In this document: positions 1 through 64,000 of the stretch, one piece after another
Layout: every line of letters begins with the position of its first letter
Position numbering within the stretch: position 1 is the stretch's first letter
NCBI GenBank assembly: GCA_019187225.1
Contig: JABAQQ010000011.1
Span: forward strand, 186,001 to 250,000
Source: Saprospiraceae bacterium
GTDB taxonomy: Bacteria > Bacteroidota > Bacteroidia > Chitinophagales > Saprospiraceae
Direction of reading: 5' to 3'
Length of the DNA stretch: 64,000 bases
The notes under the pieces: generated by a model
The model's database searches: none
Told to the model about the DNA's origin: nothing
The model's input: only the letters and a program-made list of their open reading frames with translations
Made by a program: the position numbers and the translations under genes

Positions 1-1
1 C

Positions 2-967
2 ATCCCACGCGGTATTGTGCAGTTCAACCGGCACGACACAGGCTCAAAAACATTCAGCGAAAAATTCCAGAATACGACCATTCAGGGCGCGGCCAACGCT
101 GCGGGCGTCTACACCGAAGTCAGTAACTTTGTCAATATGGTGTTCGCGCAGGCAGAAGTGGCGAAAAACATTTGCCGTCGTTTGTACCGCTTTTTCGTTC
201 ATCCCAACATTACACCTGCAATAGAAACAGACATTATCGCGCCGTTGGCTGATACTTTCCGAAACAACAACTACGAAATTGCATCGGTATTGAAAAAATT
301 GCTCCAAAGCGAGCATTTTTACGATGCCGACGATTCGGACAACAAAGACGAAATCGTGGGCGGCATGATCAAATCGCCGCTCGATCTGGCATTACCTGCA
401 TTGTCGTTCTTCAACATCGCCATACCCGATCCTATTACGAATAATTACGATCACTACATCCGGTTCTTTCAGCAGGGTGTCATCGAGCGTATGCTCGGCT
501 ATGCCAACCTTCCGCTTTTTTATCCGGTTGATGTGGCGGGTTATGCGGCCTATCACCAGGCACCTGAATACAATCGCAACTGGTTCAATTCCAGTTCGAT
601 CATCGCCCGCTACAAGCTTCCGCAAATGTTGCTGACCGGCAAGCGTGTGTTGGGGGGTGGCCCCAATACCAGTATCGGCATCAAGCTGAACATAGTGCCC
701 TGGGTGCGCGACAGCGGCGTCTGCAGTGACCCCTCCGATCCGTACGTGTTGGTCAGGGATTTGCTCGACTACATGCTCCCCGAGACCGTGGACGACGACC
801 GGTTCAACTATTTCTACAACCAGATATTCCTTGACAACTTGCCGGCATCCGACTGGACCTACGAATGGCAAAACTACCTCAACACCGGCAACGAACAGGA
901 GGTAAAAATCGCGCTCGAACGCCTGGTCACTTATATCATGTTTTCGCCGGAATATCAAACGTTTTGA
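2..967 (+). CDS. DUF1800 family protein, C-terminal part (5' end outside window)
   Basis: The frame is open from the left edge, so only about the last 320 residues are present. The arrangement (PRGIVQFN, then an NNYEIASVLKKLL helix, a YEWQNYLN segment and a closing MFSPEYQTF) is that of DUF1800, a family of exported proteins of unknown function. In Bacteroidota these are usually encoded directly before a DUF1501 protein. That is the case here: the next gene starts 84 nt downstream on the same strand, so co-transcription is likely. The stop is TGA at 965-967. No enzymatic role can be assigned from the sequence. Confidence 0.8.
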   Translation: MPRGIVQFNRHDTGSKTFSEKFQNTTIQGAANAAGVYTEVSNFVNMVFAQAEVAKNICRRLYRFFVHPNITPAIETDIIAPLADTFRNNNYEIASVLKKLLQSEHFYDADDSDNKDEIVGGMIKSPLDLALPALSFFNIAIPDPITNNYDHYIRFFQQGVIERMLGYANLPLFYPVDVAGYAAYHQAPEYNRNWFNSSSIIARYKLPQMLLTGKRVLGGGPNTSIGIKLNIVPWVRDSGVCSDPSDPYVLVRDLLDYMLPETVDDDRFNYFYNQIFLDNLPASDWTYEWQNYLNTGNEQEVKIALERLVTYIMFSPEYQTF

Positions 968-1051
968 TGATTTGATCATCCGGTTATCCGGGAATTTGAT
1001 CATTCTGAATTCAAATTTCCCTATCCACCATCCAACATATCAACAGCAATC

Positions 1052-2704
1052 ATGAAGCGTAGAAGTTTTCTCAAAATATTTCCGGCGGCGGGTGTGACGT
1101 CCTTTGTTGTGAACGGTTTCGCCATGCGTCCCTTTGCCAACCGCCACATGGCCAACTTGCTGGCCGGCTGCGATGCCGTGGGGGAGCGGGTGCTGGTACT
1201 GATCCAACTCAAAGGCGGCAACGACGGACTGAACACACTTATACCGGTCTCGAATTACGACCGCTACATGCAACTGCGGCCGACCATCGGGATTGCTGAG
1301 AGCCAATACATTCCATTGGATTCCATGTTGCCGGATGGCGCACAGGCAGCGCTTCATCCGGCGATGGAGGGTATCAAGGCGTTGTACGACAAGGGCTGGG
1401 CCTCCGTCGTGCAGGCCGCAGGCTACGACAGCATGAACCAGTCGCACTTCAAGGGTACCGATCTGTGGCTCTCCGGCGGTGGTGGCGCGCCTGACTTATA
1501 CAATATTCCCTCCGGTTGGATGGGCCGGGCGTTGCAAGCCTTTTTCCCCGATGTGGAAGGCGTGCCAACACCCGACATGCCCGACCCGCTCGGCATCCAG
1601 GTTGGCGATCCCAACACGTCGCTGGGATTCCATACCGAAACGCAGCACCAAAACGTCATCAATTTGAGCGGCCAGGATGTTTCGGGTTTTTATTCGCTCA
1701 TTCAGACCATTGGAGGGGCCCCCATTCCCAATGTACCCGATACGGACCAGGGCGCTGAACTGGAATATATCATGGGTGTGGAACAAAGCATCAATCAGTA
1801 TGCCCAGCGCATCACCCAGGTATTCAATGCGGGCTCGAATTTCATCACGACCTATCCCAGCAACGGCTTTGCCAATCAATTGAAAACGGTCGCACGTATG
1901 ATCCGCGGCGGTTGCAAAACCAAAATCTACCTGTGCCAGCTGGGCGGTTTCGATACGCACAGCGCCCAGGTGGATTCGGGCGACACCAGTCTTGGCAGCC
2001 ATTCTTTGTTGCTGCAAACGCTTTCCGATGCGGTCAAAACTTTCTTCGACGATCTCGAAGGTCTGGGTATCGCCGACCGGGTAGCAGCCTGTACCTTTTC
2101 TGAATTCGGCCGTTGTGCCAAGGAAAACGGCTCGTTCGGCACCGACCACGGCACCCTCGCTCCGATGCTCTTGTTCGGGAAAGGCATCCGCCCGCGCGTG
2201 CACGGCGTCAATGTGAACCTCGACGATCTGACAGCCGACAACCAGTTGAAAAACAAACAATTCGACTACCGGCAAGTGTTTGCTACGCTCCTGCAGGACT
2301 GGCTCGGCGCCAATACTTTTGTCATGGAACAGGCAATGTTCGGGAATTATGCAAAAATGTTCCTTGTACAAAAAGAATATACCGTAGGGCCCGATTGTTA
2401 TTACGGAGGCTCGCCTACGATCTATGACCCGTTCAGGCCGGTCAGATCGCTCACGGTATCGCCGAATCCGGCTTCGGTCAGCGCCGAAGTCACGTACCAA
2501 AGCGAGGTGGCGTTCGATGCGCTTTTGTCGCTTCACAGCCTTGGCGGCAGGTTGGTGTCTGCCAACAGCCAGGCGGTGCAGGAAGGTTTCAACTTGTTCT
2601 ATTTTGACGTGACTGCCTTGCCAACCGGAACCTATTTCGTTCGATTGCAGGACAAGACGAACGGGAGAGCGGAAACAGCTAAGTTGACCGTGATGCGGCG
2701 ATGA
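1052..2704 (+). CDS. DUF1501 family exported protein with T9SS sorting domain
   Basis: 550 residues. The N-terminus MKRRSFLK has a twin-arginine-like motif followed by a hydrophobic stretch, so export by Tat is plausible. The body is DUF1501, an alkaline-phosphatase/sulfatase-fold family of unknown activity; GGNDGLNT near residue 53 and LGGFDTHSAQ in the middle are typical. Residues about 466-550 form a type A T9SS sorting domain (SPNPASVSAEV, then LPTGTYFVRL), so the protein should cross the outer membrane through the type IX system. It follows a DUF1800 gene, the usual partner. The start is the first ATG, and it gives the complete signal sequence. Confidence 0.88.
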   Translation: MKRRSFLKIFPAAGVTSFVVNGFAMRPFANRHMANLLAGCDAVGERVLVLIQLKGGNDGLNTLIPVSNYDRYMQLRPTIGIAESQYIPLDSMLPDGAQAALHPAMEGIKALYDKGWASVVQAAGYDSMNQSHFKGTDLWLSGGGGAPDLYNIPSGWMGRALQAFFPDVEGVPTPDMPDPLGIQVGDPNTSLGFHTETQHQNVINLSGQDVSGFYSLIQTIGGAPIPNVPDTDQGAELEYIMGVEQSINQYAQRITQVFNAGSNFITTYPSNGFANQLKTVARMIRGGCKTKIYLCQLGGFDTHSAQVDSGDTSLGSHSLLLQTLSDAVKTFFDDLEGLGIADRVAACTFSEFGRCAKENGSFGTDHGTLAPMLLFGKGIRPRVHGVNVNLDDLTADNQLKNKQFDYRQVFATLLQDWLGANTFVMEQAMFGNYAKMFLVQKEYTVGPDCYYGGSPTIYDPFRPVRSLTVSPNPASVSAEVTYQSEVAFDALLSLHSLGGRLVSANSQAVQEGFNLFYFDVTALPTGTYFVRLQDKTNGRAETAKLTVMRR

Positions 2705-2750
2705 CATCCATACAAGGGATTTTTATTTTTGCCCCAAACAAAATCCAACC

Positions 2751-3209
2751 ATGCCCGACAATATCCGCATCCGCCCGGCTACCGAAGCCGATATCCCGTC
2801 CATTCACGCGCTGATGTACGAATTGGCCGTATATGAAAAAGAACCGGAAGCTGTACTCACTACAACTGCGGAATACCTGGAAGATTTCAGGAACGGTCTG
2901 TTCGAGAGTCATGTCGCCGAGATGGATGGCCATGTGGTCGGCATGACCCTGTTTTACATGGCCTATTCATCGTGGAAAGGCAAAATGCTGTATCTCGACG
3001 ACTTTGTTGTGACAGAATCGCACCGGCGCTTTGGTATCGGCCAATTGCTGTTCGACGCATTTGTGGAAGAAGGCCGTCGCCGGGGGTGTCGCCTCGTAAA
3101 GTGGCAGGTACTGGACTGGAACGAGCCGGCGTTGAAATTTTACCGGAAAAACAAGGCGATCATCGAAACGAACTGGTGGAACGGGAAAATTTTTTTGATT
3201 GCGGAATGA
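2751..3209 (+). CDS. GNAT family N-acetyltransferase (diamine/spermidine acetyltransferase-like)
   Basis: 152 residues, one GNAT domain. Motif A, the acetyl-CoA site, is at residues 82-100 (LDDFVVTESHRRFGIGQLL, with the R-x-x-G-x-G pattern). VLDWNEPALKFY at about 120-131 is characteristic of the SSAT-like branch that acetylates small polyamines or related amines. The true substrate cannot be read from the sequence. It stands 46 nt after the DUF1501 gene on the same strand. Its stop codon abuts a word-repeat hairpin shared with the convergent downstream gene. Confidence 0.85.
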   Translation: MPDNIRIRPATEADIPSIHALMYELAVYEKEPEAVLTTTAEYLEDFRNGLFESHVAEMDGHVVGMTLFYMAYSSWKGKMLYLDDFVVTESHRRFGIGQLLFDAFVEEGRRRGCRLVKWQVLDWNEPALKFYRKNKAIIETNWWNGKIFLIAE

Positions 3210-3210
3210 T

Positions 3211-3318
3211 GATTGTGGATTTCGGATTGCGGATTTCAAACGCAGGACTTTTCCGGAGGAATAGAATCCGCAATCCGCAATCCGAAATCCGCAATCCACA
3301 ATCCGCAATCCACAATCA
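3211..3318. repeat. Heptad word hairpin (GGATTGC family)
   Basis: Left arm 3211-3237 and right arm 3264-3318 are runs of the 7-bp word GGATTGC and its complement, with a few variant words, and can fold into a long imperfect hairpin. The element fills the convergent gap between the GNAT gene and the minus-strand T9SS gene. It touches both stop codons: TGA at 3207-3209 and its complement at 3316-3318. It may act as a bidirectional terminator, but there is no T-tract. Confidence 0.85.
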
Positions 3319-5688
3319 ATACTTCATCACCTTCTGCAAATCCGATCCGCCGGGGCCATCGAGGCGGAGGAAAAGCAGGCCGGGTTCGGCACCGTTTACG
3401 TCGAACTCCGTTTCGTTGTAGCCGCGTTCGCCGTTGGACTGCACGGTCTGCAGGACGCGTCCGGCAGCATCTGTCAGACGAAGGATCGTTTCGCCGGCTT
3501 CCGGTAGGTAGTAGGTGGCCGTGAAACGGTCGGTCACCGGGTTGGGACGCACGGAGAAGAATGCTGGAGTGTCTTTGCTTGCCGTATTTTGAATGAATTC
3601 CAGGGTGGCAGGCAGGGTTTGTAAGCCTCTTGTGTAAGCTTCTGCTCCTGCTACGGAGGAGTTCATCTCAAGCACTTCGCTCAACAGCCCTTTTTGCAAA
3701 CTGTTGAATACCAATGTAAAGGCACGCAAACGGAGGTTTTTAGCCAGAATATTGGGATCCAACATAATGGAATTGTGCCAGCTGGCGGTCAGCCGGTTTT
3801 CCGGCAATTGACCAAAGAAATCGAGCGGCACAAGGTCGGGCTCGACACTCACGAATGACAATACTTCCGGATCGTAGTGCAATGTAAACTGGAAGGCTGC
3901 AAGATTGGCCAGGTCCGGCGTGATGATATCCACCCGAACTTCCTGGCCGGAAAGAAATATTTGATCATTGGCCTGAAAAACGGCGCTGCCATCCTGGCTG
4001 CGGTCGTCGGTTGGGGCGGAGAAATCCGAAGGATTGACGGAACCGTTGACGTCGCCGGATTTGATGGCAACAAAATCAGGATCAAAGTTAATGTCGCCCG
4101 AGAGACAGAACGTCATCGAGGACGGTACGTTGGCAGCCCAGGGATTGAGCGGGTTGGGGAAAACATAGCTTTGGGGAAGGAACTGCCAGGCCGGAGTGTT
4201 GTTGTTCGGGAAGTCTGTTTGTACGCCGATGGCGACTTTCACGATGTTCATTACATCCGAATACGTCAGATTGCCTGATTTGTCCACGTCGGCTGCGAGG
4301 AGTTTGTAGGGCGTGGGGAGTGCCTGGATATTGTCCAGCTGACCAGCTACAAGCAAAGCGTCCAGGGTGTTCACGCCGGCGTTTGCCGGCCCGTCGAATA
4401 CGGGCGTGAGTTTGTAATTGCAGCCGGCAGTCATGGGGCTGATCTCAAACTTGCCTTCGTCGTCGGTAGCGACCGTGAGCAGCGTATTTGACCATTTGGT
4501 CAGATTTACAGTTGCGCCGGGCACGGGCACCTGGTTGTCGGTAGCGACAGTACCGGTGAATTTGTTGGATGGCGGGCAGGCGCCGTCGTTATCCTGCACG
4601 TCCACGTAAGTCAGACAGTAGCTGGCTGCTCCGCTTTCGTCATTGGCCCAAACCTCCACGTATTGAATGCCCAGTTCGCTGCAATCGAAAGTGATTCCGT
4701 GGCTGTCGGCCGGAAAGCCGGTACCGGTTCCTGCTTTGCGGATACCGAGCCGGATGTGATCGTTGGTCGAGCAGTTGTCAAAATATTCTTTAATAAAATC
4801 AATGTCCCAGAGCGTGATCATGCCGGTTTGCATGATATTGACACTCAGTCCGTTGTAGCAAATAACGGTGGGCGGTTTGCAGTCTGCGACGATAAATTCG
4901 TATTTGCAGATGGCGTCATTTCCGCATTTATCGTCGGCGATCCATTCGATCTTATGCGTACCGTAGGGCAGGCCGAATCCCGGAGGGAATTTGATTTGGC
5001 CACACAGCAGGCCGCCGTCAATAGTGGTTTCGATGGGCCATGCATTAGGATCGCTGCTGCTGACGTATGTTTCCATGGAACCGTTGCCGTCCAGATCAAG
5101 GAAAAGCCGGTAGGTGAGTTTGATGTCGGTTTGAGAGCAGTCGTCGGTGACTTTAACCCGCAAATCCACCGGGCCTTCGCAAAGGTCAATCGAGCCGTTG
5201 TGGTACTGATTGGGGTCGTTGTTGGTGTAATCGCAAAAGGTGACCGGCTCTGTAGGGCAGTCGGGGAAATAGGGGTCTTCTGTGTCTATCACTTTGATGA
5301 TCTGCGTGTATTGCAGATAACCGTGGTTGTAGGAGTTGGCGGTCACCGTCGGGCCGACATCGGTGTTCGGGGGATTCATGATGATATAGGGCGACGGCCA
5401 GTTGGGGTCATAGTCGCACCAATAAAGCAATTTCCAGGTGCGGAGTATCTTGTAGCAACCGCCGGTGGAGTTGGTGTAAAATACCTGGTCGGTGTATGAC
5501 ACTCCGACATTGAATCCGCAATTGTAGTTGTTGGTAATATAAGGATAATCAACGGGGCCGGGATCGGCGGCACAGCCATACACCGTTTTGTCATCGGGAA
5601 ATTTGACTGTGTAATAAGTGGTGCTTTCGCCAAACAGGGTGGCCAGGAAAGTGAGGTGAAAGATGAAGGCAAGGACAGATCTAATCAT
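3316..5688 (-). CDS. Large secreted protein with dockerin-like, cohesin-like and T9SS sorting regions
   Basis: 790 residues with an N-terminal signal peptide (MIRSVLAFIFHLTFLATLFG). The first ~380 residues are cysteine-rich, HYR/Ig-like extracellular sequence. Then come a carboxypeptidase-regulatory-like fold (FTGTVATDNQVPVPGATVNL) and dockerin-type calcium-loop motifs (DVDKSGNLTYSDV and later GDVNGSVNPSDF). A cohesin-like beta domain follows (FQFTLHYDPEVLSFVSVE). The C-terminus is a type A T9SS sorting domain (VRPNPVTDRFTATYYL, ending DLQKVMKY). This order is common in Saprospiraceae surface proteins. Function is probably adhesion or scaffold building outside the cell; no catalytic motif was seen. 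It is transcribed alone. Confidence 0.82.
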   Translation of the reverse strand: MIRSVLAFIFHLTFLATLFGESTTYYTVKFPDDKTVYGCAADPGPVDYPYITNNYNCGFNVGVSYTDQVFYTNSTGGCYKILRTWKLLYWCDYDPNWPSPYIIMNPPNTDVGPTVTANSYNHGYLQYTQIIKVIDTEDPYFPDCPTEPVTFCDYTNNDPNQYHNGSIDLCEGPVDLRVKVTDDCSQTDIKLTYRLFLDLDGNGSMETYVSSSDPNAWPIETTIDGGLLCGQIKFPPGFGLPYGTHKIEWIADDKCGNDAICKYEFIVADCKPPTVICYNGLSVNIMQTGMITLWDIDFIKEYFDNCSTNDHIRLGIRKAGTGTGFPADSHGITFDCSELGIQYVEVWANDESGAASYCLTYVDVQDNDGACPPSNKFTGTVATDNQVPVPGATVNLTKWSNTLLTVATDDEGKFEISPMTAGCNYKLTPVFDGPANAGVNTLDALLVAGQLDNIQALPTPYKLLAADVDKSGNLTYSDVMNIVKVAIGVQTDFPNNNTPAWQFLPQSYVFPNPLNPWAANVPSSMTFCLSGDINFDPDFVAIKSGDVNGSVNPSDFSAPTDDRSQDGSAVFQANDQIFLSGQEVRVDIITPDLANLAAFQFTLHYDPEVLSFVSVEPDLVPLDFFGQLPENRLTASWHNSIMLDPNILAKNLRLRAFTLVFNSLQKGLLSEVLEMNSSVAGAEAYTRGLQTLPATLEFIQNTASKDTPAFFSVRPNPVTDRFTATYYLPEAGETILRLTDAAGRVLQTVQSNGERGYNETEFDVNGAEPGLLFLRLDGPGGSDLQKVMKY

Positions 5689-5857
5689 GATAAAGGGATG
5701 TTTTTTTTAATTTACGGCGAAAATAAGCATACTCTGCTGTAAATTTTTCCCCTCCACCCCCTGAAATCGTCATTTAGGCGACGTATTGGCAAATATTACG
5801 AATCCGCGCCCGGGCCGGGCGGGAAAAAAACGTGAAAACTACTGAATATGAGGTAGT

Positions 5858-6895
5858 TCAGTCAATTTTTGAGAACGTCAGGGGCGCATCGGGCCTCAGG
5901 AAAAGCATACCCGTGACCGCTATCGTGTCCCCTGCCTGAATTCCGTCGGTGATCTCGATCATGCCGGCCTGGCGGACGCCGGTTTTGACGATGGTAAAAT
6001 TCGCTTTTCCGTTTTTGCTTACGATGACCTGTTTGTTGCGGGCTTGTGGGATCACTGCCTGATTGGGGATCATCAGTGCCTGCATTTTGTTGCCGAGCGA
6101 AAGATTGACTTCGGCGAAAGCGCCCGGCAGGAGGCCGCGCCCGTCGCGCACGAGGGCGCGTACCTGGAGGTTACGGGTTTCAGCAGCGATGCTTTGTTCG
6201 GTGGCTTGCACGGTTGCGGTATAAGTGGTCGGACTTCCGCCTACGGTGAAGGTGACGGTTTGACCGGGACGAAGCAGGGAGCTGTATTTTTCAGGAATGG
6301 AGAAATCGAGTTTGAGCGCAGCGGAAGCCCGGATAGTGGCGATAGCGGTAGCGGGCGTCACATAAGCGCCGGGACTGATCTTGCGCAGGCCGATGACGCC
6401 GTCGTAAGGCGCGCGCAGTTCGGTTTTACCGATGTTGATGCGCACAAGTTCAATTTCGCTTTTCAGGGTTTGCACCTGGAGTGCGGCCAGGTCGTACTCC
6501 TGCTGGCTCACACCTTTTACTTTCAGGAGGTCGCCAAGGCGCTGTTCGGTAATTTCAGCTTGCTTGAGTTGTGTTTCCAACTTTTGAAGTTGTGTGCGCA
6601 AGTCTTCGTCGAAGACTTTGACCAGCAATTCGCCTTTGCGGACGTTGCGGCCTTCGGGCAAATTGATATTGACCACGCGCCCGGTCGCTTCGGAATGGAG
6701 TTCGGTTTCTTCTGCAGGGATCAGGGTGCCGCTGGCGGTCACTGATTCGGTCAGCGGGGTTGGTTTCACAACAAAACCTTCTACAGCAGCCACATTAAAA
6801 CCGGTTCTGGCGGCGGTTGGGGCGGCGTTTTCCTGTTTTTTTTCGGATTTGCAGGAAAGAATGACAAGCAAGGGGAGCAGCAGGGCGTATCTCAT
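5858..6895 (-). CDS. Efflux RND transporter periplasmic adaptor (membrane fusion) lipoprotein
   Basis: 345 residues. The N-terminus MRYALLLPLLVILSC is a lipoprotein signal with cysteine at residue 15. The order is the HlyD/AcrA one: lipoyl-like half (ATGRVVNINLPEGRNVRKG), coiled-coil hairpin (LQKLETQLKQAE through QVQTLKSEIEL), second lipoyl half (ELRAPYDGVIGLRKISPGAYV), beta barrel and membrane-proximal domain. Such adaptors bridge an inner-membrane RND pump and an outer-membrane channel. No pump or channel gene follows: the next minus-strand gene is a T9SS protein 169 nt away. It may serve a pump encoded elsewhere. Confidence 0.87.
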   Translation of the reverse strand: MRYALLLPLLVILSCKSEKKQENAAPTAARTGFNVAAVEGFVVKPTPLTESVTASGTLIPAEETELHSEATGRVVNINLPEGRNVRKGELLVKVFDEDLRTQLQKLETQLKQAEITEQRLGDLLKVKGVSQQEYDLAALQVQTLKSEIELVRINIGKTELRAPYDGVIGLRKISPGAYVTPATAIATIRASAALKLDFSIPEKYSSLLRPGQTVTFTVGGSPTTYTATVQATEQSIAAETRNLQVRALVRDGRGLLPGAFAEVNLSLGNKMQALMIPNQAVIPQARNKQVIVSKNGKANFTIVKTGVRQAGMIEITDGIQAGDTIAVTGMLFLRPDAPLTFSKID

Positions 6896-6971
6896 GTTTG
6901 AAAACAGTTAATGCTCAAGGAGAGGCAAAATTGGTGTTTTAACACGAGTTAGGAGAAGTAGTTTTTCAAAA

Positions 6972-7000
6972 ACAAAAAAACCCTCTCTTGCGGGAGGGTT
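6972..7000 (-). terminator. Intrinsic terminator of the small basic protein gene (minus strand)
   Basis: On the minus strand, the stem AACCCTC/GAGGGTT (7 bp, 6979-6985 with 6994-7000) is followed by an uninterrupted run of seven or more T. It faces transcripts coming from the 56-residue ORF at 7086-7256, which supports that ORF being a transcription unit. Confidence 0.7.
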
Positions 7001-7010
7001 CTTAATGAAT

Positions 7011-7076
7011 TGGTTATTGGTTACTGGTTATCAGGGATTGGTGTAACTTAACCAATAACAAATAACGGAGAACCAA
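7011..7076. repeat. Word hairpin (GGTTATT family)
   Basis: GGTTATTGGTTACTGG on the left (from 7012) faces AACCAATAAC on the right (from 7050). The words match those of the larger element at 10065-10325. It lies between the small basic protein gene and its terminator. Confidence 0.6.
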
Positions 7077-7085
7077 AAACCCAAC

Positions 7086-7256
7086 TCAATTGTGAAGGCT
7101 GTTGAAAGGCCGCATTTCCTCGCCCAGCCAGTGTTTGTATTCATCTACGGGAAGAATACGTTTGGCTTGGCGAGAGACTTTGCGGCGCAGATAGGCGAAA
7201 GCCAAACGAGGCGATTTGCGCCACAGCCGACGGAGTTTGTTGGTACGGCGTGCCAT
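7086..7256 (-). CDS. Small basic protein of unknown function (56 aa)
   Basis: Reading from ATG at 7256 gives MARRTNKLRRLWRKSP, then a helix-forming FAYLRRKVSRQAKRILPVDEY and a closing RPFNSLHN before TGA. About 30 percent of residues are Arg or Lys. The size and charge suggest RNA or ribosome binding, but I recognise no family. Support for it being real: codon use like its neighbours, an intrinsic terminator on the same strand directly downstream (6972-7000), and a divergent glycosyltransferase gene that leaves room for a promoter. Confidence 0.5.
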   Translation of the reverse strand: MARRTNKLRRLWRKSPRLAFAYLRRKVSRQAKRILPVDEYKHWLGEEMRPFNSLHN

Positions 7257-7553
7257 AAGTCAGAACAATTTTGCTAATGAACGGATAATGTCAGTAAGGA
7301 TTAAGCGATTGATTACAAAGGGAGTAACGAGACTTGGGATAAATAAGTTTTTCGGTTTTTGTATATTTTTAGTTAAAGTTTCGAAGTGGCGTGTATTTGT
7401 CATTCCCGGCAAAATCCAAAACCCGCCGTACCTTCGCCGCTTAAAAAAGACTCATTTAGAGTAATTGAAAGTTATTTAGGGAATCGGGGCATTCAAATGA
7501 CTGTAATTCCCCCTCATTACTTCAATTATTCTGAAATGCGACGTTTGAGCACC

Positions 7554-8273
7554 ATGAACGAAACCCTTTCCATTGTCATTCCTGCCTTCAACGAAGAACG
7601 CACCATCCACCGCATTTTGGATAAAGTGAAAGCGGTTGAACTTACCAGCGGTATCCAAAAAGAAATAATTATCACCAATGATTGTTCCAAAGACGACACG
7701 GAAGGAGCTATTTATCGCTATATGGCGACAAATCCTCATTTGAATATCCGTTATTTAAAACACGAGGTCAATAAGGGCAAAGGCGCTGCGCTGCATACGG
7801 GCATTCAACACGCATCCGGTCAGTACATTATCATTCAGGATGCCGACCTGGAATACGATCCCTTAGAATACAACATCCTGTTGCGGCCCATTCTCGATGG
7901 CTATGCAGATGTGGTTTATGGCTCGCGGTTTATGGGCGGCAAACCGCACCGGATACTGTTTTTCTGGCACAGCATCGGCAACAAGTTCCTGACCTTTATT
8001 TCCAATATGTTCACCAATCTGAATCTGACAGATATGGAGACGTGTTATAAATTGTTCCGCGCCGACATCCTGAAAGGATTGGAACTGAAGGAAAGACGTT
8101 TCGGCTTCGAACCGGAAGTGACGGCCAAAATAAGCCGGGTGCCGGGTGTCCGGATTTATGAGGTAGGCATATCGTATTATGGCCGTTCTTATGCCGAAGG
8201 CAAAAAAATCGGTGCAAAGGATGGGTTTCGGGCTATTTATTGCATTTTGAAATACAACCTTTGGTCAAAATAA
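7554..8273 (+). CDS. Glycosyltransferase family 2 (dolichyl-phosphate mannose synthase-like)
   Basis: 239 residues from the ATG at 7554; earlier in-frame ATGs (7497, 7536) would add residues not typical of the family. It opens with LSIVIPAFNEERTI, the GT-A nucleotide-sugar site, and has QDADLEYDP at residues 95-103 as the metal-binding DxD-type motif. VYGSRFMGG follows at 121-129, usual in DPM1/GtrB-like enzymes that load a sugar onto a polyprenyl phosphate. No C-terminal membrane segments are present, so it is probably peripheral to the inner membrane. The acceptor and sugar are unknown. Confidence 0.87.
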   Translation: MNETLSIVIPAFNEERTIHRILDKVKAVELTSGIQKEIIITNDCSKDDTEGAIYRYMATNPHLNIRYLKHEVNKGKGAALHTGIQHASGQYIIIQDADLEYDPLEYNILLRPILDGYADVVYGSRFMGGKPHRILFFWHSIGNKFLTFISNMFTNLNLTDMETCYKLFRADILKGLELKERRFGFEPEVTAKISRVPGVRIYEVGISYYGRSYAEGKKIGAKDGFRAIYCILKYNLWSK

Positions 8274-8317
8274 GTACCTTGCACTGCTTTCTCTCATCGC
8301 CAAAACAGAATAAATCC

Positions 8318-8869
8318 ATGCTGCAACGTCTGACTCAATTCTGGTGGCTCCTCATCTTGCGGGGTGTGATCTCTATCGTTTTTGCCATCATTGCATTCAC
8401 CAATCCGAAACTTGCTTTTCAGGCACTCATCCTTGTACTCGGCGTTTTCCTGCTCGCGGATGGTTTTACGGCTATGTATTTGGGCTTCCGGATGCGCGGA
8501 TATGACGACGATTGGTGGGCCATTCTCCTGGAAGGCGCATTGGGCGCCGGTCTCGGTCTGATAGCGTTGATCAATCCTGAGATGACCGCGGAGGGACTGG
8601 TGCTGGTGCTGGCTGTTTGGTTCCTCGTGACGGGTTTTTTTGAAATTGTGACAGCGATCAAACTGCGCAAAGAGATTGAACACGAATGGCTTTTAGGTTT
8701 TGCCGGTCTCATTTCAATGGGCCTTGGCATTTTAATGATGATCAATCCCAATGCCGGCGCCATTTCTATCATGTGGTGGCTCGGTATTTATGCTGCTGTC
8801 TTCGGCTTACTGCTCCTGGTGCTCGGATTTCGCATGTGGCACTTGCACAGGAAATGGAGCGAAGTATGA
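8318..8869 (+). CDS. HdeD/DUF308 family membrane protein
   Basis: 183 residues with six hydrophobic segments in three repeated pairs, each containing an INP or TNP turn (AFTNPKLAFQAL, ALINPEMTAEGL, MMINPNAGAISI). This is the DUF308 repeat pattern of HdeD, a membrane protein linked to acid resistance in enteric bacteria. Its role in Bacteroidota is not defined. The chosen ATG at 8318 starts exactly at the first segment. It begins 44 nt after the glycosyltransferase and probably shares its transcript. Confidence 0.85.
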   Translation: MLQRLTQFWWLLILRGVISIVFAIIAFTNPKLAFQALILVLGVFLLADGFTAMYLGFRMRGYDDDWWAILLEGALGAGLGLIALINPEMTAEGLVLVLAVWFLVTGFFEIVTAIKLRKEIEHEWLLGFAGLISMGLGILMMINPNAGAISIMWWLGIYAAVFGLLLLVLGFRMWHLHRKWSEV

Positions 8870-8932
8870 TGATCCCGATGCGGCAGTTGGCTTGACCCCG
8901 CAAGCGCCCAGGCAAAAACTTTTAGCCATTAC

Positions 8933-10063
8933 ATGACCTTTCATCTCGAGTACAGTGACCCGCATTCCCGCGCCCGTGCCGGAGTGCTTACCACCGAACA
9001 CGGAACAATTGAAACCCCGATCTTTATGCCCGTCGGCACGGCGGGAACGGTGAAAGCCGTTCATCAGCACGAATTGGCAGCAGATATCCGGGCGCAAATT
9101 TGTTTGGGTAACACCTATCATCTTTATCTGCGTCCGGGGCTGGAGGTGCTGGAAAAAGCCGGCGGCCTGCACCGTTTTAATGGGTGGCGAGGCCCAATCC
9201 TGACCGACAGCGGTGGTTTTCAGGTCTATTCACTAGCACACCGGCGCAAGATCAGGGAAGAAGGCGTCACTTTTCAAAGCCACATAGATGGATCGAAACA
9301 CACCTTCACTCCCGAAGGGGTCATGGACATTCAGCGCATTATTGGAGCAGACATCATCATGGCATTCGACGAATGCACGCCTTACCCGTGCGAATACAAA
9401 TACGCACAAAAGTCGCTTGACCTTACGCACCGGTGGCTGGCGCGTTGTGTAGAGCAGTTCGACAACACAGAGCCGCGCTACGGATATGCTCAGGCGCTTT
9501 TCCCTATCGTACAGGGCAGTACTTACCCGGACTTGCGCAAAAAGTCAGCTGAAGTCATCGCTTCCTTCGAGCGCGAAGGCAATGCCATCGGCGGACTATC
9601 CGTGGGCGAACCCGCGGAAGAGATGTACGCCATGACCGAACTTGTGACTGCTATTCTGCCGACCGACAAGCCACGCTACCTGATGGGCGTCGGCACGCCG
9701 GAAAATATACTGGAGTGTATCGCGAGAGGGATTGACATGTTCGACTGTGTTTTGCCGACGCGCAATGCACGGCACGGCATGATTTACACCCCCGAAGGCA
9801 TTCTGAATATCCGGAATACCAGGTGGAAGGAGGATTTTACGCCGATTGATCCTGACAGCCCGGTGCATACCAGCCGGTCGCATTCACGCGCCTATCTGCG
9901 GCATCTTTTTATCAACGGAGAAATTCTGGGTATGCAACTGGCTTCACTCCAGAACCTCGGCTTTTTCCTTTGGCTTGTCGGCGAAGCCCGGCGGCGTATT
10001 TTCGACGGCACTTTTTCGGATTGGAAAAATCAGATGGTGAAAAAAGTGAGTACCCGCCTGTGA
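8933..10063 (+). CDS. tgt: Queuine/preQ1 tRNA-ribosyltransferase
   Basis: 376 residues, the full family length. The enzyme exchanges guanine at position 34 of GUN-anticodon tRNAs for a queuosine precursor. Both catalytic aspartates are present: D92 in TDSGGFQ and D271 in FDCVLPTR. The substrate loop GGLSVGEP (220-227) is intact. The C-terminal zinc site is unusual: where the well-studied enzymes have CDCYTC before SRAYL, this protein has SPVHTS, so all three cysteines are missing. I recall similar losses in other Bacteroidota, so it may be a lineage trait and not damage. The gene starts 63 nt after the HdeD-like gene. Confidence 0.95.
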   Translation: MTFHLEYSDPHSRARAGVLTTEHGTIETPIFMPVGTAGTVKAVHQHELAADIRAQICLGNTYHLYLRPGLEVLEKAGGLHRFNGWRGPILTDSGGFQVYSLAHRRKIREEGVTFQSHIDGSKHTFTPEGVMDIQRIIGADIIMAFDECTPYPCEYKYAQKSLDLTHRWLARCVEQFDNTEPRYGYAQALFPIVQGSTYPDLRKKSAEVIASFEREGNAIGGLSVGEPAEEMYAMTELVTAILPTDKPRYLMGVGTPENILECIARGIDMFDCVLPTRNARHGMIYTPEGILNIRNTRWKEDFTPIDPDSPVHTSRSHSRAYLRHLFINGEILGMQLASLQNLGFFLWLVGEARRRIFDGTFSDWKNQMVKKVSTRL

Positions 10064-10064
10064 T

Positions 10065-10325
10065 TTGGTTATTGGTTCCTGGTTATTGGTTCCTGGTTCC
10101 TGGTTATTGGTTATTGGTTATTGGTTATTGGTTATTGGTTATTGGTGCCAATAAGGGAGTGTTCAAAATAGTGTGCTATTCCGCATTGCCCCATTTACGG
10201 CGGTTAAAAACAAAATGACACGCTTTTTTGAACACTCCCGCCAATCACCAATCACCAATCACCAATCACCAATCACCAATAACCAGGAACCAATAACCAG
10301 GAACCAATAACCGATAACCAATAAC
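10065..10325. repeat. Large word hairpin (GGTTATT / AATCACC) split by a MITE-like insert
   Basis: The left arm (10065-10147) is a run of heptads GGTTATT with some GGTTCCT. The right arm (10241-10325) is AATCACC heptads followed by AATAACC and GGAACCA words. The arms are complementary. Between them sits an 85-bp insert with its own inverted ends. The element starts immediately after the tgt stop codon. Confidence 0.85.
10155..10239. mobile_element. MITE-like insert with 21-bp inverted ends and 8-bp target duplication
   Basis: Ends 10155-10175 and 10219-10239 are inverted copies beginning GGGAGTGTTCAAAA, with 2 mismatches in 21. Flanks are GCCAATAA (10147-10154) and GCCAATCA (10240-10247), 7 of 8 identical, which fits an 8-bp target duplication. 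End sequence and duplication length recall IS256-type elements. No transposase is encoded, so it is non-autonomous. Confidence 0.65.
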
Positions 10326-10602
10326 CCCCCCAGGCAGCGTTTCCAAATGTTAAAACCTCTTAGTAACCGAAACCTTAACATATTCCCGAAAATACACGCC
10401 GGACGGGCGCCGTTTTCGATAAGCCGAGGGAAGGCAAACGTTAAAATTTTTAAAGTTGCCCCACGAAACTTTGGAATTACTGCATGAAAAACCCGGAAAA
10501 ACCTACCTTCGCGCACTTTAACAAAAAAAGCTTGGGCGAATTCCAAAGCCCTGCCTAATATTGTACGCTGTTTTTCATCCAAACTCTTGGTCTGTCTGTT
10601 TT
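10326..10602. other. Non-coding upstream region of the PorP/SprF gene
   Basis: No convincing gene. It contains a TACCTTCG sequence at 10504-10511 that resembles the Bacteroidota -7 box, about 90 nt before the start codon. I could not place a matching -33 TTTG at the usual distance. Confidence 0.4.
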
Positions 10603-11649
10603 ATGAAAAGAACTACTTTACACATTCTTTCTCTGTGCTTTGTGATGTTGTCGGCAATGGCTGTAAAAGCCCAGGACATTCACTTTTCGCAGTTTTACAT
10701 GAGTCCGCTCAACCTCAACCCCGCCCTTACCGGTGTGATGAACTGCAACCACCGTATTGTAGCCAACTACCGCAACCAATGGGCGTCCATCCTGAAAAGC
10801 AATGCTTACAACACTTATTCGGCTTCTTATGATCAAAAGTTGCCCGTAGGACGCTATGACTATTTTGGCATTGGCGGTACGCTGTGGGGCGATAAAGCCG
10901 GCGCTTCCGAATTCGCTACTTTGCAGGCGCGCCTTTCCGGCTCGTATGCCAAAAAAATGGGCGGCTACCGCAAAAAAGCACATTACCTGGTGCTGGGCGC
11001 CGACCTCGGCGTGAGCCAACGCAGCATCAACAGCGCCAACCTGCAATGGCCCAGCCAAAACAACGGCAACGGCCAGTTCAACCCGAACCTGCCGGGCGAA
11101 GTCATAGATGATCCGAACTTCCTGTTCGTAGACATGTCGGCTGGTGCCTTGTGGTTCAGCGTATTCGGCGAAGATGCCAACCTGTATTTCGGCGGCGCAT
11201 TCAGCCACCTCAACCGGGCAAACCAATCGTTTGAAAATCAAAATATTCCGCTGTACAGCAAATTCACTTTCCACGCGGGCGGCGAATTCATGATCGCGAA
11301 AAAGACCGGTCTCCTGCCCGGCGTCGTGACCTTCATACAAGGCCCCTCGTTCCAGGTGAATGCCGGTACCTCTTTCAAATTCCTGCTGGGCAACAGCCGC
11401 CGCCTCAACCAGGCTTTCCAATTAGGCGCCTGGGCACGTATGTCGAACCGCCTCGACGACGGCAAATTGCTGGATGCCATCATCCTCAGCACTCGTTTCG
11501 ACTACGAGAACTTTACCATCGGCTTTAGCTACGACATCAACACGTCGAGCCTCAACACCGCCACCAACGGCAACGGCTCATTCGAGTTTTCGCTGATGTA
11601 CAAAATCTGCGGCCCGGAACGCCGCGGCGTTTACTGTCCGAATTTCTGA
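10603..11649 (+). CDS. PorP/SprF family type IX secretion system outer-membrane protein
   Basis: 348 residues with signal peptide MKRTTLHILSLCFVMLSAMAVKAQ. The mature start QDIHFSQFYMSPLNLNPALTG is the family hallmark (D-x-x-F-SQ-F, then NPA-x-x-G), and beta-barrel strands follow. PorP/SprF proteins work with T9SS to secrete or anchor large adhesins. They are often paired with a giant gliding-type adhesin gene; none is next to this one. The start at 10603 was chosen because it gives a complete signal peptide. The gene is followed by a 36-bp perfect hairpin. Confidence 0.93.
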   Translation: MKRTTLHILSLCFVMLSAMAVKAQDIHFSQFYMSPLNLNPALTGVMNCNHRIVANYRNQWASILKSNAYNTYSASYDQKLPVGRYDYFGIGGTLWGDKAGASEFATLQARLSGSYAKKMGGYRKKAHYLVLGADLGVSQRSINSANLQWPSQNNGNGQFNPNLPGEVIDDPNFLFVDMSAGALWFSVFGEDANLYFGGAFSHLNRANQSFENQNIPLYSKFTFHAGGEFMIAKKTGLLPGVVTFIQGPSFQVNAGTSFKFLLGNSRRLNQAFQLGAWARMSNRLDDGKLLDAIILSTRFDYENFTIGFSYDINTSSLNTATNGNGSFEFSLMYKICGPERRGVYCPNF

Positions 11650-11656
11650 TTGCAAA

Positions 11657-11735
11657 AATTGTTTTTACCAAAAAAGGAGAGAGGATATGCAATACTGCTT
11701 TGCATATCCTCTCTCCTTTTTTGGTAAAAACAATT
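11657..11735. terminator. Perfect 36-bp hairpin after the PorP/SprF gene
   Basis: Arms 11657-11692 and 11700-11735 are perfectly complementary with a 7-nt loop. The arms contain A and T runs (ACCAAAAAAGG and its complement), so the structure can stop transcription in either direction. It begins 8 nt after the stop codon. Confidence 0.75.
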
Positions 11736-11950
11736 GCGATTTTTTATAAGCGCGATCTTTTTTTAGAACCCTGACAATGAATGGAATGGCTGTTCCGGCT
11801 TTTTCAACCCGGGAAAAAGATTTGACAATGTTATGGGAGCTGGGATTTTTTTTTCATTTTTGCCCTCCACCTGAAAGAAACCTGTGTTAAGAGAATAATC
11901 CGAAAGGCCGATGAGCCGTTTTCAAACAAAAATTCAAAACCGAAAAAATT

Positions 11951-12415
11951 ATGTTTGGCAGCAACAAAAACACGGAAGAAGTCAAAACCACCCCGACATC
12001 CACTCCCAACGCCCTGAATGCGTTGGCCAAAGGCACGGTAGTGGAAGGCAGCATCCGTTGCGACAATGATTTGCGTATAGATGGCACGATCAAGGGTAAA
12101 CTTACATGTCAGGCAAAAGTGATCATAGGCCCGACGGGAGCGGTGGAAGGGGAGGTACATTGCCAGAACGCCGTTATTGAAGGGCGTTTCAAGGGCAATC
12201 TCCAGGTGTCCGAACTCCTCAACGTGCGCGAAACCGCCGAAGTGGACGGAGAAATCATCACCAATAAACTACTGGTACAAAGCGGCGCCCGCTTCAACGT
12301 CTCCTGCAAAATGGAGAGCGGTGCAGCCAATGGCGTCGCTAAAAACGCAGACGTAAAATCAACGGGTCATGCCGCTGCAACAGTCGCCGGAGGAAAAGCG
12401 GAAGTCCGCAACTAA
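11951..12415 (+). CDS. Bactofilin (polymer-forming cytoskeletal protein)
   Basis: 154 residues. After a polar N-terminal tail of about 25 residues comes the right-handed beta-helix domain: repeats such as GTVVEGSIRCDNDLRIDGTIKG, GAVEGEVHCQNAVIEGRFKG and AEVDGEIITNKLLVQSGARF, with a Gly every ~17 residues. The C-terminal ~40 residues are low-complexity. Bactofilins self-assemble without nucleotide into filaments on the membrane and scaffold cell-wall enzymes. Its last 47 nt overlap the next gene in another frame, so the two are translationally linked. Confidence 0.92.
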   Translation: MFGSNKNTEEVKTTPTSTPNALNALAKGTVVEGSIRCDNDLRIDGTIKGKLTCQAKVIIGPTGAVEGEVHCQNAVIEGRFKGNLQVSELLNVRETAEVDGEIITNKLLVQSGARFNVSCKMESGAANGVAKNADVKSTGHAAATVAGGKAEVRN

Positions 12416-12602
12416 AACCTTTGCCAAATACAGCGGAATGGTATTTCAGTTGCTGGGAGCCTGCCTTGCCGGAGTGGTGGTCGGGCGTTGGCTTGACGCC
12501 CGGATGCATCTGGAGCGGCCAACCTGGGCGGTTTTTCTGACCATACTTTTTATGCTCGGAGCGCTTTATTCGCTTTACCGCCAGCTGCTGCGCGATTCCT
12601 GA
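12369..12602 (+). CDS. AtpZ/AtpI-like small membrane protein
   Basis: 77 residues. A charged N-terminus (SPEEKRKSATKTFAKYSG) is followed by two transmembrane helices, the first with GACLAGVVVGRWLD, the AtpZ (F1F0-ATPase-associated) signature. AtpZ/AtpI proteins help magnesium or calcium uptake or c-ring assembly for ATP synthase. The gene starts inside the bactofilin gene, an arrangement seen in Bacteroidota atp clusters. Here no atpB-atpE-atpF genes follow. Confidence 0.8.
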   Translation: MPLQQSPEEKRKSATKTFAKYSGMVFQLLGACLAGVVVGRWLDARMHLERPTWAVFLTILFMLGALYSLYRQLLRDS

Positions 12603-12676
12603 CCACAGGCGATAAAAAATAAATTGATATTGGGATATTGAGATATTTGCACCTCGGTATCCCAATTTTATTTTGA

Positions 12677-13057
12677 ATGGAATCATCTGTTTTTTTCAAA
12701 TGGCTGGCCGTTGTGACCTTAGGGACGGCTGCTGTACTTGCCGGTTTGCACTTTTTGCTGCCAGAAACGCAGGCGCACTGGAAATTTGCATTGGCTACCG
12801 TCGTGTTGTTTACCCTCATCTGCACCGGCCTTTTTTTTGCAGGTGTGAGCGCTGCACGCAGTAAAAGCAAAGCCTCCTTCATTAACCTCGTTTCCGGTTC
12901 GGTATTCGGCAAAATGGTGCTGGCTGTTGCTTTTCTCTTTGTTTATCAAAGGATTGCGAAACCGGACAATGAATGGTTCGTCGGTATTTTCCTTTGGTGT
13001 TATGTCGTTTATACCGGATTTGAAATTTGGTTTATGACAAGGCTGGCGAGGACTTAG
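12677..13057 (+). CDS. Four-helix membrane protein (ATP synthase I-like), unknown
   Basis: 126 residues with four hydrophobic segments: about 8-27, 36-56, 73-92 and 99-118. The positive cluster ARSKSKASF lies between helices 2 and 3. Size, topology and position directly after an AtpZ-like gene match the unnamed membrane protein that usually sits before atpB in Bacteroidota, itself similar to ATP synthase protein I. That assignment rests on context more than on sequence. The next gene, tlpA-like, starts 146 nt later with its own promoter-like box. Confidence 0.6.
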   Translation: MESSVFFKWLAVVTLGTAAVLAGLHFLLPETQAHWKFALATVVLFTLICTGLFFAGVSAARSKSKASFINLVSGSVFGKMVLAVAFLFVYQRIAKPDNEWFVGIFLWCYVVYTGFEIWFMTRLART

Positions 13058-13143
13058 GGCGTTCTGACAACTTTTTAATTCTGCGAATTCCGATTTAAAT
13101 CCCCGTTAACTTTTTCAGGCTGCATACCTGCCGCCGGACTACG

Positions 13144-13151
13144 TAATTTTG
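13144..13151 (+). promoter_or_regulatory. -7 promoter box of the TlpA-like gene
   Basis: TAATTTTG matches the Bacteroidota -7 consensus TAnnTTTG, 52 nt before the ATG. A clear -33 TTTG at 19-21 bp upstream is not visible. Confidence 0.45.
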
Positions 13152-13203
13152 CCCTCCGTTTTTTCCCGTATCTCATTCGTAAACTCCCGATCTGGAATAT
13201 TAC

Positions 13204-14601
13204 ATGAAAAAGCTACTCCTCTTGTTTTTCCTGCTGCCCATGGTTATCGCATCGGCACAGCAACCGTCCAGGAATACCGCGAAAGCGACCTCTGCTACCG
13301 GCAAGATCACCCTCGTTTGCAAGCTCTGGGAAGTACCGCTCAACGTGGACAGCATCAACTTGTATGAATACGCCGGTTTGGCCAACCGCGTTGTGATGCG
13401 CGCCGGCCGCCGGCAGCCCGACAGCGCGTGGGTATTCACGTTGACCGCGTCGAAGCCGCGCATCTATGGCGTCGGTGTTGGGGAGAATGCACTGGCAAAA
13501 GTCATCCTCGGCGAAGAAAAAGAAGTGACGCTCTGGGCCAATGTGAATTATATGGACAAAGCCCGCACGGTCAATTCGCCGGCCAACAAAGCGTTGGAAA
13601 ATGTCATCAAACAGATTGAACAGTTCCGTGCGCAAAGCGGAGATATCCGGAACCAGTATTTCAACACCGTCAACGCCATGGAGCGCAAGCCCTTCGAAGA
13701 CCGCGCCGCGCAGTTGAGCGCCGCCAAAAAACGCTTTCTCGATTCGCTCAAAATTGCGAACCCGATGCTGTGGCGTATGGCGAGCCTTCACGTAACACCG
13801 GAATATATTGCCGAAAAAACATCGGCGCCTACGGAACTGGAATTTTACGGCACCCACTATTTCCGCAATGCCGACCTGAAGGACAAAGCGTACGAAGAAA
13901 CTCCCGACGTTTTCAATAGCTTCGAAAATTACATCCGGCTGCTTTCACAAAACGGCGCTTCGGGCGAAACCCTCAAAAAATTCATAGAGGCACAACTGGA
14001 GAAAATCCCTGCCGGCACAAAGACTTATCGCATGGCATTGGGTGGCGTGGTTTCCGGCCTGAAAGCGACCAACAACACGAGCTATCCCGCTTATGTAGGC
14101 AAATACCTCGATCTGTACCGCAACAGCAGTCTGGGCGAGATCGGCCGCCTCGAACTGGAGATGAAAAGAGCAGGGACACACATGCCCGGTTTCGAGGCGC
14201 CCGATCTTACGGGCATGACGCCCGACAGCAGCACTTTTTCGCTCCGTCAACTGCGCGGCAAGGTGGTGATGATAGACTTCTGGGCGAGCTGGTGCGGGCC
14301 CTGCCGCAAGGAAAACCCCAACGTGGTGGCCAATTACAACAAATACAAAGACAAGGGCTTCGATATTCTCGGCGTCAGCCTCGACCGCGAGATCAATGCC
14401 TGGCGCAAAGCCATCCAGCAGGACGGCCTGCCCTGGCACCACATCAGCGACCTCAAAGGCTGGCAAAGCGCCCATGCCGCGCTTTATTCGGTCACTTCCA
14501 TTCCCCAAACGCTCCTGCTCGACCGCGAAGGCAAGATCATTGCCCGCAACCTGCGTGGAGAACAATTGGGACAAAAATTGAAGGAAATCTTCGGAGAATA
14601 A
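13204..14601 (+). CDS. TlpA-family thiol-disulfide oxidoreductase with long N-terminal domain
   Basis: 465 residues; signal peptide MKKLLLLFFLLPMVIASAQ. Residues ~30-310 form the DUF4369-like/unknown N-terminal half usual in Bacteroidota TlpA proteins. Residues ~325-465 are an AhpC/TlpA thioredoxin fold: VMIDFWASWCGPCRKE with the active-site WCGPC at 363-367, and the cis-proline region SIPQTLLLD near 437-445. It should reduce or exchange disulfides in the periplasm. It stands as a single gene, bounded downstream by a heptad hairpin. Confidence 0.9.
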   Translation: MKKLLLLFFLLPMVIASAQQPSRNTAKATSATGKITLVCKLWEVPLNVDSINLYEYAGLANRVVMRAGRRQPDSAWVFTLTASKPRIYGVGVGENALAKVILGEEKEVTLWANVNYMDKARTVNSPANKALENVIKQIEQFRAQSGDIRNQYFNTVNAMERKPFEDRAAQLSAAKKRFLDSLKIANPMLWRMASLHVTPEYIAEKTSAPTELEFYGTHYFRNADLKDKAYEETPDVFNSFENYIRLLSQNGASGETLKKFIEAQLEKIPAGTKTYRMALGGVVSGLKATNNTSYPAYVGKYLDLYRNSSLGEIGRLELEMKRAGTHMPGFEAPDLTGMTPDSSTFSLRQLRGKVVMIDFWASWCGPCRKENPNVVANYNKYKDKGFDILGVSLDREINAWRKAIQQDGLPWHHISDLKGWQSAHAALYSVTSIPQTLLLDREGKIIARNLRGEQLGQKLKEIFGE

Positions 14602-14605
14602 AATC

Positions 14606-14697
14606 AGTGGGCAGTGGGCAATTTGCAATAGGCAGTTGGCAGTAATGAGAAAGCGCCCACTGCAAACTGCCCACTGCAAACTGCCCACTGCAAACTG
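14606..14697. repeat. Heptad word hairpin (CCCACTG/CAAACTG)
   Basis: The right arm 14655-14697 is six exact heptads alternating CCCACTG and CAAACTG. The left arm 14606-14643 carries degenerate complements (CAGTGGG, GGCAGTT). It fills the gap between two co-directional genes, ending 4 nt before the trhO start codon. Confidence 0.85.
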
Positions 14698-14701
14698 AAC
14701 T

Positions 14702-15757
14702 ATGGGTAACTTACTCTACAACCGCATCAACCGGCGCGAACTCAAAGAGCGCCTGCGCCAGAGCGACGAACAGCGCGTAACCCTTTCTTATTACAAATAC
14801 GTCCAATTGCCCGATCCCACGGCTTTCCGCGACGAATTGTATCTGGTTTATCAAAAACTCGGGGTGCTTGGGCGGATATATGTTGCGAGCGAAGGCGTGA
14901 ACGCGCAGCTTTCCGTGCCGGAAAGAAACTTCGAGGCCTTCAAAACTGCAATGGATGGATGGGATTTTTTCAAGAACCTGCGCCTGAACATTGCTGTCGA
15001 AGACGACAGCAAATCCTTTTTCGCGCTCGCCATCAAAGTGCGCGACAAAATCGTGGCCGACGGCATAGATGATCCCGCTTTCAATCCTTCCGATACCGGT
15101 ACACACCTCGACGCCGAAAATTGGAACCGCCTTTCGGACGATCCGGACACGGTTGTAGTAGACATGCGCAACCACTACGAAAGTGAGGTCGGACATTTTG
15201 ATAACGCTATCACGCCCGATGCCGCTACCTTTCGCGAAGAGCTCCCGATGGTGGCCGATCTGCTCGCCGACAAAAAAGACAAAAACATCCTGATGTATTG
15301 CACCGGCGGTATCCGCTGCGAAAAAGCGAGCGCCTATATGAAATACAGGGGTTTTAAAAATGTTTTCCAACTCGAAGGCGGCATCATCGAGTACACACGG
15401 CAAGTGCAAGCCAGGGGTTTGAAAAACAAATTTGCAGGTAAAAATTTTGTCTTCGACGAGCGCCTCGGCGAACGCATCAGCTCCGATATCATCGCGCATT
15501 GCCACCAGTGCGGCCAACCGGCCGATACCCACACCAACTGCGCCAACATTTATTGCCACATCCTTTTCATTCAGTGCGACGCGTGTCGCGCCCAATACAA
15601 AGGCTGCTGTTCGGAAAAATGCTGCGACTTTCACCACCTGCCGCAGGAAGAGCAAAAGGAACGCGCTAAAACGGAGACGTTCAGCGGTTCCAGATTTGGC
15701 AAAGGGGTCTACAAGGCTTTCCGGAAATCAGCGCAGGCGTTGCATGCGCAGGAGTGA
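14702..15757 (+). CDS. trhO: tRNA uridine(34) hydroxylase (rhodanese family)
   Basis: 351 residues. An N-terminal acylphosphatase-like domain ([18 protein letters not shown] ... [14 protein letters not shown]) precedes a rhodanese domain with active-site loop [10 protein letters not shown] at 200-209; Cys200 is catalytic. A C-terminal cysteine-rich segment follows ([17 protein letters not shown] ... CCSEKCCDF). This is the TrhO/YceA layout; TrhO uses oxygen to make 5-hydroxyuridine at tRNA position 34. The start at 14702 is the first ATG after the heptad hairpin. Confidence 0.92.
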
Positions 15758-15797
15758 ATAATTCTTCGTTTTTTCGCGGTGCCAAAACGCAACCGCC

Positions 15798-17834
15798 ATG
15801 TCCAAGCATCGCAAACCCGCGCCCAAAACAACTCCGGCTGCAGCCCGCAGCGCGTCTCCGGCTGCCGTTTACAACCCACCGTCCATCACTGCAACGACCT
15901 TTTTTAAAAACACCCTTCTGCAAAGCGGACTGATCTTCGCATTCGCTTTTTTGCTTTACGCCAATACGCTCACACACGGTTTCGTGCTGGACGACTCGAT
16001 CGTCATTTCCGACAATATGTTCACCAAACAAGGCGCCGGCGGTATTCCGGGTATCTTGTCGAAGGACACGTTTTTTGGATATTTCAAGGTAGAGGGCAAA
16101 GCGGAACTGGTGATGGGCGGTCGCTATCGTCCGCTCACGCTGGTATTGTTTGCATTGGTGTACCAACTTTTTGGAGAGAGCAGTTTTATATTCCACCTTT
16201 TTACGGTGTTGTTGTTTGCAGCAACCTGCGTCGTATTGTACCGCACCTTGCTGCTGTTGTTCCGACGCCGTTTTGGCGAAGATTATGCTGCAATGCTTTC
16301 CTGGATGTCGGCAGCATTGTTTGTCGCGCATCCGATCCATGCGGAGGTGGTGGCCAACATCAAGGGCTGCGATGAGATCGCGACTTTACTTGGAAGTTTA
16401 GGCGCCTTGTATTTTACCCTGAAATATTTCGATTCCCAAAAAATTGGCTGGAGCTTGGCAGCAGGCGTATCCTTTTTCCTGGCATGCCTTTCCAAGGAAA
16501 ATGCCGTGACATTTCTGGCGGTGATACCGCTGGCGCTGTGGTTTTTCAGAAGCGATACCCCAAACACCGCGAGCCGGGCAGGCGCCTCCATCTGGAAATC
16601 CGTGTTGCCGCTTTTCGCCGCTTTTCTTGTCTTTTTCGTCATTCGCGGTACGATCCTGCATTGGCCCCAACTAGCGGGAGGTAAGGCGCCGATGGAACTG
16701 ATGAACAACCCCTTCCTTAAAATTGAAGGAGATAAATGGGTTCCCTGGACATTTTCGGAAAAACTGGCAACCATATTTTATACCCTCTGGAGGTACGTCC
16801 AATTACTCTTCGTACCGCATCCGCTCACGCACGATTATTACCCCAAACAAATCCCGATGATGACCTTCACCAGCCCCGGCGCGTTGCTGGGTTTGGCATG
16901 GTATGGTTTTTTGGCCTGGTATACACTAAGCGGTTTCCGGCGGCGCGACCCGGTGCGTTTCGGGATTTTATTTTATCTGCTGACCATCAGCATAGTTTCC
17001 AATATTGTATTTCCCGTCGGAACCATGATGGGCGACCGTTTCGCCTTCATGCCTTCGGTCGGATTTTGCATTGCGGTTTCTGCCTTGTTGCTACAATTTT
17101 TTGGAAAAAATCTTCGCTTGGCCCTTGGAGTTTTGGGCGCTGTCCTATTGCTTTTTTCGCTGAAAACGGTGTTGCGCAATCCCGATTGGGTAAGCAACGA
17201 GACACTCTTTTTCGCTGATGCCAAAATTTCGGTGAACAGCGCCAAAATCCACAACGCCTGCGGTGGGGTGCTGTTCGACCGCGCAGTAAAAGAACAAAAC
17301 CAGGTGGAACAAACGGAAATTTGCCAGCAGGCAATGATGCACCTGAACAAAGCCATTCAAATCTATCCGAACTACAAAGACGCCTACATGAGCCGCGGCG
17401 GGTGCAATTATATATTGAAATATTTCGACGCGGCGGTGGACGATTACCGGCGCGCCTTACAATTGGCAGAGGGCGATGTGAAGATCAAAAACGCGCTGGC
17501 CCTCGTGCTGCGCGACGGCGGTAAATATTACGGCGAACAACGGGGCGACTTGTTCAAAGCCCTGGCTTACCTGACCGAATCGTGGCAATACAACGGAAAG
17601 GACCCCGAAACGGCGCGGCTGCTCGGTGTGGCCAACGGCGTACAGGGCAAACACCCCGACGCGGTCATGTGGTTTGAAAAAGCGGTGCAACTGGCGCCCG
17701 ATAATGCGACATTCCTTTTCGACCTGAGCCTGGCCTACCGGGCATCGGGAAATGCGGCAAAAGCGGAGGAGACGCTGCGCAAAGCGGTGGAGATCAACCC
17801 GAAAATCATGGAGGAAAGGGGAATGAAGCGATAG
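15798..17834 (+). CDS. TMTC-like multi-pass membrane protein with TPR repeats
   Basis: 678 residues. After a polar N-terminus with many Ala, Pro and Lys come about ten transmembrane segments. The first luminal/periplasmic loop has HGFVLDDSIVISDN and later GGRYRPLTLVLFAL, the pattern of GT-C/TMTC-type proteins whose paired acidic residues bind a lipid-linked sugar. Residues ~470-670 hold several TPR units (YPNYKDAYMSRGGCNYILKY; PDNATFLFDLSLAYRASGNA). It may be an O-glycosyltransferase or a sensor with TPR partner binding. No glycan genes adjoin it. It starts 40 nt after trhO. Confidence 0.78.
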   Translation: MSKHRKPAPKTTPAAARSASPAAVYNPPSITATTFFKNTLLQSGLIFAFAFLLYANTLTHGFVLDDSIVISDNMFTKQGAGGIPGILSKDTFFGYFKVEGKAELVMGGRYRPLTLVLFALVYQLFGESSFIFHLFTVLLFAATCVVLYRTLLLLFRRRFGEDYAAMLSWMSAALFVAHPIHAEVVANIKGCDEIATLLGSLGALYFTLKYFDSQKIGWSLAAGVSFFLACLSKENAVTFLAVIPLALWFFRSDTPNTASRAGASIWKSVLPLFAAFLVFFVIRGTILHWPQLAGGKAPMELMNNPFLKIEGDKWVPWTFSEKLATIFYTLWRYVQLLFVPHPLTHDYYPKQIPMMTFTSPGALLGLAWYGFLAWYTLSGFRRRDPVRFGILFYLLTISIVSNIVFPVGTMMGDRFAFMPSVGFCIAVSALLLQFFGKNLRLALGVLGAVLLLFSLKTVLRNPDWVSNETLFFADAKISVNSAKIHNACGGVLFDRAVKEQNQVEQTEICQQAMMHLNKAIQIYPNYKDAYMSRGGCNYILKYFDAAVDDYRRALQLAEGDVKIKNALALVLRDGGKYYGEQRGDLFKALAYLTESWQYNGKDPETARLLGVANGVQGKHPDAVMWFEKAVQLAPDNATFLFDLSLAYRASGNAAKAEETLRKAVEINPKIMEERGMKR

Positions 17835-17844
17835 AAGGATTTTT

Positions 17845-17871
17845 GATTGCGGATTGCGGATTGCGGATTGG
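17845..17871. repeat. Single-arm heptad run (GGATTGC)
   Basis: Nearly four tandem copies of GATTGCG with no matching complementary arm, in the 53-nt convergent gap between the TMTC-like gene and the DAHP synthase gene. The word is the same as at 3211-3318 and 25187-25285. Confidence 0.75.
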
Positions 17872-17887
17872 CGCGCCCGGCAAATGC

Positions 17888-18997
17888 TCAACCGTCTGAC
17901 CAACGAACATTTAGCGGCGCAGCTGTTTCTTGTATCCCGTCGTTCATGATCCGTTCCTGCTGCTCGATGCCCTCCTGGTGGATGGCTTCCAAAAAGAGGT
18001 TTGTGAACTCCCGGCTTAGTTCGTTTTTATCGGCGCGGCGGCGACAGGCTTCCGCGAGGGCGCGCCAGCGCTCCGGCTGAAGGATGGCGACGTTCTTGTC
18101 TTTTTTTACATAGCCGATCTCGCGCACTAAGTGCATCCGCCGGGCGATGAGGTGGATGATTTCTTCATCCAGTTCGTCAATCTGCTGGCGGAAATTTTCA
18201 ATTTTAAACAGATAATCGGGGTCGTCGGTCGTGATCGCCCGGCGGATGAGCGAACCGGTCATTTCGCCGAACTGCGTCGGCGTGATCTGCTGTGCCGCAT
18301 CGCTCCAGGCATCGTCTGGAGTGGGATGCACTTCCACCATCAAACCGTCAAAATTCAGGTCGTAGGCTTTTTGGGCGGTTTCAGCCAGGATATCGCGCCG
18401 GCCGCAGATGTGAGAGATATCGCAGATCACTTCCAGACCGGGAAATTCCTGCATCAGATCAATCGGCATTTGCCAGCGCGGTACGTTCCGGTATTTTGAG
18501 TCGTCGTAGGTGGAGAACCCGCGATGGACGGCCGCGATGCGCCGCAAGCCGGCTTTATACAGCCGTTCTATGGCGCCGACCCAGAGTTTGTAGTCGGGAT
18601 TCACCGGGTTTTTTACCAGGACCGGTATATCGGTACCCTCCAGGGCGTCGGCGATTTCCTGTACAGAAAAAGGATTGACGGTGGTGCGTGCGCCGACCCA
18701 CAACACATCCACGCCGTATTTCAGGCATTCATACACGTGTTGGGCGTTGGCGACTTCGGTAGTAACGCGCAGGCCGGTTTCTTCCTTTACCCTGCGAAGC
18801 CATTTCAGGCCGGGCGCTCCCACACCCTCGAACACGCCGGGGCGGGTACGGGGTTTCCAGATACCTGCGCGGAAAAGGTCAATATGTTGGGCGGCAAGGT
18901 GATGTGCCGCCGCCAATACCTGTTCTTCCGTTTCAGCCGAGCAGGGGCCGGCTATGAGAACGGGGCTTTGTTTATGGAACACAGGTTGAAATTGCAT
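17888..18997 (-). CDS. Bifunctional DAHP synthase / chorismate mutase (type II)
   Basis: 369 residues. Residues ~1-255 are a KDPS-like (AroA-beta) DAHP synthase barrel: LIAGPCSAETEEQVL, FRAGIWKPRTRPGVFEG, GARTTVNPFSVQE, and AVHRGFSTYDDSKYRN. It joins phosphoenolpyruvate and erythrose-4-phosphate, the first step of aromatic amino-acid synthesis. Residues ~265-350 are an AroQ chorismate mutase helix bundle (IDELDEEIIHLIARRMHLVREIG). This fusion is standard in Bacteroidota and is normally feedback-controlled through the mutase domain. Here it is monocistronic. Confidence 0.94.
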   Translation of the reverse strand: MQFQPVFHKQSPVLIAGPCSAETEEQVLAAAHHLAAQHIDLFRAGIWKPRTRPGVFEGVGAPGLKWLRRVKEETGLRVTTEVANAQHVYECLKYGVDVLWVGARTTVNPFSVQEIADALEGTDIPVLVKNPVNPDYKLWVGAIERLYKAGLRRIAAVHRGFSTYDDSKYRNVPRWQMPIDLMQEFPGLEVICDISHICGRRDILAETAQKAYDLNFDGLMVEVHPTPDDAWSDAAQQITPTQFGEMTGSLIRRAITTDDPDYLFKIENFRQQIDELDEEIIHLIARRMHLVREIGYVKKDKNVAILQPERWRALAEACRRRADKNELSREFTNLFLEAIHQEGIEQQERIMNDGIQETAAPLNVRWSDG

Positions 18998-19237
18998 GGA
19001 GAAAAGTCTCAGTGTTTTGGGTTGGGGTTAAGGTTTGCGATTTATTTTCAATTTTTTTTGAAAACAACGATCACGCACACCAGGTTGCAGGCACAGCGGT
19101 AATTTTAATTTTATCCAAATTAGCATGTAGATATCGCGTTGCGCTAACCGGCAGGTTAAACTTGTTTTAAAACCGAAGGAGAAAGAACATTTTCAGAACG
19201 GAATAATACAACTTTGGAGTCAAAAATCGCCACGACC

Positions 19238-20143
19238 ATGACTCGAAACAATTGTATCCTCCCTGTCCTTTTTGTCATTTGCTCCCTGTCCTTAAACGCT
19301 CAGACGACTTATCCGAAAGACTCTATTCGACCACTGTCAATAAGCATTTCAGGGCTAAACGAACTCCGTATTTTGGAAAGCGGGGGTTCCACATCTGGTT
19401 CCGAATCCAATCCCATTGCATCCGGCTCGCCGAAAGGTGGCAGCCCGTTCTTATCTCATTATTTTGAAATATCTTCATTGCCCGGTGAAGAAGGCGCCCT
19501 GATCCCTTCCATCCGGCTCGCGGAATGCTGGGGGCTTCAGGTCGCCAATATTATGGGCACAGAGGAAGGCGGTATTATGATCGAATCGGTGGAACCCAAT
19601 ACAACGGGTGCTTTAGCCGGACTTCAGGCGGGCGATATCGTGCGCGCGGCCAACGATCAGCCGGTTGCCTGGTGGCACGAATTATACAGGGAATTGCGGG
19701 ATTGCGATACGACGAGCTTGACCGTGCATCGTGGCTACGCTGTTGTGCGGTTACAAATTTGCAGGCCGATCTGTTTATATGGAGCAGCAGCGGGAAATTC
19801 TGTTTTGCCGGTACATGCCATGAGTCACGCGCCGGCTGATACCGTAGCACAGTCGCTTCCTTCCATATTATCCGGTGTGGATTCCAATGCGCGCGTCGCT
19901 TCGCCGCTCCAGGTTTTTCCAAACCCCAATAACGGAAAGTTTGAAGTTCAATTTCAGGGAAGCGCATCGCCCCTCACAATTGAAGTTGTTGACGCATCAG
20001 GGGTCGTATTGCATACAGAGCAGGCGAAAGGCGGCCATTTCAGGCGCTTGTTCAACTTTTCCAGTCTTAATTCGCGCTGGGTAGTGGTTACTATAATTCA
20101 GGAAGGGAAGATTTACACACAACGGGTGATATTTGCCAAATAA
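19238..20143 (+). CDS. PDZ-domain secreted protein with T9SS sorting domain
   Basis: 301 residues from ATG 19238; an upstream TTG at 19214 would lengthen the signal peptide unnecessarily. Signal: RNNCILPVLFVICSLSLNAQ. A PDZ domain spans ~95-175 (LQVANIMGTEEGGIMIESVE, then GALAGLQAGDIVRAANDQPV) without a protease domain. The last ~75 residues are a type A sorting domain (LQVFPNPNNGKFEVQF, ending IYTQRVIFAK). Function is probably peptide binding at the cell surface. It stands alone, 240 nt from the divergent DAHP synthase gene. Confidence 0.8.
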   Translation: MTRNNCILPVLFVICSLSLNAQTTYPKDSIRPLSISISGLNELRILESGGSTSGSESNPIASGSPKGGSPFLSHYFEISSLPGEEGALIPSIRLAECWGLQVANIMGTEEGGIMIESVEPNTTGALAGLQAGDIVRAANDQPVAWWHELYRELRDCDTTSLTVHRGYAVVRLQICRPICLYGAAAGNSVLPVHAMSHAPADTVAQSLPSILSGVDSNARVASPLQVFPNPNNGKFEVQFQGSASPLTIEVVDASGVVLHTEQAKGGHFRRLFNFSSLNSRWVVVTIIQEGKIYTQRVIFAK

Positions 20144-20151
20144 TTGCATTT

Positions 20152-20246
20152 AAGTACATGGACAATGGGTTTTTGACATTGGACATTTCAAAATGATTGG
20201 TTGTCAGGGTCAAATGTCCAATGTCTAATGTCAATTTATTTTGTCC
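20152..20246. repeat. Dispersed ~96-bp element, copy 1 (GACATTG/AATGTCC heptads)
   Basis: The stretch from AAGTACATGGACAATGG to TTTATTTTGTCC is repeated in reverse orientation at 42013-42109 with only scattered differences. Inside are GACATTG heptads and their complements, so it folds as a hairpin. It lies 8 nt after the PDZ-T9SS stop codon. Confidence 0.85.
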
Positions 20247-20265
20247 GCTTTTATCACGCTCACAC

Positions 20266-20667
20266 ATGGAACTCACCATTCAAACGCCCGCCCTGCTTTT
20301 TCCCGCTGTGTCATTGTTGCTGATCGCCTACACCAACAAGTTCCTGGCAATTGCCAACCTGATCCGCAAATTGATCTCGGACTATGAAGTCAAACAGTTG
20401 CACACCACAGTGAGCCAGATACGCAGCTTGCGCCGGCGGCTCATGCTGATCCGGTGGATGCAGGTATTCGGAGTGGGAAGCATCCTGCTTTGTGTCGTCA
20501 CCATGTTTTTCGTGTACGAGGGTTGGCAGGTATGGGCAAAAGTACTGTTCGGCCTCAGCCTGTTGTTGATGATGGTTTCGCTCGTTATCAGCCTCATGGA
20601 AACTTTTTTGTCGGCAGGTGCGCTGCGGGTATTGCTCAAAGAATTGGAGGATAAGGAAAAATGGTGA
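20266..20667 (+). CDS. DUF2721 family membrane protein
   Basis: 133 residues starting at ATG 20266. There are three hydrophobic segments (about 10-28, 67-87 and 92-113), with the charged span RQ-type helix VKQLHTTVSQIRSLRRRLMLI between the first two. This is the DUF2721 pattern, an inner-membrane family of unknown role. It converges with recO, whose 3' end is only 6 nt away. Confidence 0.78.
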   Translation: MELTIQTPALLFPAVSLLLIAYTNKFLAIANLIRKLISDYEVKQLHTTVSQIRSLRRRLMLIRWMQVFGVGSILLCVVTMFFVYEGWQVWAKVLFGLSLLLMMVSLVISLMETFLSAGALRVLLKELEDKEKW

Positions 20668-20673
20668 GGAACG

Positions 20674-21402
20674 TCACATCACCATTTCCAGAATCCCCGG
20701 CGTATGGACGTCCGAAAAGCCGGGCAGGTGAAGCTGATAAAACTGCAATAGTTTGTTCAGCAAGGCTTTACGCTCTGGATGACTCAGCGGAATTTCATGG
20801 CACAGTTCTAACGGGCTGCGGAGCAGGGCAAGCATTTGGGCGGTTTGCTCTGGTTCCGTGTAGTGGGCGTGGGGTGGTGGAACGGGTTGAAAGATGCCTT
20901 CTTTGAGATCGAAGAACAATTCGCCGTCTTCTTCAGGTTCGGCCTGCGGCTGGAAACCAAGAAAACCGGTCAAGGCCAGCATAAAGTGCAGGTGAATATT
21001 GGCGACCGGGTGGGGTGTGTTGTCGAGCCAGCGGAGATTTTCCAGCAAAAAATCGAACAATTCGCGGTTTTCTTCGGCCTCATGAATGCTCTTGCGGCAT
21101 ATTTCAGCCATGAACAGTGCCACCGCGCCCCGGCGGATCTCAAATGGTATCCGGCTCCAAACTTCGGCGGTCCGCAATTCTTTGAGCCGGTTGAGTGCCC
21201 CCTCTTCTTCGCGAAAATAACACACCATTTCCACGGCTGTCATGGGTTGGAAAAGTCCGTAGGGTATGCGCGCTTTGGCTGTGCGTACACTTCCCGCAAT
21301 GAAAGTGTGCAGCCCCTTTTCTTCCGTAAAGATGTCGGCAATGACGCTCGTTTCTCCGTATTTTATGGTGCGGAAGACGATGCCGTTCGTTTTTAAAAGC
21401 AT
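20674..21402 (-). CDS. recO: DNA repair protein RecO
   Basis: 242 residues from ATG 21402. The N-terminal OB fold reads LLKTNGIVFRTIKYGETSVIADIFTEEKGLHTFIAGSVR, and the helical C-terminal domain follows (VALFMAEICRKSIHEAEENRELFDFL). RecO loads RecA onto SSB-coated single-stranded DNA together with RecR in gap repair. The four zinc cysteines found in some bacterial RecO proteins are absent, as is usual in Bacteroidota. The upstream neighbour upp is divergent. Confidence 0.92.
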   Translation of the reverse strand: MLLKTNGIVFRTIKYGETSVIADIFTEEKGLHTFIAGSVRTAKARIPYGLFQPMTAVEMVCYFREEEGALNRLKELRTAEVWSRIPFEIRRGAVALFMAEICRKSIHEAEENRELFDFLLENLRWLDNTPHPVANIHLHFMLALTGFLGFQPQAEPEEDGELFFDLKEGIFQPVPPPHAHYTEPEQTAQMLALLRSPLELCHEIPLSHPERKALLNKLLQFYQLHLPGFSDVHTPGILEMVM

Positions 21403-21502
21403 GGTAAACGCGTTTCGATGCGAAAAGTACGAACTCAGCGCTGGTGCAGTATGAATTTGCCAAAGGAAAAATCTACCTTTCCCCTGAAAAAACGCCTGTT
21501 CC

Positions 21503-22147
21503 ATGGTATTCAATCTCGCCGAAAAAAACACCGTCGCCAACCAATTCATCGCCGAACTTCGCAACGTCGAAATTCAGAAAGACCGTGCCCGCTTCCGCCG
21601 CAACCTCGAACGGGTGGGTTCCGTGCTGGCGTATGAGATTTCGCAATCACTTGAATATGAGTTGTTTGAGGTCGAAACGCCACTTGGTACGGCGCCGATG
21701 ATGTTACCTTCGCAACGCATCGTACTGAGCACCGTGTTGCGGGCAGGGCTACCTTTTCATCAGGGCATGCTCCACTTTTTTGATAATGCCGACAGCGCCT
21801 TTATTTCTGCCTACCGCCGGCATCACAAAGACGGCTCCTTTGAAATTCAACTCGATTATGTCAGCACCCCCAACCTCGACGGGTGCGTCCTTATTCTGAC
21901 CGATCCCATGCTCGCTACCGGGGCTTCGGTCAACCTGGCCCTGCAGGAATTGTTGCGTTTCGGCGATCCCGCCGCCATCCATGTGGCCACCGTGATCGCC
22001 AGCACCGCCGGTCTCGATGCGGTGCGTCGCCGATACCCCATTGCCCGTGTCTGGACGGGCGCTGTGGACGAAGAACTGACCGCCAAATCATACATCGTGC
22101 CGGGCCTGGGCGATGCCGGCGATCTGGCTTACGGCGAAAAAAAGTGA
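21503..22147 (+). CDS. upp: Uracil phosphoribosyltransferase
   Basis: 214 residues. The PRPP-binding loop is VLILTDPMLATGAS; the N-terminal dimer contact and the uracil-binding C-terminal YIVPGLGDAGDLAYG are in place. The enzyme salvages uracil to UMP. TACCTTTC at 21474-21481, just before the start, resembles a -7 box. The gene is divergent from recO and converges with the next hypothetical gene (4-nt gap). Confidence 0.94.
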   Translation: MVFNLAEKNTVANQFIAELRNVEIQKDRARFRRNLERVGSVLAYEISQSLEYELFEVETPLGTAPMMLPSQRIVLSTVLRAGLPFHQGMLHFFDNADSAFISAYRRHHKDGSFEIQLDYVSTPNLDGCVLILTDPMLATGASVNLALQELLRFGDPAAIHVATVIASTAGLDAVRRRYPIARVWTGAVDEELTAKSYIVPGLGDAGDLAYGEKK

Positions 22148-22151
22148 ACAA

Positions 22152-22730
22152 TCAATTCAGCGACAGGTAGATAATAAGACCCAGAATGAGGATAAATACC
22201 AACCAGGCCCAGATGCTGAGGCTGTTGTCGCGCCAGATGTTGAACAGTTTTTCCATCAGGTTGCGCCAGTCCATTTCCTTGCCACCGGCTTTGGCTGCTT
22301 TTTCATGTACGAGGCAGAAATAGCGGCGTTTGCCGATGCGCGCCTGGTCACCGTGTTTGGACAGGATCATAAAATCGGGGTTCAGGAAGCGCAGGTCAAA
22401 CAGCTCGCTTTTACCGGATATTTCGAGGATAAGGGTATTGTCCTGGTTGAGGCGTTTCCAACTGCCTTTCACCACATTGCCGTCGAGTGAAAGCAAGTAC
22501 TCCCCGCCGGTGTTGAAAATGTGCAAAATCGCTTCGTGGAATCCCTCGTCGTCGCGCAACTCCTTCCAGCGTTTGCTGATCCAGAATTTTTCCTCCCGCA
22601 AATCTTCGCCGTAGGGAATCACTTTGGGTAAAATAAAACCAAGGTGCGAATCCATATCGCCCAGATCCTTCGGCAGGTCAGGATTAATGGCGCGTGAAAT
22701 GTCGCGAAAAATATCGTTAAAAATAGCCAT
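22152..22730 (-). CDS. Hypothetical protein with C-terminal membrane anchor
   Basis: 192 residues, no family recognised. The N-terminal ~160 residues look cytosolic and mixed alpha/beta (FWISKRWKELRDDEGFHEAILHIF; KGSWKRLNQDNTLILEISG). The last ~22 residues form a single hydrophobic helix (IWAWLVFILILGLIIYLSL), so the protein is probably tail-anchored. It is transcribed alone and ends 4 nt from the convergent upp stop. Confidence 0.65.
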   Translation of the reverse strand: MAIFNDIFRDISRAINPDLPKDLGDMDSHLGFILPKVIPYGEDLREEKFWISKRWKELRDDEGFHEAILHIFNTGGEYLLSLDGNVVKGSWKRLNQDNTLILEISGKSELFDLRFLNPDFMILSKHGDQARIGKRRYFCLVHEKAAKAGGKEMDWRNLMEKLFNIWRDNSLSIWAWLVFILILGLIIYLSLN

Positions 22731-22832
22731 ATTTCAGTTGGCAGCCGGAAGTTGCGGTGGCAGAAATTCAAGGGGGCAAAAATCGTTAAAACAACGGCAT
22801 TGACAAAAGATGTTTTTCGCAGTTTTGCGGTT

Positions 22833-23636
22833 ATGAAACATACCCTGCTTTCCAACGGCCTCCGCATCGCCTACCGCTCCGATGGTGTCGCAGGCGGATT
22901 GCCGCTGGTGCTGCTACACGGCTTTTGCGAAGATTCCGCCGTTTGGAATGATTTTATTGTTCCCATAAAAAGTCTCCATATCATTCGCGTGGACCTGCCC
23001 GGGTTCGGAGGCTCCGATCTGCCACTCGTGCCCGGAATGGATGTTTATGCCGATGCCGTTTGCGCTGTATTGAACGATCTTTCCGTAGAAAAATGTGTGC
23101 TGGTAGGGCATTCGATGGGCGGCTATGCGGCGCTCGAGTTCGCCGAAAAATACCCGGAGCGCCTTTCCGGGTTGGGGCTGTTCCACTCGCACCCCTTCGA
23201 GGACACGGCCGAACGAAAGGATGCGCGGCGCCGGGGTATTGAAATGTTGCAATCAGGTAAGCGCGACCTGTATGTGGCGCAGTTGTTCCCCGGATTATTC
23301 GCCGGAGCTTTCGCGAAGGCGAATCCACCTATCATTGCTGCGCAGATCGCGAAGGGGAAACGACAATCCGCCGAAGCCATTATCGCCGCATTGGAAGGCA
23401 TGATCACGCGGAAAGATCACAGGGAAACGCTGCGAAATGCTGCTTGTCCGGTGCTGTTCTTACTTGGAACGGAAGATAGCATCATACCGCCGGAGCAAGG
23501 CTTGCAGGCTGCCGTTTTGCCCGACCTGGCTGACGTACACCTGTTGCCGGGTGTGGGACACATGGGAATGTTCGAGGCGACCGAAAGGTGTGCTGAAATT
23601 GTGCGGCGCTTTTGGGAATTTTGTGCCAACAGATGA
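22833..23636 (+). CDS. Alpha/beta hydrolase
   Basis: 267 residues. The oxyanion HGFCED follows strand 3. The nucleophile elbow is GHSMGG with Ser94, the acid is in LLGTEDSIIPP and the histidine is in GVGHMGMFE, so the catalytic triad is complete. It resembles small esterases and 2-hydroxymuconate-type hydrolases; the substrate is unknown. Its TGA overlaps the ATG of the next gene (ATGA at 23633-23636), so the two are translationally coupled. Confidence 0.9.
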   Translation: MKHTLLSNGLRIAYRSDGVAGGLPLVLLHGFCEDSAVWNDFIVPIKSLHIIRVDLPGFGGSDLPLVPGMDVYADAVCAVLNDLSVEKCVLVGHSMGGYAALEFAEKYPERLSGLGLFHSHPFEDTAERKDARRRGIEMLQSGKRDLYVAQLFPGLFAGAFAKANPPIIAAQIAKGKRQSAEAIIAALEGMITRKDHRETLRNAACPVLFLLGTEDSIIPPEQGLQAAVLPDLADVHLLPGVGHMGMFEATERCAEIVRRFWEFCANR

Positions 23637-24340
23637 ACCCGCTCCTGCTGACACTCGCCACCCTGCCTGGGCTGCTCCTCAGCTACGCCATTTTTCGGGT
23701 AGACAAATACGAACGCGAACCGCTCGTGCCGTTACTTTTGTGTTTTGCCTTGGGCGCTGCGATAACTTTCCCAGCATTGGAAATAGAAAAATGGGCCTTT
23801 CAGCGACTAAAACCTTATGAAAAAGGTTTCGGCGTCATTGCACTGACCGCTTTTGTCGCTGTGGCGTTCAATGAGGAGATTTTCAAGTTCATGGTGTTGC
23901 GCCTGTTTGCTTTTCCCCGCCGTTTTTTCAATGAGCCGCTCGACGGCATTGTTTATTCTGTAATGATCGCCATGGGTTTCGCGACCATGGAAAATATTTC
24001 CTTCGCCAGCCGCTTCGGGATGGAAACGGTGCTGCTGCGGGCATTCACTGCCGTACCGGCGCATCTTGTTTTTGGCATTGTGGCAGGTTATTATTCCGGT
24101 TTGGCCAAATTTGATCTTGTGCGGCGCAACCGCCTGCTCTGGCAGGGTTTCGGCATGGCCTTCCTCTTGCATGGCGTCTACGACTTTCTCATTCTGCAAA
24201 AGTGGTCGGATTGGTTGCTGGTGCTGGCAACGGTATCGCTTTATTTGTGCCTGTTTTATTGCAGTGACCTGATAAAAGAGCATTTGAACAAGTCGCCATT
24301 TCGCCATTCCGGTGATGAGGCGACCTCAACGGATTCATAG
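23633..24340 (+). CDS. PrsW family intramembrane metalloprotease
   Basis: 235 residues with about seven membrane segments. The catalytic motifs of the family are present: EEIFKF at 81-86 (the EExxK glutamates), a histidine in VPAHLVFG and another in LHGVYDF. PrsW-type proteases cut membrane substrates such as anti-sigma factors. The start overlaps the hydrolase stop. The stop TAG (24338-24340) is followed in the same frame, with no ATG, by the DUF5682 reading frame. Confidence 0.9.
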   Translation: MNPLLLTLATLPGLLLSYAIFRVDKYEREPLVPLLLCFALGAAITFPALEIEKWAFQRLKPYEKGFGVIALTAFVAVAFNEEIFKFMVLRLFAFPRRFFNEPLDGIVYSVMIAMGFATMENISFASRFGMETVLLRAFTAVPAHLVFGIVAGYYSGLAKFDLVRRNRLLWQGFGMAFLLHGVYDFLILQKWSDWLLVLATVSLYLCLFYCSDLIKEHLNKSPFRHSGDEATSTDS

Positions 24341-24415
24341 ATCATCAAACCAACATCCGGCAACATCGAAATCTTCGGCATTCGCCACCACGGCCCCGGT
24401 TCGGCCCGGAGCCTT

Positions 24416-26668
24416 GTGCGGGTAATGAGCGCTTTTAAGCCCGATATTATCCTCATTGAAGGCCCTCCCGATGCCGAAATGCTTATTCCAGCGGTCAGCC
24501 ATCCCGAAATGCAACCGCCGGTGGCCATGCTGGTTTTTAACCCGAAAGACCTGGATCAGGCATCTTTTTTTCCTTTCGCTGAGTTTTCTCCCGAATGGCA
24601 AGCCATGTTGTTTGGCCTGAACAATCGAATACCGGTACGCTTCATGGATCTGCCAATGAGTCTGGCTTTTGGCCTGAAAGAAGCAGGCGCTCAGCAAACA
24701 TTTGATTTTCAGGAGAATAGAAATGCATCCGAGGTTGCCGATCCTTTCGCAAAGATTGCCGCGCTCGCCGGTTATTCCGATCCGGAGCGCTGGTGGGATG
24801 CAATGGTCGAGCGGTTCACGGTTGACGGCAGACGATTGACGATAGACGGAATCTTCCCGGTAATTCATGAGGTGATGTGTGCCTTAAGAGAAAACAAGAC
24901 CCAACCTGAAACGCGGGAAACGCTGCTGCGGGAGGCATTCATGCGGCAAACCATTCGCACGGCGCAAAAAGATGGTTTTTCAAAAATTGCAGTGGTTTGC
25001 GGGGCCTGGCACAGCCCGGCGCTGGCAGATTTGGACAAAACGAAAGCCTCCGCCGACGCTGCACTTTTGAAAGGATTGAAAAAAGTCAAAACCGAAGCCA
25101 CCTGGATTCCCTGGTCGTTCGACCGGTTGGCCGCTCAAAGCGGATACAGTGCCGGTGTGGTTGCGCCCGCCTGGTACCGGACCTTATGGATTGCGGATTT
25201 GGGATTGCGGATTGCGGATTCTACCCCGAGCGCTCTTGATAATCCGCAATCCGCAATCCCAAATCCGCAATCGGTAAATCCGCAATCGTATTGGTTTGTG
25301 CAGGCTGCCCGTTTGTTGCGCGATAAGGATTTTGCCGTTTCACCGGCGCACGTCATCGAGGCGGTCCGGTTGGCAGAAAACCTGGCTACTTTGCGCAACA
25401 CAGCCTTGCCCGGCATCGAAGAATTGCGCGAAGCGGCGGTGACCGTGCTGTGCAACGGCGCGGAAAAGCCGCTGGAACTAATTGATCAACAATTGGTTAT
25501 CGGCGATGTGTTGGGTGCGGTGCCGTCCGGTTTGCCTGTGCCACCCTTAAAGGAGGACTTCGAAAAGCAGGTGAAAAGTTGCCGGCTGGAAAAAAATACG
25601 CAGGAAAAAACGCTCGAACTCGACCTGCGCGAAGAGGCACACTTGCGCAAAAGCCGTCTGCTGCACCGGCTCGACCTGCTCGGCATTACCTGGGGGAAAG
25701 AACAAGCCGTCGGTTCCGGCAAACAGGGCCGCTTCCACGAGCACTGGCAACTCAAGTGGTTGCCCGACTATGAGATACGGCTCATCGAGGCGGGCACCTG
25801 GGGCAATACGGTGGAAGACGCCGCGTCGCGCCGTGCCTGGCGCCGGGTGCACAATTCGGAAAGTTTGCCTGAACTCACCCGGCTTTTGGGGATGGCGCTC
25901 AAGGCAGACTTACCCGCCATTGTGCCGGATTTGTTGCATAAATTGCAAAACATCAGCGCCTTAGCCAAAGACGCGCTCCTGTTGGCTGATGCCGTGTTGC
26001 CCCTTGCCGAAGTGCTGCGCTACGGGAGTGCCCGTCAACTCAACCTCGGCGCGGTGCAGCAACTGCTCGGCCGGATCATTCCCCGTGTATGCGTGCAACT
26101 ACCCGCCGCCTGCACCGGCGTGGACGAGGAAGTGGCCGCCGAAATTCTGAAAAAAATACTTGCCGTCAATCACGCCATCGGCATCCTGCAAGTGGTGGAA
26201 TACGAGGAAGCGTGGACCCGTACACTGCTCACGACCAGCCAGATGAACACAGCGGCGCCGCTACTGACGGGGCTGACGGCGCGTTTGCTGTTCGACAAGG
26301 GCGTGCATTCGGCCGCCCAAACAGGCGACGCTATGCGATTCTATCTGTCCCATGCCCAGGCGCCTGTTCTGGCGGCCCAATGGCTTGAAGGATTCCTCTA
26401 CGGCAGCGGCCTGCTGCTGCTCCATCACGCCGAACTCTGGCAAACGCTCGACGGCTGGGTGCGCGATCTCCCGGAAGAGCATTTTAACGAACTGCTACCC
26501 TTGTTGCGGCGTACGTTCAGTCAGTTCAGCGCGCCGGAAAGACAAAAAATGCTGGATATAGCGAAAAATGAGACACGCCAACCCCTTGCCTTTCAGCAAG
26601 TTGACGAGTGGGATATTGAAAGGGCGGAAAAGGTGTTGGCCTTGGTAAGGGGAATATTGCAGGGGTGA
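24416..26668 (+). CDS. DUF5682 family protein, start uncertain, with in-frame repeat insert
   Basis: 750 residues from GTG 24416, but the frame is open from 24341. Translation upstream of the GTG gives the conserved family N-terminus (IEIFGIRHHGPGSARSL). So the protein must begin earlier, although no ATG, GTG or TTG lies between the PrsW stop and 24416 at a fitting place. Possibilities are an ATC start at 24341/24344, readthrough of TAG, or a sequence error. Family landmarks: LIEGPPDAEML, PFAEFSPEWQA, VCGAWHSPAL, WRRVHNSESLPEL. Two word repeats lie in frame, at 24819-24850 and 25187-25285. DUF5682 genes usually neighbour MoxR ATPase and VWA genes; none are here. Function unknown. Confidence 0.78.
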   Translation: MRVMSAFKPDIILIEGPPDAEMLIPAVSHPEMQPPVAMLVFNPKDLDQASFFPFAEFSPEWQAMLFGLNNRIPVRFMDLPMSLAFGLKEAGAQQTFDFQENRNASEVADPFAKIAALAGYSDPERWWDAMVERFTVDGRRLTIDGIFPVIHEVMCALRENKTQPETRETLLREAFMRQTIRTAQKDGFSKIAVVCGAWHSPALADLDKTKASADAALLKGLKKVKTEATWIPWSFDRLAAQSGYSAGVVAPAWYRTLWIADLGLRIADSTPSALDNPQSAIPNPQSVNPQSYWFVQAARLLRDKDFAVSPAHVIEAVRLAENLATLRNTALPGIEELREAAVTVLCNGAEKPLELIDQQLVIGDVLGAVPSGLPVPPLKEDFEKQVKSCRLEKNTQEKTLELDLREEAHLRKSRLLHRLDLLGITWGKEQAVGSGKQGRFHEHWQLKWLPDYEIRLIEAGTWGNTVEDAASRRAWRRVHNSESLPELTRLLGMALKADLPAIVPDLLHKLQNISALAKDALLLADAVLPLAEVLRYGSARQLNLGAVQQLLGRIIPRVCVQLPAACTGVDEEVAAEILKKILAVNHAIGILQVVEYEEAWTRTLLTTSQMNTAAPLLTGLTARLLFDKGVHSAAQTGDAMRFYLSHAQAPVLAAQWLEGFLYGSGLLLLHHAELWQTLDGWVRDLPEEHFNELLPLLRRTFSQFSAPERQKMLDIAKNETRQPLAFQQVDEWDIERAEKVLALVRGILQG
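24819..24850. repeat. In-frame heptad run in the DUF5682 gene (ACGGTTG/ACGATAG)
   Basis: Four and a half heptads (ACGGTTG, ACGGCAG, ACGATTG, ACGATAG, ACGG) encode TVDGRRLTIDG after WWDAMVERF. The same word family forms the hairpin at 33181-33297. Only one arm is present. Confidence 0.6.
25187..25285. repeat. Perfect 32-bp heptad hairpin inside the DUF5682 gene
   Basis: Arms 25189-25220 and 25241-25272 are perfect inverted copies made of GGATTGC-type heptads, with a 20-nt loop; a further partial word run extends to 25285. The insert is read in frame as about 34 residues (WIADLGLRIADS ... NPQSAIPNPQSVNPQS) between PAWYRTL and YWFVQAARLLRD. Confidence 0.88.
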
Positions 26669-28351
26669 TCACTTCTTCTCATCCCGCAACGCCCGCCTCA
26701 ATATCTTCCCCACATTCGTCTTCGGCAATTCCTTGCGAAACTCGATGTGTTTGGGCACTTTGTACGGAGTCAGGTTTTCACGGCAATGCGCGATGACTTC
26801 CTCTTCGGTGAGGGAAGCGTCTTTTTTCACAACAAACACTTTCACCACTTCGCCGGACTTTTCGTCGGGTACACCGAGGGCGCAGGACTCGAGCACCTTG
26901 GGGTGCATGGCCAACACGTCCTCCACTTCGTTGGGATACACATTGAAGCCTGACACGAGGATCATGTCTTTTTTGCGGTCAACGATCTGGAAAAAACCCT
27001 CGGGGTGCATGAAACCCATGTCGCCTGTCAAAAGCCAGCCATCCTTGACGGTTTTGGCCGTCTCGTCGGGGCGTTGCCAGTAGCCCTTCATGATCTGGGG
27101 GCCATAGGCCTGCAATTCACCGACATTTTCCGGGCCGGGCGGGAGCACATTGCCCTGTTCATCGGCCACACGCAGGTCGGTAGAGGGTACGGGCATGCCG
27201 ATGGTGCCGATGCGTCCGCCCGACCCCACTGGATTGACGGTGAGTACCGGGCTGCTTTCGGTGAGCCCCCAACCCTCGGTGATGGGGCAACCGGTGACTT
27301 GTTGCCAGCGTTCGGCAACGGCGCGCTGGACGGCCATGCCGCCGCCTACTGTCGCTTTTACGGACGAGAAATCGAGCGATGCGAAGTCGGGGTGATTGAG
27401 CAGGGCGTTGAACAGCGTATTCAGGCCAATGACGATGTTGGGTGGGTTTTTACGCCAGTCCTTGATAAGGGCTTTCAGGTCGCGTGCGTTGACGATGAGG
27501 ATGTTGCGCGCGCCACAGTTCATAAATGCCAGGCAGTTGACCGTGAATGCGAAAATATGGTAGAGTGGCAGTGGGCAAAGTGCGGTGATATTGCCTTCGG
27601 TCAGCACAGGCGAGAGCCAGGCGCGGATCTGCAACATATTGGCCACTAAATTGCGGTTGGTGAGCATGGCGCCTTTCGACACGCCGGTGGTTCCGCCCGT
27701 GTACTGGAGTGCGATGGTATCGTCGGGACCCGACTCGAATGGTTTGATGGTAAAAGCACGGCCTTGTTTGAGCGCCATTTTGAAGCTCACCGTGTTGGGA
27801 ATGCTGTACTTCGGCACCATTTTTTTGATGTGGCGCACGATGAAATTGACGATCCAGCCCTTGAAGCCGAGCATTTCGCCGATACTGGTGACAATGACGG
27901 TTTTAATCTGCGTTTCGCCGATGATCTGCTGGAGGTTGGCGGCGAAATTTTCCACTATGACGATGGCCTTGGCGCCCGAATCCACGAACTGGTGGCGCAT
28001 TTCGCGCGGAGTGTAGAGGGGGTTGGTGTTCACTAAGATCAGACCCGCCCGCAGACAGCCGAACAGCGCGATGGGGTACTGGATCAGGTTGGGCATCATC
28101 AGCGCGACACGGTCGCCGGGCTCGAGGCCGCGCGACTGCAGGTAAGCGCCAAAGTCGCGGCTCAGTTTATCTATTTCCCTGAACGTGAGCGTTTTACCCA
28201 TGAAAACGAACGCGGGCAGGTCAGCGTATTTTTGAAAACACTCGTCCAGCGCATCCAGTACGCGGGGATACTGGGCGGGATCAATATTGGCAGGTACGCC
28301 GGCAGGATAATTTTTGAGCCAGGGTTTTTCCATTGTCGTCATATTCGTCAT
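26669..28351 (-). CDS. fadD: Long-chain fatty acid-CoA ligase
   Basis: 560 residues, the usual FadD length. The AMP-forming signature YTGGTTGVSKGAM is intact, followed by LYHIFAFTVNCL, the adenine site GWGLTESSPVL, the hinge TGDMGFMHPEGFFQIVDRKKDMI and the C-terminal lysine loop PKTNVGKILRRALR. It activates fatty acids with ATP and CoA for beta-oxidation or lipid synthesis. The stop codon directly abuts that of the convergent DUF5682 gene. The ATG of the first of three close methionines (M1, M4, M7) was used; the true start may be a few codons inside. Confidence 0.93.
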   Translation of the reverse strand: MTNMTTMEKPWLKNYPAGVPANIDPAQYPRVLDALDECFQKYADLPAFVFMGKTLTFREIDKLSRDFGAYLQSRGLEPGDRVALMMPNLIQYPIALFGCLRAGLILVNTNPLYTPREMRHQFVDSGAKAIVIVENFAANLQQIIGETQIKTVIVTSIGEMLGFKGWIVNFIVRHIKKMVPKYSIPNTVSFKMALKQGRAFTIKPFESGPDDTIALQYTGGTTGVSKGAMLTNRNLVANMLQIRAWLSPVLTEGNITALCPLPLYHIFAFTVNCLAFMNCGARNILIVNARDLKALIKDWRKNPPNIVIGLNTLFNALLNHPDFASLDFSSVKATVGGGMAVQRAVAERWQQVTGCPITEGWGLTESSPVLTVNPVGSGGRIGTIGMPVPSTDLRVADEQGNVLPPGPENVGELQAYGPQIMKGYWQRPDETAKTVKDGWLLTGDMGFMHPEGFFQIVDRKKDMILVSGFNVYPNEVEDVLAMHPKVLESCALGVPDEKSGEVVKVFVVKKDASLTEEEVIAHCRENLTPYKVPKHIEFRKELPKTNVGKILRRALRDEKK

Positions 28352-28431
28352 TGTGTCAATAAAGATAATCGGGGCAACTATTATGCGCCGCTAAGATTTT
28401 GGAAAAAAACGGAATTTCAGAAAGGAAGTTT

Positions 28432-30951
28432 TTAATCGAATGTATCCACCAAACTCTTCACCCGGAATGCTCCCTGCGGATCGTCCAATATCCGGTCGGT
28501 TTTGAACAACACCGTTTTGCGTTCGCCGGGCAGCAGGTCGAAATAATTGTCGCTGAAAAAACCATCCGCATCCGTGCCGAGCAGCACGTTTTTGGCGAGT
28601 TTGGCGCTTTCCAGCGAAAGTTGGTAGCCGTCGTTCACCTGCTCCACTTTAAGGCTGACGCTTGTTTTGGGCAATGCCAGTTTTTTGGGCGGGCAGAGAT
28701 AGAACAATCTGCGATTCAACAATTTACCATCCGCATTTTTCAGGGTAATTTCCACCACTGCGTTTTCTAATTTTTGGCGGTCGAGCACAGTTTTCAGGTA
28801 GCCCTGCCAGATCATCCGGCTCGAGTCGGTCGGGACGGCCACATCGGGTTTGGTCACGTCGCTCAGCACCTTGCCGTCGAAATCGAAAGCACGCACCTGA
28901 ACGCTTACGTTCGTTTCTTGCGGTAAATCCGACACGCCATAGACTTTCAGAATATCATCTTCCACAAGGGGCAGCGCTGCTACCGGACTGAACACATCGC
29001 GGACGTAGTAATGCAGCGCCTTCCAGCGGCCATAATAGTCGCGGCTGGCCCAGGATGCCACCGGCCACACGTCGTTGAGTTGCCAGTAGAGTGTGCCCAT
29101 GCACCAGGGTTTGTTGCGGCGGTGCGCTTCGAGGCCCGTGCGCATGCCTTCGGCCTGCAAGATCTGGCTTACATAAACGAAATCCCCGAACGATTTGACC
29201 GGCCGGTAGTCGCGTTTCATGTATTCGGCGAGCAGGGCGTTGCCGCGCGGGTGTTTTTGGTGCGTCAGCATCACTTTGCTTTCCAGTTCGCGTTCCTCCG
29301 GTTTTGAAAACGATTCGATGGTGCGCCATTCAGGAAAACTCTGGAACCCGAATTCGCTCATAAAACGCGGCACCTTTTTATTGAACACATCGAATGGCTC
29401 TTCGTCGTGCCACACGCCCCAATAATGCGAATCACCTTCGGTATTGGATTTCGGATTGGCACGGCCGTAGCGGGGCGAACTTTCCCAATAAGGCACGCCG
29501 CCGCCGTAGTTGGCGACGTATGTGGGTAATAAGTCATTGAACAACAATTGATAATCGCGCCAGAGTTGGTTGCGCTGTGCTTCGGTAAACTGCATCTGCC
29601 ATCCCCAGTTGTGCCAGGCTTCGTTGTTTTCGTTGTTGCCGCACCACAGGGCGATACAAGGATGCTGGCGCAGGCGTTCGATTTGGTCGTAGGCCTCGAG
29701 AGCGGCATTTTTCAAAAATTTGCCGCCACCAGGATACATCGCACAGGCGTACATGAAATCCTGCCAGACGAGGATGCCGCGTGCATCGCAGAGTTGGTAA
29801 AAAAGATCGTCTTCATAGATACCCCCACCCCACACGCGCAGCATGTTCATGTTGGCCGCCACGGCGTCGTCGAGGATGCGTTTGTATTGTGCTGGCGTCA
29901 CACGGTCCTGAAACATATCCTGTGGGATGTAGTTGGCGCCTTTGGCAAATACCGGCACACCGTTGAGTTTGAAATAAAAACTTTCGCCTTTTTCGTCCTT
30001 TTGCGTTACCAGTTCCACCGTGCGGATACCGGTGCGCACAATGGCCTTTTCGATCTCGGTTGTGCCGCGTTTGACGGTGATGGTAAAATCATAGAGATGG
30101 GGTTTTCCCAAACCGTTGCACCACCACAATTGAGGGTCGGGCACTTCCCAGGTCACCGAATCTTCGTGAATGCCGACCTGAAAATCCCGGTCTTCTATCG
30201 AACGGCGTTTTTCGTGCTGCGCCATGAGCGTCACTTTTCCTGCGAAGTCGGAGCGGTAGCGGATGCGCGCAACCATTTGCGCTTTTTCTTTTGAAATGCT
30301 TTGTGTGGTTACGAACACATTTTCAATCAGGATATCATCCCAGGCGAGGATTTCCGGCGCTTTCAGGATGCCACAGCCGACAAAACGCGGGCCCCAATCC
30401 CAGCCGTAGTGAAACTGTGCTTTTCGCGTCATGGTGCGGATACCGCCCGGCAATTCGTAGCCAAGGCTTTTCCAGTCCTGTTCGACTTTTTTGATGGGGC
30501 TTTCAAAATAAATGTGGAGCTTGTTGCTTTTCGGTCGGAGCCATTTTTTCGCGTCCGTTTTCCAGGTCCGGAACATATTATCGGCTTCTAAGATCAGGCT
30601 GTCGTTCAGAAATACTTGCGCGTAAGTGTCCAAACCTCTGAAAACCAATTCGATGTGTTTCCGTTGCAAAGTCGTCGAATCCACATCGAACGTGCACTGG
30701 AACTCCCAGTCTTCGCGCTCGATCCATTGGAGTTTTTCCTCGTTATCACGGTAATAAGGATCTTCGATCATGCCGTTTTGCAGCAGGGCGTTATGTACGC
30801 TTACCGGGACCTGGGTTGGTTTCCAGGCTTCCGTGTTGGCCTGCCGGAATTCCCAGGGGGCATTGACGGTTTGGCGGATCGGCGTGGTGAAATTTTGGGC
30901 GTTGGCGAGCATAGGCAGCGTGGCGATCGTGGCGAGTAAAATATTCTTCAT
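28432..30951 (-). CDS. Beta-mannosidase (glycoside hydrolase family 2)
   Basis: 839 residues from ATG 30951; signal peptide MKNILLATIATLPMLANAQ. GH2 layout: sugar-binding jelly roll (~20-200), immunoglobulin-like domain, then the TIM barrel. The acid/base Glu441 lies in WCGNNENNEAW (436-446), typical of beta-mannosidases, and the nucleophile Glu533 is in SEFGFQSFP. FHYGWDWGPRF in the first domain is also typical of the mannosidase branch. It should release terminal beta-mannose in the periplasm. A perfect -7 box lies 6 nt before the start, so the mRNA may be leaderless. Confidence 0.92.
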   Translation of the reverse strand: MKNILLATIATLPMLANAQNFTTPIRQTVNAPWEFRQANTEAWKPTQVPVSVHNALLQNGMIEDPYYRDNEEKLQWIEREDWEFQCTFDVDSTTLQRKHIELVFRGLDTYAQVFLNDSLILEADNMFRTWKTDAKKWLRPKSNKLHIYFESPIKKVEQDWKSLGYELPGGIRTMTRKAQFHYGWDWGPRFVGCGILKAPEILAWDDILIENVFVTTQSISKEKAQMVARIRYRSDFAGKVTLMAQHEKRRSIEDRDFQVGIHEDSVTWEVPDPQLWWCNGLGKPHLYDFTITVKRGTTEIEKAIVRTGIRTVELVTQKDEKGESFYFKLNGVPVFAKGANYIPQDMFQDRVTPAQYKRILDDAVAANMNMLRVWGGGIYEDDLFYQLCDARGILVWQDFMYACAMYPGGGKFLKNAALEAYDQIERLRQHPCIALWCGNNENNEAWHNWGWQMQFTEAQRNQLWRDYQLLFNDLLPTYVANYGGGVPYWESSPRYGRANPKSNTEGDSHYWGVWHDEEPFDVFNKKVPRFMSEFGFQSFPEWRTIESFSKPEERELESKVMLTHQKHPRGNALLAEYMKRDYRPVKSFGDFVYVSQILQAEGMRTGLEAHRRNKPWCMGTLYWQLNDVWPVASWASRDYYGRWKALHYYVRDVFSPVAALPLVEDDILKVYGVSDLPQETNVSVQVRAFDFDGKVLSDVTKPDVAVPTDSSRMIWQGYLKTVLDRQKLENAVVEITLKNADGKLLNRRLFYLCPPKKLALPKTSVSLKVEQVNDGYQLSLESAKLAKNVLLGTDADGFFSDNYFDLLPGERKTVLFKTDRILDDPQGAFRVKSLVDTFD

Positions 30952-30957
30952 AGACGG

Positions 30958-30965
30958 CAAAAGTA
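30958..30965 (-). promoter_or_regulatory. -7 promoter box of the beta-mannosidase gene
   Basis: The minus strand reads TACTTTTG, an exact TAnnTTTG, 6 nt before the ATG. Transcription would start at or next to the start codon. No -33 TTTG was found at 19-21 bp. Confidence 0.5.
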
Positions 30966-31075
30966 CGTGTTGCGAAAAACTCCCGCGGTGCAACATTCGC
31001 AGAGTTTTCAGGGCGAATGTTCTCCCGAACCGGACGTTTGGCCAAACATTCGGCGCCTTTTCTTAAAAAACCGGT

Positions 31076-31083
31076 TACTTTTG
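31076..31083 (+). promoter_or_regulatory. -7 promoter box for the peroxiredoxin-like gene
   Basis: TACTTTTG, an exact consensus -7 box, 110 nt before the start codon in the divergent gap. The -33 element is unclear. Confidence 0.4.
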
Positions 31084-31193
31084 GGAAAAATTTGGTTAAA
31101 GTCAAAATAAACAACGGCTATTGATAGTTGTTTTATATTGAAAATCAGATGCTTAAATCCATTTGAAGAACAATTTTACATTCGAGTAGTCAT

Positions 31194-31820
31194 ATGCCCA
31201 CCCAACACCCAAACCTGCCGCAGGTAGGCGACGCGGCGCCGTCGTTTACTTTTCAAACGCCTCAAGGCGAAATACGTTTCCCTGAATACAGCCGGGGATA
31301 CTGGTGCGTATTTTTCGCGCACCCGGCCAATTTCACCTCCGCCTGGACGATGTTCTCGGCGTTTCTTGCTAAAAAAGAGCGTTGGCTCAATGAGCGCAAT
31401 ACCCGCGCCCTTGCGTTGTCCACGGTGCCTATCAGCCAGAACGACTGGTCGGACAAAGCGCGGCGGTTCATCGGCATTCACCTGAAAGCGCCGGTGTTGG
31501 AGGACCTCGATTTTCAGGTCGCCAATCTTTACGGCATGGCCTCGGGCCGCCGCGCCCGGGCGGGCTGCAACCGCCTGGCGTTTATCATTGACCCGGAAGG
31601 GATCATCCGGCACATCATCACGCGCCCGCTGATGCCGGACATCGAGAGCGCCCTGCTCGAGATCGAAGCCGAATTTCACCGGCTGCAGGGCAACTTAGTG
31701 GAAGAGTTCAACGCGCCGCCGCTGGTGCCCGTGGGTATCGCCGAGCAATCCGACGCTACCGAGGGCATTTACAAGCCGAAACCGGCGCATTTTCCGAAGA
31801 AGAAAATCTCGCCCAACTGA
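31194..31820 (+). CDS. Peroxiredoxin-like protein lacking the peroxidatic cysteine
   Basis: 208 residues. The fold is that of the Prx6/1-Cys branch: VGDAAPSFTFQTPQGEIRF, then FFAHPANFTSAWTMFSAF and LAFIIDPEGIIRHII. In active enzymes the second motif reads HPxxFTPVCT; here the reactive Cys is Trp51 (codon TGG) and Pro-Val is Ser-Ala. The remaining cysteines (Cys38 in YWCVFF, and one in AGCNRLAF) are not at the catalytic site. It should therefore not reduce peroxides by the usual route; it may be a chaperone-like or redox-sensing relative. It is divergent from beta-mannosidase and 3 nt from a convergent glycosyltransferase. Confidence 0.85.
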   Translation: MPTQHPNLPQVGDAAPSFTFQTPQGEIRFPEYSRGYWCVFFAHPANFTSAWTMFSAFLAKKERWLNERNTRALALSTVPISQNDWSDKARRFIGIHLKAPVLEDLDFQVANLYGMASGRRARAGCNRLAFIIDPEGIIRHIITRPLMPDIESALLEIEAEFHRLQGNLVEEFNAPPLVPVGIAEQSDATEGIYKPKPAHFPKKKISPN

Positions 31821-31823
31821 TGT

Positions 31824-32573
31824 TTACTTCATCCGCTTGTACATCCCGAACTTCCCCAACCCCATCCGCTGCAAAAAGTGGCACACCGACACGCGCAGCA
31901 CACCGAGGCCGTATTTCATGCTGCGACGGAAGTTGATGCTCGACGCTTCCTCGAAGTATTTGGTCGGGCAGGTCACCTCACCGATGTCGAAACCGGCATA
32001 CACGATCTGGGAGAGCATTTCATTGTCGAACACGAAGTCGTCCGAGTTGCCGTTGAAATTAATGGTTTCCAGCACGTTGCGGCTGAACGCCCGGTAACCG
32101 GTATGGTATTCCGACAGTTTATAATGGATCAGCAGGTTTTGTGTGAGCGTGAGGAAGCGGTTGAAAATATATTTGTACATCGGCATCCCACCTTTGAGCG
32201 CACCCATACCGAGGATGCGCGAGCCGAGCACTACGGGGTAAAGGTCCTCGCCGATGATGTTCACCATCGAAGGGATGAGTTTCGGCGTATATTGGTAGTC
32301 GGGGTGTAGCATGATAACAATATCGCCGCCGATTTCCAACGCCTTATTGTACAGCGACTTCTGGTTGCCGCCGTAGCCTTTGTTCTTTTCGTGGATGATG
32401 ACGTGCCGTATTCCCAGTTGTTTGCCTAATTCGGCGGTATTGTCACGGCTGTGGTCGTCGCAGAGAATGACCTCATCCACGAGGTCGAAAGGGATTTCCC
32501 GGTACGTCTTTTCGAGCGTTTTGGCGGCGTTGTAGGCGGGCAATACGACGACGACTTTTTTTCCTTTATACAT
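31824..32573 (-). CDS. Glycosyltransferase family 2
   Basis: 249 residues. The N-terminal GT-A motif VVVVLPAYNAAKTLEKTY and DDHSRDNT bind the nucleotide sugar. In place of the usual DADLQ-type motif it has HPDYQYTP at 90-97, as in a DPM1-like subgroup. EYHTGYRAFSRNVLE follows, also typical. No transmembrane segments are predicted by eye. It probably transfers a sugar to a polyprenyl phosphate or lipid. It stands alone; the upstream gap carries an octad run and a perfect hairpin. Confidence 0.87.
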   Translation of the reverse strand: MYKGKKVVVVLPAYNAAKTLEKTYREIPFDLVDEVILCDDHSRDNTAELGKQLGIRHVIIHEKNKGYGGNQKSLYNKALEIGGDIVIMLHPDYQYTPKLIPSMVNIIGEDLYPVVLGSRILGMGALKGGMPMYKYIFNRFLTLTQNLLIHYKLSEYHTGYRAFSRNVLETINFNGNSDDFVFDNEMLSQIVYAGFDIGEVTCPTKYFEEASSINFRRSMKYGLGVLRVSVCHFLQRMGLGKFGMYKRMK

Positions 32574-32576
32574 TCA

Positions 32577-32616
32577 GAATGAGTGAATGAGCGAATGTGT
32601 GGAATGAGTGAAGTGA
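32577..32616. repeat. Single-arm octad run (AATGAGTG)
   Basis: About four copies of AATGAGTG/AATGAGCG/AATGTGTGG with no complementary arm, directly upstream of the glycosyltransferase start codon. Confidence 0.7.
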
Positions 32617-32626
32617 TTTGATTTCC

Positions 32627-32704
32627 GATTGACGATTACATGATTGTTGATTTTTGATGTGCCGCGTTTAACATCAAAAATCAACAATCATGTAATCGTC
32701 AATC
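32627..32704. repeat. Perfect 34-bp word hairpin (GATTGAC/GATTGTT words)
   Basis: Arms 32627-32660 and 32671-32704 are exact inverted copies with a 10-nt loop. Each arm is a chain of 7-8 nt words beginning GATT (GATTGAC, GATTACAT, GATTGTT, GATTTTT). It lies between the DUF5606 gene and the next gene on the same strand. Confidence 0.9.
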
Positions 32705-32718
32705 TACAATCAAAAAAC

Positions 32719-33171
32719 TCATTTTTCGGCAGATTTTTCTTCTTCTTTATCTGTTTTGGCCGTTTCGGCTTCGCGTCGGGCTTCTTCAAAAATGCCGTTT
32801 TCACGCATGAAGTTGAACCACTTGATGCACTTTTTGATGTCGTTGATGTGCACGCGGTCACGGTCGTGTTCGGGCAGTATCCTGGAAAAATAGTCGCGGA
32901 TTACCGGGCTGGCCGATTCGAGGCTGACTGGCGGGTTTTCTTCGTACTGGTCGAGCATTTTCTGGAACACATCGGTCAGCGACACCGTGCCTTCTTCCGT
33001 ATCGGTGTAAATGCCCACCGTGGCGATGGGTGTGATCTGCTGTTGGCGGGCCGGCACGAAGCGTGTGCGTTTTTCCTTGCGGTCTTCGATGACCACGCCA
33101 TTCGCGCGGCTGGAGACTAATTTGTGTACGCCGGGGATACCCGCGACGACGAGGTATTTTTCTAAGTTCAT
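32719..33171 (-). CDS. DUF5606 family protein
   Basis: 150 residues: LEKYLVVAGIPGVHKLVSSRANGVVIED at the start and PIATVGIYTDTEEGTVSLTDVFQKM in the middle match DUF5606, a Bacteroidota-specific family of unknown function. The C-terminal ~25 residues are a charged tail (EARREAETAKTDKEEEKSAEK). It is next to frr, separated by a heptad hairpin that reaches within 10 nt of its start codon. Confidence 0.8.
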   Translation of the reverse strand: MNLEKYLVVAGIPGVHKLVSSRANGVVIEDRKEKRTRFVPARQQQITPIATVGIYTDTEEGTVSLTDVFQKMLDQYEENPPVSLESASPVIRDYFSRILPEHDRDRVHINDIKKCIKWFNFMRENGIFEEARREAETAKTDKEEEKSAEK

Positions 33172-33180
33172 TTTTTAAAC

Positions 33181-33297
33181 GGTAGACGGTAGACGGTGGA
33201 CGGCAGATGGTAGACGGCAAGTGATGGAGGGTTATCCACTTTTCTATACCCTCTACCATCCACCGTCCACCGTCTTACGGCCAACGTCCACCGTCTT
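33181..33297. repeat. Heptad word hairpin (ACGGTAG family)
   Basis: The left arm 33181-33235 is made of GGTAGAC/GGTGGAC/GGCAGAT heptads and the right arm 33249-33297 of the complement (CACCGTC, CATCCAC). It lies between frr and DUF5606, both on the minus strand. Confidence 0.85.
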
Positions 33298-33299
33298 AA

Positions 33300-33860
33300 T
33301 TAAACAGTCATTATTTCTTTTTCTTTCGTGGCCACGATTTTGTCCACTTGTTCCACGTATTTGTTCACAAGGTCCTGCAATTCGGTTTCCTTGCGTTTGC
33401 CCATGTCTTCGGGCAGTCCTTCTTTTATGGCTTTTTTGATGTGATCGAGCGCTTTGTGACGGGCGGTGCGGACGCCGACTTTGCTTTCTTCACCCGCGTG
33501 TTTGGCTTTTTTCACCAGTTCCTTCCGGCGCTCTTCGGTCAGCGGCGGCACCATGAGGCGAATGACTTCACCATCGTTGGCAGGTGTAATGCCCAGATTG
33601 GCGTTGATGAGTACCCGCTCGATGGGGCCGAGCATGTTGCGTTCCCAGGGTTGGATCACGATCGTGCGGGCGTCGCTCACCTGAACGTTGGCAACCTGAG
33701 GTAGTGGGGTGGGCGCGCCGTAGTATTCCACCTGGAGGTCGGAAATGAGGCTCGTGGAGGCTTTGCCGGTGCGCAATTTGGTAAGTTCGTGGTCGAGGTG
33801 TTCGAGGGCCTTGTCCATGTGGGCTTTCGCCTCGGCCATTGTTTTGGTTAAGTCTTCCAT
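33300..33860 (-). CDS. frr: Ribosome recycling factor
   Basis: 186 residues, full length. LRTGKASTSLISDLQVEYYGAPTPLPQVANVQVSD and the C-terminal three-helix bundle sequence RKELVKKAKHAGEESKVGVRTARHKALD are diagnostic. With EF-G it splits post-termination ribosomes. pyrH, the common upstream partner, is not adjacent. The gene is divergent from the SpoIIE phosphatase gene, with an octad hairpin between them. Confidence 0.96.
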   Translation of the reverse strand: MEDLTKTMAEAKAHMDKALEHLDHELTKLRTGKASTSLISDLQVEYYGAPTPLPQVANVQVSDARTIVIQPWERNMLGPIERVLINANLGITPANDGEVIRLMVPPLTEERRKELVKKAKHAGEESKVGVRTARHKALDHIKKAIKEGLPEDMGKRKETELQDLVNKYVEQVDKIVATKEKEIMTV

Positions 33861-33881
33861 GCTAAAAAGGTTAGAAGGTTT

Positions 33882-33984
33882 CGGGTTGACGGGTTAGCGG
33901 GTTTACTGGTTAACGGGCTGACTTTGACCTGTCCTTCAAGGAAAGTCAAACCCGTTAACCAGTAAACCCGCTAACCCGTCAACC
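33882..33984. repeat. Octad word hairpin in a divergent gap (GGGTTGAC family)
   Basis: Arms 33882-33924 and 33941-33984 are almost perfect inverted copies of about 42 bp, built of octads such as GGGTTGAC, GGGTTAGC and TGGTTAAC. Both flanking genes are transcribed away from it, so a terminator role is unlikely. Confidence 0.88.
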
Positions 33985-34064
33985 TCTTTCAAGCTGCAAA
34001 TTTCACAAGTTTTACATTTTTCAGGAAAATGCGCGACAAAAATGTAGGTGTCCGTACCTTTCCG

Positions 34065-35324
34065 ATGAAATTTTACTCGATGCCTGAATTACAGGAAATA
34101 AAACGCACCCTTTCCAGAATAGAGAAACTGGAGCGGGAGGTGAATCTCAAGCAATTGCAAATCAACAGCTTGCTGACCATTACGCAGGCCATCAATGAGA
34201 ATGTGGCGGCCGATGGCCTGTTCAATATGTACAGTTCATTCCTTCGCTGGGAGATTGGTATACGCAAAATGGCGCTGTTCTTCAAGGAGGCCGGCAAATG
34301 GGAGTGCATGAGTTCGTCAGGTATTGACGAAAAATTGCTGGAGCACGACGTGAATGCAGAGCTCGCCGGCTTTCGCAGCAAACAGGGGGTGGAAGGCAGC
34401 AATCATCCCCTCATCCGCGAATTCGACCTGGTCATCCCCGTGATGCACAAGAATGAGCCCATCGCCTACGCATTTGTGGGCGGGTTCGGCGACGACGACG
34501 ACGTATATAATAAGGTGCAGTTTGTGACTACCATCACCAACGTGATCGCGGTGGCCATCGAGAACAAACGGCTCTTTAAGCAGCAACTCCGCCAGGAAGT
34601 GCTCAACCGGGAGGTGGAAGTCGCCGCCGAAATTCAGCGCACGCTCGTACCGTCGCGACTACCTTCGGGAAAAAAATACCAGTTGTCGAGCATTTACAAA
34701 CCGCACTTCGCGGTAGGTGGCGACTACTACGACGTAGTGGAATACCCCGATGGCAAGATCGCTTTTTGTATCGCTGACATCACGGGCAAAGGAGTATCGG
34801 CGGCGCTGCTCATGGCCAATTTCCAGGCTAATTTTCACGCGCTCATCACCCGACGCGCCACGCTGGAGGAAATCGTCCGGGAGATGAACGCCGCGGTGTA
34901 CCGGGTCACGCAGGGCGATAAATTCATTACTCTTTTTTTGGCCAAATACGACCCCGCCGACCGCACACTCAATTACATCAACGCTGGCCATACACCGCCT
35001 TTGCTGCTCACGCAAGGCGAAGTAACACCCCTCAAAAACGGCTGCACCGTGCTCGGCTGGTTGCCCGAACTGCCATTCCTCGAGATCGGCGGCCTCTGCC
35101 TGACCGACGAGGCGCTCATCTTTTCCTATACCGACGGCCTCACCGACGTGCGCAACAAGGCCGGTGAAGAACTCGGCGAGGAAAAACTGATCGCTTTTCT
35201 CCGTGAAAATGATTGTAGCACCGCGAAAGAACTCAACACCAAATTGCTGGCATTTATTGAACAGTATCGCGAACGCCAGCCATACCCGGACGATATTACG
35301 GTTTTGACTTGTAAAGTTTTTTAA
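34065..35324 (+). CDS. GAF-like / SpoIIE-type PP2C serine phosphatase
   Basis: About 419 residues from ATG 34065; an earlier ATG at 34029 is possible, but a TACCTTTC -7-like box lies between the two. An N-terminal coiled coil (LQEIKRTLSRIEKLEREVNLKQLQ) leads into a GAF-like domain (~35-165). A short coiled linker follows (LRQEVLNREVEVAAEIQRTLVP). Then comes a SpoIIE/RsbU phosphatase domain with metal-binding aspartates in VGGDYYDV, FCIADITGKG, INAGHTPP and YTDGLTDV. Such enzymes dephosphorylate anti-anti-sigma factors in partner-switching pathways. No STAS or anti-sigma gene is adjacent. Confidence 0.9.
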   Translation: MKFYSMPELQEIKRTLSRIEKLEREVNLKQLQINSLLTITQAINENVAADGLFNMYSSFLRWEIGIRKMALFFKEAGKWECMSSSGIDEKLLEHDVNAELAGFRSKQGVEGSNHPLIREFDLVIPVMHKNEPIAYAFVGGFGDDDDVYNKVQFVTTITNVIAVAIENKRLFKQQLRQEVLNREVEVAAEIQRTLVPSRLPSGKKYQLSSIYKPHFAVGGDYYDVVEYPDGKIAFCIADITGKGVSAALLMANFQANFHALITRRATLEEIVREMNAAVYRVTQGDKFITLFLAKYDPADRTLNYINAGHTPPLLLTQGEVTPLKNGCTVLGWLPELPFLEIGGLCLTDEALIFSYTDGLTDVRNKAGEELGEEKLIAFLRENDCSTAKELNTKLLAFIEQYRERQPYPDDITVLTCKVF

Positions 35325-35332
35325 GACGATCC

Positions 35333-35821
35333 ATGTTTACCGAACCATTCCGCATTGCCGCCAATGGCCACTTTGAATTTGATTTCCTCCCGGAAGATGC
35401 CAAAAATTTGGATGTAATCCCGGAGGGTGAAGGTGTTTACCACCTTTTGCTTAATGGCCAATCTTTTCACGCCGAACTGGTGGAGGCAGACTATGCGGCA
35501 CACCAATATGTATTTAAAATAAACGGCGCCAAATACACCCTGAAAATTTCCGACCACTACGAACGCCTCGCACAACAACTGGGCCTGCACGCCGGCGGCA
35601 GTCACAAAGTGAATGTCGTAAAAGCCCCCATGCCGGGCCTCGTGCTCAACATTATGGCGGAAGTGGGTCAAGATGTGCAGAAAGGCGATCCTCTCCTCAT
35701 CCTCGAAGCCATGAAAATGGAAAACGTCATAAAAGCAGCCAGCGAAGGGCGTGTGAAAGCCATTTTGGTACAGCAAGGCAGCGCGGTAGAAAAAGGACAA
35801 TTGCTGCTGGAACTGGAATGA
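35333..35821 (+). CDS. Biotin carboxyl carrier protein (biotin/lipoyl attachment domain)
   Basis: 162 residues. The last ~70 form the biotinyl domain (VKAPMPGLVLNIMAEVGQDVQKGDPLLILEAMKMEN) with target Lys128 in EAMKME. The N-terminal 90 residues resemble the linker region of acyl-CoA or pyruvate carboxylase carrier subunits in Bacteroidota. It should carry CO2 for a propionyl/acetyl-CoA carboxylase whose other subunits are elsewhere. It starts 8 nt after the phosphatase gene, so the two are co-transcribed. Confidence 0.88.
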   Translation: MFTEPFRIAANGHFEFDFLPEDAKNLDVIPEGEGVYHLLLNGQSFHAELVEADYAAHQYVFKINGAKYTLKISDHYERLAQQLGLHAGGSHKVNVVKAPMPGLVLNIMAEVGQDVQKGDPLLILEAMKMENVIKAASEGRVKAILVQQGSAVEKGQLLLELE

Positions 35822-36050
35822 TTCAGCCTTTTTTGGCCTCTCGACGAAGATTTTTTCTCGAAAAAAATTTTTTTTTAAAAAAATATATTTTTTTTCAAGT
35901 ATTTATTTTCAACAAACTTCCGAAAACGATTGCGATTGAATTGCAGAAAAATTGAATAATATAGCCAGAAATGGGTATTTTTTGCGGATTTATCTGTTTT
36001 TTTAGTAATTCCCTTCCGTACAACTTTTCAACAAAATCCAATTTCTGTTC
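35822..36050. other. AT-rich non-coding leader of the small-RNA array
   Basis: No gene. A short GC hairpin (CAGCCTTTTTTGGCCTC) follows the stop codon, then long A and T tracts. Such tracts upstream of a promoter can act as UP-like elements for the first small RNA unit. Confidence 0.4.
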
Positions 36051-36081
36051 TTTGCGGTTGTGCAGAACACCTGCACTTTTG
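36051..36081 (+). promoter_or_regulatory. Promoter of small RNA unit 1
   Basis: TTTG (36051-36054), 19 nt, then CACTTTTG (36074-36081). This fits the Bacteroidota -33/-7 consensus except for C in place of T in the -7 box. The same spacing recurs at units 2 and 3. Confidence 0.7.
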
Positions 36082-36085
36082 TATC

Positions 36086-36208
36086 ATCAATGAAAGAAAA
36101 CGGCGGCGAAACGAAAAGAAGCGGCAGATCATTGATCCGATTTGAAACTTTTCATGAGATTATATACGGGAAATCCGACGCGGCGCAAACGAGCGCCGCG
36201 TTTTTTTT
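36086..36208 (+). ncRNA. Candidate small RNA, unit 1
   Basis: About 120 nt, from the predicted start just after the promoter to the T8 tract. Stem 1 pairs ATCAATGA (36086-36093) with TCATTGAT (36129-36136) around a purine-rich loop. A single-stranded conserved segment follows (CTTTTCATGAGATT ... TACGGGAAA, 36148-36173). The terminator has an 8-bp stem CGCGGCGC/GCGCCGCG with loop AAACGA and T8. An ATG at the 5' end opens a frame that runs past the terminator and is not kept in units 2 and 3, so it is not a conserved peptide. No known RNA family recognised. Confidence 0.7.
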
Positions 36209-36220
36209 GTGCCTGCTGCA

Positions 36221-36281
36221 AGTAGGGCGGAAGTCCGTTCCGCCCGGATACACCCGCCGGAACGGATTTCCGGCGTACACT
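36221..36281. repeat. Palindromic GC-rich repeat (GGCGGAAGTCCGTTCCGCC type)
   Basis: Two adjacent hairpins, GGCGGAAGTCCGTTCCGCC and GCCGGAACGGATTTCCGGC, are also imperfect inverted copies of each other. It resembles dispersed REP-like palindromes. It lies between small RNA units 1 and 2. Confidence 0.6.
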
Positions 36282-36477
36282 GCCTGATAATAATATTTCT
36301 TTCAAAAAGAATCATTTTTTCAAAAGAGAAAAATATCAACAAATTGCGGAATATCTTGTGAAAATTCAGGTTTCTTTTTTGAAAAATTCTTCTTTTAAAG
36401 TCATTTTTGATTCGATTTGTCGTATTTTACTGTTCCGCCTTTAAAATAAACCATTCAACAAACATCGTTTTTTGTCC
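36282..36477. other. AT-rich spacer before small RNA unit 2
   Basis: No gene. Rich in A and T tracts, like the region before unit 1; probably part of the promoter region of unit 2. Confidence 0.35.
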
Positions 36478-36508
36478 TTTGCAAGTGGTACAAGCTCCCG
36501 CACTTTTG
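36478..36508 (+). promoter_or_regulatory. Promoter of small RNA unit 2
   Basis: TTTG (36478-36481), 19 nt, CACTTTTG (36501-36508): same boxes and same spacing as unit 1, while the 19-nt spacer differs in sequence. Confidence 0.7.
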
Positions 36509-36512
36509 TATC

Positions 36513-36634
36513 GTCAATCAGAAACAACGACGGCGCAGTGAAAACGAGGCAGCAGATTGACCAACCGATCCGAAACTTTTCATGAGATTATATACGGGAA
36601 ACCGTGCGGCGCAAACGAGCGCCGCATTTTTTTT
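36513..36634 (+). ncRNA. Candidate small RNA, unit 2
   Basis: Stem 1 is GTCAATC (36513-36519) with GATTGAC (36555-36561); against unit 1 both strands changed together. The segment CTTTTCATGAGATTATATAC, then GGGAAA (36576-36601), is identical to unit 1. The terminator stem TGCGGCGC/GCGCCGCA has a T-A pair where unit 1 has C-G, again compensatory, followed by T8. The unit 1 ATG is absent. Confidence 0.7.
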
Positions 36635-36723
36635 GCCCCTACCCCAAGTGTGGACGTTGGACAATTGGACATTGGACATTCGACTTGATTGAGTAAGTGG
36701 ATGATTTTCAATATCTTAAACAA

Positions 36724-36764
36724 AAAGCCCGGCAGTTTTTGCAAAAAACTGCCGGGCTTTTTTT
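36724..36764. terminator. Bidirectional 17-bp intrinsic terminator
   Basis: AAAGCCCGGCAGTTTTT (36724-36740) pairs perfectly with 36744-36760; the loop is 3 nt and a T7 run ends the structure. The A-run on the left makes it work on the minus strand too. It separates small RNA units 2 and 3. Confidence 0.8.
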
Positions 36765-36779
36765 GCTCCCTTTCTGTCC

Positions 36780-36810
36780 TTTCCCACCGCGTCCTATCGC
36801 CGCACCTTTG
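36780..36810 (+). promoter_or_regulatory. Promoter of small RNA unit 3
   Basis: TTTC (36780-36783), 19 nt, CACCTTTG (36803-36810). The -33 box has one change; the spacing is conserved. Confidence 0.6.
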
Positions 36811-36814
36811 TACT

Positions 36815-36941
36815 GTCAATGCGGGAGAACAAGAGCAAGGCAAAATGAGAATAGAGCATTGACCACCAGACTTGCATTTTTCATGAGATTAAAATAACGG
36901 GGCCGCCCCGGACGCGGCGCAAAAGAGCGCCGCGTTTTTTT
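36815..36941 (+). ncRNA. Candidate small RNA, unit 3 (divergent)
   Basis: Stem 1 is GTCAATGC (36815-36822) with GCATTGAC (36856-36863), a third pairing variant. The conserved part is TTTTTCATGAGATT (36877-36890) followed by ACGGGG. An extra GGGGC/GCCCC hairpin precedes the terminator CGCGGCGC-AAAAGA-GCGCCGCG with T7. The ATG near its start is stopped after nine codons, so it shares no peptide with unit 1. Confidence 0.65.
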
Positions 36942-36952
36942 GTTCGATTTTC

Positions 36953-37005
36953 ATTCATGAGACATAACAGCGGTTGCGAACGGATGGCAAAAGAGCGTTT
37001 CGTTT
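36953..37005 (+). ncRNA. Degenerate 3' relic of the small RNA unit
   Basis: TTCATGAGA, ATAACAGCGG and GGCAAAAGAGCG recall the 3' half of unit 3, but no promoter, stem 1 or intact terminator stem is left. Probably a decayed copy. Confidence 0.35.
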
Positions 37006-37042
37006 TCTCCGCATCCATTTTAAGAACGTACATTAGGCAAAA

Positions 37043-37077
37043 AAAGGCGTGGCGCAAAGGAGCGTTGCGCTTTTTTT
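37043..37077 (+). terminator. Terminator-like relic at the recQ 3' end
   Basis: Stem GCGCAA/TTGCGC (37052-37057 with 37065-37070), 7-nt loop, T7 at 37071-37077. The loop AGGAGCG recalls the unit terminators. A left-hand A7 run could let it end recQ transcription as well; the T-run overlaps the recQ stop codon (37076-37078). Confidence 0.55.
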
Positions 37078-39223
37078 ATTTTCGTGCTCGCCGGGCGTCA
37101 GCGATTGCAAAACGGATTTTGTCATAATTGTACCGTTCGTTGAAATGCTCGTAAATCGCCTTCATCTGATACGGCTCTTCAAACAAGGGCAATGCGCCCT
37201 GGATGATGTCGCATTCTTCGGGCGATACCCATCGGTCGAGGTCGAGTGTTTCGCCGCGCTCGTACATCTGGGCTAAGTGGGTCGTTACGGACTGCGCGCT
37301 GATCTGGCGCATTTCAGCGATCTCGTTCAGGGTGTGGCCTTTTTTGAACAATTCCCAGGTAACGAGTTGGCTGCTGCCGGTCACGCGGGCGCCTTCGTCC
37401 TTTTTTTCCAGCACGAAGCGACGGATCTCGCCGATGAAAGCGTCGCCGTAGAGTTGCAGTTTTCGTTCGCCAACGCCGCTTACCTGCAGGATATCAGCAT
37501 CGGTGAGCGGGCGTTTGTCGGCCATGTCGTCGAGCGTGGCGTCGTTGAAGATCAGGTAGGGCGGCACGCCCTGTTGTTGGGCGATACTGCGGCGCAGGGC
37601 CACGAGGCGGTTGAAGAGATCTTCTTTGAGCAGTTGTGATTTTGATTTTTCCGGAATATGCGGCAGGCGTCCTTTTTCACCGGGTTTGGCGGCTTTGGGT
37701 TGCGGCATGGCGAGTGGGACTTTTTTGCCCTCGAACAGGACCTTTCTGCCTTCTTCAGTCACGCGCAACTGGTTCTGGGCGTCGTAGGCGATCTCGATGA
37801 GGCCGGTGTGCAGCATTTGCGACAACAGGAAAAGCCAGTCGTCATAAGCATATTCTTTGCCTGCGCCATAGGTTTTGATCTGGTGGAAGTTGTTCTCAAT
37901 CACCTCCTGACGCCGACTGCCGCGGAGGATATCTATCAGCAGGTTCATGCCCACTTTTTCCCCGGTGCGCAGGATGGCCGACAGGGCCTTTTGCGCGGCC
38001 ACCGTGCCGTCGAATTGCCGGGGTGGGTTGAGGCACACGTCGCAATTGCCACAGCTGCGGTCGTAGGGTTCGCCGAAATAAAAAAGGACGGTTTTTCGCC
38101 GGCACACGGGCGCTTCGGCGAATTGGTACATGCGTTCGAGTTTGGCGACTTTGAGCGCCTTTTGTTCCGGACTGGCTTCGCCCTGTTCGATCATGTCGCG
38201 ATACACCATCACGTCCTGGTAACTGAAAAACAGCAGCGCCTCGGCGGGCAAACCGTCGCGTCCGCAGCGCCCCACTTCCTGGTAATAGCCTTCTAAGTTG
38301 CGCGGCAGGTTGTAGTGGATCACGAAGCGCACGTTGCTTTTGTCAATGCCCATGCCGAAGGCGATCGTAGCGCATATAATAGGCGTGCGGTCGTTGATGA
38401 AATCCTCCTGCGTTTTGCTGCGCTGCGCGGGCGGCACTTCGGCATGGTAGTGGGCGGCCCGGAAGCCGCGGGCGTTGAGTTTTTCGGCGAGTTCTTCGCA
38501 GGTTTTGCGGGCGAGGCAATAGATGATGCCCGACTGATTGGGGTGCTGTTTCAAAAAATCCACGATCTGTTCGAAACGCCGCTGTCCGGGCCGGACGGTA
38601 AGTTTGATGTTGGGCCGGTCGAAAGAGGCGACAAACCAGACGGGGTCGCGCAATTGAAGTTGATCCACAATGTCCTTGCGCGTCAATTTGTCGGCAGTGG
38701 CGGTGAGCGCCAGCATGGGCACGTCGGGGAATTGTTCTTTCAGAAAACGCAACTGCGTGTATTCCGGACGAAAATCGTGTCCCCACGCCGAGATACAATG
38801 CGCTTCGTCCACTGCAAAAAGACTGATCTTCAGGCGCTTGAGCAAAGGTTGAAAACCCTGCGACACGAGTTTTTCCGGGCTGACGTAGAGCAATTTCACA
38901 TAGCCGGCCAGCAGGGCATTTTCGACATTGCGGGTTTGTTCCGGCGTGAGTGTACTGTTGATATAGGCCGCCGGGATACCGTTTTCGCTCAGTCCCTCCA
39001 CCTGATCCTTCATGAGTGCGATGAGCGGACTGACGATGACAGCCACGCCATCCATCGTGATGGCCGGGATCTGGTAGCAGATGCTTTTGCCACCACCGGT
39101 AGGCATCAGTACGAGCGCATCCTTCTTATCGTATACTGTCTGGATGATCTCTGCCTGAAGGGGGCGGAACCGGTCGTAACCGAAGTATTTTTTGAGGGCG
39201 GATGAAGCGTGCGCGAGGGTCAT
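37076..39223 (-). CDS. recQ: ATP-dependent DNA helicase RecQ
   Basis: 715 residues from ATG 39223. Helicase core: Walker A PTGGGKS (41-47), DEAH (139-142), aromatic-rich loop AHCISAWGHDFRPEY, and motif VI QEVGRCGRDG. Then the RQC zinc site (CRRKTVLFYFGEPYDRSCGNCDVC) and winged helix. An HRDC domain (LVALRRSIAQQQGVPPYLIFND) and a C-terminal helix-turn-helix (TWELFKKGHTLNEIAEMRQISAQSV) follow. RecQ unwinds recombination and replication intermediates 3' to 5'. It is monocistronic. Confidence 0.95.
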   Translation of the reverse strand: MTLAHASSALKKYFGYDRFRPLQAEIIQTVYDKKDALVLMPTGGGKSICYQIPAITMDGVAVIVSPLIALMKDQVEGLSENGIPAAYINSTLTPEQTRNVENALLAGYVKLLYVSPEKLVSQGFQPLLKRLKISLFAVDEAHCISAWGHDFRPEYTQLRFLKEQFPDVPMLALTATADKLTRKDIVDQLQLRDPVWFVASFDRPNIKLTVRPGQRRFEQIVDFLKQHPNQSGIIYCLARKTCEELAEKLNARGFRAAHYHAEVPPAQRSKTQEDFINDRTPIICATIAFGMGIDKSNVRFVIHYNLPRNLEGYYQEVGRCGRDGLPAEALLFFSYQDVMVYRDMIEQGEASPEQKALKVAKLERMYQFAEAPVCRRKTVLFYFGEPYDRSCGNCDVCLNPPRQFDGTVAAQKALSAILRTGEKVGMNLLIDILRGSRRQEVIENNFHQIKTYGAGKEYAYDDWLFLLSQMLHTGLIEIAYDAQNQLRVTEEGRKVLFEGKKVPLAMPQPKAAKPGEKGRLPHIPEKSKSQLLKEDLFNRLVALRRSIAQQQGVPPYLIFNDATLDDMADKRPLTDADILQVSGVGERKLQLYGDAFIGEIRRFVLEKKDEGARVTGSSQLVTWELFKKGHTLNEIAEMRQISAQSVTTHLAQMYERGETLDLDRWVSPEECDIIQGALPLFEEPYQMKAIYEHFNERYNYDKIRFAIADARRARK

Positions 39224-39360
39224 AAAAAGCGCCGGTTGGATTTCGTTTTCAATTCGCAAACTTAAATTATTTTTTTTAAAAAATTTGTTTTGTTTTTAAA
39301 AACAAAATGTTTGATATTTGTCTTTTGAAATTCATTCAACGTTGCAAAAACGCTTTCGCT

Positions 39361-40011
39361 ATGAACTGGAAATTTTTAAAAACAAATTGGTTTACGATAG
39401 CGCTGGTGCTCCTGCTCCTGTCGGCCGTTGCCCGGAAATTTGTCCCGACTAAGGGAAGCGACACCTCTGCTCCGAAAAAACAGGAACGGCCCGAAGCCAA
39501 TCCGGAAAAATACACGGCTACCGACCAGCAGGCCCTGCTCGATTTTTCGGCAACTGCGCAGGCAAAACCTGTTGTAGACCGGGCCGCAGCCATCGCGTTC
39601 ATTCGGCGCTTTGAAAGCGTGGCCATCAGCGAGCGAAAAAAATTCGGCATTCCCTCTTCGGTGCTGCTGGGCTGCGCCCTGGTGAACAGCGCCGGCGGAA
39701 AAGCCGATTGGGTGAACCGGACCAATAATTATTTCGCGCTCCCATGCGGGTCCGATTGGGAAGGAGGCACGGCGTCGCTGGAAAGCCGCTGCCTGAGGCG
39801 TTACGAGTCGGCCTGGGCGAGTTTCCGCGATTTCAGCATTTTTCTGACGAGTCAGGAATGGTACGGCAGCGTGAAAAAATCGGCTGGCAAGGACTGGCAA
39901 AAATGGTCGAAAGAATTGGCGAAACACGGCATTTCGGACGTACCCGACTTCGGCGCAGAATTGGAAAAAGCGATTCAAACACACCGGTTGTACGATCTGG
40001 ACGCGTTGTGA
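39361..40011 (+). CDS. Membrane-anchored glucosaminidase-domain protein, catalytic Glu replaced
   Basis: 216 residues with one N-terminal membrane helix (FTIALVLLLLSAVA). Residues ~75-216 follow the GH73/LytF glucosaminidase fold: IPSSVLLGCALVNSAGG, NNYFALPCGSDWEG, CLRRYESAWASFRDFSIFL. In active members the first motif reads AxxLESGxG, with Glu catalytic; here that position is Asn109. This suggests a peptidoglycan-binding pseudoenzyme, unless another residue takes over. The start was placed at 39361, giving the anchor directly. Neighbours do not point to a role. Confidence 0.8.
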   Translation: MNWKFLKTNWFTIALVLLLLSAVARKFVPTKGSDTSAPKKQERPEANPEKYTATDQQALLDFSATAQAKPVVDRAAAIAFIRRFESVAISERKKFGIPSSVLLGCALVNSAGGKADWVNRTNNYFALPCGSDWEGGTASLESRCLRRYESAWASFRDFSIFLTSQEWYGSVKKSAGKDWQKWSKELAKHGISDVPDFGAELEKAIQTHRLYDLDAL

Positions 40012-40046
40012 GTTTCAGACGAGCCGGCGCTTTCTTAAAGATGAGC

Positions 40047-40180
40047 CATGCGAATCAGGGGCAAAAATTCCTCGTTGATTTCCAGGTGTTTACGTTTACG
40101 AAACTTTCAAAGTTTCGTAAACGTGCTACCTCAGTAATTGAAGTCCAATGCGCATGAGTGTTTTGCCCCTGATTCGCATG
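40047..40180. mobile_element. MITE-like element with 20-bp perfect inverted ends
   Basis: CATGCGAATCAGGGGCAAAA at 40047-40066 is exactly inverted at 40161-40180. The interior has a second palindrome, ACGTTTACGAAACTTT at 40092-40107 with its complement at 40109-40124. No ORF inside and no clear target duplication. Confidence 0.6.
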
Positions 40181-40501
40181 AACCACCCCGGATTTCACAA
40201 CAAGACAAATACGATCCGTTTTCCACGATGTTTCCTTTTAAAGGGTGCACTGTGCCGTCGTTGTGCGTCCTCGCCAACGACAATTCACCGCATCAGCCAG
40301 GCGATATTGCTCCGTTTTTTTGGAAAAATTCGGTATGCCCCTTGTTTTTATTCCTTGAACGGTGTTGCAACACTTTATTTCTCCACTTGGTCAAAATTTG
40401 ACATTGCAAGCCGCAAGCTGCATTCAACCTTTGTCGTTGATTTTTGTCCAAACGAACCAAAACATTCAACCAACTACTGATTTACAAACACAACTAAAAG
40501 A
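40181..40501. other. Non-coding region upstream of the choice-of-anchor V gene
   Basis: No convincing gene. The last ~120 nt are AT-rich with TTTG-type boxes near 40421-40445, but none with clear spacing. Confidence 0.35.
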
Positions 40502-41383
40502 ATGAAACTCCGCCTCGTTTACACGATCTTCTTTGCGCTGCTTGGAGCAGTTGTCTTCATGGGCAATAAAAACGGCCGCGCTTCCACGCCTCCCGGCTCC
40601 GGCAACACCGGCGCCCCGGGAGATGAATCGCTGCCCAACGGCACACCCATTGTGTGCAACAGCTGCCACACGCCGAGCAATCCCAATCCCATTTCTTCCA
40701 CGACTACCATTGCGGTGCTCGACTCCGCAGGCAATGCCGTGACACAATACCTGCCCGGCCGACAGTACACTGCGCGTGTGACCATCAATACTGAGTCGGG
40801 GAACCCGGCACGCTGGGGCTTTCAGATGATCGCTCTGAAGGACGCCGGCAATACAGACCTCGACGGTTTCAGCGATGTCAACCCGAACAATTATAAGATC
40901 GCCACGGTGAATTCGACCGGCCGCACTTATGCCGAGCACGACAACTCGTCTACCTCCAATGTTTTCAATGTACGTTGGACGGCGCCTGCGGCGGGCACCG
41001 GTAGCGTCACTTTTTACGCGGCCGGCAATGCGGTGAACAACAACGGCCTGAATACCGGCGACGGCCCTTCCTTTTCCAACCTTAAACTGACGGAAGGCAG
41101 CGTTTCATCCACTCAAAATCCGGATGCCGGACGCATCGGGCTGCGGATATGGCCGAATCCCATCACCGATGCTGCCAATCTTTCTGCGGCGCTGCCACGG
41201 GCGGGCGATTATCGTTTGGCCGTGTACGATCTGTCGGGTCGAATGGTGTGGGAAAGCAACCGGATATTGCCGGCAGGGGAAATCCGGCTCGATATACCGG
41301 CTGCGAATTGGGCGCCCGGCGTTTATTTTATCGGCCTTTCAGGCGGTGGAATTTCGGCAAATGTTAAAGTTGCAAAATTTTAA
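40502..41383 (+). CDS. Choice-of-anchor V domain secreted protein with CxxCH motif and T9SS domain
   Basis: 293 residues, N-terminal signal (MKLRLVYTIFFALLGAVVFM). The GAPGDESLP ... VCNSCHTP start is the hallmark of choice-of-anchor V proteins; C52-x-x-C55-H56 is a heme c attachment motif. The following beta domain (YTARVTINTESGNPARWGFQMIAL) is reelin-like. The last ~75 residues are a T9SS sorting domain (LRIWPNPITDAANLSAAL, ending SANVKVAKF). If heme is attached it would be a surface mono-heme protein, perhaps in electron transfer or redox sensing. Confidence 0.83.
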   Translation: MKLRLVYTIFFALLGAVVFMGNKNGRASTPPGSGNTGAPGDESLPNGTPIVCNSCHTPSNPNPISSTTTIAVLDSAGNAVTQYLPGRQYTARVTINTESGNPARWGFQMIALKDAGNTDLDGFSDVNPNNYKIATVNSTGRTYAEHDNSSTSNVFNVRWTAPAAGTGSVTFYAAGNAVNNNGLNTGDGPSFSNLKLTEGSVSSTQNPDAGRIGLRIWPNPITDAANLSAALPRAGDYRLAVYDLSGRMVWESNRILPAGEIRLDIPAANWAPGVYFIGLSGGGISANVKVAKF

Positions 41384-41526
41384 TGTGAGAGAAGCACGCT
41401 GCCCAGGAAAAACAGGTTTAACTTTGTCCTAACACTAAAAAACTCATTTTGGCAGTTACATTGCATAAGGAACGACGTAACAAGTACGAACACAACGTTC
41501 CGAAGACAATCAAACTCGACTTTAAA

Positions 41527-41913
41527 ATGAGAAATCTGTTTTTCCTGCTCTTGTTCGCTCCGGCCATTGCTTTCAGCCAAAGCGGCACGAGCCTTGAATC
41601 CATTACCAGCGCCCTCAACGCAGGCGACGCTGACGCGCTTTCCAAATACTTTGCTTCCAACGTGGAAATTTCCATCGAGGACAATGAGCAGGTATATGCC
41701 AAAGCGAAAGCCACGGAGGTGGTACGCAACTTCTTCAACACGAACAAACCCAAGTCGTTCAGCCAGATGCACAAAGGGGTTAGCCGTGAAAACAGCGACC
41801 AATACAGTATCGGTAACCTGTCGTCCGTCAATGGCAACTACCGTGTTTACTTGTATCTTAAGGTCAGCGGCAGTAACCTGTCCATCCAGGAGATGCGGTT
41901 TGATAAAGAATAA
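41527..41913 (+). CDS. DUF4783 family exported protein
   Basis: 128 residues from ATG 41527; signal peptide MRNLFFLLLFAPAIAFSQ. The rest is an NTF2-like fold (ITSALNAGDADALSKYFASNVEISIEDNEQVYAKAKATEVVRNFF), matching DUF4783, a small Bacteroidota family of unknown function. It ends in an intrinsic terminator (41943-41974). Confidence 0.85.
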   Translation: MRNLFFLLLFAPAIAFSQSGTSLESITSALNAGDADALSKYFASNVEISIEDNEQVYAKAKATEVVRNFFNTNKPKSFSQMHKGVSRENSDQYSIGNLSSVNGNYRVYLYLKVSGSNLSIQEMRFDKE

Positions 41914-41942
41914 GCGCTGATATACGCCAAAAAATTTATCTG

Positions 41943-41974
41943 CGACCCTGTGCCCCGGCGCGGGGTCGTTTTTT
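41943..41974 (+). terminator. Intrinsic terminator of the DUF4783 gene
   Basis: Stem CGACCC/GGGTCG with inner GCCCC/GGGG-type pairing, followed by T6 at 41969-41974. Confidence 0.75.
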
Positions 41975-42012
41975 ATTACAGGCTTCCGATGGTTGACAGG
42001 ATTTAAGTAATT

Positions 42013-42109
42013 GGACAAAATAAATTGACATTAGACATTGGACGTTTGACCTTGAAAACCAACCATTTGGTCAAATGTCCAATGTCAAAAATCCATTGTC
42101 CATGTACTT
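42013..42109. repeat. Dispersed ~96-bp element, copy 2 (inverted)
   Basis: Reverse-complement copy of 20152-20246, from GGACAAAATAAATTGACATT to CCATGTACTT. It lies between DUF4783 and bTHX, again in a co-directional gap but in the opposite orientation to the genes. Confidence 0.85.
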
Positions 42110-42193
42110 ACAAAGTTGATTTTCTGTTGTTCAGCCGGTTTGAAAACGGGCTTTCCAATAACTACATTCTGCCGGGCATATTTCCCGAAATTG

Positions 42194-42201
42194 TACCTTT
42201 G
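42194..42201 (+). promoter_or_regulatory. -7 promoter box of the bTHX gene
   Basis: TACCTTTG, an exact consensus -7 box, 61 nt before the start codon. Confidence 0.45.
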
Positions 42202-42262
42202 TCCCGCCCCAATCATTTTGTCCGCTAAATTATTAACATTTTCTAAACGAATATCTTCACGC

Positions 42263-42391
42263 ATGGGAAAAGGTGATTTCAAAACCAAGCGCGGAAAGAT
42301 CCGCCGCGGTTCGCACGGCAACAGCCGCCCGAAACTTCAAAAAGAGAGTACGCTGCAGAAAAAACAGGCGGAAAATAAAAAAAACGCTTGA
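42263..42391 (+). CDS. 30S ribosomal protein bTHX
   Basis: 42 residues starting MGKGDFKTKRGKIRRGSHGN, the highly conserved signature of THX, then SRPK and a charged Lys/Gln-rich tail. THX sits in the head of the small subunit and stabilises 16S rRNA. It is too short for most gene filters; the ATG at 42263 gives exactly the family N-terminus. An intrinsic terminator follows. Confidence 0.93.
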   Translation: MGKGDFKTKRGKIRRGSHGNSRPKLQKESTLQKKQAENKKNA

Positions 42392-42402
42392 CGAACGACC
42401 CG

Positions 42403-42437
42403 AAGCCTTGATGGACTGTGTTCCGCAAGGCTTTTTT
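42403..42437 (+). terminator. Intrinsic terminator of the bTHX gene
   Basis: Stem AAGCCTTG/CAAGGCTT (42403-42410 with 42426-42433) followed by a T run to 42437. Confidence 0.8.
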
Positions 42438-42465
42438 CTTTGGCAAGAGTTCAATCTGCCCACTG

Positions 42466-43131
42466 CTACCACTCTTCCCCCGGTGGAGACTCCACTGTCA
42501 TCGTCTCTCCCGTTTTAGGATGTTTGAATTGCAGGCTGCGCGCGTGCAGTTTAATCTGATGATCTTTCCAGAAATGACCGCCGTAGAGCGTATCGCCGGC
42601 AATCGGACAGCCGATGTATGCCAGTTGCGCCCTGATCTGGTGAAAACGCCCGGTCGCCGGTCTCACCTCGATGAGCCAGTTTTTGCCTTTCATTTCCAGG
42701 GTTTTATATTCCAGTTCGCAGCGTTGGCTGTCGCGGACCTGTTTTTCTGAGATGACCGCTTTGCGTCCTTCTGCGTCTTTTTTCAGCCAGTGCAAGAGTT
42801 TGCCGGATTCGGTGGGAGGTTGTTTTTCCACTACTGCCCAGTAGATTTTTTCCACTTCTCTTTTTTCAAATTGCTCCATGAGGTTGACGAGCGCGGTTTT
42901 GGTTTTGGCAAAAAGCAGAATACCGCTTGCCGGCCGGTCGAGCCGGTGCACTGCCTGCAGGTAGGGTGTGGCTTTCAGGCGTTTGGAAGTGGATTTTTCC
43001 TGCAATTGTTTGGTGAAGTACATCAGCGCTTCCTGTTCGGCCGATGGATGGCGTTCACGCCCGCTTTCGGAGGAAAGGCCGGCGGGTTTGTTGATGGCGA
43101 GGAGGTAATAGTCTTCAAAAAGGATCTGCAT
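42466..43131 (-). CDS. RluA-family RNA pseudouridine synthase
   Basis: 221 residues. The catalytic motif VHRLDRPASGIL contains Asp65; INKPAGLSSESG at the start and RPATGRFHQIRAQL are the other family motifs. There is no N-terminal S4 domain, as in TruC, which modifies tRNA U65; the target here is not certain. It ends 29 nt from the bTHX terminator on the opposite strand and lies 21 nt after the minus-strand glycosyltransferase gene, probably in one transcript. Confidence 0.9.
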   Translation of the reverse strand: MQILFEDYYLLAINKPAGLSSESGRERHPSAEQEALMYFTKQLQEKSTSKRLKATPYLQAVHRLDRPASGILLFAKTKTALVNLMEQFEKREVEKIYWAVVEKQPPTESGKLLHWLKKDAEGRKAVISEKQVRDSQRCELEYKTLEMKGKNWLIEVRPATGRFHQIRAQLAYIGCPIAGDTLYGGHFWKDHQIKLHARSLQFKHPKTGETMTVESPPGEEW

Positions 43132-43152
43132 GGGGCAAAGGTAGGAAATAGA

Positions 43153-44343
43153 CTATGCCCGCTTCGCACGTTCCCATAATACCGACTGTCGCCCGCGCAA
43201 CAACCGCACGAAACCGGCATACATCGAATAGTTCATCACGCAGAAATAGTAGGGGATGAAAAAAGCTTTTACCTTCAGTTTTCGCTTTTCGAGCAGGTAT
43301 CCCGTCAATGCGGCTGCGTAAAACAGGATTTGCAGCAACAAGATCAATAGATAAAAACTACTACCCTGAACGGCTAATACGATGTTGATCATGAACAGGA
43401 CAGGAAGAAACAGCGGCGCCAGTGTCCAGCGCAACACGCGGTGGGAGATGTATTGAAACGTCAGTGTACCGTACCGGAAAATATTGAGCAAAGGCGCCAG
43501 CCTGACCACCGCCTGCAAACCGCCCGCGGCAATGCGCACTTTGCGTTTCAGTTCTTCCCCGACCGAAGCGGAGGACGTTTCCACCGCGTAAGCCTCCGGT
43601 TCGTATTGAACGCGGAATCCTTTTTGGGCAATGCGCATAGTCAGATAAAAATCTTCCACAATGGTGTCCGTTGGCACGTCTTCGTATACTTCCGTTCGGA
43701 AAGCGAACAATTCCCCCGCAGCGCCGACGACCGACCAGAGTTCGGCGTCCCACTTTTTTAACAGGCTTTCATACTGCCAGTAAATACCTTCTCCTGCGCT
43801 GCCTGCATCGGCTTTGTCGCCCATAAAAATGCGTTTTTCACCTGCGACCGCTCCTACTTTCGGGTCGGCAAAGTGCCCGACCAAAAGGCGGACGGCTTCG
43901 CGGTTGACCAGCGTATTGGCATCGGTGCTGACGATGACCGGGGTCTTCACCTGGTGCATGGCGCGTTGGAAAGCGGCGATCTTACCCCGGCGTTCCGGTT
44001 GGTGCAGCCAGGTCCACCGCGTTTCGGGCGGATAGGGGAAATGACGCACCAGGTCAGCCGTTCGATCGCTGGATCCGTCGGTTACGAAATAAAAATGGAT
44101 GCGTTCAGGGGGGTAGTCCAACGCTATCGAGTTGGCGATTTTTTGTTCGATGCAGTCTTCTTCATTGTAAGCGCAGACGATAAAGGTAACTTCAGGCAAC
44201 GTTACACCCCCGATGAGGTTTCTGCGCACGAGCAACCGCTTCGCCCGAAGGAGTACCCACAGCACAATACCGTAGCCGATATAGGCATAAAAAACAATGA
44301 AAAGACCCGTCCAAAAAATGATTTCGATAACAATAATATTCAT
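43153..44343 (-). CDS. Processive-type glycosyltransferase family 2, membrane-bound
   Basis: 396 residues. One N-terminal membrane helix (ETRG-free segment 8-31), a cytosolic GT-A domain (VTFIVCAYNEEDCIE; VTDGSSDRT; STDANTL with DAN at 141-143; TDTIVEDFYLTMRI), and two or three C-terminal helices. This is the layout of cellulose/hyaluronan-synthase-like enzymes, though the QxxRW motif is not evident. It may build or modify an exopolysaccharide. The divergent response regulator and sugar transferase genes support a polysaccharide locus. Confidence 0.87.
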   Translation of the reverse strand: MNIIVIEIIFWTGLFIVFYAYIGYGIVLWVLLRAKRLLVRRNLIGGVTLPEVTFIVCAYNEEDCIEQKIANSIALDYPPERIHFYFVTDGSSDRTADLVRHFPYPPETRWTWLHQPERRGKIAAFQRAMHQVKTPVIVSTDANTLVNREAVRLLVGHFADPKVGAVAGEKRIFMGDKADAGSAGEGIYWQYESLLKKWDAELWSVVGAAGELFAFRTEVYEDVPTDTIVEDFYLTMRIAQKGFRVQYEPEAYAVETSSASVGEELKRKVRIAAGGLQAVVRLAPLLNIFRYGTLTFQYISHRVLRWTLAPLFLPVLFMINIVLAVQGSSFYLLILLLQILFYAAALTGYLLEKRKLKVKAFFIPYYFCVMNYSMYAGFVRLLRGRQSVLWERAKRA

Positions 44344-44807
44344 TCAAAAGAGAAGACACGCCGCGGAACTCAAATGATATGCCAATGGCAGGGTGCAGTT
44401 TGTTGAGCAGGCGGCAGATCGCGTAAAGAAGCGGTTGTTTGGTGTATTCAGCGGTTTTTACTTGCAAATCGGCGACAAATTTCGCTTGTTTTTTCGTGCG
44501 GAGGGAATTTAACATTGCAGTTATGTCCCTAAAGTTCAATGCGCAAGCTGCTGATTTTTATTCATTTAATATCCACATGCGAGAAAACAACTATAAATCA
44601 GTAAGTTGTAAACCAACATAACTCATTTCGGGCAGTATGAAATTGAACAGCGCGGCATTATCTTTGTAAAGGAAGCAACGCCCTTCCATGCCATAATCCC
44701 TTCCGGGCATCTGAACAAATTAATCGAGTCCTCCCGCATGCTTGAAAGGCTTGCGTACGCTGCCCGGCGTGACAAGCGATTTGTTGACTGATGAGAAAAT
44801 CCAACCC
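44344..44807. other. Divergent intergenic region (464 nt)
   Basis: No gene accepted. It contains TATCTTTG at 44659-44666, an exact -7 box facing the response regulator gene with a leader of about 130 nt. Confidence 0.4.
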
Positions 44808-45176
44808 ATGAATCGGAAGATCCTCCTTGTTGAAGACCATGATAGTCTGCGCCAGGTCATCGGAGCTTTTCTTTCTAATTGCTTCGACGTAACGGGGGCG
44901 AAAAACGGACTTGAAGCCATGAGCCATCTCAGCCGGGGCTTTGTCCCCGACGTGATCGTTACCGACGCGATGATGCCCGGCTTGAATGGTTTTCAATTTC
45001 TTGCCAACCTTCGTTGCAGCGGCTTATACGCCAATATTCCGGTCGTCGTCATCAGCGGTTCCTGCAACGATGAAGAAGCCGCCCGTTTTCAGCAACTCGG
45101 GGTGCGCGCTTATTTTCGAAAACCCTTCAACCCGGTACAGTTACAGGAACGCCTGGCGCAAATCACCGGTCAATGA
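44808..45176 (+). CDS. Single-domain response regulator
   Basis: 122 residues from ATG 44808. A complete REC domain: acidic pocket E9/D10 (VEDHD), phosphoacceptor Asp53 in VTDAMMPG, Ser83 in VISGS, Lys105 in FRKPF. There is no output domain. It lies 54 nt before the REC-like/sugar transferase gene, so it may control polysaccharide synthesis by protein contact. No histidine kinase is adjacent. Confidence 0.9.
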   Translation: MNRKILLVEDHDSLRQVIGAFLSNCFDVTGAKNGLEAMSHLSRGFVPDVIVTDAMMPGLNGFQFLANLRCSGLYANIPVVVISGSCNDEEAARFQQLGVRAYFRKPFNPVQLQERLAQITGQ

Positions 45177-45230
45177 AAATTTCCGGGCCTGATTTATCAA
45201 AAAAGCGAACACGTTCATCTTTTGCTACCC

Positions 45231-46325
45231 ATGAGCACAAATCCTCATCCCGCGGCCCCATCCTTAGCTTCCCGTGAAATGTTGTTCATTGGTTTCGGAG
45301 GCAGCTTCGACGCCAATATCAGGGACTTCCCATATCACGATAAAACTTACTATTTTGAAATTATCAACCATCCCGTCAAAGCGTTTCAATGGTTGAACCA
45401 GCGTGTTGATCGCCTCGATACCTACCAACTTCCTTTCGCTGTGTTCTGTAGTTTGCAATGGCTTCATAAGGACGACTTCAGATTGGTCAACCAACTCAAA
45501 TCCCATCCGGACCTGTGCTTCGTACCGCTTATCGCATTGGCCGAATACGGTGAATTTGTTGATAAAGAATTACTTACACGGAACGGGGTGGACGATTGCT
45601 ACACCGTGCCCATCAAATGGAGTTTGCTGGAAGCGCGACTGGACTTCCTCAACCAATATAAATCAAAACTGCTTGAACAAACCCGGACGGAACAATTTGT
45701 TTACCGCTTGCCACGCGCCAAACGAATATTCGATGTGGGGGGCGCCGTCCTGGCTATAATACTCTCTTCCGTCGTCTGGATACCTGTAGCAATCGCTATT
45801 ATGCTGGAATCGAAAGGGCCGGTAATCTACCGCTCCAAACGCGTCGGCGCAGGATACCGGGTATTCGATTTTTTAAAATTTCGTTCGATGTACACCGGAG
45901 CAGAAGAGCGTTTGTATGAGTTACAGCACCTCAATCAGTATGACACCAACGGTTCGTCAGCCGTTTTTGTCAAACTGACTCACGACCCCCGCGTTACCCG
46001 TGTGGGGCGTTTTATCCGGAAGTACAGTCTCGATGAGTTGCCGCAGCTAATCAATGTACTGCGCGGGGATATGTCGCTGGTCGGCAACCGGCCGCTTCCG
46101 CTCTATGAAGCAGAGTTGCTTACCTGCGACGAGTGGAGTGCCCGTTTCCTCGCTCCTGCAGGCATCACCGGCCTTTGGCAGGTCACCAAACGCGGCCATG
46201 CCGACATGAGCGCGGAAGAACGCATCGCCCTCGACATTGAATACGCCCGTCACCACGGTATTTGGATGGATATGGTGATCATTTTGAGAACGTTTGGGGC
46301 ATTGGTACAACAGGAAGAGGTGTGA
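45231..46325 (+). CDS. REC-like domain fused to bacterial sugar transferase (polyprenyl-P sugar-1-P transferase)
   Basis: 364 residues. The N-terminal ~140 have the alternating alpha/beta pattern of a receiver domain ([41 protein letters not shown]) but lack the phosphoacceptor Asp. Then one membrane hairpin ([23 protein letters not shown]) and the catalytic core of the WcaJ/PglC family: [58 protein letters not shown]. It should start polysaccharide repeat units by moving a sugar-phosphate onto undecaprenyl phosphate. Confidence 0.9.
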
Positions 46326-46468
46326 TTTGCGCACATTCCCCTGGACAAAAAAGGCAGCAAGAAAGTAGAACTCCCCTTTTTAGCGCACATTTGGTCTGAA
46401 AATGCATGAATACGGCGCGTCGCCGGGCGACACACCGTATTTTTACCCGCCTAAACCATTTTCAACTT

Positions 46469-48718
46469 ATGCAATCGCTTCTCCGGTTTCTTTTACCCGC
46501 CATAGTTTTAACGACGGCGGGTCTGCTCTTTTCCTCTTCGCTCTTTTCACAAAAACAGATCACCCTCGAAGACATTTGGCAAAACGGTACATTCCAGACC
46601 AAGGGCGTTCCGGGTTTCAATTTCCAAAAGGATGGCATCCACTTTACCCGGCTGAACGGCGCGGTCATCGAGCAATACGATCTGCGAACGGGCGAAAAAT
46701 CCGGGACAATTTTTGACGCAGCCTCCGTGACGAATGCGGAAAAATCCTGGAAAGGCGCCTTCGATGGTTATTCGTTCAGTACCGACGAATCGAAAATCCT
46801 GTTGGCGACCGGCACCGAGCCGATTTACCGATGGAGCACGAAGGCCGAATTTTTTGTATTCGACCAAAAAACAAAAAAGATCACAGCGCTTCATGAAGGT
46901 ACGAAACAGCGTTATGCTGCTTTCTCCCCCGACGGCTCCAAAGTTGGATATGTACTTGAAAATGACCTGTATTTCAAAGATTTAATATCGGGACAAAACA
47001 CCCGCATCACGATTGACGGCAAAATAAACGCTATCATCAACGGTGCTTCGGACTGGGTGTACGAAGAAGAATTCGAACTGGTACGCGCTTTCGAATGGAG
47101 CCCCGACGGCTCTAAGATCGCTTTCCTCCGCTTCGACGAGCGCGAAGTGCCGGAAATGACCATGGAAATGTATCGCGGCGGCATGTATCCAGAGGAGGTT
47201 ACGTTCAAATACCCCAAAGTTGGTGAAAAAAACGCCGTCGTCACACCCTGGATATATGATCTGAAAACGCGGAAAGTACTGCAGGTGAATACTGCTTCGG
47301 CGCTGACGAGCGACGAACTGACGAATGACTTTTACCTGCCCCGCATTACCTGGACGCCCGACAACCGGCTTTGTCTGACCTGGATGAACCGCCACCAAAA
47401 CCATCAAAAATTGCTGCTCGCCGAACAAGGGCCCGATGGAATTCAATGCAAAATACTGCTGGAAGAAAAAAACAAGTATTACCTCGACCTGCACGACGTG
47501 AAGTTCCTTTCCGATGGCTCCGGTTTCATCCTGCAAAGCGAAAAAAGCGGTTTCAATCACTTGTACAAATACGACATGACGGGTAAAGAGGTAGCCGCAC
47601 TGACAAAGGGCGATTGGGAAGTGACCAACTTCTACGGTGTGGATGAAAAAAACGATATCGTTTATTTCCAGGCTGCATCGAAAAATCCGATGCAGCGCGA
47701 GCTTTACTCCGTGAAACTCAACGGCAAAGGGCAAAAGAAAATCAGCAAAGAAGGAGGGTTCCATTCGGCGCAATTCAGCAGCACTTTCGATTATTTTGTC
47801 AACACCTTTTCCACGCTCAATTCGCCGCCCGTTTACACCGTCTGCGACCGTAAAGGAAAGGCAATCAGACTGTTGGAACAAAACAAAGAGGTCGCCGCCA
47901 GGCAGTTGGAATACGGGACCATACCCGCAGGGTTTTTCAATTTCAAAACTTCTGAACAAGTCACCCTGAACGGCTGGATGATAAAACCCACAGCCCCGCA
48001 ATACCAGAACCAGAAACTCCCTGTGCTGATGTTCGTGTATGGCGGCCCCGGCAGCCAGCAGGTGACGGATGCGTGGAAAGGCGCCAATTACTGGTGGTTC
48101 CAGATGCTGGCCCAACAGGGTTACGTCGTGGCTTGCGTAGACAACCGCGGCACAGGCGGGCGCGGTGAGGAGTTCAAAAAAATGACCTATCAGCAACTCG
48201 GCAAAATGGAAACTGAGGATCAGATCGAAGCTGCCAAATACCTGGGCACACTTCCGTTCGTGGATCCCGCGCGGGTAGGCATTTTCGGTTGGAGTTATGG
48301 AGGTTACATGTCGAGTTTGTGCCTGCTCAAGGGAAAAGACGTGTTCAAATCAGGTATTGCCGTAGCGCCGGTAACCAACTGGAAGTGGTACGACAGCATT
48401 TATACCGAGCGTTACATGCGCACCAACAAGGAAAACCCCGAGGGTTACGAGCAAAACTCACCCATCAATTTTGCCGACCAACTCCAGGGCAATTATCTCC
48501 TCGTGCACGGCCTGGCCGATGATAATGTGCATTTCCAGCACACGGCGGAAATGGCCAACTCATTGATCGCCAGGAATAAACAATTTGATACTATGATCTA
48601 TCCCAACCGCAACCACGGCATTGGCGGCGGCAATGCCAAAATCCACCTGTATACGCTGATGACGAATTTTTTGAATGAAAAGCTGAAAGGGGAAACGAAG
48701 GAAGCGGCGAGACCGTGA
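46469..48718 (+). CDS. S9 family peptidase (dipeptidyl peptidase IV-like)
   Basis: 749 residues from ATG 46469, with signal peptide (LLRFLLPAIVLTTAGLLFSS). An N-terminal beta propeller (~40-500) carries the substrate-anchoring Glu pair in WVYEEEF. The C-terminal alpha/beta hydrolase has Ser609 in GWSYGG, Asp in HGLADDNVHF and His in NRNHGIGG. It removes N-terminal dipeptides, mostly X-Pro, in the periplasm. An upstream in-frame ATG at 46406 is possible. Its stop touches a word hairpin. Confidence 0.93.
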   Translation: MQSLLRFLLPAIVLTTAGLLFSSSLFSQKQITLEDIWQNGTFQTKGVPGFNFQKDGIHFTRLNGAVIEQYDLRTGEKSGTIFDAASVTNAEKSWKGAFDGYSFSTDESKILLATGTEPIYRWSTKAEFFVFDQKTKKITALHEGTKQRYAAFSPDGSKVGYVLENDLYFKDLISGQNTRITIDGKINAIINGASDWVYEEEFELVRAFEWSPDGSKIAFLRFDEREVPEMTMEMYRGGMYPEEVTFKYPKVGEKNAVVTPWIYDLKTRKVLQVNTASALTSDELTNDFYLPRITWTPDNRLCLTWMNRHQNHQKLLLAEQGPDGIQCKILLEEKNKYYLDLHDVKFLSDGSGFILQSEKSGFNHLYKYDMTGKEVAALTKGDWEVTNFYGVDEKNDIVYFQAASKNPMQRELYSVKLNGKGQKKISKEGGFHSAQFSSTFDYFVNTFSTLNSPPVYTVCDRKGKAIRLLEQNKEVAARQLEYGTIPAGFFNFKTSEQVTLNGWMIKPTAPQYQNQKLPVLMFVYGGPGSQQVTDAWKGANYWWFQMLAQQGYVVACVDNRGTGGRGEEFKKMTYQQLGKMETEDQIEAAKYLGTLPFVDPARVGIFGWSYGGYMSSLCLLKGKDVFKSGIAVAPVTNWKWYDSIYTERYMRTNKENPEGYEQNSPINFADQLQGNYLLVHGLADDNVHFQHTAEMANSLIARNKQFDTMIYPNRNHGIGGGNAKIHLYTLMTNFLNEKLKGETKEAARP

Positions 48719-48812
48719 TTGGATTATTTCGATTGGTTCGATTACACCGAATGAGCCGATTAACATAATCGAACCAATCGAATCAATCGGTGTAATCGAA
48801 TCAATCCTCCCT
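48716..48812. repeat. Nonamer word hairpin (GATTGGTTC family)
   Basis: Words of about 9 bp (GATTGGTTC, GATTACACC) on the left face CGAACCAAT, GGTGTAATC and CGAATCAATC on the right. It fills the convergent gap between the peptidase and the HsdR_N gene, and its first word includes the peptidase stop TGA. Confidence 0.8.
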
Positions 48813-49295
48813 TCATTCACTGAAATCGGGCAAATCTCCCAAATACTCGAACGCCTGCTTTTCAAAATCCAAAGAGCAGCAAAACGTAGCCAACCCATTG
48901 GTCACTGCTAAAAAAGGCGCTTGCCATTGCAGGTTGTAGCGCGCAGCTTGCTCGAAGGTTGCCTGGGTGAGCGGTACTTTGGGCGACTTGCATTCCACCA
49001 GGAGCCAGGGCTTGATGGCAGCGTCGAACACGATGATGTCCGAACGCTTTTGCAGGCCGTTGAGGGTAAAACCCGCTTCCACGCGGATGCGGTTGGCCGG
49101 ATAATTTTTCACTTCCAAAAGAAATTGCAACACAAGTTGACGCAGCAATTCCTCGGGTATGAGCGCTACATCCTTGCGCCGGATGGGATCATATACAAAG
49201 GTTTTTTCACCCGATCTGGACAGGCGGAGTTTGGGTTGGAATTGCAGGAAATCGAGTTGGAGCAGCACGGGGCGAAGGTAGGTGGAAAAAGTCAT
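48813..49295 (-). CDS. HsdR N-terminal (PD-(D/E)XK nuclease-fold) domain protein
   Basis: 160 residues. Motifs: FVYDPIRRKDVALIPEELLRQ, RIRVEAGFTLNGLQKRSDIIVFD and LLVECKSPKVPL. The D-x14-ExK pattern (SDIIVFD and VECK) is the nuclease active site seen in type I restriction R subunits. It occurs in Bacteroidota as a stand-alone gene, with no HsdM, HsdS or helicase here. Its biological role is unknown. Its start codon lies inside a 10-bp tandem repeat. Confidence 0.85.
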   Translation of the reverse strand: MTFSTYLRPVLLQLDFLQFQPKLRLSRSGEKTFVYDPIRRKDVALIPEELLRQLVLQFLLEVKNYPANRIRVEAGFTLNGLQKRSDIIVFDAAIKPWLLVECKSPKVPLTQATFEQAARYNLQWQAPFLAVTNGLATFCCSLDFEKQAFEYLGDLPDFSE

Positions 49296-49320
49296 TAAGG
49301 GTCATTAAGGGTCATTGGGG
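49291..49320. repeat. 10-bp tandem repeat (GTCATTAAGG x3)
   Basis: Two exact copies and one variant (GTCATTGGGG) overlap the start codon of the HsdR_N gene. Confidence 0.75.
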
Positions 49321-49389
49321 AAATTTTAGTCATGCATCTGTTTGGCGGAACCAATTGTACATTTGCCTGATTTTCAGCCTGAACCTTTT

Positions 49390-50310
49390 ATGGAACAACC
49401 CTTTTGGTACATCATTGCCAACCCCGTTTCCGGTGGAGGCGCAGTGGAGCGCCGCTGGCCTCATATCGAGCAGTGTTTACAGGAACTCGGTTTTTCTTAT
49501 TCCGTTCATTTTACCGAACGGCGCGGTCATGCGATGCAATTGGTCGAAGAAGCCGTTTTGAAGGGACATCGCCACATCCTCGGCATTGGCGGTGACGGAA
49601 CGAACCACGAAATCGCTAATGGAATATTAGGCCAAAAAATCGTTCCTGCGACAGACATTCAGTATGCCCTTTTGCCGTCCGGTACCGGCAACGACTGGGC
49701 GCGGCAATATGCTATTCCTGCCGACATTGGCAGCCGTCTGAAAAGATTGCAGGAGGCAAAGACCGTATTTCAGGATGCCGGCCTCATTCGATACGTGCAG
49801 GAAGGCGAACAACGCGAAAGGTATTTTATCAATGTAGCCGGTATGGCCTACGACGGTTTTATCGGTAAAAAACTGGCGGAACACCGGATTACCAATCGTT
49901 TGCACTACCTGATGCTGATCGCCAGGTATTTGTTGGAATACAAATTGTCGAAGGCCCGCGTTTGTTTTGACGACCGGGCGGTTGAAGATTTTTTCTACAC
50001 CGTCAACATCGGTCTGTGTCGTTATTCGGGCGGAGGGATGCAGTTTGTTCCACAGGCAGTACCTGATGACGGGCTGTTCGCGCTTACTTTGGCGCGCCGG
50101 ATGCCCAGGTGGGAGGTGCTGCTGCAAACGCCGCGGTTTTACAACGGTACGCTCCTGGGCCATCCGAAAGTAGAGGGCTTTCAGGCCCGTTCCATCCGGG
50201 TGGAACATGTTGGCATCGCACCGACACTGTTGGAAGCCGACGGCGAGTTTTTGGGCGAAACTCCGGTGGAATTTGTGTTGCTGGAGAAAGCTTTAAAAAT
50301 CGTACTTTGA
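49390..50310 (+). CDS. Diacylglycerol kinase family lipid kinase
   Basis: 306 residues from ATG 49390. ANPVSGGGAVERRWP opens the catalytic domain; GGDGTNHEIANGI (67-79) binds the nucleotide; LPSGTGNDWAR follows; the beta-sandwich C-terminus ends in EADGEFLGETP. This is the YegS/DgkB family, which phosphorylates diacylglycerol or related lipids at the inner membrane. TACATTTG at 49358-49365 is a -7-like box. It converges with the cyclophilin gene (4-nt gap). Confidence 0.92.
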   Translation: MEQPFWYIIANPVSGGGAVERRWPHIEQCLQELGFSYSVHFTERRGHAMQLVEEAVLKGHRHILGIGGDGTNHEIANGILGQKIVPATDIQYALLPSGTGNDWARQYAIPADIGSRLKRLQEAKTVFQDAGLIRYVQEGEQRERYFINVAGMAYDGFIGKKLAEHRITNRLHYLMLIARYLLEYKLSKARVCFDDRAVEDFFYTVNIGLCRYSGGGMQFVPQAVPDDGLFALTLARRMPRWEVLLQTPRFYNGTLLGHPKVEGFQARSIRVEHVGIAPTLLEADGEFLGETPVEFVLLEKALKIVL

Positions 50311-50314
50311 GTTG

Positions 50315-52351
50315 TTAACCCCCTTCATTTTGTGGCACCATAACTGCGTTGATCAGGTCGCCCGGACGGATCTGGTGCACCACGTCCATTCCCGATTTTA
50401 CTTTTCCGAAAATTGTGTAGCGTCCATCCAGGTGCGGGCGGGGGGAGTGCGTGATGAAGAATTGTGTCCCCTCGGTGTCCGTACCAGCCGACGCCATACC
50501 AACATAGCCTTCCCGGTCGTACCACATAAGCCCGATTTCCGTGCGAATGGAAAAATCGAGAGCGCCATAGCCGTCGCCGCGAGGGCAGCCATCCTGGATC
50601 ACGTGATTGGGGACGACGCGATGGAAACTTTTGCCGTTGAAAAAACCGCTGGCGGCGAGCTTCAGGAAATTGGCAACCGAACCCGGTGCGATGTGCGGGT
50701 ACATTTCCAGCACGATTTTGCCTTTAGCCGTTTCGATGTTCACCTCCGTTTTTTGCGACACTGTTTTCAGGATATCCCAGTCAATCGGATGATTGTAAGG
50801 GATTTTTGGAAGAGGCGAATAGGGTCTGTTTTCCAAAAATGCGATGGCCGAATCCAGCTCTGCATATGCTTCGTAGTCGCGCGGGAGTTTAAGTTGTTCG
50901 AGACCCGATTTTAGAATTCCGATCCGGGAGGAATCACGTAAAGTCTTGAAATTCATGTTGTTCACCCGGAACCCGTCGGCGCCTTCTGCGATCATGCCGG
51001 GGTCGCCGGAGGCGACGATCTCCTTCAGATACCGGTGAAAAGCGAAGCGGATATTTTTGTATTCTTCTCCAAAAAGTGCATACAAATTCGGCTTTCGCAT
51101 AATGGTCACCAGCGCCTCGGCGGCAGCGGTTTTGACCGCCGGGTGCGGGTCTGTAAATCCCCGGTCGTGGATAAAACGGTAGTTCCATCCGTATTCGGAC
51201 AAAGCGCGCAGGCATGCTGCCCGTTCGTAGGGTGTTTTGCTTTGTGCGAACAGACCCTGGAGCCTGCCGTTCACAAATTCTTTCGTTTGCGGCTTACCCG
51301 ACAGGAATTTGACCGAAGCCTGATGCAGCAAAATCTGGACAAGTACAGGCAGGTTTGGATTGTCCTGTGTGATACGCCAATAATAGTCGCCGTCTTTGGT
51401 CTGACCGTTGTTCACAAAAAATGTCGCTGCCGTTTGGCTCACGTGAGGGTTGGGATTGCTTATGAGCGGCACGACCAGCGATCGCACCGTATCGTAATCG
51501 AATTTGGCTAAGGCGTTGATGATGTTGCATTGCACCCGCCAATCCTGTTCCGTTTGGATGGCATTGGCAAGGCGGTTGAATGCAGGGCCGATCGGTGTTT
51601 TTCCCAGAGCAGTTGCGATCGCCATTCGGATGCCGGCGTGGTTGGATGCCCGGATAAAGGCGACAGAAATTTCTTCGACTTGTACACTGTCGAAAGTAAG
51701 TCCTTTGGTGCGGGCAAGGTAGTGGGCAGCCATAAGGCGTGCAGGTTCGGGCAGGCCGTCGTCCTGGACGTATCTGACCATAAGTGCTGTGGCTTCGGGG
51801 CGCAACGAATCGCGTTGCCCGAAGCGGTAAATGGCGCGGCACTGGCCTTCCAGCAGCAGCGTATCGGATGGTTGGTAGGTTGTGACGGTGGCGATATTTT
51901 TCAGGCTGGCCCGGGAGCCGCATTTGCCAATGGCTTCGAGCACGACTGCATTGAAGCGTTGATGAACAGAATTGGGGTCGTCGGAAACAAACGCCTCGAT
52001 CAGTGGCTTTTCGCACTTGGACGAGGCGATTTGTCCCAATGAAAAGGCTGCTGCGATGCGCACATCCTCCACCGTGTCGCGCAGGAGCGGCGCCAATGCC
52101 TGCACAATGGTGGTGTCGTGGAAAGAGGCGAAAGCAAGCGCTGCCAGATACCGCATCGTCGCGTCTTTGTCACTCAAATACCGGCGGAGACTGTCCACTT
52201 TACGCTCATCGCGGAAATTGTAGAGTTTCTGCACCATCGGGTCGCGCAGGTCGAGGTTGACCTGTCCCGTTTTCGGAGCGCCGGGAGGCGGTGGAGGTGT
52301 GCATTGCACCAGGCAGGCAGCGGTCAGTAACAGCAAGAATAAGCGCATCAT
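50315..52351 (-). CDS. HEAT-repeat lipoprotein with C-terminal cyclophilin (peptidylprolyl isomerase) domain
   Basis: 678 residues (677 if the second Met is used). Lipoprotein signal RLFLLLLTAACLVQC. Residues ~40-500 are HEAT-like helical repeats (YLAALAFASFHDTTIVQAL; VRIAAAFSLGQIASSKCEKPLIEAF; and others). Residues ~525-678 are a cyclophilin domain (KGKIVLEMYPHIAPGSVANFLKLA, FHRVVPNHVIQDGCPRGDG, GTQFFITHSPRPHLDGRYTIFGKV), with catalytic Arg in FHRVV. It is likely a periplasmic chaperone that holds clients on the HEAT scaffold while isomerising prolines. Confidence 0.9.
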   Translation of the reverse strand: MMRLFLLLLTAACLVQCTPPPPPGAPKTGQVNLDLRDPMVQKLYNFRDERKVDSLRRYLSDKDATMRYLAALAFASFHDTTIVQALAPLLRDTVEDVRIAAAFSLGQIASSKCEKPLIEAFVSDDPNSVHQRFNAVVLEAIGKCGSRASLKNIATVTTYQPSDTLLLEGQCRAIYRFGQRDSLRPEATALMVRYVQDDGLPEPARLMAAHYLARTKGLTFDSVQVEEISVAFIRASNHAGIRMAIATALGKTPIGPAFNRLANAIQTEQDWRVQCNIINALAKFDYDTVRSLVVPLISNPNPHVSQTAATFFVNNGQTKDGDYYWRITQDNPNLPVLVQILLHQASVKFLSGKPQTKEFVNGRLQGLFAQSKTPYERAACLRALSEYGWNYRFIHDRGFTDPHPAVKTAAAEALVTIMRKPNLYALFGEEYKNIRFAFHRYLKEIVASGDPGMIAEGADGFRVNNMNFKTLRDSSRIGILKSGLEQLKLPRDYEAYAELDSAIAFLENRPYSPLPKIPYNHPIDWDILKTVSQKTEVNIETAKGKIVLEMYPHIAPGSVANFLKLAASGFFNGKSFHRVVPNHVIQDGCPRGDGYGALDFSIRTEIGLMWYDREGYVGMASAGTDTEGTQFFITHSPRPHLDGRYTIFGKVKSGMDVVHQIRPGDLINAVMVPQNEGG

Positions 52352-52404
52352 GGAAGAGCATTTCGCTTTTGGAACGGGGCAAAAATAGAAAAGAAGGTCG
52401 CTTT

Positions 52405-52710
52405 TTATTTAGGAACTGTCTTCAACTGTTCCTGAATTTCCCGGAGCCTGTGCTGTTTGATGGAATCTATCATTCGGGGCAATTCGGTCAAGCGCCGTTG
52501 TTGGCACAGGGTATCCAGCTCCTGGCGCGCAATATTGATTTGAACCTGCGAAATCGAATCAATCGCTTGTCGCGTATCGGCATCGAGCGGTTTGTTCTGG
52601 CTGCCACAGGCCGAGAAAAGTGGCAGTAGCAGCAGCAGGTTTATCCGCCGAAACTTTGGTGAAGGAGGGAACGATGGCAGTAAGCGGTGGGCAGTATTTA
52701 TCAGCGACAT
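52405..52710 (-). CDS. Small putative lipoprotein
   Basis: 101 residues. INLLLLLPLFSAC is a lipobox-type signal after an unusually long polar N-terminus of ~22 residues, so the true start may be an alternative codon nearer to RRINLLL. The mature part is short, helical and charged (RQAIDSISQVQINIARQELDTL; KQHRLREIQEQLK). It lies 53 nt upstream of the cyclophilin gene on the same strand and may be co-transcribed. No family recognised. Confidence 0.55.
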   Translation of the reverse strand: MSLINTAHRLLPSFPPSPKFRRINLLLLLPLFSACGSQNKPLDADTRQAIDSISQVQINIARQELDTLCQQRRLTELPRMIDSIKQHRLREIQEQLKTVPK

Positions 52711-52743
52711 ATAAAATCAGGATAGGGGTGAAAAAGTCATCGT

Positions 52744-53115
52744 TCATCCTTTGATAACTTTCCCCGTTTGTTTTTCGATGTGTAGTTCGCCCCATTCACG
52801 GATGGCGTTGATAACGGGTTCGAGTGTCCGTCCGCAATCGGTAAGGCTGTATTCCACGGTGGGCGGCACGGTGGCGTAGGCTTTGCGGCGGACGATGCCG
52901 TTGGCTTCCAGCTCTTTCAGGGCTGCAATGAGCATGCGGGGGGTGATGCCGCCCACTTCGCGTTCCAGTTCCTTAAAACGCAGGGTGCCTCTTTTAAGCA
53001 GGCTGTAAATGATGGAAAACTTCCACTTTCCTTCCAACAGGTCGAGCGTCGCGCGGAATGGGCATTCCAAAGGGGTAAATACATTTTTCTTTAAACTTTT
53101 TTTCGTCGCAAGCAT
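52744..53115 (-). CDS. HxlR family transcriptional regulator
   Basis: 123 residues from ATG 53115. CPFRATLDLLEGKWKFSIIYSLLKRGTLRFKELEREVGGITPRMLIAALKELEANGIVRR is the winged helix-turn-helix of HxlR/MarR-type repressors, with a single conserved cysteine near the N-terminus that often senses oxidants or electrophiles. It is divergent from a pirin gene, a common target of HxlR regulators. The longer open frame upstream to 53481 overlaps the pirin gene and was not used. Confidence 0.9.
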   Translation of the reverse strand: MLATKKSLKKNVFTPLECPFRATLDLLEGKWKFSIIYSLLKRGTLRFKELEREVGGITPRMLIAALKELEANGIVRRKAYATVPPTVEYSLTDCGRTLEPVINAIREWGELHIEKQTGKVIKG

Positions 53116-53253
53116 TTGATTTTCAGCAAAAGTTACAAAAATGAAACTGATATACAAACTTGAAACTACTTGCAAAAGTATAGTATCTTCCCATAATTTT
53201 GTACAGATTTTTGAAAACCATTCTTCACTCATTTGCCCGTTCACTTTTTGACC

Positions 53254-54129
53254 ATGCGACGTAAAGATTTTCTCAAAACAGGCCTTTTCGGCATCGGCAT
53301 TTTCGCTACCTCCAAAACGGTGGGCAACCTCGCTCAAAACGGCATTGACGAACTCAGGCCACTCGATGTACTCGGTTTCAATCACCTTCCAAATACGGAG
53401 TCTAAAATCATGGCAAACACTGTTTTGCACAAGGCCGATTCGCGCGGCCACGCCAACCACGGATGGCTCGACAGCCACCACACTTTTTCATTTGCCAATT
53501 ATTACAACCCTGAGCGGATGCATTTCGGAGTGCTGCGCGTCCTGAACGACGACATTGTCGCGCCGGGACGCGGCTTCGGCACGCACCCGCACGACAACAT
53601 GGAGATCATATCCATCCCGCTTTCCGGCGACCTCGAACACAAGGATTCGATGGGCAACACGACTGTCATCCAACAGGGCGATATCCAGGTGATGAGCGCA
53701 GGCACAGGTATCCAGCACTCCGAATTCAATAAGAACAGGGACAAAGACGTGCGTTTTTTGCAAATCTGGCTGTTCCCCAACAAGCGCAGTGTGACGCCGC
53801 GTTACGACCAGATCACGCTCGATACCGCAAAATTGAAAAACAACTTATTGCAGGTGCTTTCACCCAATGCCGACGACGACGGGGTGTGGATTCATCAGGA
53901 TGCATGGTTCCACCTCGGCCAATTGGACAAGGATTTTAAAACCGAATATACACTGAAAAACAAGGATAAAAACGGCGTTTATGCCTTCGTCATTGACGGC
54001 GATGTGACCATCAACGGCCAGGCACTCAACCGCCGCGACGGCCTCGGTATCTGGAATGTGGACAAACTGGACATTACCGCCGACTCGAACGCGCAGCTCC
54101 TGCTCATGGAAGTGCCTATGACGCTGTAA
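53254..54129 (+). CDS. Pirin family protein with Tat-type leader
   Basis: 291 residues. The N-terminus MRRKDFLKTGLFGIGIFA looks like a twin-arginine signal; an alternative ATG at 53410 (MANTVLHKADSRGHANHG) would give a cytosolic pirin. The bicupin has the metal ligands in GTHPHDNMEIISIPL and GIQHSEFN. The second cupin is degenerate. Pirins can act as quercetinases or redox-linked regulators. It is divergent from hxlR-like, 138 nt between starts, and ends in an intrinsic terminator. Confidence 0.87.
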   Translation: MRRKDFLKTGLFGIGIFATSKTVGNLAQNGIDELRPLDVLGFNHLPNTESKIMANTVLHKADSRGHANHGWLDSHHTFSFANYYNPERMHFGVLRVLNDDIVAPGRGFGTHPHDNMEIISIPLSGDLEHKDSMGNTTVIQQGDIQVMSAGTGIQHSEFNKNRDKDVRFLQIWLFPNKRSVTPRYDQITLDTAKLKNNLLQVLSPNADDDGVWIHQDAWFHLGQLDKDFKTEYTLKNKDKNGVYAFVIDGDVTINGQALNRRDGLGIWNVDKLDITADSNAQLLLMEVPMTL

Positions 54130-54162
54130 AGGTCTCTGGCCCAAATGATCCGGGGTTTACAA

Positions 54163-54203
54163 AAGTCCCGTCGTGCAGCATGCGCGGCGGGACTTCTTTT
54201 TTT
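54163..54203 (+). terminator. Intrinsic terminator of the pirin gene
   Basis: Stem AAGTCCCG/CGGGACTT (54163-54170 with 54188-54195), with further internal pairing, and a T7 run. Confidence 0.8.
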
Positions 54204-54265
54204 CATCGCCTCACTCATTACAACTCCTTTTTCACTCATGGAAATGCCACATTCGCTCAAAGGAG

Positions 54266-54298
54266 TTTGAGGAGTAGGGCATGTGGCCTGCACTTTCG
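54266..54298 (+). promoter_or_regulatory. Promoter of the FN3 lipoprotein gene
   Basis: TTTG (54266-54269), 21 nt, CACTTTCG (54291-54298): a Bacteroidota-type promoter 31 nt before the start codon. The CACTTT box resembles the small-RNA promoters. Confidence 0.45.
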
Positions 54299-54329
54299 TC
54301 CCAATGATTCACTAAAAGGAAATCTAATC

Positions 54330-54800
54330 ATGAAAACGTACCTCTTTCTTTCCGCTTTATCCCTTGTCATGTCGATGACTGCTTGCCAAAAAGACAATCC
54401 GCTCACTCCTACCGTCAATAAAAGAGCATTTCTTCTCGCTACGGACGACCGCTGCGGTTGTTTGCCTCCTGTGGAATTCGATGTCCGGAATACTACCGAT
54501 GTGTCTGCTGACCTGCACTGGAATACCATGCCGGAAGCAACCGCTTACCGGGTTGAGGTGAGCAGCGAAGACCTCCCTGAAGCGGGTGATGTATCTGCCA
54601 ACGTCCATATCTTCGAAGTAACGGAGGACAACCAGCTCAGCCTGACGGGGCTCAACCCCGGTACCCAATATCAATACCGTGTGACCACGCTTTGCCGCAG
54701 CATGGAAAGCTATGCCTCAGAGACGATGTACTTTGAAACCATTGAACCGGTATCCGGGGATCCCGGCTATCATCCCGCGAAGGCTTATGAAGACCATTGA
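54330..54800 (+). CDS. FN3-domain lipoprotein
   Basis: 156 residues. Signal MKTYLFLSALSLVMSMTAC with lipidated Cys at about 19. The mature part contains one fibronectin type III domain (VSADLHWNTMPEATAYRVEVSS ... LTGLNPGTQYQYRVTTLC) and a short tail. It is probably displayed on the outer membrane. Function unknown. It is bounded by terminators at both sides, so it is a single-gene unit. Confidence 0.75.
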   Translation: MKTYLFLSALSLVMSMTACQKDNPLTPTVNKRAFLLATDDRCGCLPPVEFDVRNTTDVSADLHWNTMPEATAYRVEVSSEDLPEAGDVSANVHIFEVTEDNQLSLTGLNPGTQYQYRVTTLCRSMESYASETMYFETIEPVSGDPGYHPAKAYEDH

Positions 54801-54804
54801 TGCA

Positions 54805-54861
54805 TTATCTTACCCACCGCGTCATTCCGAGGCACGAGGAATGACGCGGTGGATAAGATAA
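54805..54861. terminator. 24-bp hairpin after the FN3 lipoprotein gene
   Basis: Arms 54805-54828 and 54838-54861 pair with one mismatch around a 9-nt loop. There is no long T-tract, but its position 5 nt after the stop codon fits a terminator or mRNA 3'-end stabiliser. Confidence 0.6.
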
Positions 54862-54987
54862 ATCCGGTATTTATTTTTTAGCCGTTACTTAACAGTTTTT
54901 TGCATAAAAGCAGTAAAAACTCTATACAGTTCGCCCTCTTTCAGCACCTTCGCAACGTCAATTTGTAGTTTCTCACTGTCCTTACCT

Positions 54988-56229
54988 GTGAACATCGCAA
55001 TCGTCGGCGGCGGCGCAGCCGGATTTTTTGCCGCCATCACCTGCGCGGAGGCCAATCCGGCCTGCCGCGTCATTATTTTTGAGCGGGGTAAAGCTGTGTT
55101 GGAGAAAGTGCGCATTTCCGGCGGCGGGCGTTGTAATGTGACGCACGCCTGCTTCGACGCACGCGAACTCGTGCAATACTATCCGCGTGGTGGTCGCGAA
55201 TTGCTGGGGCCTTTCACGCAGTTTGGCCCGGCGCAGACGGTGGAATGGTTTGCCCGGCGTGGCGTGATGCTCAAGACCGAGACCGATGGCCGGATGTTTC
55301 CGGTGAGCGACGATTCTCAAACGATAATGGATTGTCTGCAAAACGCTGCCCGCCTCGCAGGCGTGCAGGTGCGAACCAGTGCAAGGGTGGAAGCGTTCCA
55401 GTCGCTTTCTTCCGGCGCCTGGCAACTGAGGCTTACCGGCGAACGGACGCCGCTGGTATTTGACAAAGTACTCATTGCCACAGGCAGTAACGCCGCCGTT
55501 TGGGAGATACTGCGTACGCTGGGACACAATATTGTCGAACCGGTGGCCTCGTTGTTTACTTTTAATACGAAGGATACCCGCCTGCGCGATCTGTCGGGGC
55601 TGTCAGTACTACAAGTCCATCTCCGGATACCCGGTACCAAACTATCGGCGGAAGGGCCGCTGTTGGTGACGCATTGGGGACTGAGCGGCCCGGCGGTATT
55701 GCGGATATCGGCCTGGGGCGCACGGGAATTGCATCGTATGGAATACCGTTTCCCATTGGAGGTCAATTTTTTGGGGAAGACAACTCAGATGGCAGCAATG
55801 GAAGATTTATGGCGCCTGCGCTCGGAACAAGGGAAAAGATCAATAGCCGCCAATGCTCAATTCGGACTGCCGCTTCGCCTTTGGCAAAGCCTCGTCCATA
55901 CTGTGCGCATCCCCGGCGAGCAGCGTTGGGCCGATCTGGACAAAAAGAATGCAGCCAACCTCGCACTCCAGTTGACCGCTGCCGTTTTTCAGATTTCAGG
56001 AAAAAGTACTTTCAAGGAAGAGTTTGTAACAGCGGGCGGGGTGGCGCTCAAAGAATTGAATTTCAAAACATTCGAAAGTAAGATACACCCCAACCTATTC
56101 CTCGCGGGCGAAGTGCTGGACATAGACGCCATTACCGGGGGATTTAATTTTCAGGCGGCGTGGACGGGAGGGTGGCTTGCAGGGAAAGCCATGGCCGGTT
56201 CAACGATCAGTGCTTCTTCTCCCCCTTAA
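54988..56229 (+). CDS. HI0933-family NAD(P)/FAD-dependent oxidoreductase
   Basis: 413 residues from GTG 54988. The start codon is non-ATG but gives NIAIVGGGAAGFFAAI, the FAD-binding GxGxxG site, at exactly the right place. RISGGGRCNVTH and the C-terminal GGVALKELNFKTFESK, LFLAGEVLDIDAITGGFNFQAAWTGG are diagnostic of the HI0933/YhiN group. The substrate is unknown. Its last 23 nt overlap the 3' end of the convergent DUF1684 gene. Confidence 0.92.
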   Translation: MNIAIVGGGAAGFFAAITCAEANPACRVIIFERGKAVLEKVRISGGGRCNVTHACFDARELVQYYPRGGRELLGPFTQFGPAQTVEWFARRGVMLKTETDGRMFPVSDDSQTIMDCLQNAARLAGVQVRTSARVEAFQSLSSGAWQLRLTGERTPLVFDKVLIATGSNAAVWEILRTLGHNIVEPVASLFTFNTKDTRLRDLSGLSVLQVHLRIPGTKLSAEGPLLVTHWGLSGPAVLRISAWGARELHRMEYRFPLEVNFLGKTTQMAAMEDLWRLRSEQGKRSIAANAQFGLPLRLWQSLVHTVRIPGEQRWADLDKKNAANLALQLTAAVFQISGKSTFKEEFVTAGGVALKELNFKTFESKIHPNLFLAGEVLDIDAITGGFNFQAAWTGGWLAGKAMAGSTISASSPP

Positions 56230-56827
56230 AATTCTGCTCTCCCGCTTCCACGGCCACATCGAGGTGATTCTCGGAGGGCGGTATAGGGCAGTTGAAGCCA
56301 TCGCTGTAAGCGCACCAGGGGTTGTAGCATTTGTTGAAATCAATCACCATCGTTTGATCAGAATTGATGTCGCCCGTTTTAAGGTCGAGGTAGCGCCCGC
56401 CACCATAAGTAAAATCGTCGTTGGTCAGGTCTTTGAACGGCAGGAACAGATAGTCAAAATACTTCTGGGAAGTCATCAGCCGCAGGTTCTGATAAACGCG
56501 CAGGCTGTATTTTTTCCCGTTTTTTTCAAAAGTCAGGATACCGTACTGCTGATAGCGGGCGCTGCGACCGCTGTAAGCAGGCATATCGAAGGGTTGGGTG
56601 TCGGGAGTGCGTTCGAATTTTGCGCGGATGCGCCAGGCAATATCGGGCGAATAAAAATCGAGGAAAGCGGTATCCGATTCTGTGAGCGGCGAGCGCGTCT
56701 CGCTCAGAAAATGCTCTTTGTATTCCTGACGGTGACGGGCAATTTCAGCGGCGTAAGCGGTATCGGCGTTTTGTGCAAGGAGATTTTGCGTGAAGGCGGC
56801 GAGGAGTAAAATAAATGCGTATTTCAT
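56207..56827 (-). CDS. DUF1684 family exported protein
   Basis: 206 residues from ATG 56827; signal peptide MKYAFILLLAAFTQNLLAQ. YKEHFLSETRSPL, FYSPDIAWRIRAKF, DDFTYGGGRYLDL and the cysteine-containing CYNPWCAYSDGFNCPIPP match DUF1684. It is a family of unknown function with a jelly-roll-like fold, related to proteins that bind small ligands. The 3' end overlaps the flavoprotein gene tail to tail by 23 nt. Confidence 0.87.
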   Translation of the reverse strand: MKYAFILLLAAFTQNLLAQNADTAYAAEIARHRQEYKEHFLSETRSPLTESDTAFLDFYSPDIAWRIRAKFERTPDTQPFDMPAYSGRSARYQQYGILTFEKNGKKYSLRVYQNLRLMTSQKYFDYLFLPFKDLTNDDFTYGGGRYLDLKTGDINSDQTMVIDFNKCYNPWCAYSDGFNCPIPPSENHLDVAVEAGEQNFKGEKKH

Positions 56828-56980
56828 TGATAAACAATCGCTTAAAATAATTTTGTATCTGGCTGAAAAATTGCCGGGAGCATTTAAACCGGCAGTATTT
56901 TGAAGCCAGGCTGGCGCCAAAGATAATGCGGCCTTACGCGATGGCGATAGCAATTATGGCAAAAGTATTTCAAGCGTATC

Positions 56981-58150
56981 TTACAACAGGCCTTCCAGGT
57001 AGTGCTCTTTGATGCCGAATCCCGCTTTCAGGTGTGCCACTTTTTCCAACGCTTCCCGGCGTCGGTCGTCGCCTCTTTTTTGTTGCTTTTCGTCGGCAGT
57101 GGCAGTGATCATTACATTTTTAGCCGTGTGTTCGGTGGAGATGAACTCAAACACCGATGTTTTGTAACCTTCGGCTTCGAGCAGCAGTGCCCGGATGCCA
57201 TCGGTGATGATCTCCGCCTGGCGTTCTTCGAGAATGCCGTGGCGCAATACCGGCGCAAGTTCGTTGCGGGTATGCAATTCCTTTCGGATCTGTTTGTGGC
57301 AACAGGGGGCGGCGATGATGATCCTGGCTTTGTTCCGAACTCCGGCAGCCAGGGCCAGGTCGGTTGCCGTATCGCAGGCGTGCAGGGCAATGAGCATGTC
57401 GAGGCGTTCGGGCTGGAATTCGGAAATATCCTGGGAGATGAATTGAAGGCCTTGAAAGTCCGCAGATTGTGCCGTTTTGTTGCACAATTCCACCAATTTG
57501 GGGCGAAGCTCGATGCCAGTGATTTGGGGCGTGAAACCCATTCTGTTTTTCAGGAAGTCGTAAAGCGCAAAGGTCAGGTAACCTTTTCCCGAACCCATGT
57601 CGGCAATGCGGGCGTCGGGAGGCAGCGGGCATTCGCGCAACAGGCTTTCGATGATCTCGAGGTATTTGTTGATCTGCCGCCATTTGTCCTGAGCGTCTGA
57701 CCGCACAGTACCATTGGCGCTCGTGATGCCCAGCGCATGCAACCAGGGAGCGGCCGGGTCGAGCAGGCGTTGTTTGATGCGGTCGTGGGAAGTATCCACA
57801 GCAATGTGATGAGAGGCTTTTTTGGACGAAAGAACCGGCTCGCCGTTTTTGGAGAAACTCAGGCTGAAATCGCGGTCGGGAGTGAACAGGTCGGCATTGA
57901 GAAATTCTTTGCCCAACATTGTTTCGAGGTGTTCGAGTGATTCGTTCAGGTCGTAGTTTTTTACCTCGTCGCGGTTCTTGTACCGGTAATTAAAAGCGAT
58001 CAAAAGCCCCTTTTTCAAGGCTACCGGTCGAAGATAGACATTTTTGAGATCATCCGGAGCAACAGAAGTTGGCTTACCCAAAGTGCATTTGAGCAGGCGC
58101 CCGGCTTCGAAGGCATGGCGAAAGGATGCAAGAAATTGAGAAAGGGGCAT
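56981..58150 (-). CDS. Class I SAM-dependent methyltransferase (METTL25/RRNAD1-like)
   Basis: 389 residues. The N-terminal ~160 residues are a helical accessory region. SAM-binding motif I IADMGSGKGYLTFALYDFL is at about 193-211, motif II is GIELRPKLVELC, then LIALHACDTATDLALAAGV and APCCHKQIRKEL, a combination typical of METTL25-like methyltransferases thought to act on RNA or protein. It lies 8 nt after the two-helix membrane protein gene, so the two share a transcript. Confidence 0.87.
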   Translation of the reverse strand: MPLSQFLASFRHAFEAGRLLKCTLGKPTSVAPDDLKNVYLRPVALKKGLLIAFNYRYKNRDEVKNYDLNESLEHLETMLGKEFLNADLFTPDRDFSLSFSKNGEPVLSSKKASHHIAVDTSHDRIKQRLLDPAAPWLHALGITSANGTVRSDAQDKWRQINKYLEIIESLLRECPLPPDARIADMGSGKGYLTFALYDFLKNRMGFTPQITGIELRPKLVELCNKTAQSADFQGLQFISQDISEFQPERLDMLIALHACDTATDLALAAGVRNKARIIIAAPCCHKQIRKELHTRNELAPVLRHGILEERQAEIITDGIRALLLEAEGYKTSVFEFISTEHTAKNVMITATADEKQQKRGDDRRREALEKVAHLKAGFGIKEHYLEGLL

Positions 58151-58158
58151 AGCAATAT

Positions 58159-58578
58159 TTATCGGTTTGCTTCGCGTCGCAATTGGGCGCGCCGCCGCAG
58201 TTCTTCTTCAATCACTCGTTGGGCGAATTCGAGTTCGCCTTTGCTCTCGAAACGTTTTTTTTGCCAAAAAACGATAAACAGGAATCCGGCGAAGCACAGC
58301 GCCGTTGCGCCGAATGTGGCAAAAGAGAGCCACCTGAATCCAACGATGTAAAATGACATGGCCAGCAAAGCCCAGCCTGTGCCTATTGCTCCTATGATGA
58401 TAGCGAGGCGTTGCCGTCCTTTGAACAAAGCCAGGCGTTCGCGTGCCTGGGCATGGAGTTCCATCAGATGTTCGGCGCCGAAATGCACCGGCCCCAGTTC
58501 GTCGAGCAGGCGGAAATCGTCGTTGGCCTCGTGTTCGAGGCGATCAAAAACGTCGGGTTGGTGCGGGCGGCGGAACAT
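58159..58578 (-). CDS. Hypothetical two-helix membrane protein
   Basis: 139 residues. A cytosolic N-terminal helix pair with many charges (RLEHEANDDFRLLDELGPVHFGAEHLMELHAQARERLALF) is followed by two membrane helices (~58-77 and 83-103) and a charged coiled-coil tail (FAQRVIEEELRRRAQLRREA). No family recognised. It precedes the methyltransferase gene in the same transcript. Confidence 0.65.
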   Translation of the reverse strand: MFRRPHQPDVFDRLEHEANDDFRLLDELGPVHFGAEHLMELHAQARERLALFKGRQRLAIIIGAIGTGWALLAMSFYIVGFRWLSFATFGATALCFAGFLFIVFWQKKRFESKGELEFAQRVIEEELRRRAQLRREANR

Positions 58579-58797
58579 ATGGACTTTATTTTTTCATAAG
58601 AACGAAAAAAAGACGCGCAGGGTTGGCTGGATGCAAGCGCGCATTATACATTTAACAGGCAAAAGTCCGATTTTTTTGCATAAATATCGGCATTAAAATG
58701 TTTTTGGACAAAACTTTTTTCAGGCAGGCTGCCACTGCGAAAGCAGCGAACTTACGGAGAGTTTTCACAACAATCCGATTGATAAATATTCCTTACC

Positions 58798-58805
58798 TAC
58801 CTTTG
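58798..58805 (+). promoter_or_regulatory. -7 promoter box of ftsK
   Basis: TACCTTTG, an exact -7 consensus, 50 nt before the start codon. Confidence 0.5.
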
Positions 58806-58855
58806 CGGTCAGGTAACAATGATCTGACCCACCGACCGAACCTGGAACACACGGC

Positions 58856-61318
58856 ATGGCAAAAGGAAAACGCGGACAATTAAGCATAAATTTCGACAGT
58901 GAGCGCGTCTCGAAACTCTTCGGGATATTTCTGCTGTTCCTGTCGTTCTATTTTTTTATCGCCTTTGTTTCTTACTTGTTCACCTGGAAAAATGATCACG
59001 ACGTCGTGTTCCATTTTTCCTGGGAAATGTTTCTCGCCGACGTCCAGGTGGACAACTGGTTGGGTCGTCTCGGCGCGTTCCTGTCGGACAGTATTATCTA
59101 CTGGGGTTTTGGCATTTCGTCGTTTGGTATTGTCTACCTGCTCTACAAATACGGCCTCGCCCTTGTCCGGAGAATACCGCTTGGCTACCTCGGTATTACT
59201 TTCCAACGCACGGTGATCCTGATGATCATCGTTTCCATTGTCGCATCCTTTTTCTTTCAGAAACTCGAGTTTCCCTGGGGAGGCGTGTTCGGACAGTCTG
59301 TCAGCGAGTATATTCAAAATTTCCTCGGCACCATCGGTACATTGGCGCTGATGTTGTTCGCCCTCATTGCGACGTTCGTATGGTCAAACAACCCGAACCT
59401 CGAAGAACTCAGTTGGCAGCGACTGTGGGATGAAACCAAACAGGCCTGGCACGACCTGCTTACCGGCAACTTCGGCAAGCGCCGCCCGGCAGCTGCGCCG
59501 CCGCCACCGGTGTCGCGTATGAAAGCCGAAATCCCGACTCCGACCGAAACGACCGCTGCCATCCCTACCGCGTCGTCCCAGGCGGTAGAGCCACCTGACA
59601 GCCAACTGTCGCTCGATCTGAGCCAGCGCAGCGCCCTTTTTGCTGATCTGCCCAAGCGGGAAGTGCTGAAACCCGGCGGTGATGGCGATATGGAGATCAT
59701 CATCAACACGCCACCGCCGCCGTCCACCCCCGAGGATGCCGAGGCATACAAACCTCCGGTCGTGGCCGTGCAGGAAGACAATCCAACCCTCAGCGAACCG
59801 TACGACCCGACGCTTGAATTGTCCCACTACGAATATCCGCACTCTCAATTGCTGGTGGAACACGATAATACAGTGCTGGAAATTGACCGGGAAGAACTGG
59901 AAGCCAACAAAAACCAAATATTGCAGACCTTGATGTATTTCAAAATCGAGATTGAAAAGATCAAGGCGACCATCGGCCCCACCGTTACGCTCTACGAAAT
60001 TGTGCCGGCTAAAGGTATCCGCATTTCCAAGATCAAGAACCTCGAAGACGACATTGCGCTCAACCTTTCTGCATTGGGCATCCGTATCATCGCACCCATT
60101 CCAGGCAAAGGCACCATCGGCATTGAAGTGCCGAACAAAAAACGCCAGACGGTCGGCATGCGCGAAGTGATCACCGATGAGCGCTTCAAAAGGGCGAAAA
60201 TGGAACTGCCTGTCGCTCTTGGGAAAACCATTCAAAATGAGGTGTTTGTGGCAGATCTGACCAAAATGCCACACCTCCTGGTAGCGGGCGCCACCGGTCA
60301 GGGTAAATCCGTTGGTATCAACGTCGTATTGATGTCGTTGCTCTACAAAAAACACCCCTCGCAGGTAAAACTGATCCTGATTGACCCGAAAAAGGTCGAA
60401 TTGTTCCCCTATGCCAAACTCGAAAACCACTTTCTCGGTTTCCTGCCGGATCAGACGGAGCCCATCGTAACGGATACGACAAAAGTGGTGCATACGCTCA
60501 ACTCGCTCATCATTGAAATGGAAACGCGCTACGACCTGCTCAAAAAGGCCGAAGTGCGCAACATCACCGAATACAACGAAAAATTCGTCGCCCGTCGCCT
60601 CAATCCGCACAAAGGCCACCGCTTCCTGCCGTACATCGTGCTCATTATTGACGAGTTCGCCGACCTCATCATGACCGCGGGAAAAGAAGTGGAATTGCCC
60701 ATCGGACGCCTCGCACAACTCGCACGCGCCGTCGGCATTCACCTCATCATTGCCACGCAGCGCCCTTCGGTCAATATCATCACCGGCGTCATCAAAGCCA
60801 ACTTTCCGGCGCGTATCGCCTTTAAAGTTGCCTCTAAGGTTGACTCCCGAACCATCCTGGACACGGGCGGCGCCGAACAACTCACCGGTCGCGGCGATAT
60901 GCTGCTCTCCGTCGGCGGCGATATCATCCGCCTGCAATCGGCTTTTGTGGATACGCCCGAAGTGGAGCGCGTCATCGAATTCATCGCCAACCAGCAAGGC
61001 TTTGCCGAGCCGTTCTTCCTGCCCGAATTCCACCCCGATGGCGAACCCGGCGGAGAGGCCAAACAATTCAGCTTTGCCGATATGGACGATATGCTCGAGG
61101 ATGCTGCCCGCCTCGTGGTGGAGACGCAGCACGGTTCCACAAGCATGATCCAGCGGCGCATGAAACTCGGCTACAACCGCGCCGGCCGCATTATGGATCA
61201 GCTCGAAGCGCTGGGCATTGTCGGCCCGGCGGAAGGTTCCAAACCGCGCGAAGTGCTGTATTACAGTGTGGATGAGTTGGAACGGTTCCTGACGGAATTG
61301 AGGAATAAACGGGGGTAA
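58856..61318 (+). CDS. ftsK: FtsK/SpoIIIE DNA translocase
   Basis: 820 residues. Four N-terminal membrane helices (~18-190), a proline-rich linker of ~120 residues, then the motor: alpha domain (ILQTLMYFKIEIEKIKATIGPTVTLYE), Walker A GATGQGKS at 478-485, and Walker B IVLIIDEFADLIM. The C-terminal gamma winged helix (LGYNRAGRIMDQLEALGIVGPAEGSKPREVL) reads polarity sequences on the chromosome. It pumps DNA at the division septum and activates XerCD recombination at dif. It is followed directly by a HAD gene with its own promoter. Confidence 0.96.
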   Translation: MAKGKRGQLSINFDSERVSKLFGIFLLFLSFYFFIAFVSYLFTWKNDHDVVFHFSWEMFLADVQVDNWLGRLGAFLSDSIIYWGFGISSFGIVYLLYKYGLALVRRIPLGYLGITFQRTVILMIIVSIVASFFFQKLEFPWGGVFGQSVSEYIQNFLGTIGTLALMLFALIATFVWSNNPNLEELSWQRLWDETKQAWHDLLTGNFGKRRPAAAPPPPVSRMKAEIPTPTETTAAIPTASSQAVEPPDSQLSLDLSQRSALFADLPKREVLKPGGDGDMEIIINTPPPPSTPEDAEAYKPPVVAVQEDNPTLSEPYDPTLELSHYEYPHSQLLVEHDNTVLEIDREELEANKNQILQTLMYFKIEIEKIKATIGPTVTLYEIVPAKGIRISKIKNLEDDIALNLSALGIRIIAPIPGKGTIGIEVPNKKRQTVGMREVITDERFKRAKMELPVALGKTIQNEVFVADLTKMPHLLVAGATGQGKSVGINVVLMSLLYKKHPSQVKLILIDPKKVELFPYAKLENHFLGFLPDQTEPIVTDTTKVVHTLNSLIIEMETRYDLLKKAEVRNITEYNEKFVARRLNPHKGHRFLPYIVLIIDEFADLIMTAGKEVELPIGRLAQLARAVGIHLIIATQRPSVNIITGVIKANFPARIAFKVASKVDSRTILDTGGAEQLTGRGDMLLSVGGDIIRLQSAFVDTPEVERVIEFIANQQGFAEPFFLPEFHPDGEPGGEAKQFSFADMDDMLEDAARLVVETQHGSTSMIQRRMKLGYNRAGRIMDQLEALGIVGPAEGSKPREVLYYSVDELERFLTELRNKRG

Positions 61319-61325
61319 ATTCTCC

Positions 61326-61333
61326 TATCTTTG
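61326..61333 (+). promoter_or_regulatory. -7 promoter box of the HAD gene
   Basis: TATCTTTG, an exact -7 consensus, only 4 nt before the ATG at 61338. A transcript from it would be leaderless or nearly so. Confidence 0.5.
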
Positions 61334-61337
61334 CCCC

Positions 61338-62003
61338 ATGCTCAAACACGTTCTTTTCGACAACGACGGCACGGTGGTGGATTCGGAGATCATAGCCGTA
61401 CGCACCACACTCAGCTTGCTGGCGCCCTACGGTTTCCAAATGAGCGAGCAGGAGTACAGCCGCCGTTTCCCAGGTCTTTTAGAGCGCGACATTGTGGCCA
61501 TCATAGGCCAGGAATTCGGCATCCGAGTCGGCGACGACTATTTCGACCGCCTGCGCGCCGCGCATGTGGAAAGTTTCGACCGCGAACTGCGCGCTATTTC
61601 CGGGATGCCCGCCATTTTCCGCAACCTGAAAACGCCCAAAAGTATGGTTTCCAACGGCAGCGTCCGCCACGTGGAACGCTGCCTCCGGCGGGTGCGTCTG
61701 CGCTCGGCACTCGACGGTCATATCTTTTCCGCCGAACACGTGGAACGCCCCAAACCCCACCCCGATGTGTACTACCTGGCGCTGGAAAAATTGCTACTGC
61801 AACCCTCCGATATCCTTGTCGTGGAAGACAGCCCCACCGGCGTACAGGCGGCCAAACAAGCCGGGTTGCGGGTCGTCGGCTTCCTCGGCGCAGCGCACAT
61901 CCACGACGGCCACGACGCGCAACTGCTCGACTGCGGGGCCGATTTTATTGCCGAAGATGCCAAATCGCTGGGGAAATTATTGGAAAAATTCGGAGCGTTG
62001 TGA
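61338..62003 (+). CDS. HAD family sugar-phosphatase-like hydrolase
   Basis: 221 residues. Motif I LFDNDGTVVDSE has the nucleophile Asp8 and acid/base Asp10; motif II is SMVSNGS; Lys is in RPKPHPDVY; motif IV is VVEDSPTGVQAAKQAG. The alpha-helical cap between motifs I and II places it in the beta-phosphoglucomutase/6-phosphogluconate phosphatase (YieH) branch. The substrate is unknown. It follows ftsK by 19 nt. Confidence 0.9.
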   Translation: MLKHVLFDNDGTVVDSEIIAVRTTLSLLAPYGFQMSEQEYSRRFPGLLERDIVAIIGQEFGIRVGDDYFDRLRAAHVESFDRELRAISGMPAIFRNLKTPKSMVSNGSVRHVERCLRRVRLRSALDGHIFSAEHVERPKPHPDVYYLALEKLLLQPSDILVVEDSPTGVQAAKQAGLRVVGFLGAAHIHDGHDAQLLDCGADFIAEDAKSLGKLLEKFGAL

Positions 62004-62125
62004 CCATGTTCGACCCAACGCCTGCTGAATGGACTTGCTCCGCCAACCCGACTATATCCGGGAGCGCTTTGGGCAAGGGGCGGAGGTAAGAGGGGGGAAT
62101 ACGGGGAAGAAAAAATGGTGAGATA

Positions 62126-62623
62126 TCATTTCATCCACTTCAAATCGAACTCGAAGTCCGGCAACACTTTTTCACCGGAAAGCACTTTATCAAAGCCTTC
62201 GACGTTTTCGACTTTTTTATTGGCGCGATATATTTCCACGAACTGGCCGGGGCGGTCAATGTACCAGGCGAGCAGGACGCCATTTTCGAGGTATTCTTCC
62301 ATCTTTTCGCGCACTGTATGAGGGTTGTCGGAGCGGGAACGAATTTCTACGGCGAATTCCGGCACAGCGTGAACGAATTTTTCGCGGTCTTCGGAAGTCG
62401 TTTTTTCCAATCTTTTATGTGAAATCCAGGAAGCATCCGGTGAGCGAACTGCGCCATTGGGTAGGGTGTAGCCAGTATTAGAATCACCAACTTCGCCGCC
62501 GGCATTGACAGCTTCACTCCAGATAACAAGTTGTGCGGTCAGTTTGGAGTTGCGGCGGCCTGTTTCAATCCCTATATGAATGGAGAATGGTTGGAAAGTA
62601 TTATTTAACCAATTATCATTCAT
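62126..62623 (-). CDS. Uma2/DUF820 family PD-(D/E)XK protein, N-terminus short
   Basis: 165 residues from ATG 62623 (an ATG at 62635 adds four). GDSNTGYTLPNGAVRSPDASWISHKRL, PEFAVEIRSRSDNPHTVREKMEEYLENGVLLAWYID are the family core, with D and E-x-R in place of the usual E-x-x-S. The usual N-terminal strand-helix (about 30-40 residues ending in a GE-type motif) is missing, so the gene may be truncated. Uma2 proteins are common orphan nuclease-fold genes of unknown role in cyanobacteria and Bacteroidota. Confidence 0.78.
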   Translation of the reverse strand: MNDNWLNNTFQPFSIHIGIETGRRNSKLTAQLVIWSEAVNAGGEVGDSNTGYTLPNGAVRSPDASWISHKRLEKTTSEDREKFVHAVPEFAVEIRSRSDNPHTVREKMEEYLENGVLLAWYIDRPGQFVEIYRANKKVENVEGFDKVLSGEKVLPDFEFDLKWMK

Positions 62624-62758
62624 ATGAGATTTCATTTCAAATTCAAATCCTTTGAGTTCACACTTGAAGGCGATGAAACGAGCACAGAACGTATTGAGAG
62701 ATTGGCAGTAGTTTTTTTTCTCTGCATTTTAGTTCTGTTTTTTTGCTCGTTATCGTGA
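62624..62758 (+). CDS. Possible small membrane protein (44 aa)
   Basis: ATG at 62624 opens MRFHFKFKSFEFTLEGDETST, followed by one hydrophobic helix (LAVVFFLCILVLFFCSLS) and TGA. It begins one nucleotide from the Uma2 start on the other strand. The amphipathic start and membrane helix are plausible for a small protein, but there is no other support. Confidence 0.3.
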   Translation: MRFHFKFKSFEFTLEGDETSTERIERLAVVFFLCILVLFFCSLS

Positions 62759-62883
62759 TCTTTAAAAAGGAGAGAAAAGTCGCAATCCTCATTTGAATGG
62801 AGAATGGTTGATTTGACCTTTACTTAAGTACCTGAGCAAAATTAAATGAAACTATTTTGAAGTCAATTCTTTGATTGTCAACC

Positions 62884-63043
62884 GGAGGCTGTCTCATAAG
62901 TCAGATTTTGAAAAACGTGACAGAATTTAATTTCAACACATAGACATATAGGACATATAATAAAATCTATGTGCGCTATGTGCCTATGTGTTTCATAAAA
63001 ATTCGGTGTTCTAAATTTCAAATTTACTTATGAGACACCCTCC
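62884..63043. mobile_element. MITE-like element with inverted ends GGAGGsTGTCTCATAAGT
   Basis: Ends 62884-62901 and 63026-63043 are inverted copies of 18 bp with one mismatch. The inside carries a word hairpin (CACATAG, ACATATAG and complements TATGTGC, CTATGTG; 62935-62993). No transposase and no clear target duplication. It ends 3 nt before the uvrA stop. Confidence 0.6.
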
Positions 63044-63046
63044 TAC

Positions 63047-64000
63047 TTAGAGCTTCTCCCTCAAAAACCGCCCCGTATAACTCTCCCTCACCTCCGTTAA
63101 ACCTTCCGGCGGCCCTTCATACACAAGATTCCCGCCTTCCTTGCCACCTTCCGGCCCGAGGTCAATCAACCAATCGGCTGATTTGATGACTTCCATGTTG
63201 TGTTCCACCACGAGTACGCTGTGGCCTTTTTCCACGAGTGCGTTGATGGCTTTGAGCAATTTCTGGATGTCGTGGAAATGCAGCCCCGTCGTGGGCTCGT
63301 CGAAAATGAAAAAGATGTGGCCGCCCGTATTTTCGCGGATCAGGAAGGAGGCGAGTTTCACGCGCTGGGCCTCACCACCCGACAGCGTACTCGACGACTG
63401 GCCGAGTTGTACATAACCCAAACCCACGTCGTAGAGCGGCTGTATGCGCTCGATGATATCTTTGTTGCCTTTGAAAAATTCCAGCGCCTCCTCGATGCTC
63501 ATCTGGAGCACGTCGAAGATGTTCTTGCCCTTGTATTGCACGTCGAGCACTTCCGATTTGAAACGCCGGCCTTTGCACTCTTCGCATTCGAGGTGGACGT
63601 CGGCCAGGAACTGCATTTCCACCACCTGTTCGCCCTCGCCTTTGCAGGCTTCGCAGCGCCCGCCTTCCACGTTGAAACTGAAGTGTTTGGGCATAAAGCC
63701 CCGTATTTTCGACAATTGCTGGCCGGCGAACAGATCGCGGATGTAATCGTATGCTTTAACGTAGGTAATAGGGTTGGAGCGGCTGCTTTTACCGATCGGG
63801 CTCTGGTTGACAAATTCCACACGGGTCACTTTTTTCACGTTGCCTTCGATGCCATCGAAAAGCCCGGGCTGTTTGCCCGGATTGTCGGGCAGGTGTTGCA
63901 TCAGGGCGGGGTACAGGATATCGCGCACCAGGGTCGTTTTGCCGGAACCGCTCACGCCGCTTACCACTGTGAGGCAGTGAAGCGGAATTCGGACGTTCAC
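63047..64000 (-). CDS. uvrA: Excinuclease ABC subunit A, C-terminal part (continues beyond window)
   Basis: The last ~317 residues. The second ATPase Walker A is VSGVSGSGKTTLVRDIL; the zinc finger is CEACKGEGEQVVEMQF ... LECEECKG; the ABC signature is LSGGEAQRVKLASFL; Walker B is IFFIFDEPTTGLHFHD; the C-terminus VVEHNMEVIKSADWLIDLGPEGG is diagnostic. UvrA dimers find DNA damage and load UvrB. The true start lies past 64000. Confidence 0.96.
   Translation of the reverse strand: MNVRIPLHCLTVVSGVSGSGKTTLVRDILYPALMQHLPDNPGKQPGLFDGIEGNVKKVTRVEFVNQSPIGKSSRSNPITYVKAYDYIRDLFAGQQLSKIRGFMPKHFSFNVEGGRCEACKGEGEQVVEMQFLADVHLECEECKGRRFKSEVLDVQYKGKNIFDVLQMSIEEALEFFKGNKDIIERIQPLYDVGLGYVQLGQSSSTLSGGEAQRVKLASFLIRENTGGHIFFIFDEPTTGLHFHDIQKLLKAINALVEKGHSVLVVEHNMEVIKSADWLIDLGPEGGKEGGNLVYEGPPEGLTEVRESYTGRFLREKL

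Follow-up and report, generated by a model that had tools for sequence, protein, structure and literature searches.

The window (the whole 64,000-nucleotide stretch of a Saprospiraceae genome analysed here) carries three tandem units, at 36051-36208, 36478-36634 and 36780-36941, that share one design and almost certainly represent an unnamed family of small RNAs (sRNAs). Their 3' half is a module, a 14-nt word UUCAUG(A/G)GAUUAUA followed by a hairpin. Judged from sequence, the array is a genus-level branch of this wider module, and we regard its three genes as one branch of an RNA family that extends across most sampled genera of environmental Saprospiraceae and into some phages.

Each unit comprises a 7-8 bp helix at the 5' end of the RNA, a purine-rich loop, the near-invariant segment UUUUCAUGAGAUUA and an intrinsic terminator; it would constitute a stand-alone sRNA gene of about 120 nt, transcribed from a Bacteroidota-type promoter, TTTG-N19-CAnnTTTG, recognised by its consensus only. 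The features of the array are as follows.

36051-36081, + strand: unit 1, promoter-like boxes TTTG-N19-CACTTTTG (pattern scan); from their position the RNA 5' end is expected near 36086
36086-36136, + strand: unit 1, 5' helix ATCAATGA/TCATTGAT with a purine-rich 35-nt loop (covariation, stem check)
36149-36174, + strand: unit 1, conserved segment TTTTCATGAGATTATATACGGGAAAT with an A-type word (alignment)
36178-36208, + strand: unit 1, intrinsic terminator with a 9-bp stem, loop AAACGA and T8 (terminator scan, covariation)
36478-36508, + strand: unit 2, promoter-like boxes TTTG-N19-CACTTTTG (pattern scan)
36513-36561, + strand: unit 2, 5' helix GTCAATC/GATTGAC and its loop (covariation, stem check)
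36577-36602, + strand: unit 2, conserved segment TTTTCATGAGATTATATACGGGAAAC (alignment)
36604-36634, + strand: unit 2, intrinsic terminator with a T-A swap in the stem and T8 (sequence, terminator scan)
36780-36810, + strand: unit 3, promoter-like boxes TTTC-N19-CACCTTTG (pattern scan)
36815-36863, + strand: unit 3, 5' helix GTCAATGC/GCATTGAC and its loop (covariation, stem check)
36878-36893, + strand: unit 3, diverged segment TTTTCATGAGATTAAA, without the exact TTCATGRGATTATA (sequence)
36912-36941, + strand: unit 3, intrinsic terminator with loop AAAAGA and T7 (terminator scan)
36950-37015, + strand: probable decayed fourth module, TTCATGAGACATAACAGCGG and then a hairpin with a GCAAAAGAGC loop (by eye, fold)
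37040-37077, + strand: further terminator of similar design, GGCGCAAAGGAGCG (fold, weak profile match of 18.6 bits)

The initial annotation had described a tandem triple array with a common promoter spacing, a compensated 5' helix, the CATGAGATT box and a GC terminator, a description that proves correct. The pattern TTT[GC]-N19-CAnnTTTG, with the exact 19-bp spacing claimed for every copy, matches exactly three times in the whole 64-kb window, at 36051, 36478 and 36780 of the + strand and nowhere on the - strand; stem 1 is perfect in all three units with its arms as first quoted (36086-36093/36129-36136, 36513-36519/36555-36561 and 36815-36822/36856-36863, enclosing 35, 35 and 33 nt respectively); and CATGAGATT, put forward as a conserved 3' segment, is found once per unit, at 36153, 36581 and 36882. 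As for the terminators, the T7-8 runs and the T-A swap of unit 2 stand, whereas the 8-bp arm becomes 9 bp on re-reading. Units 1 and 2 are 76% identical to each other and 59-60% identical to unit 3, and 11 terminator-like sites fall in 35800-37120 versus 2.0 in shuffles. The probable decayed fourth module and the further terminator at 37040-37077 were overlooked in the first reading; the module lies directly behind unit 3, and no promoter was seen for it.

Upstream of the array, two genes resemble those of a SpoIIE phosphatase and a biotin carrier protein, each scoring under the curated NCBIfam cut-off; the downstream, convergent gene is recQ (TIGR01389, 757 bits, cut-off 640), which the terminator at 37040-37077, with its A- and T-runs, may end too. 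Two other elements lie among the units: a long hairpin, GCCCGGCAGTTTTTGCAAAAAACTGCCGGGC, at 36722-36764 in the spacer separating units 2 and 3, which is preceded by an A-run and followed by a T-run and resembles a bidirectional terminator but serves no obvious gene; and a 23-nt sequence, CAAGTAGGGCGGAAGTCCGTTCC, at 36218-36240, repeated exactly on another contig of the same genome (G000:C1:49800-49822), which looks like an intergenic repeat unrelated to the units.

Relatives of the units are readily found within the genus. Queried as DNA, unit 2 matched 35 of 60 genomes, counting its own. Every match fell within the 37 genomes of the same genus and none in the other 23, so the array is not a product of chance. 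When the window and 60 fetched stretches were searched with a profile, 57 loci yielded 104 units scoring above 30 bits; full-length units, the window's included, number 98 in 56 loci, and 93 of these bear the segment TTTCATGAGATT. Among the 98, TTTN stands exactly 19 nt before the second promoter-like box in 72, and this second box is absent by pattern in five. The nearest downstream gene is a convergent recQ in 18 of the 57 loci, and we take the recQ-adjacent site as the old site of the array. A pattern scan of named genomes matched 61 stretches, 59 of them in MAGs titled Saprospiraceae, Saprospirales, Lewinellaceae, Chitinophagales, Bacteroidetes or Bacteroidota; the remaining two (Mesobacillus and Thermoanaerobaculia) were taken as chance. 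The family name Saprospiraceae used here is based on these titles. A covariance search with the unit, run under stricter filters, detected relatives in 14 of 396 genomes of the order; of these, 13 belong to the same genus, and the weakly matched G382 (E 3.8e-4) is from another genus of Saprospiraceae. Five loci of g1 also carry a diverged unit type, CATGAGATTATACAAGGG, with a stem GGTCC..GGGGCC and then ATTT (L045:7359, L061:7574, L077:3903, L079:4435 and L080:5499); it is the last of its array, and recQ then follows in four of the five, not being seen in L079. Two genomes counted as different species (G008:C30, L056, and G023:C449, L060) possess near-identical three-unit arrays, reflecting either close relatives or a shared misbinned contig.

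The earlier remark that no known RNA family was recognised agrees with Rfam, which yielded no match at the gathering threshold either in the window or in 20 array loci; together with the stems kept across genomes, this supports the claim of three sRNA genes. Relaxing the limit to E<=1 adds eight sub-threshold matches in 36000-37100, which without exception cover the hairpin at 36722-36764 and account for none of the units, the best having an E of 0.065 and 23.9 bits against a cut-off of 55; neither these nor seven more in seven loci were accepted as real. In the open-access literature searched we found neither the word nor Saprospira together with sRNA. The varied neighborhoods also led us to reject two further candidates: a cis-regulator of panB, recQ or the biotin-carrier gene, since neighbors differ between loci; and a ToxI-type RNA antitoxin of a type III toxin–antitoxin system, whose repeats would sit directly upstream of a toxin gene, as judged from neighbor variation, the commonest clustered neighbor being recQ in 18 of 57 loci.

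Evidence that the units act as RNA comes from their helices, which relatives in other genomes keep via compensatory changes, as had been proposed from the three window copies. We used a MAFFT alignment (A2) of 58 genus units, not fitted to structure: a score of at least 80 and less than 93% likeness gave 65 of 92 units, from which eight were removed (one near-copy, the rest with short or diverged loops) and to which window unit 1 was added, the 3' arm of its stem 1 being misaligned. Both helices covary in A2, with double changes in 11 of 15 pairs. The eight-pair terminator is paired in 99.8% of cells, with seven pairs changed on both sides; the seven-pair stem 1 is paired in 93.6%, with four pairs so changed, values somewhat flattered because at least four of the eight removed rows lack a 6-bp stem 1. 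Double-change cells number 132 versus 35.7 in shuffles, none of 500 shuffles reaches any measure, and 96.9% of cells pair under the true structure versus 28-50% under slid ones. A 6-bp stem 1 can form in 86 of the 93 box-bearing full-length units (the five of 98 without the exact segment TTTCATGAGATT were left unscored) versus 4.6% with shuffled loops. As the other seven units cannot form it, and a viral copy (L330, below) does without it, the 5' helix is not essential everywhere. Its support is from covariation and not from energy, because minimum-energy folds of single window units lack it; RNAalifold on the alignment likewise recovers the terminator and not stem 1. The terminator loop is AAACGA in 77 of 93 units, and the stems take at least 18 forms (two of the 93, L037_4730 and L043_7157, being misread by the pattern). 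Stems are identical in 60 of 105 within-genome pairs, and in 28 of 48 when the units are on different stretches, versus 7.8% of 4173 pairs between genomes. Since stems often match within genomes and rarely between them, the copies are homogenised or freshly duplicated.

Beyond the genus, it is the module that can be followed. In Saprospiraceae, 305 of 398 genomes, from 101 of 112 genera, contain the exact word TTCATGRGATTATA, with 20 matches for a reversed-pattern control; as the search used an exact pattern, the frequency of variants is not readable from these counts. Variant copies are seen in unit 3, in L331 and downstream of the pair in L242. Outside the family, in the same class, 22 of 292 genomes have the exact word (reversed control, 10), none of these loci has two copies, and 13 of 24 fetched lie inside ORFs; thus, in these samples, the repeated word is confined to Saprospiraceae. 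We examined 103 word contexts from other loci, taking 95 as modules and eight, chosen by eye beforehand (five in ORFs, three single and intergenic), as stray. A significant hairpin follows the word in 91 of the 95 modules (z<-2; median -4.3) and in none of the eight stray contexts. The pattern [CTA]AnnTTTG[TA]A lies within 260 nt upstream in 25 of 52 stretches, 15 times as CATATTTGTA, a count taken with no background control, which suggests that the 5' halves are related too.

The word comes in two types that have CAUG in common and differ on both sides of it (UUUUUCAUGAG and AUAUGUUCAUGGG). The G-type, AUAUGUUCAUGGGAUUAUAAUUUG, is the common form among the words read; the A-type, UUUUCAUGAGAUUAUA, was matched by 77 of 396 genomes from 23 of 112 genera (control, 1), and in the window's genus 28 of 29 sampled genomes have it. 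Both types occur in the window's genome, the A-type in the recQ array and the G-type in a two-module locus upstream of panB. No panB was seen next to other word loci among the flanks read by eye. In genus g27 the exact word is absent from nearly all sampled genomes, with three single matches and no A-type match.

Many members string two to seven modules on one apparent transcript, a description arrived at by eye from a lack of internal promoters and T-runs. At the G382 locus, TTTGTATCGTCAAC with a 5' helix precedes three copies of TTCATGGGATTATA, each with a hairpin and only the last with a T-run; in G005, from the window's own genus, one promoter-like start is followed by four words of the genus's own type, with a long T-run only at the last hairpin. 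Word counts include three in genus g75, seven at 161-172 bp spacing in G578, and two on contig C30 of the window's genome. Most units of the window's genus, including each of those in the window, have one word per RNA, which is how an ordinary sRNA would look. Module number is raised in two ways: by whole-gene repeats, as in the window, or by modules strung together with non-terminating hairpins, as in G005, other genera and the second locus of the window's genome.

The word is further present in eight viral contigs, as the G-type in three and the A-type in five; their phage or host status was judged only by tRNA-Met, integrase and repressor-like genes. In seven of the eight a hairpin with z below -2 lies downstream (L327 has z -1.65), and in most copies the word is kept and the stems after it differ. 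L330 offers a short version composed of a promoter-like CATACCTTTG, the word and a terminator; because it lacks the 5' helix, word plus hairpin is the smallest form found. In L329 and L333 the word is downstream of a tRNA-Met gene, the order being tRNA-Met (GGG/CCC anticodon stem, initiator-like by eye), hairpin, word, hairpin (L329:4157-4380 and L333:818-1010). An integrase and a repressor-like gene lie near the word in L329 and L332, and in L332 the word overlaps the stop codon of an ORF. Downstream of the word in L329 (4724-6013), L332 (4731-6506) and L333 (1184-3382) is a large ORF with hydrophobic stretches (by eye), for which no PHROG match was obtained in any of the three.

Based on this architecture alone, we advance the following mechanism, to which we assign a probability of roughly 0.45. 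The RNA would be a trans-acting, multivalent binder, titrating one conserved partner. That partner, most likely an RNA-binding regulator or another RNA, would recognise the word where it stands between two helices; the number of modules would set the dose; and phages might carry single modules to draw on the same partner. The multi-word RNAs favor titration because a titrating RNA needs several copies of its motif and an sRNA with one seed does not. A more specific version, which we offer tentatively as rather unlikely, holds that the identical 14-nt words, each with its own hairpin, are strung like beads on a nearly family-wide decoy for one global RNA-binding regulator, and that temperate phages copy single beads to exploit that regulator. 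Searches of the window's genome (G000) for the three usual families of RNA-binding protein, Hfq, CsrA and RRM_1, gave no match, while control genomes did return matches: PF00076 (RRM_1) had none in G000 and matches in two of 14 controls, one a Bacteroides, and PF02599 (CsrA) none in G000 and matches in three of 14. The predicted openness of the word is modest, with a mean unpaired probability of 0.58 versus 0.47 for the whole RNA, and 0.47 when the upstream part is shuffled (first 30 of 58 rows). As candidate RNA partners, the 16S, 23S and 5S rRNAs of E. coli K-12, a far surrogate for those of the hosts, and ten tRNAs were rejected, since duplex energies resembled those of shuffled segments (the lowest, G-type with 5S, was equalled in 14 of 100 shuffles). 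A match between AUGRG and the CUCAU anticodon loop of tRNA-Met, with A or G opposite U33, was also set aside, as it would span only 5 nt.

We favor titration over an antisense sRNA, a possibility that is tenable yet somewhat doubtful. Here, the word would be a seed for mRNAs with CAU opposite the start codon (target UAAUCYCAUGAAnn), and copies would add dose, in the manner of FopS in Bacteroides. The word is indeed complementary to AUG plus the common gene start AUGAAAA; the divergence of the A- and G-types to either side of a shared CAUG is what two seed specificities would show; and the FopS RNAs of the same phylum are reported to bind start-codon regions (PMC11697453). Across 875 starts, the A-type had 55 8-nt and 11 9-nt matches versus 15.2 and 3.2 for freely shuffled segments, and versus eight and two inside genes. 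This excess disappears when the core TTTTCAT is kept and only the rest shuffled (46 versus 36.5 at 8 nt; 11 versus 11.8 at 9). The G-type had 17 versus 5.0 at 9 nt with free shuffling, and 11 versus 4.2 with the core kept, a weak excess that 20 of 300 shuffles equal. Duplex energies with the 875 starts are no better than for shuffled segments. Over 1406 starts, A-type matches through the ATG number 69 versus 29 at 8 nt and 16 versus 8 at 9 nt, which we ascribe to the A-run after the ATG; a 10-nt match through the ATG occurs once and never a longer one, against expectations of 2.1 for the A-type and 2.5 for the G-type (20 permutations). In g1 DNA the complement of the G-type 9-mer is over-represented (394 versus 279 expected in an order-2 model), which we do not count since G-type arrays were unmasked and the model ignores codon use; that of the A-type occurs 362 times versus 420 expected. 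Several identical seeds on one RNA would, moreover, be odd. The evidence for start-codon pairing, from tests covering 1.2 Mb of one genome, the window and 60 loci, is mixed but weak: in this part of the genes it has no clear support beyond a short core.

A less probable reading, to which we would give only a small chance, treats the word and hairpin as a 3'-end element, a processing or stability tag that ends an sRNA, an mRNA or a phage tRNA precursor. It draws on the viral words placed after tRNA-Met (L329 and L333) or over a stop codon (L332), and on some A-type words outside the genus (L353, L344-L347) which, by eye, lie in apparent 3' UTRs with a terminator after them and no evident promoter. 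Nevertheless, such a tag leaves unexplained both the many stand-alone, repeated loci and the conserved 5' helix.

That the word encodes a leader peptide or minigene (AUG AGA UUA or AUG UUC AUG GGA UUA UAA) is highly improbable. AUG is part of the word, and of 100 contexts in which the word is followed by a fold below -9, 77 have an A after UAUA, making UAA. Against this, the reading frame is broken within the genus by 2-nt deletions immediately behind the word; the A- and G-types differ non-synonymously (AGA/GGA), while the 58 genus units of the alignment, whose selection did not depend on the letters of the word, keep TTTCATGAGATT unvaried even at third positions; and by eye many units of the genus lack an early stop. 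The initial annotation had likewise held that the ATG of unit 1 is not conserved, and the aligned units confirm this. Finally, a DNA-level repeat, i.e., a phage attachment core or REP-like element mistaken for RNA, is the most improbable reading and is largely refuted by the covariation: the viral contigs, two with integrases, do have the A-type word plus ACGGG in common with the arrays, about 60 nt of L330 look, by eye, like host units, and terminator stems are homogenised within genomes, but an RNA is needed to account for the promoter spacing, the strand polarity and the compensation seen in two helices, most viral copies combine the kept word with different stems, and copy number stays low in the listed genomes.

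To our knowledge, sRNA regulation in Bacteroidota outside Bacteroides has been little studied. Given a 14-nt word unchanged in 101 of 112 sampled genera, the partner of the proposed titrating RNA should be as conserved, and the viral copies suggest that it matters to phages too. The module is therefore a ready bait that could reveal a global post-transcriptional regulator of Saprospiraceae.

Several known systems present parallels. Titrating RNAs of the CsrB/RsmZ type carry several copies of a short motif between hairpins along one RNA, and the apparent transcripts of G005, g75 and other genera, where several words follow one promoter-like start, may do the same; in contrast to such RNAs, the word is 14 nt and not a GGA loop motif, no CsrA was found in the window's genome, and copies have also multiplied as separate genes. 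Sibling sRNAs, with several near-identical genes in one genome, are typified by LhrC1-5 of Listeria and NgncR_162/163 of Neisseria, whereas the copies described here are often fused on one apparent RNA, and no Rfam match relates them to either. The family resembles 6S-flavo, pan and other Bacteroidetes RNAs of Rfam in being intergenic and found by comparative genomics. The pan RNAs are reported to be mostly tandem (PMC2864571), and the two-module locus of the window's genome lies upstream of panB; the family differs from these RNAs in that there is no covariance match at the gathering threshold (for 6S-flavo, RF01685, and its relatives, none even at E<=1 in 36000-37100), and by eye panB is not seen at other loci. 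Nearest in kind is the FopS/GibS group of Bacteroides thetaiotaomicron, described as paralogous sRNAs in multiple copies that have sigma-ABfr promoters, an intrinsic terminator and a conserved stretch left single-stranded, with a copy in a phage and RbpB as RRM protein (PMC11697453). The GibS model RF04182 has no match in the window, and its match in L169 (35 bits against a cut-off of 115, E 0.24) is on the opposite strand over another hairpin. The present family differs in that no RRM protein was found in the window's genome, start-codon targeting is without clear support, and the word stands just before the terminator and can repeat on one RNA. What it has in common with FopS/GibS is the phylum, paralogous copies, promoters of their own (by consensus only), an intrinsic terminator and carriage by phage.
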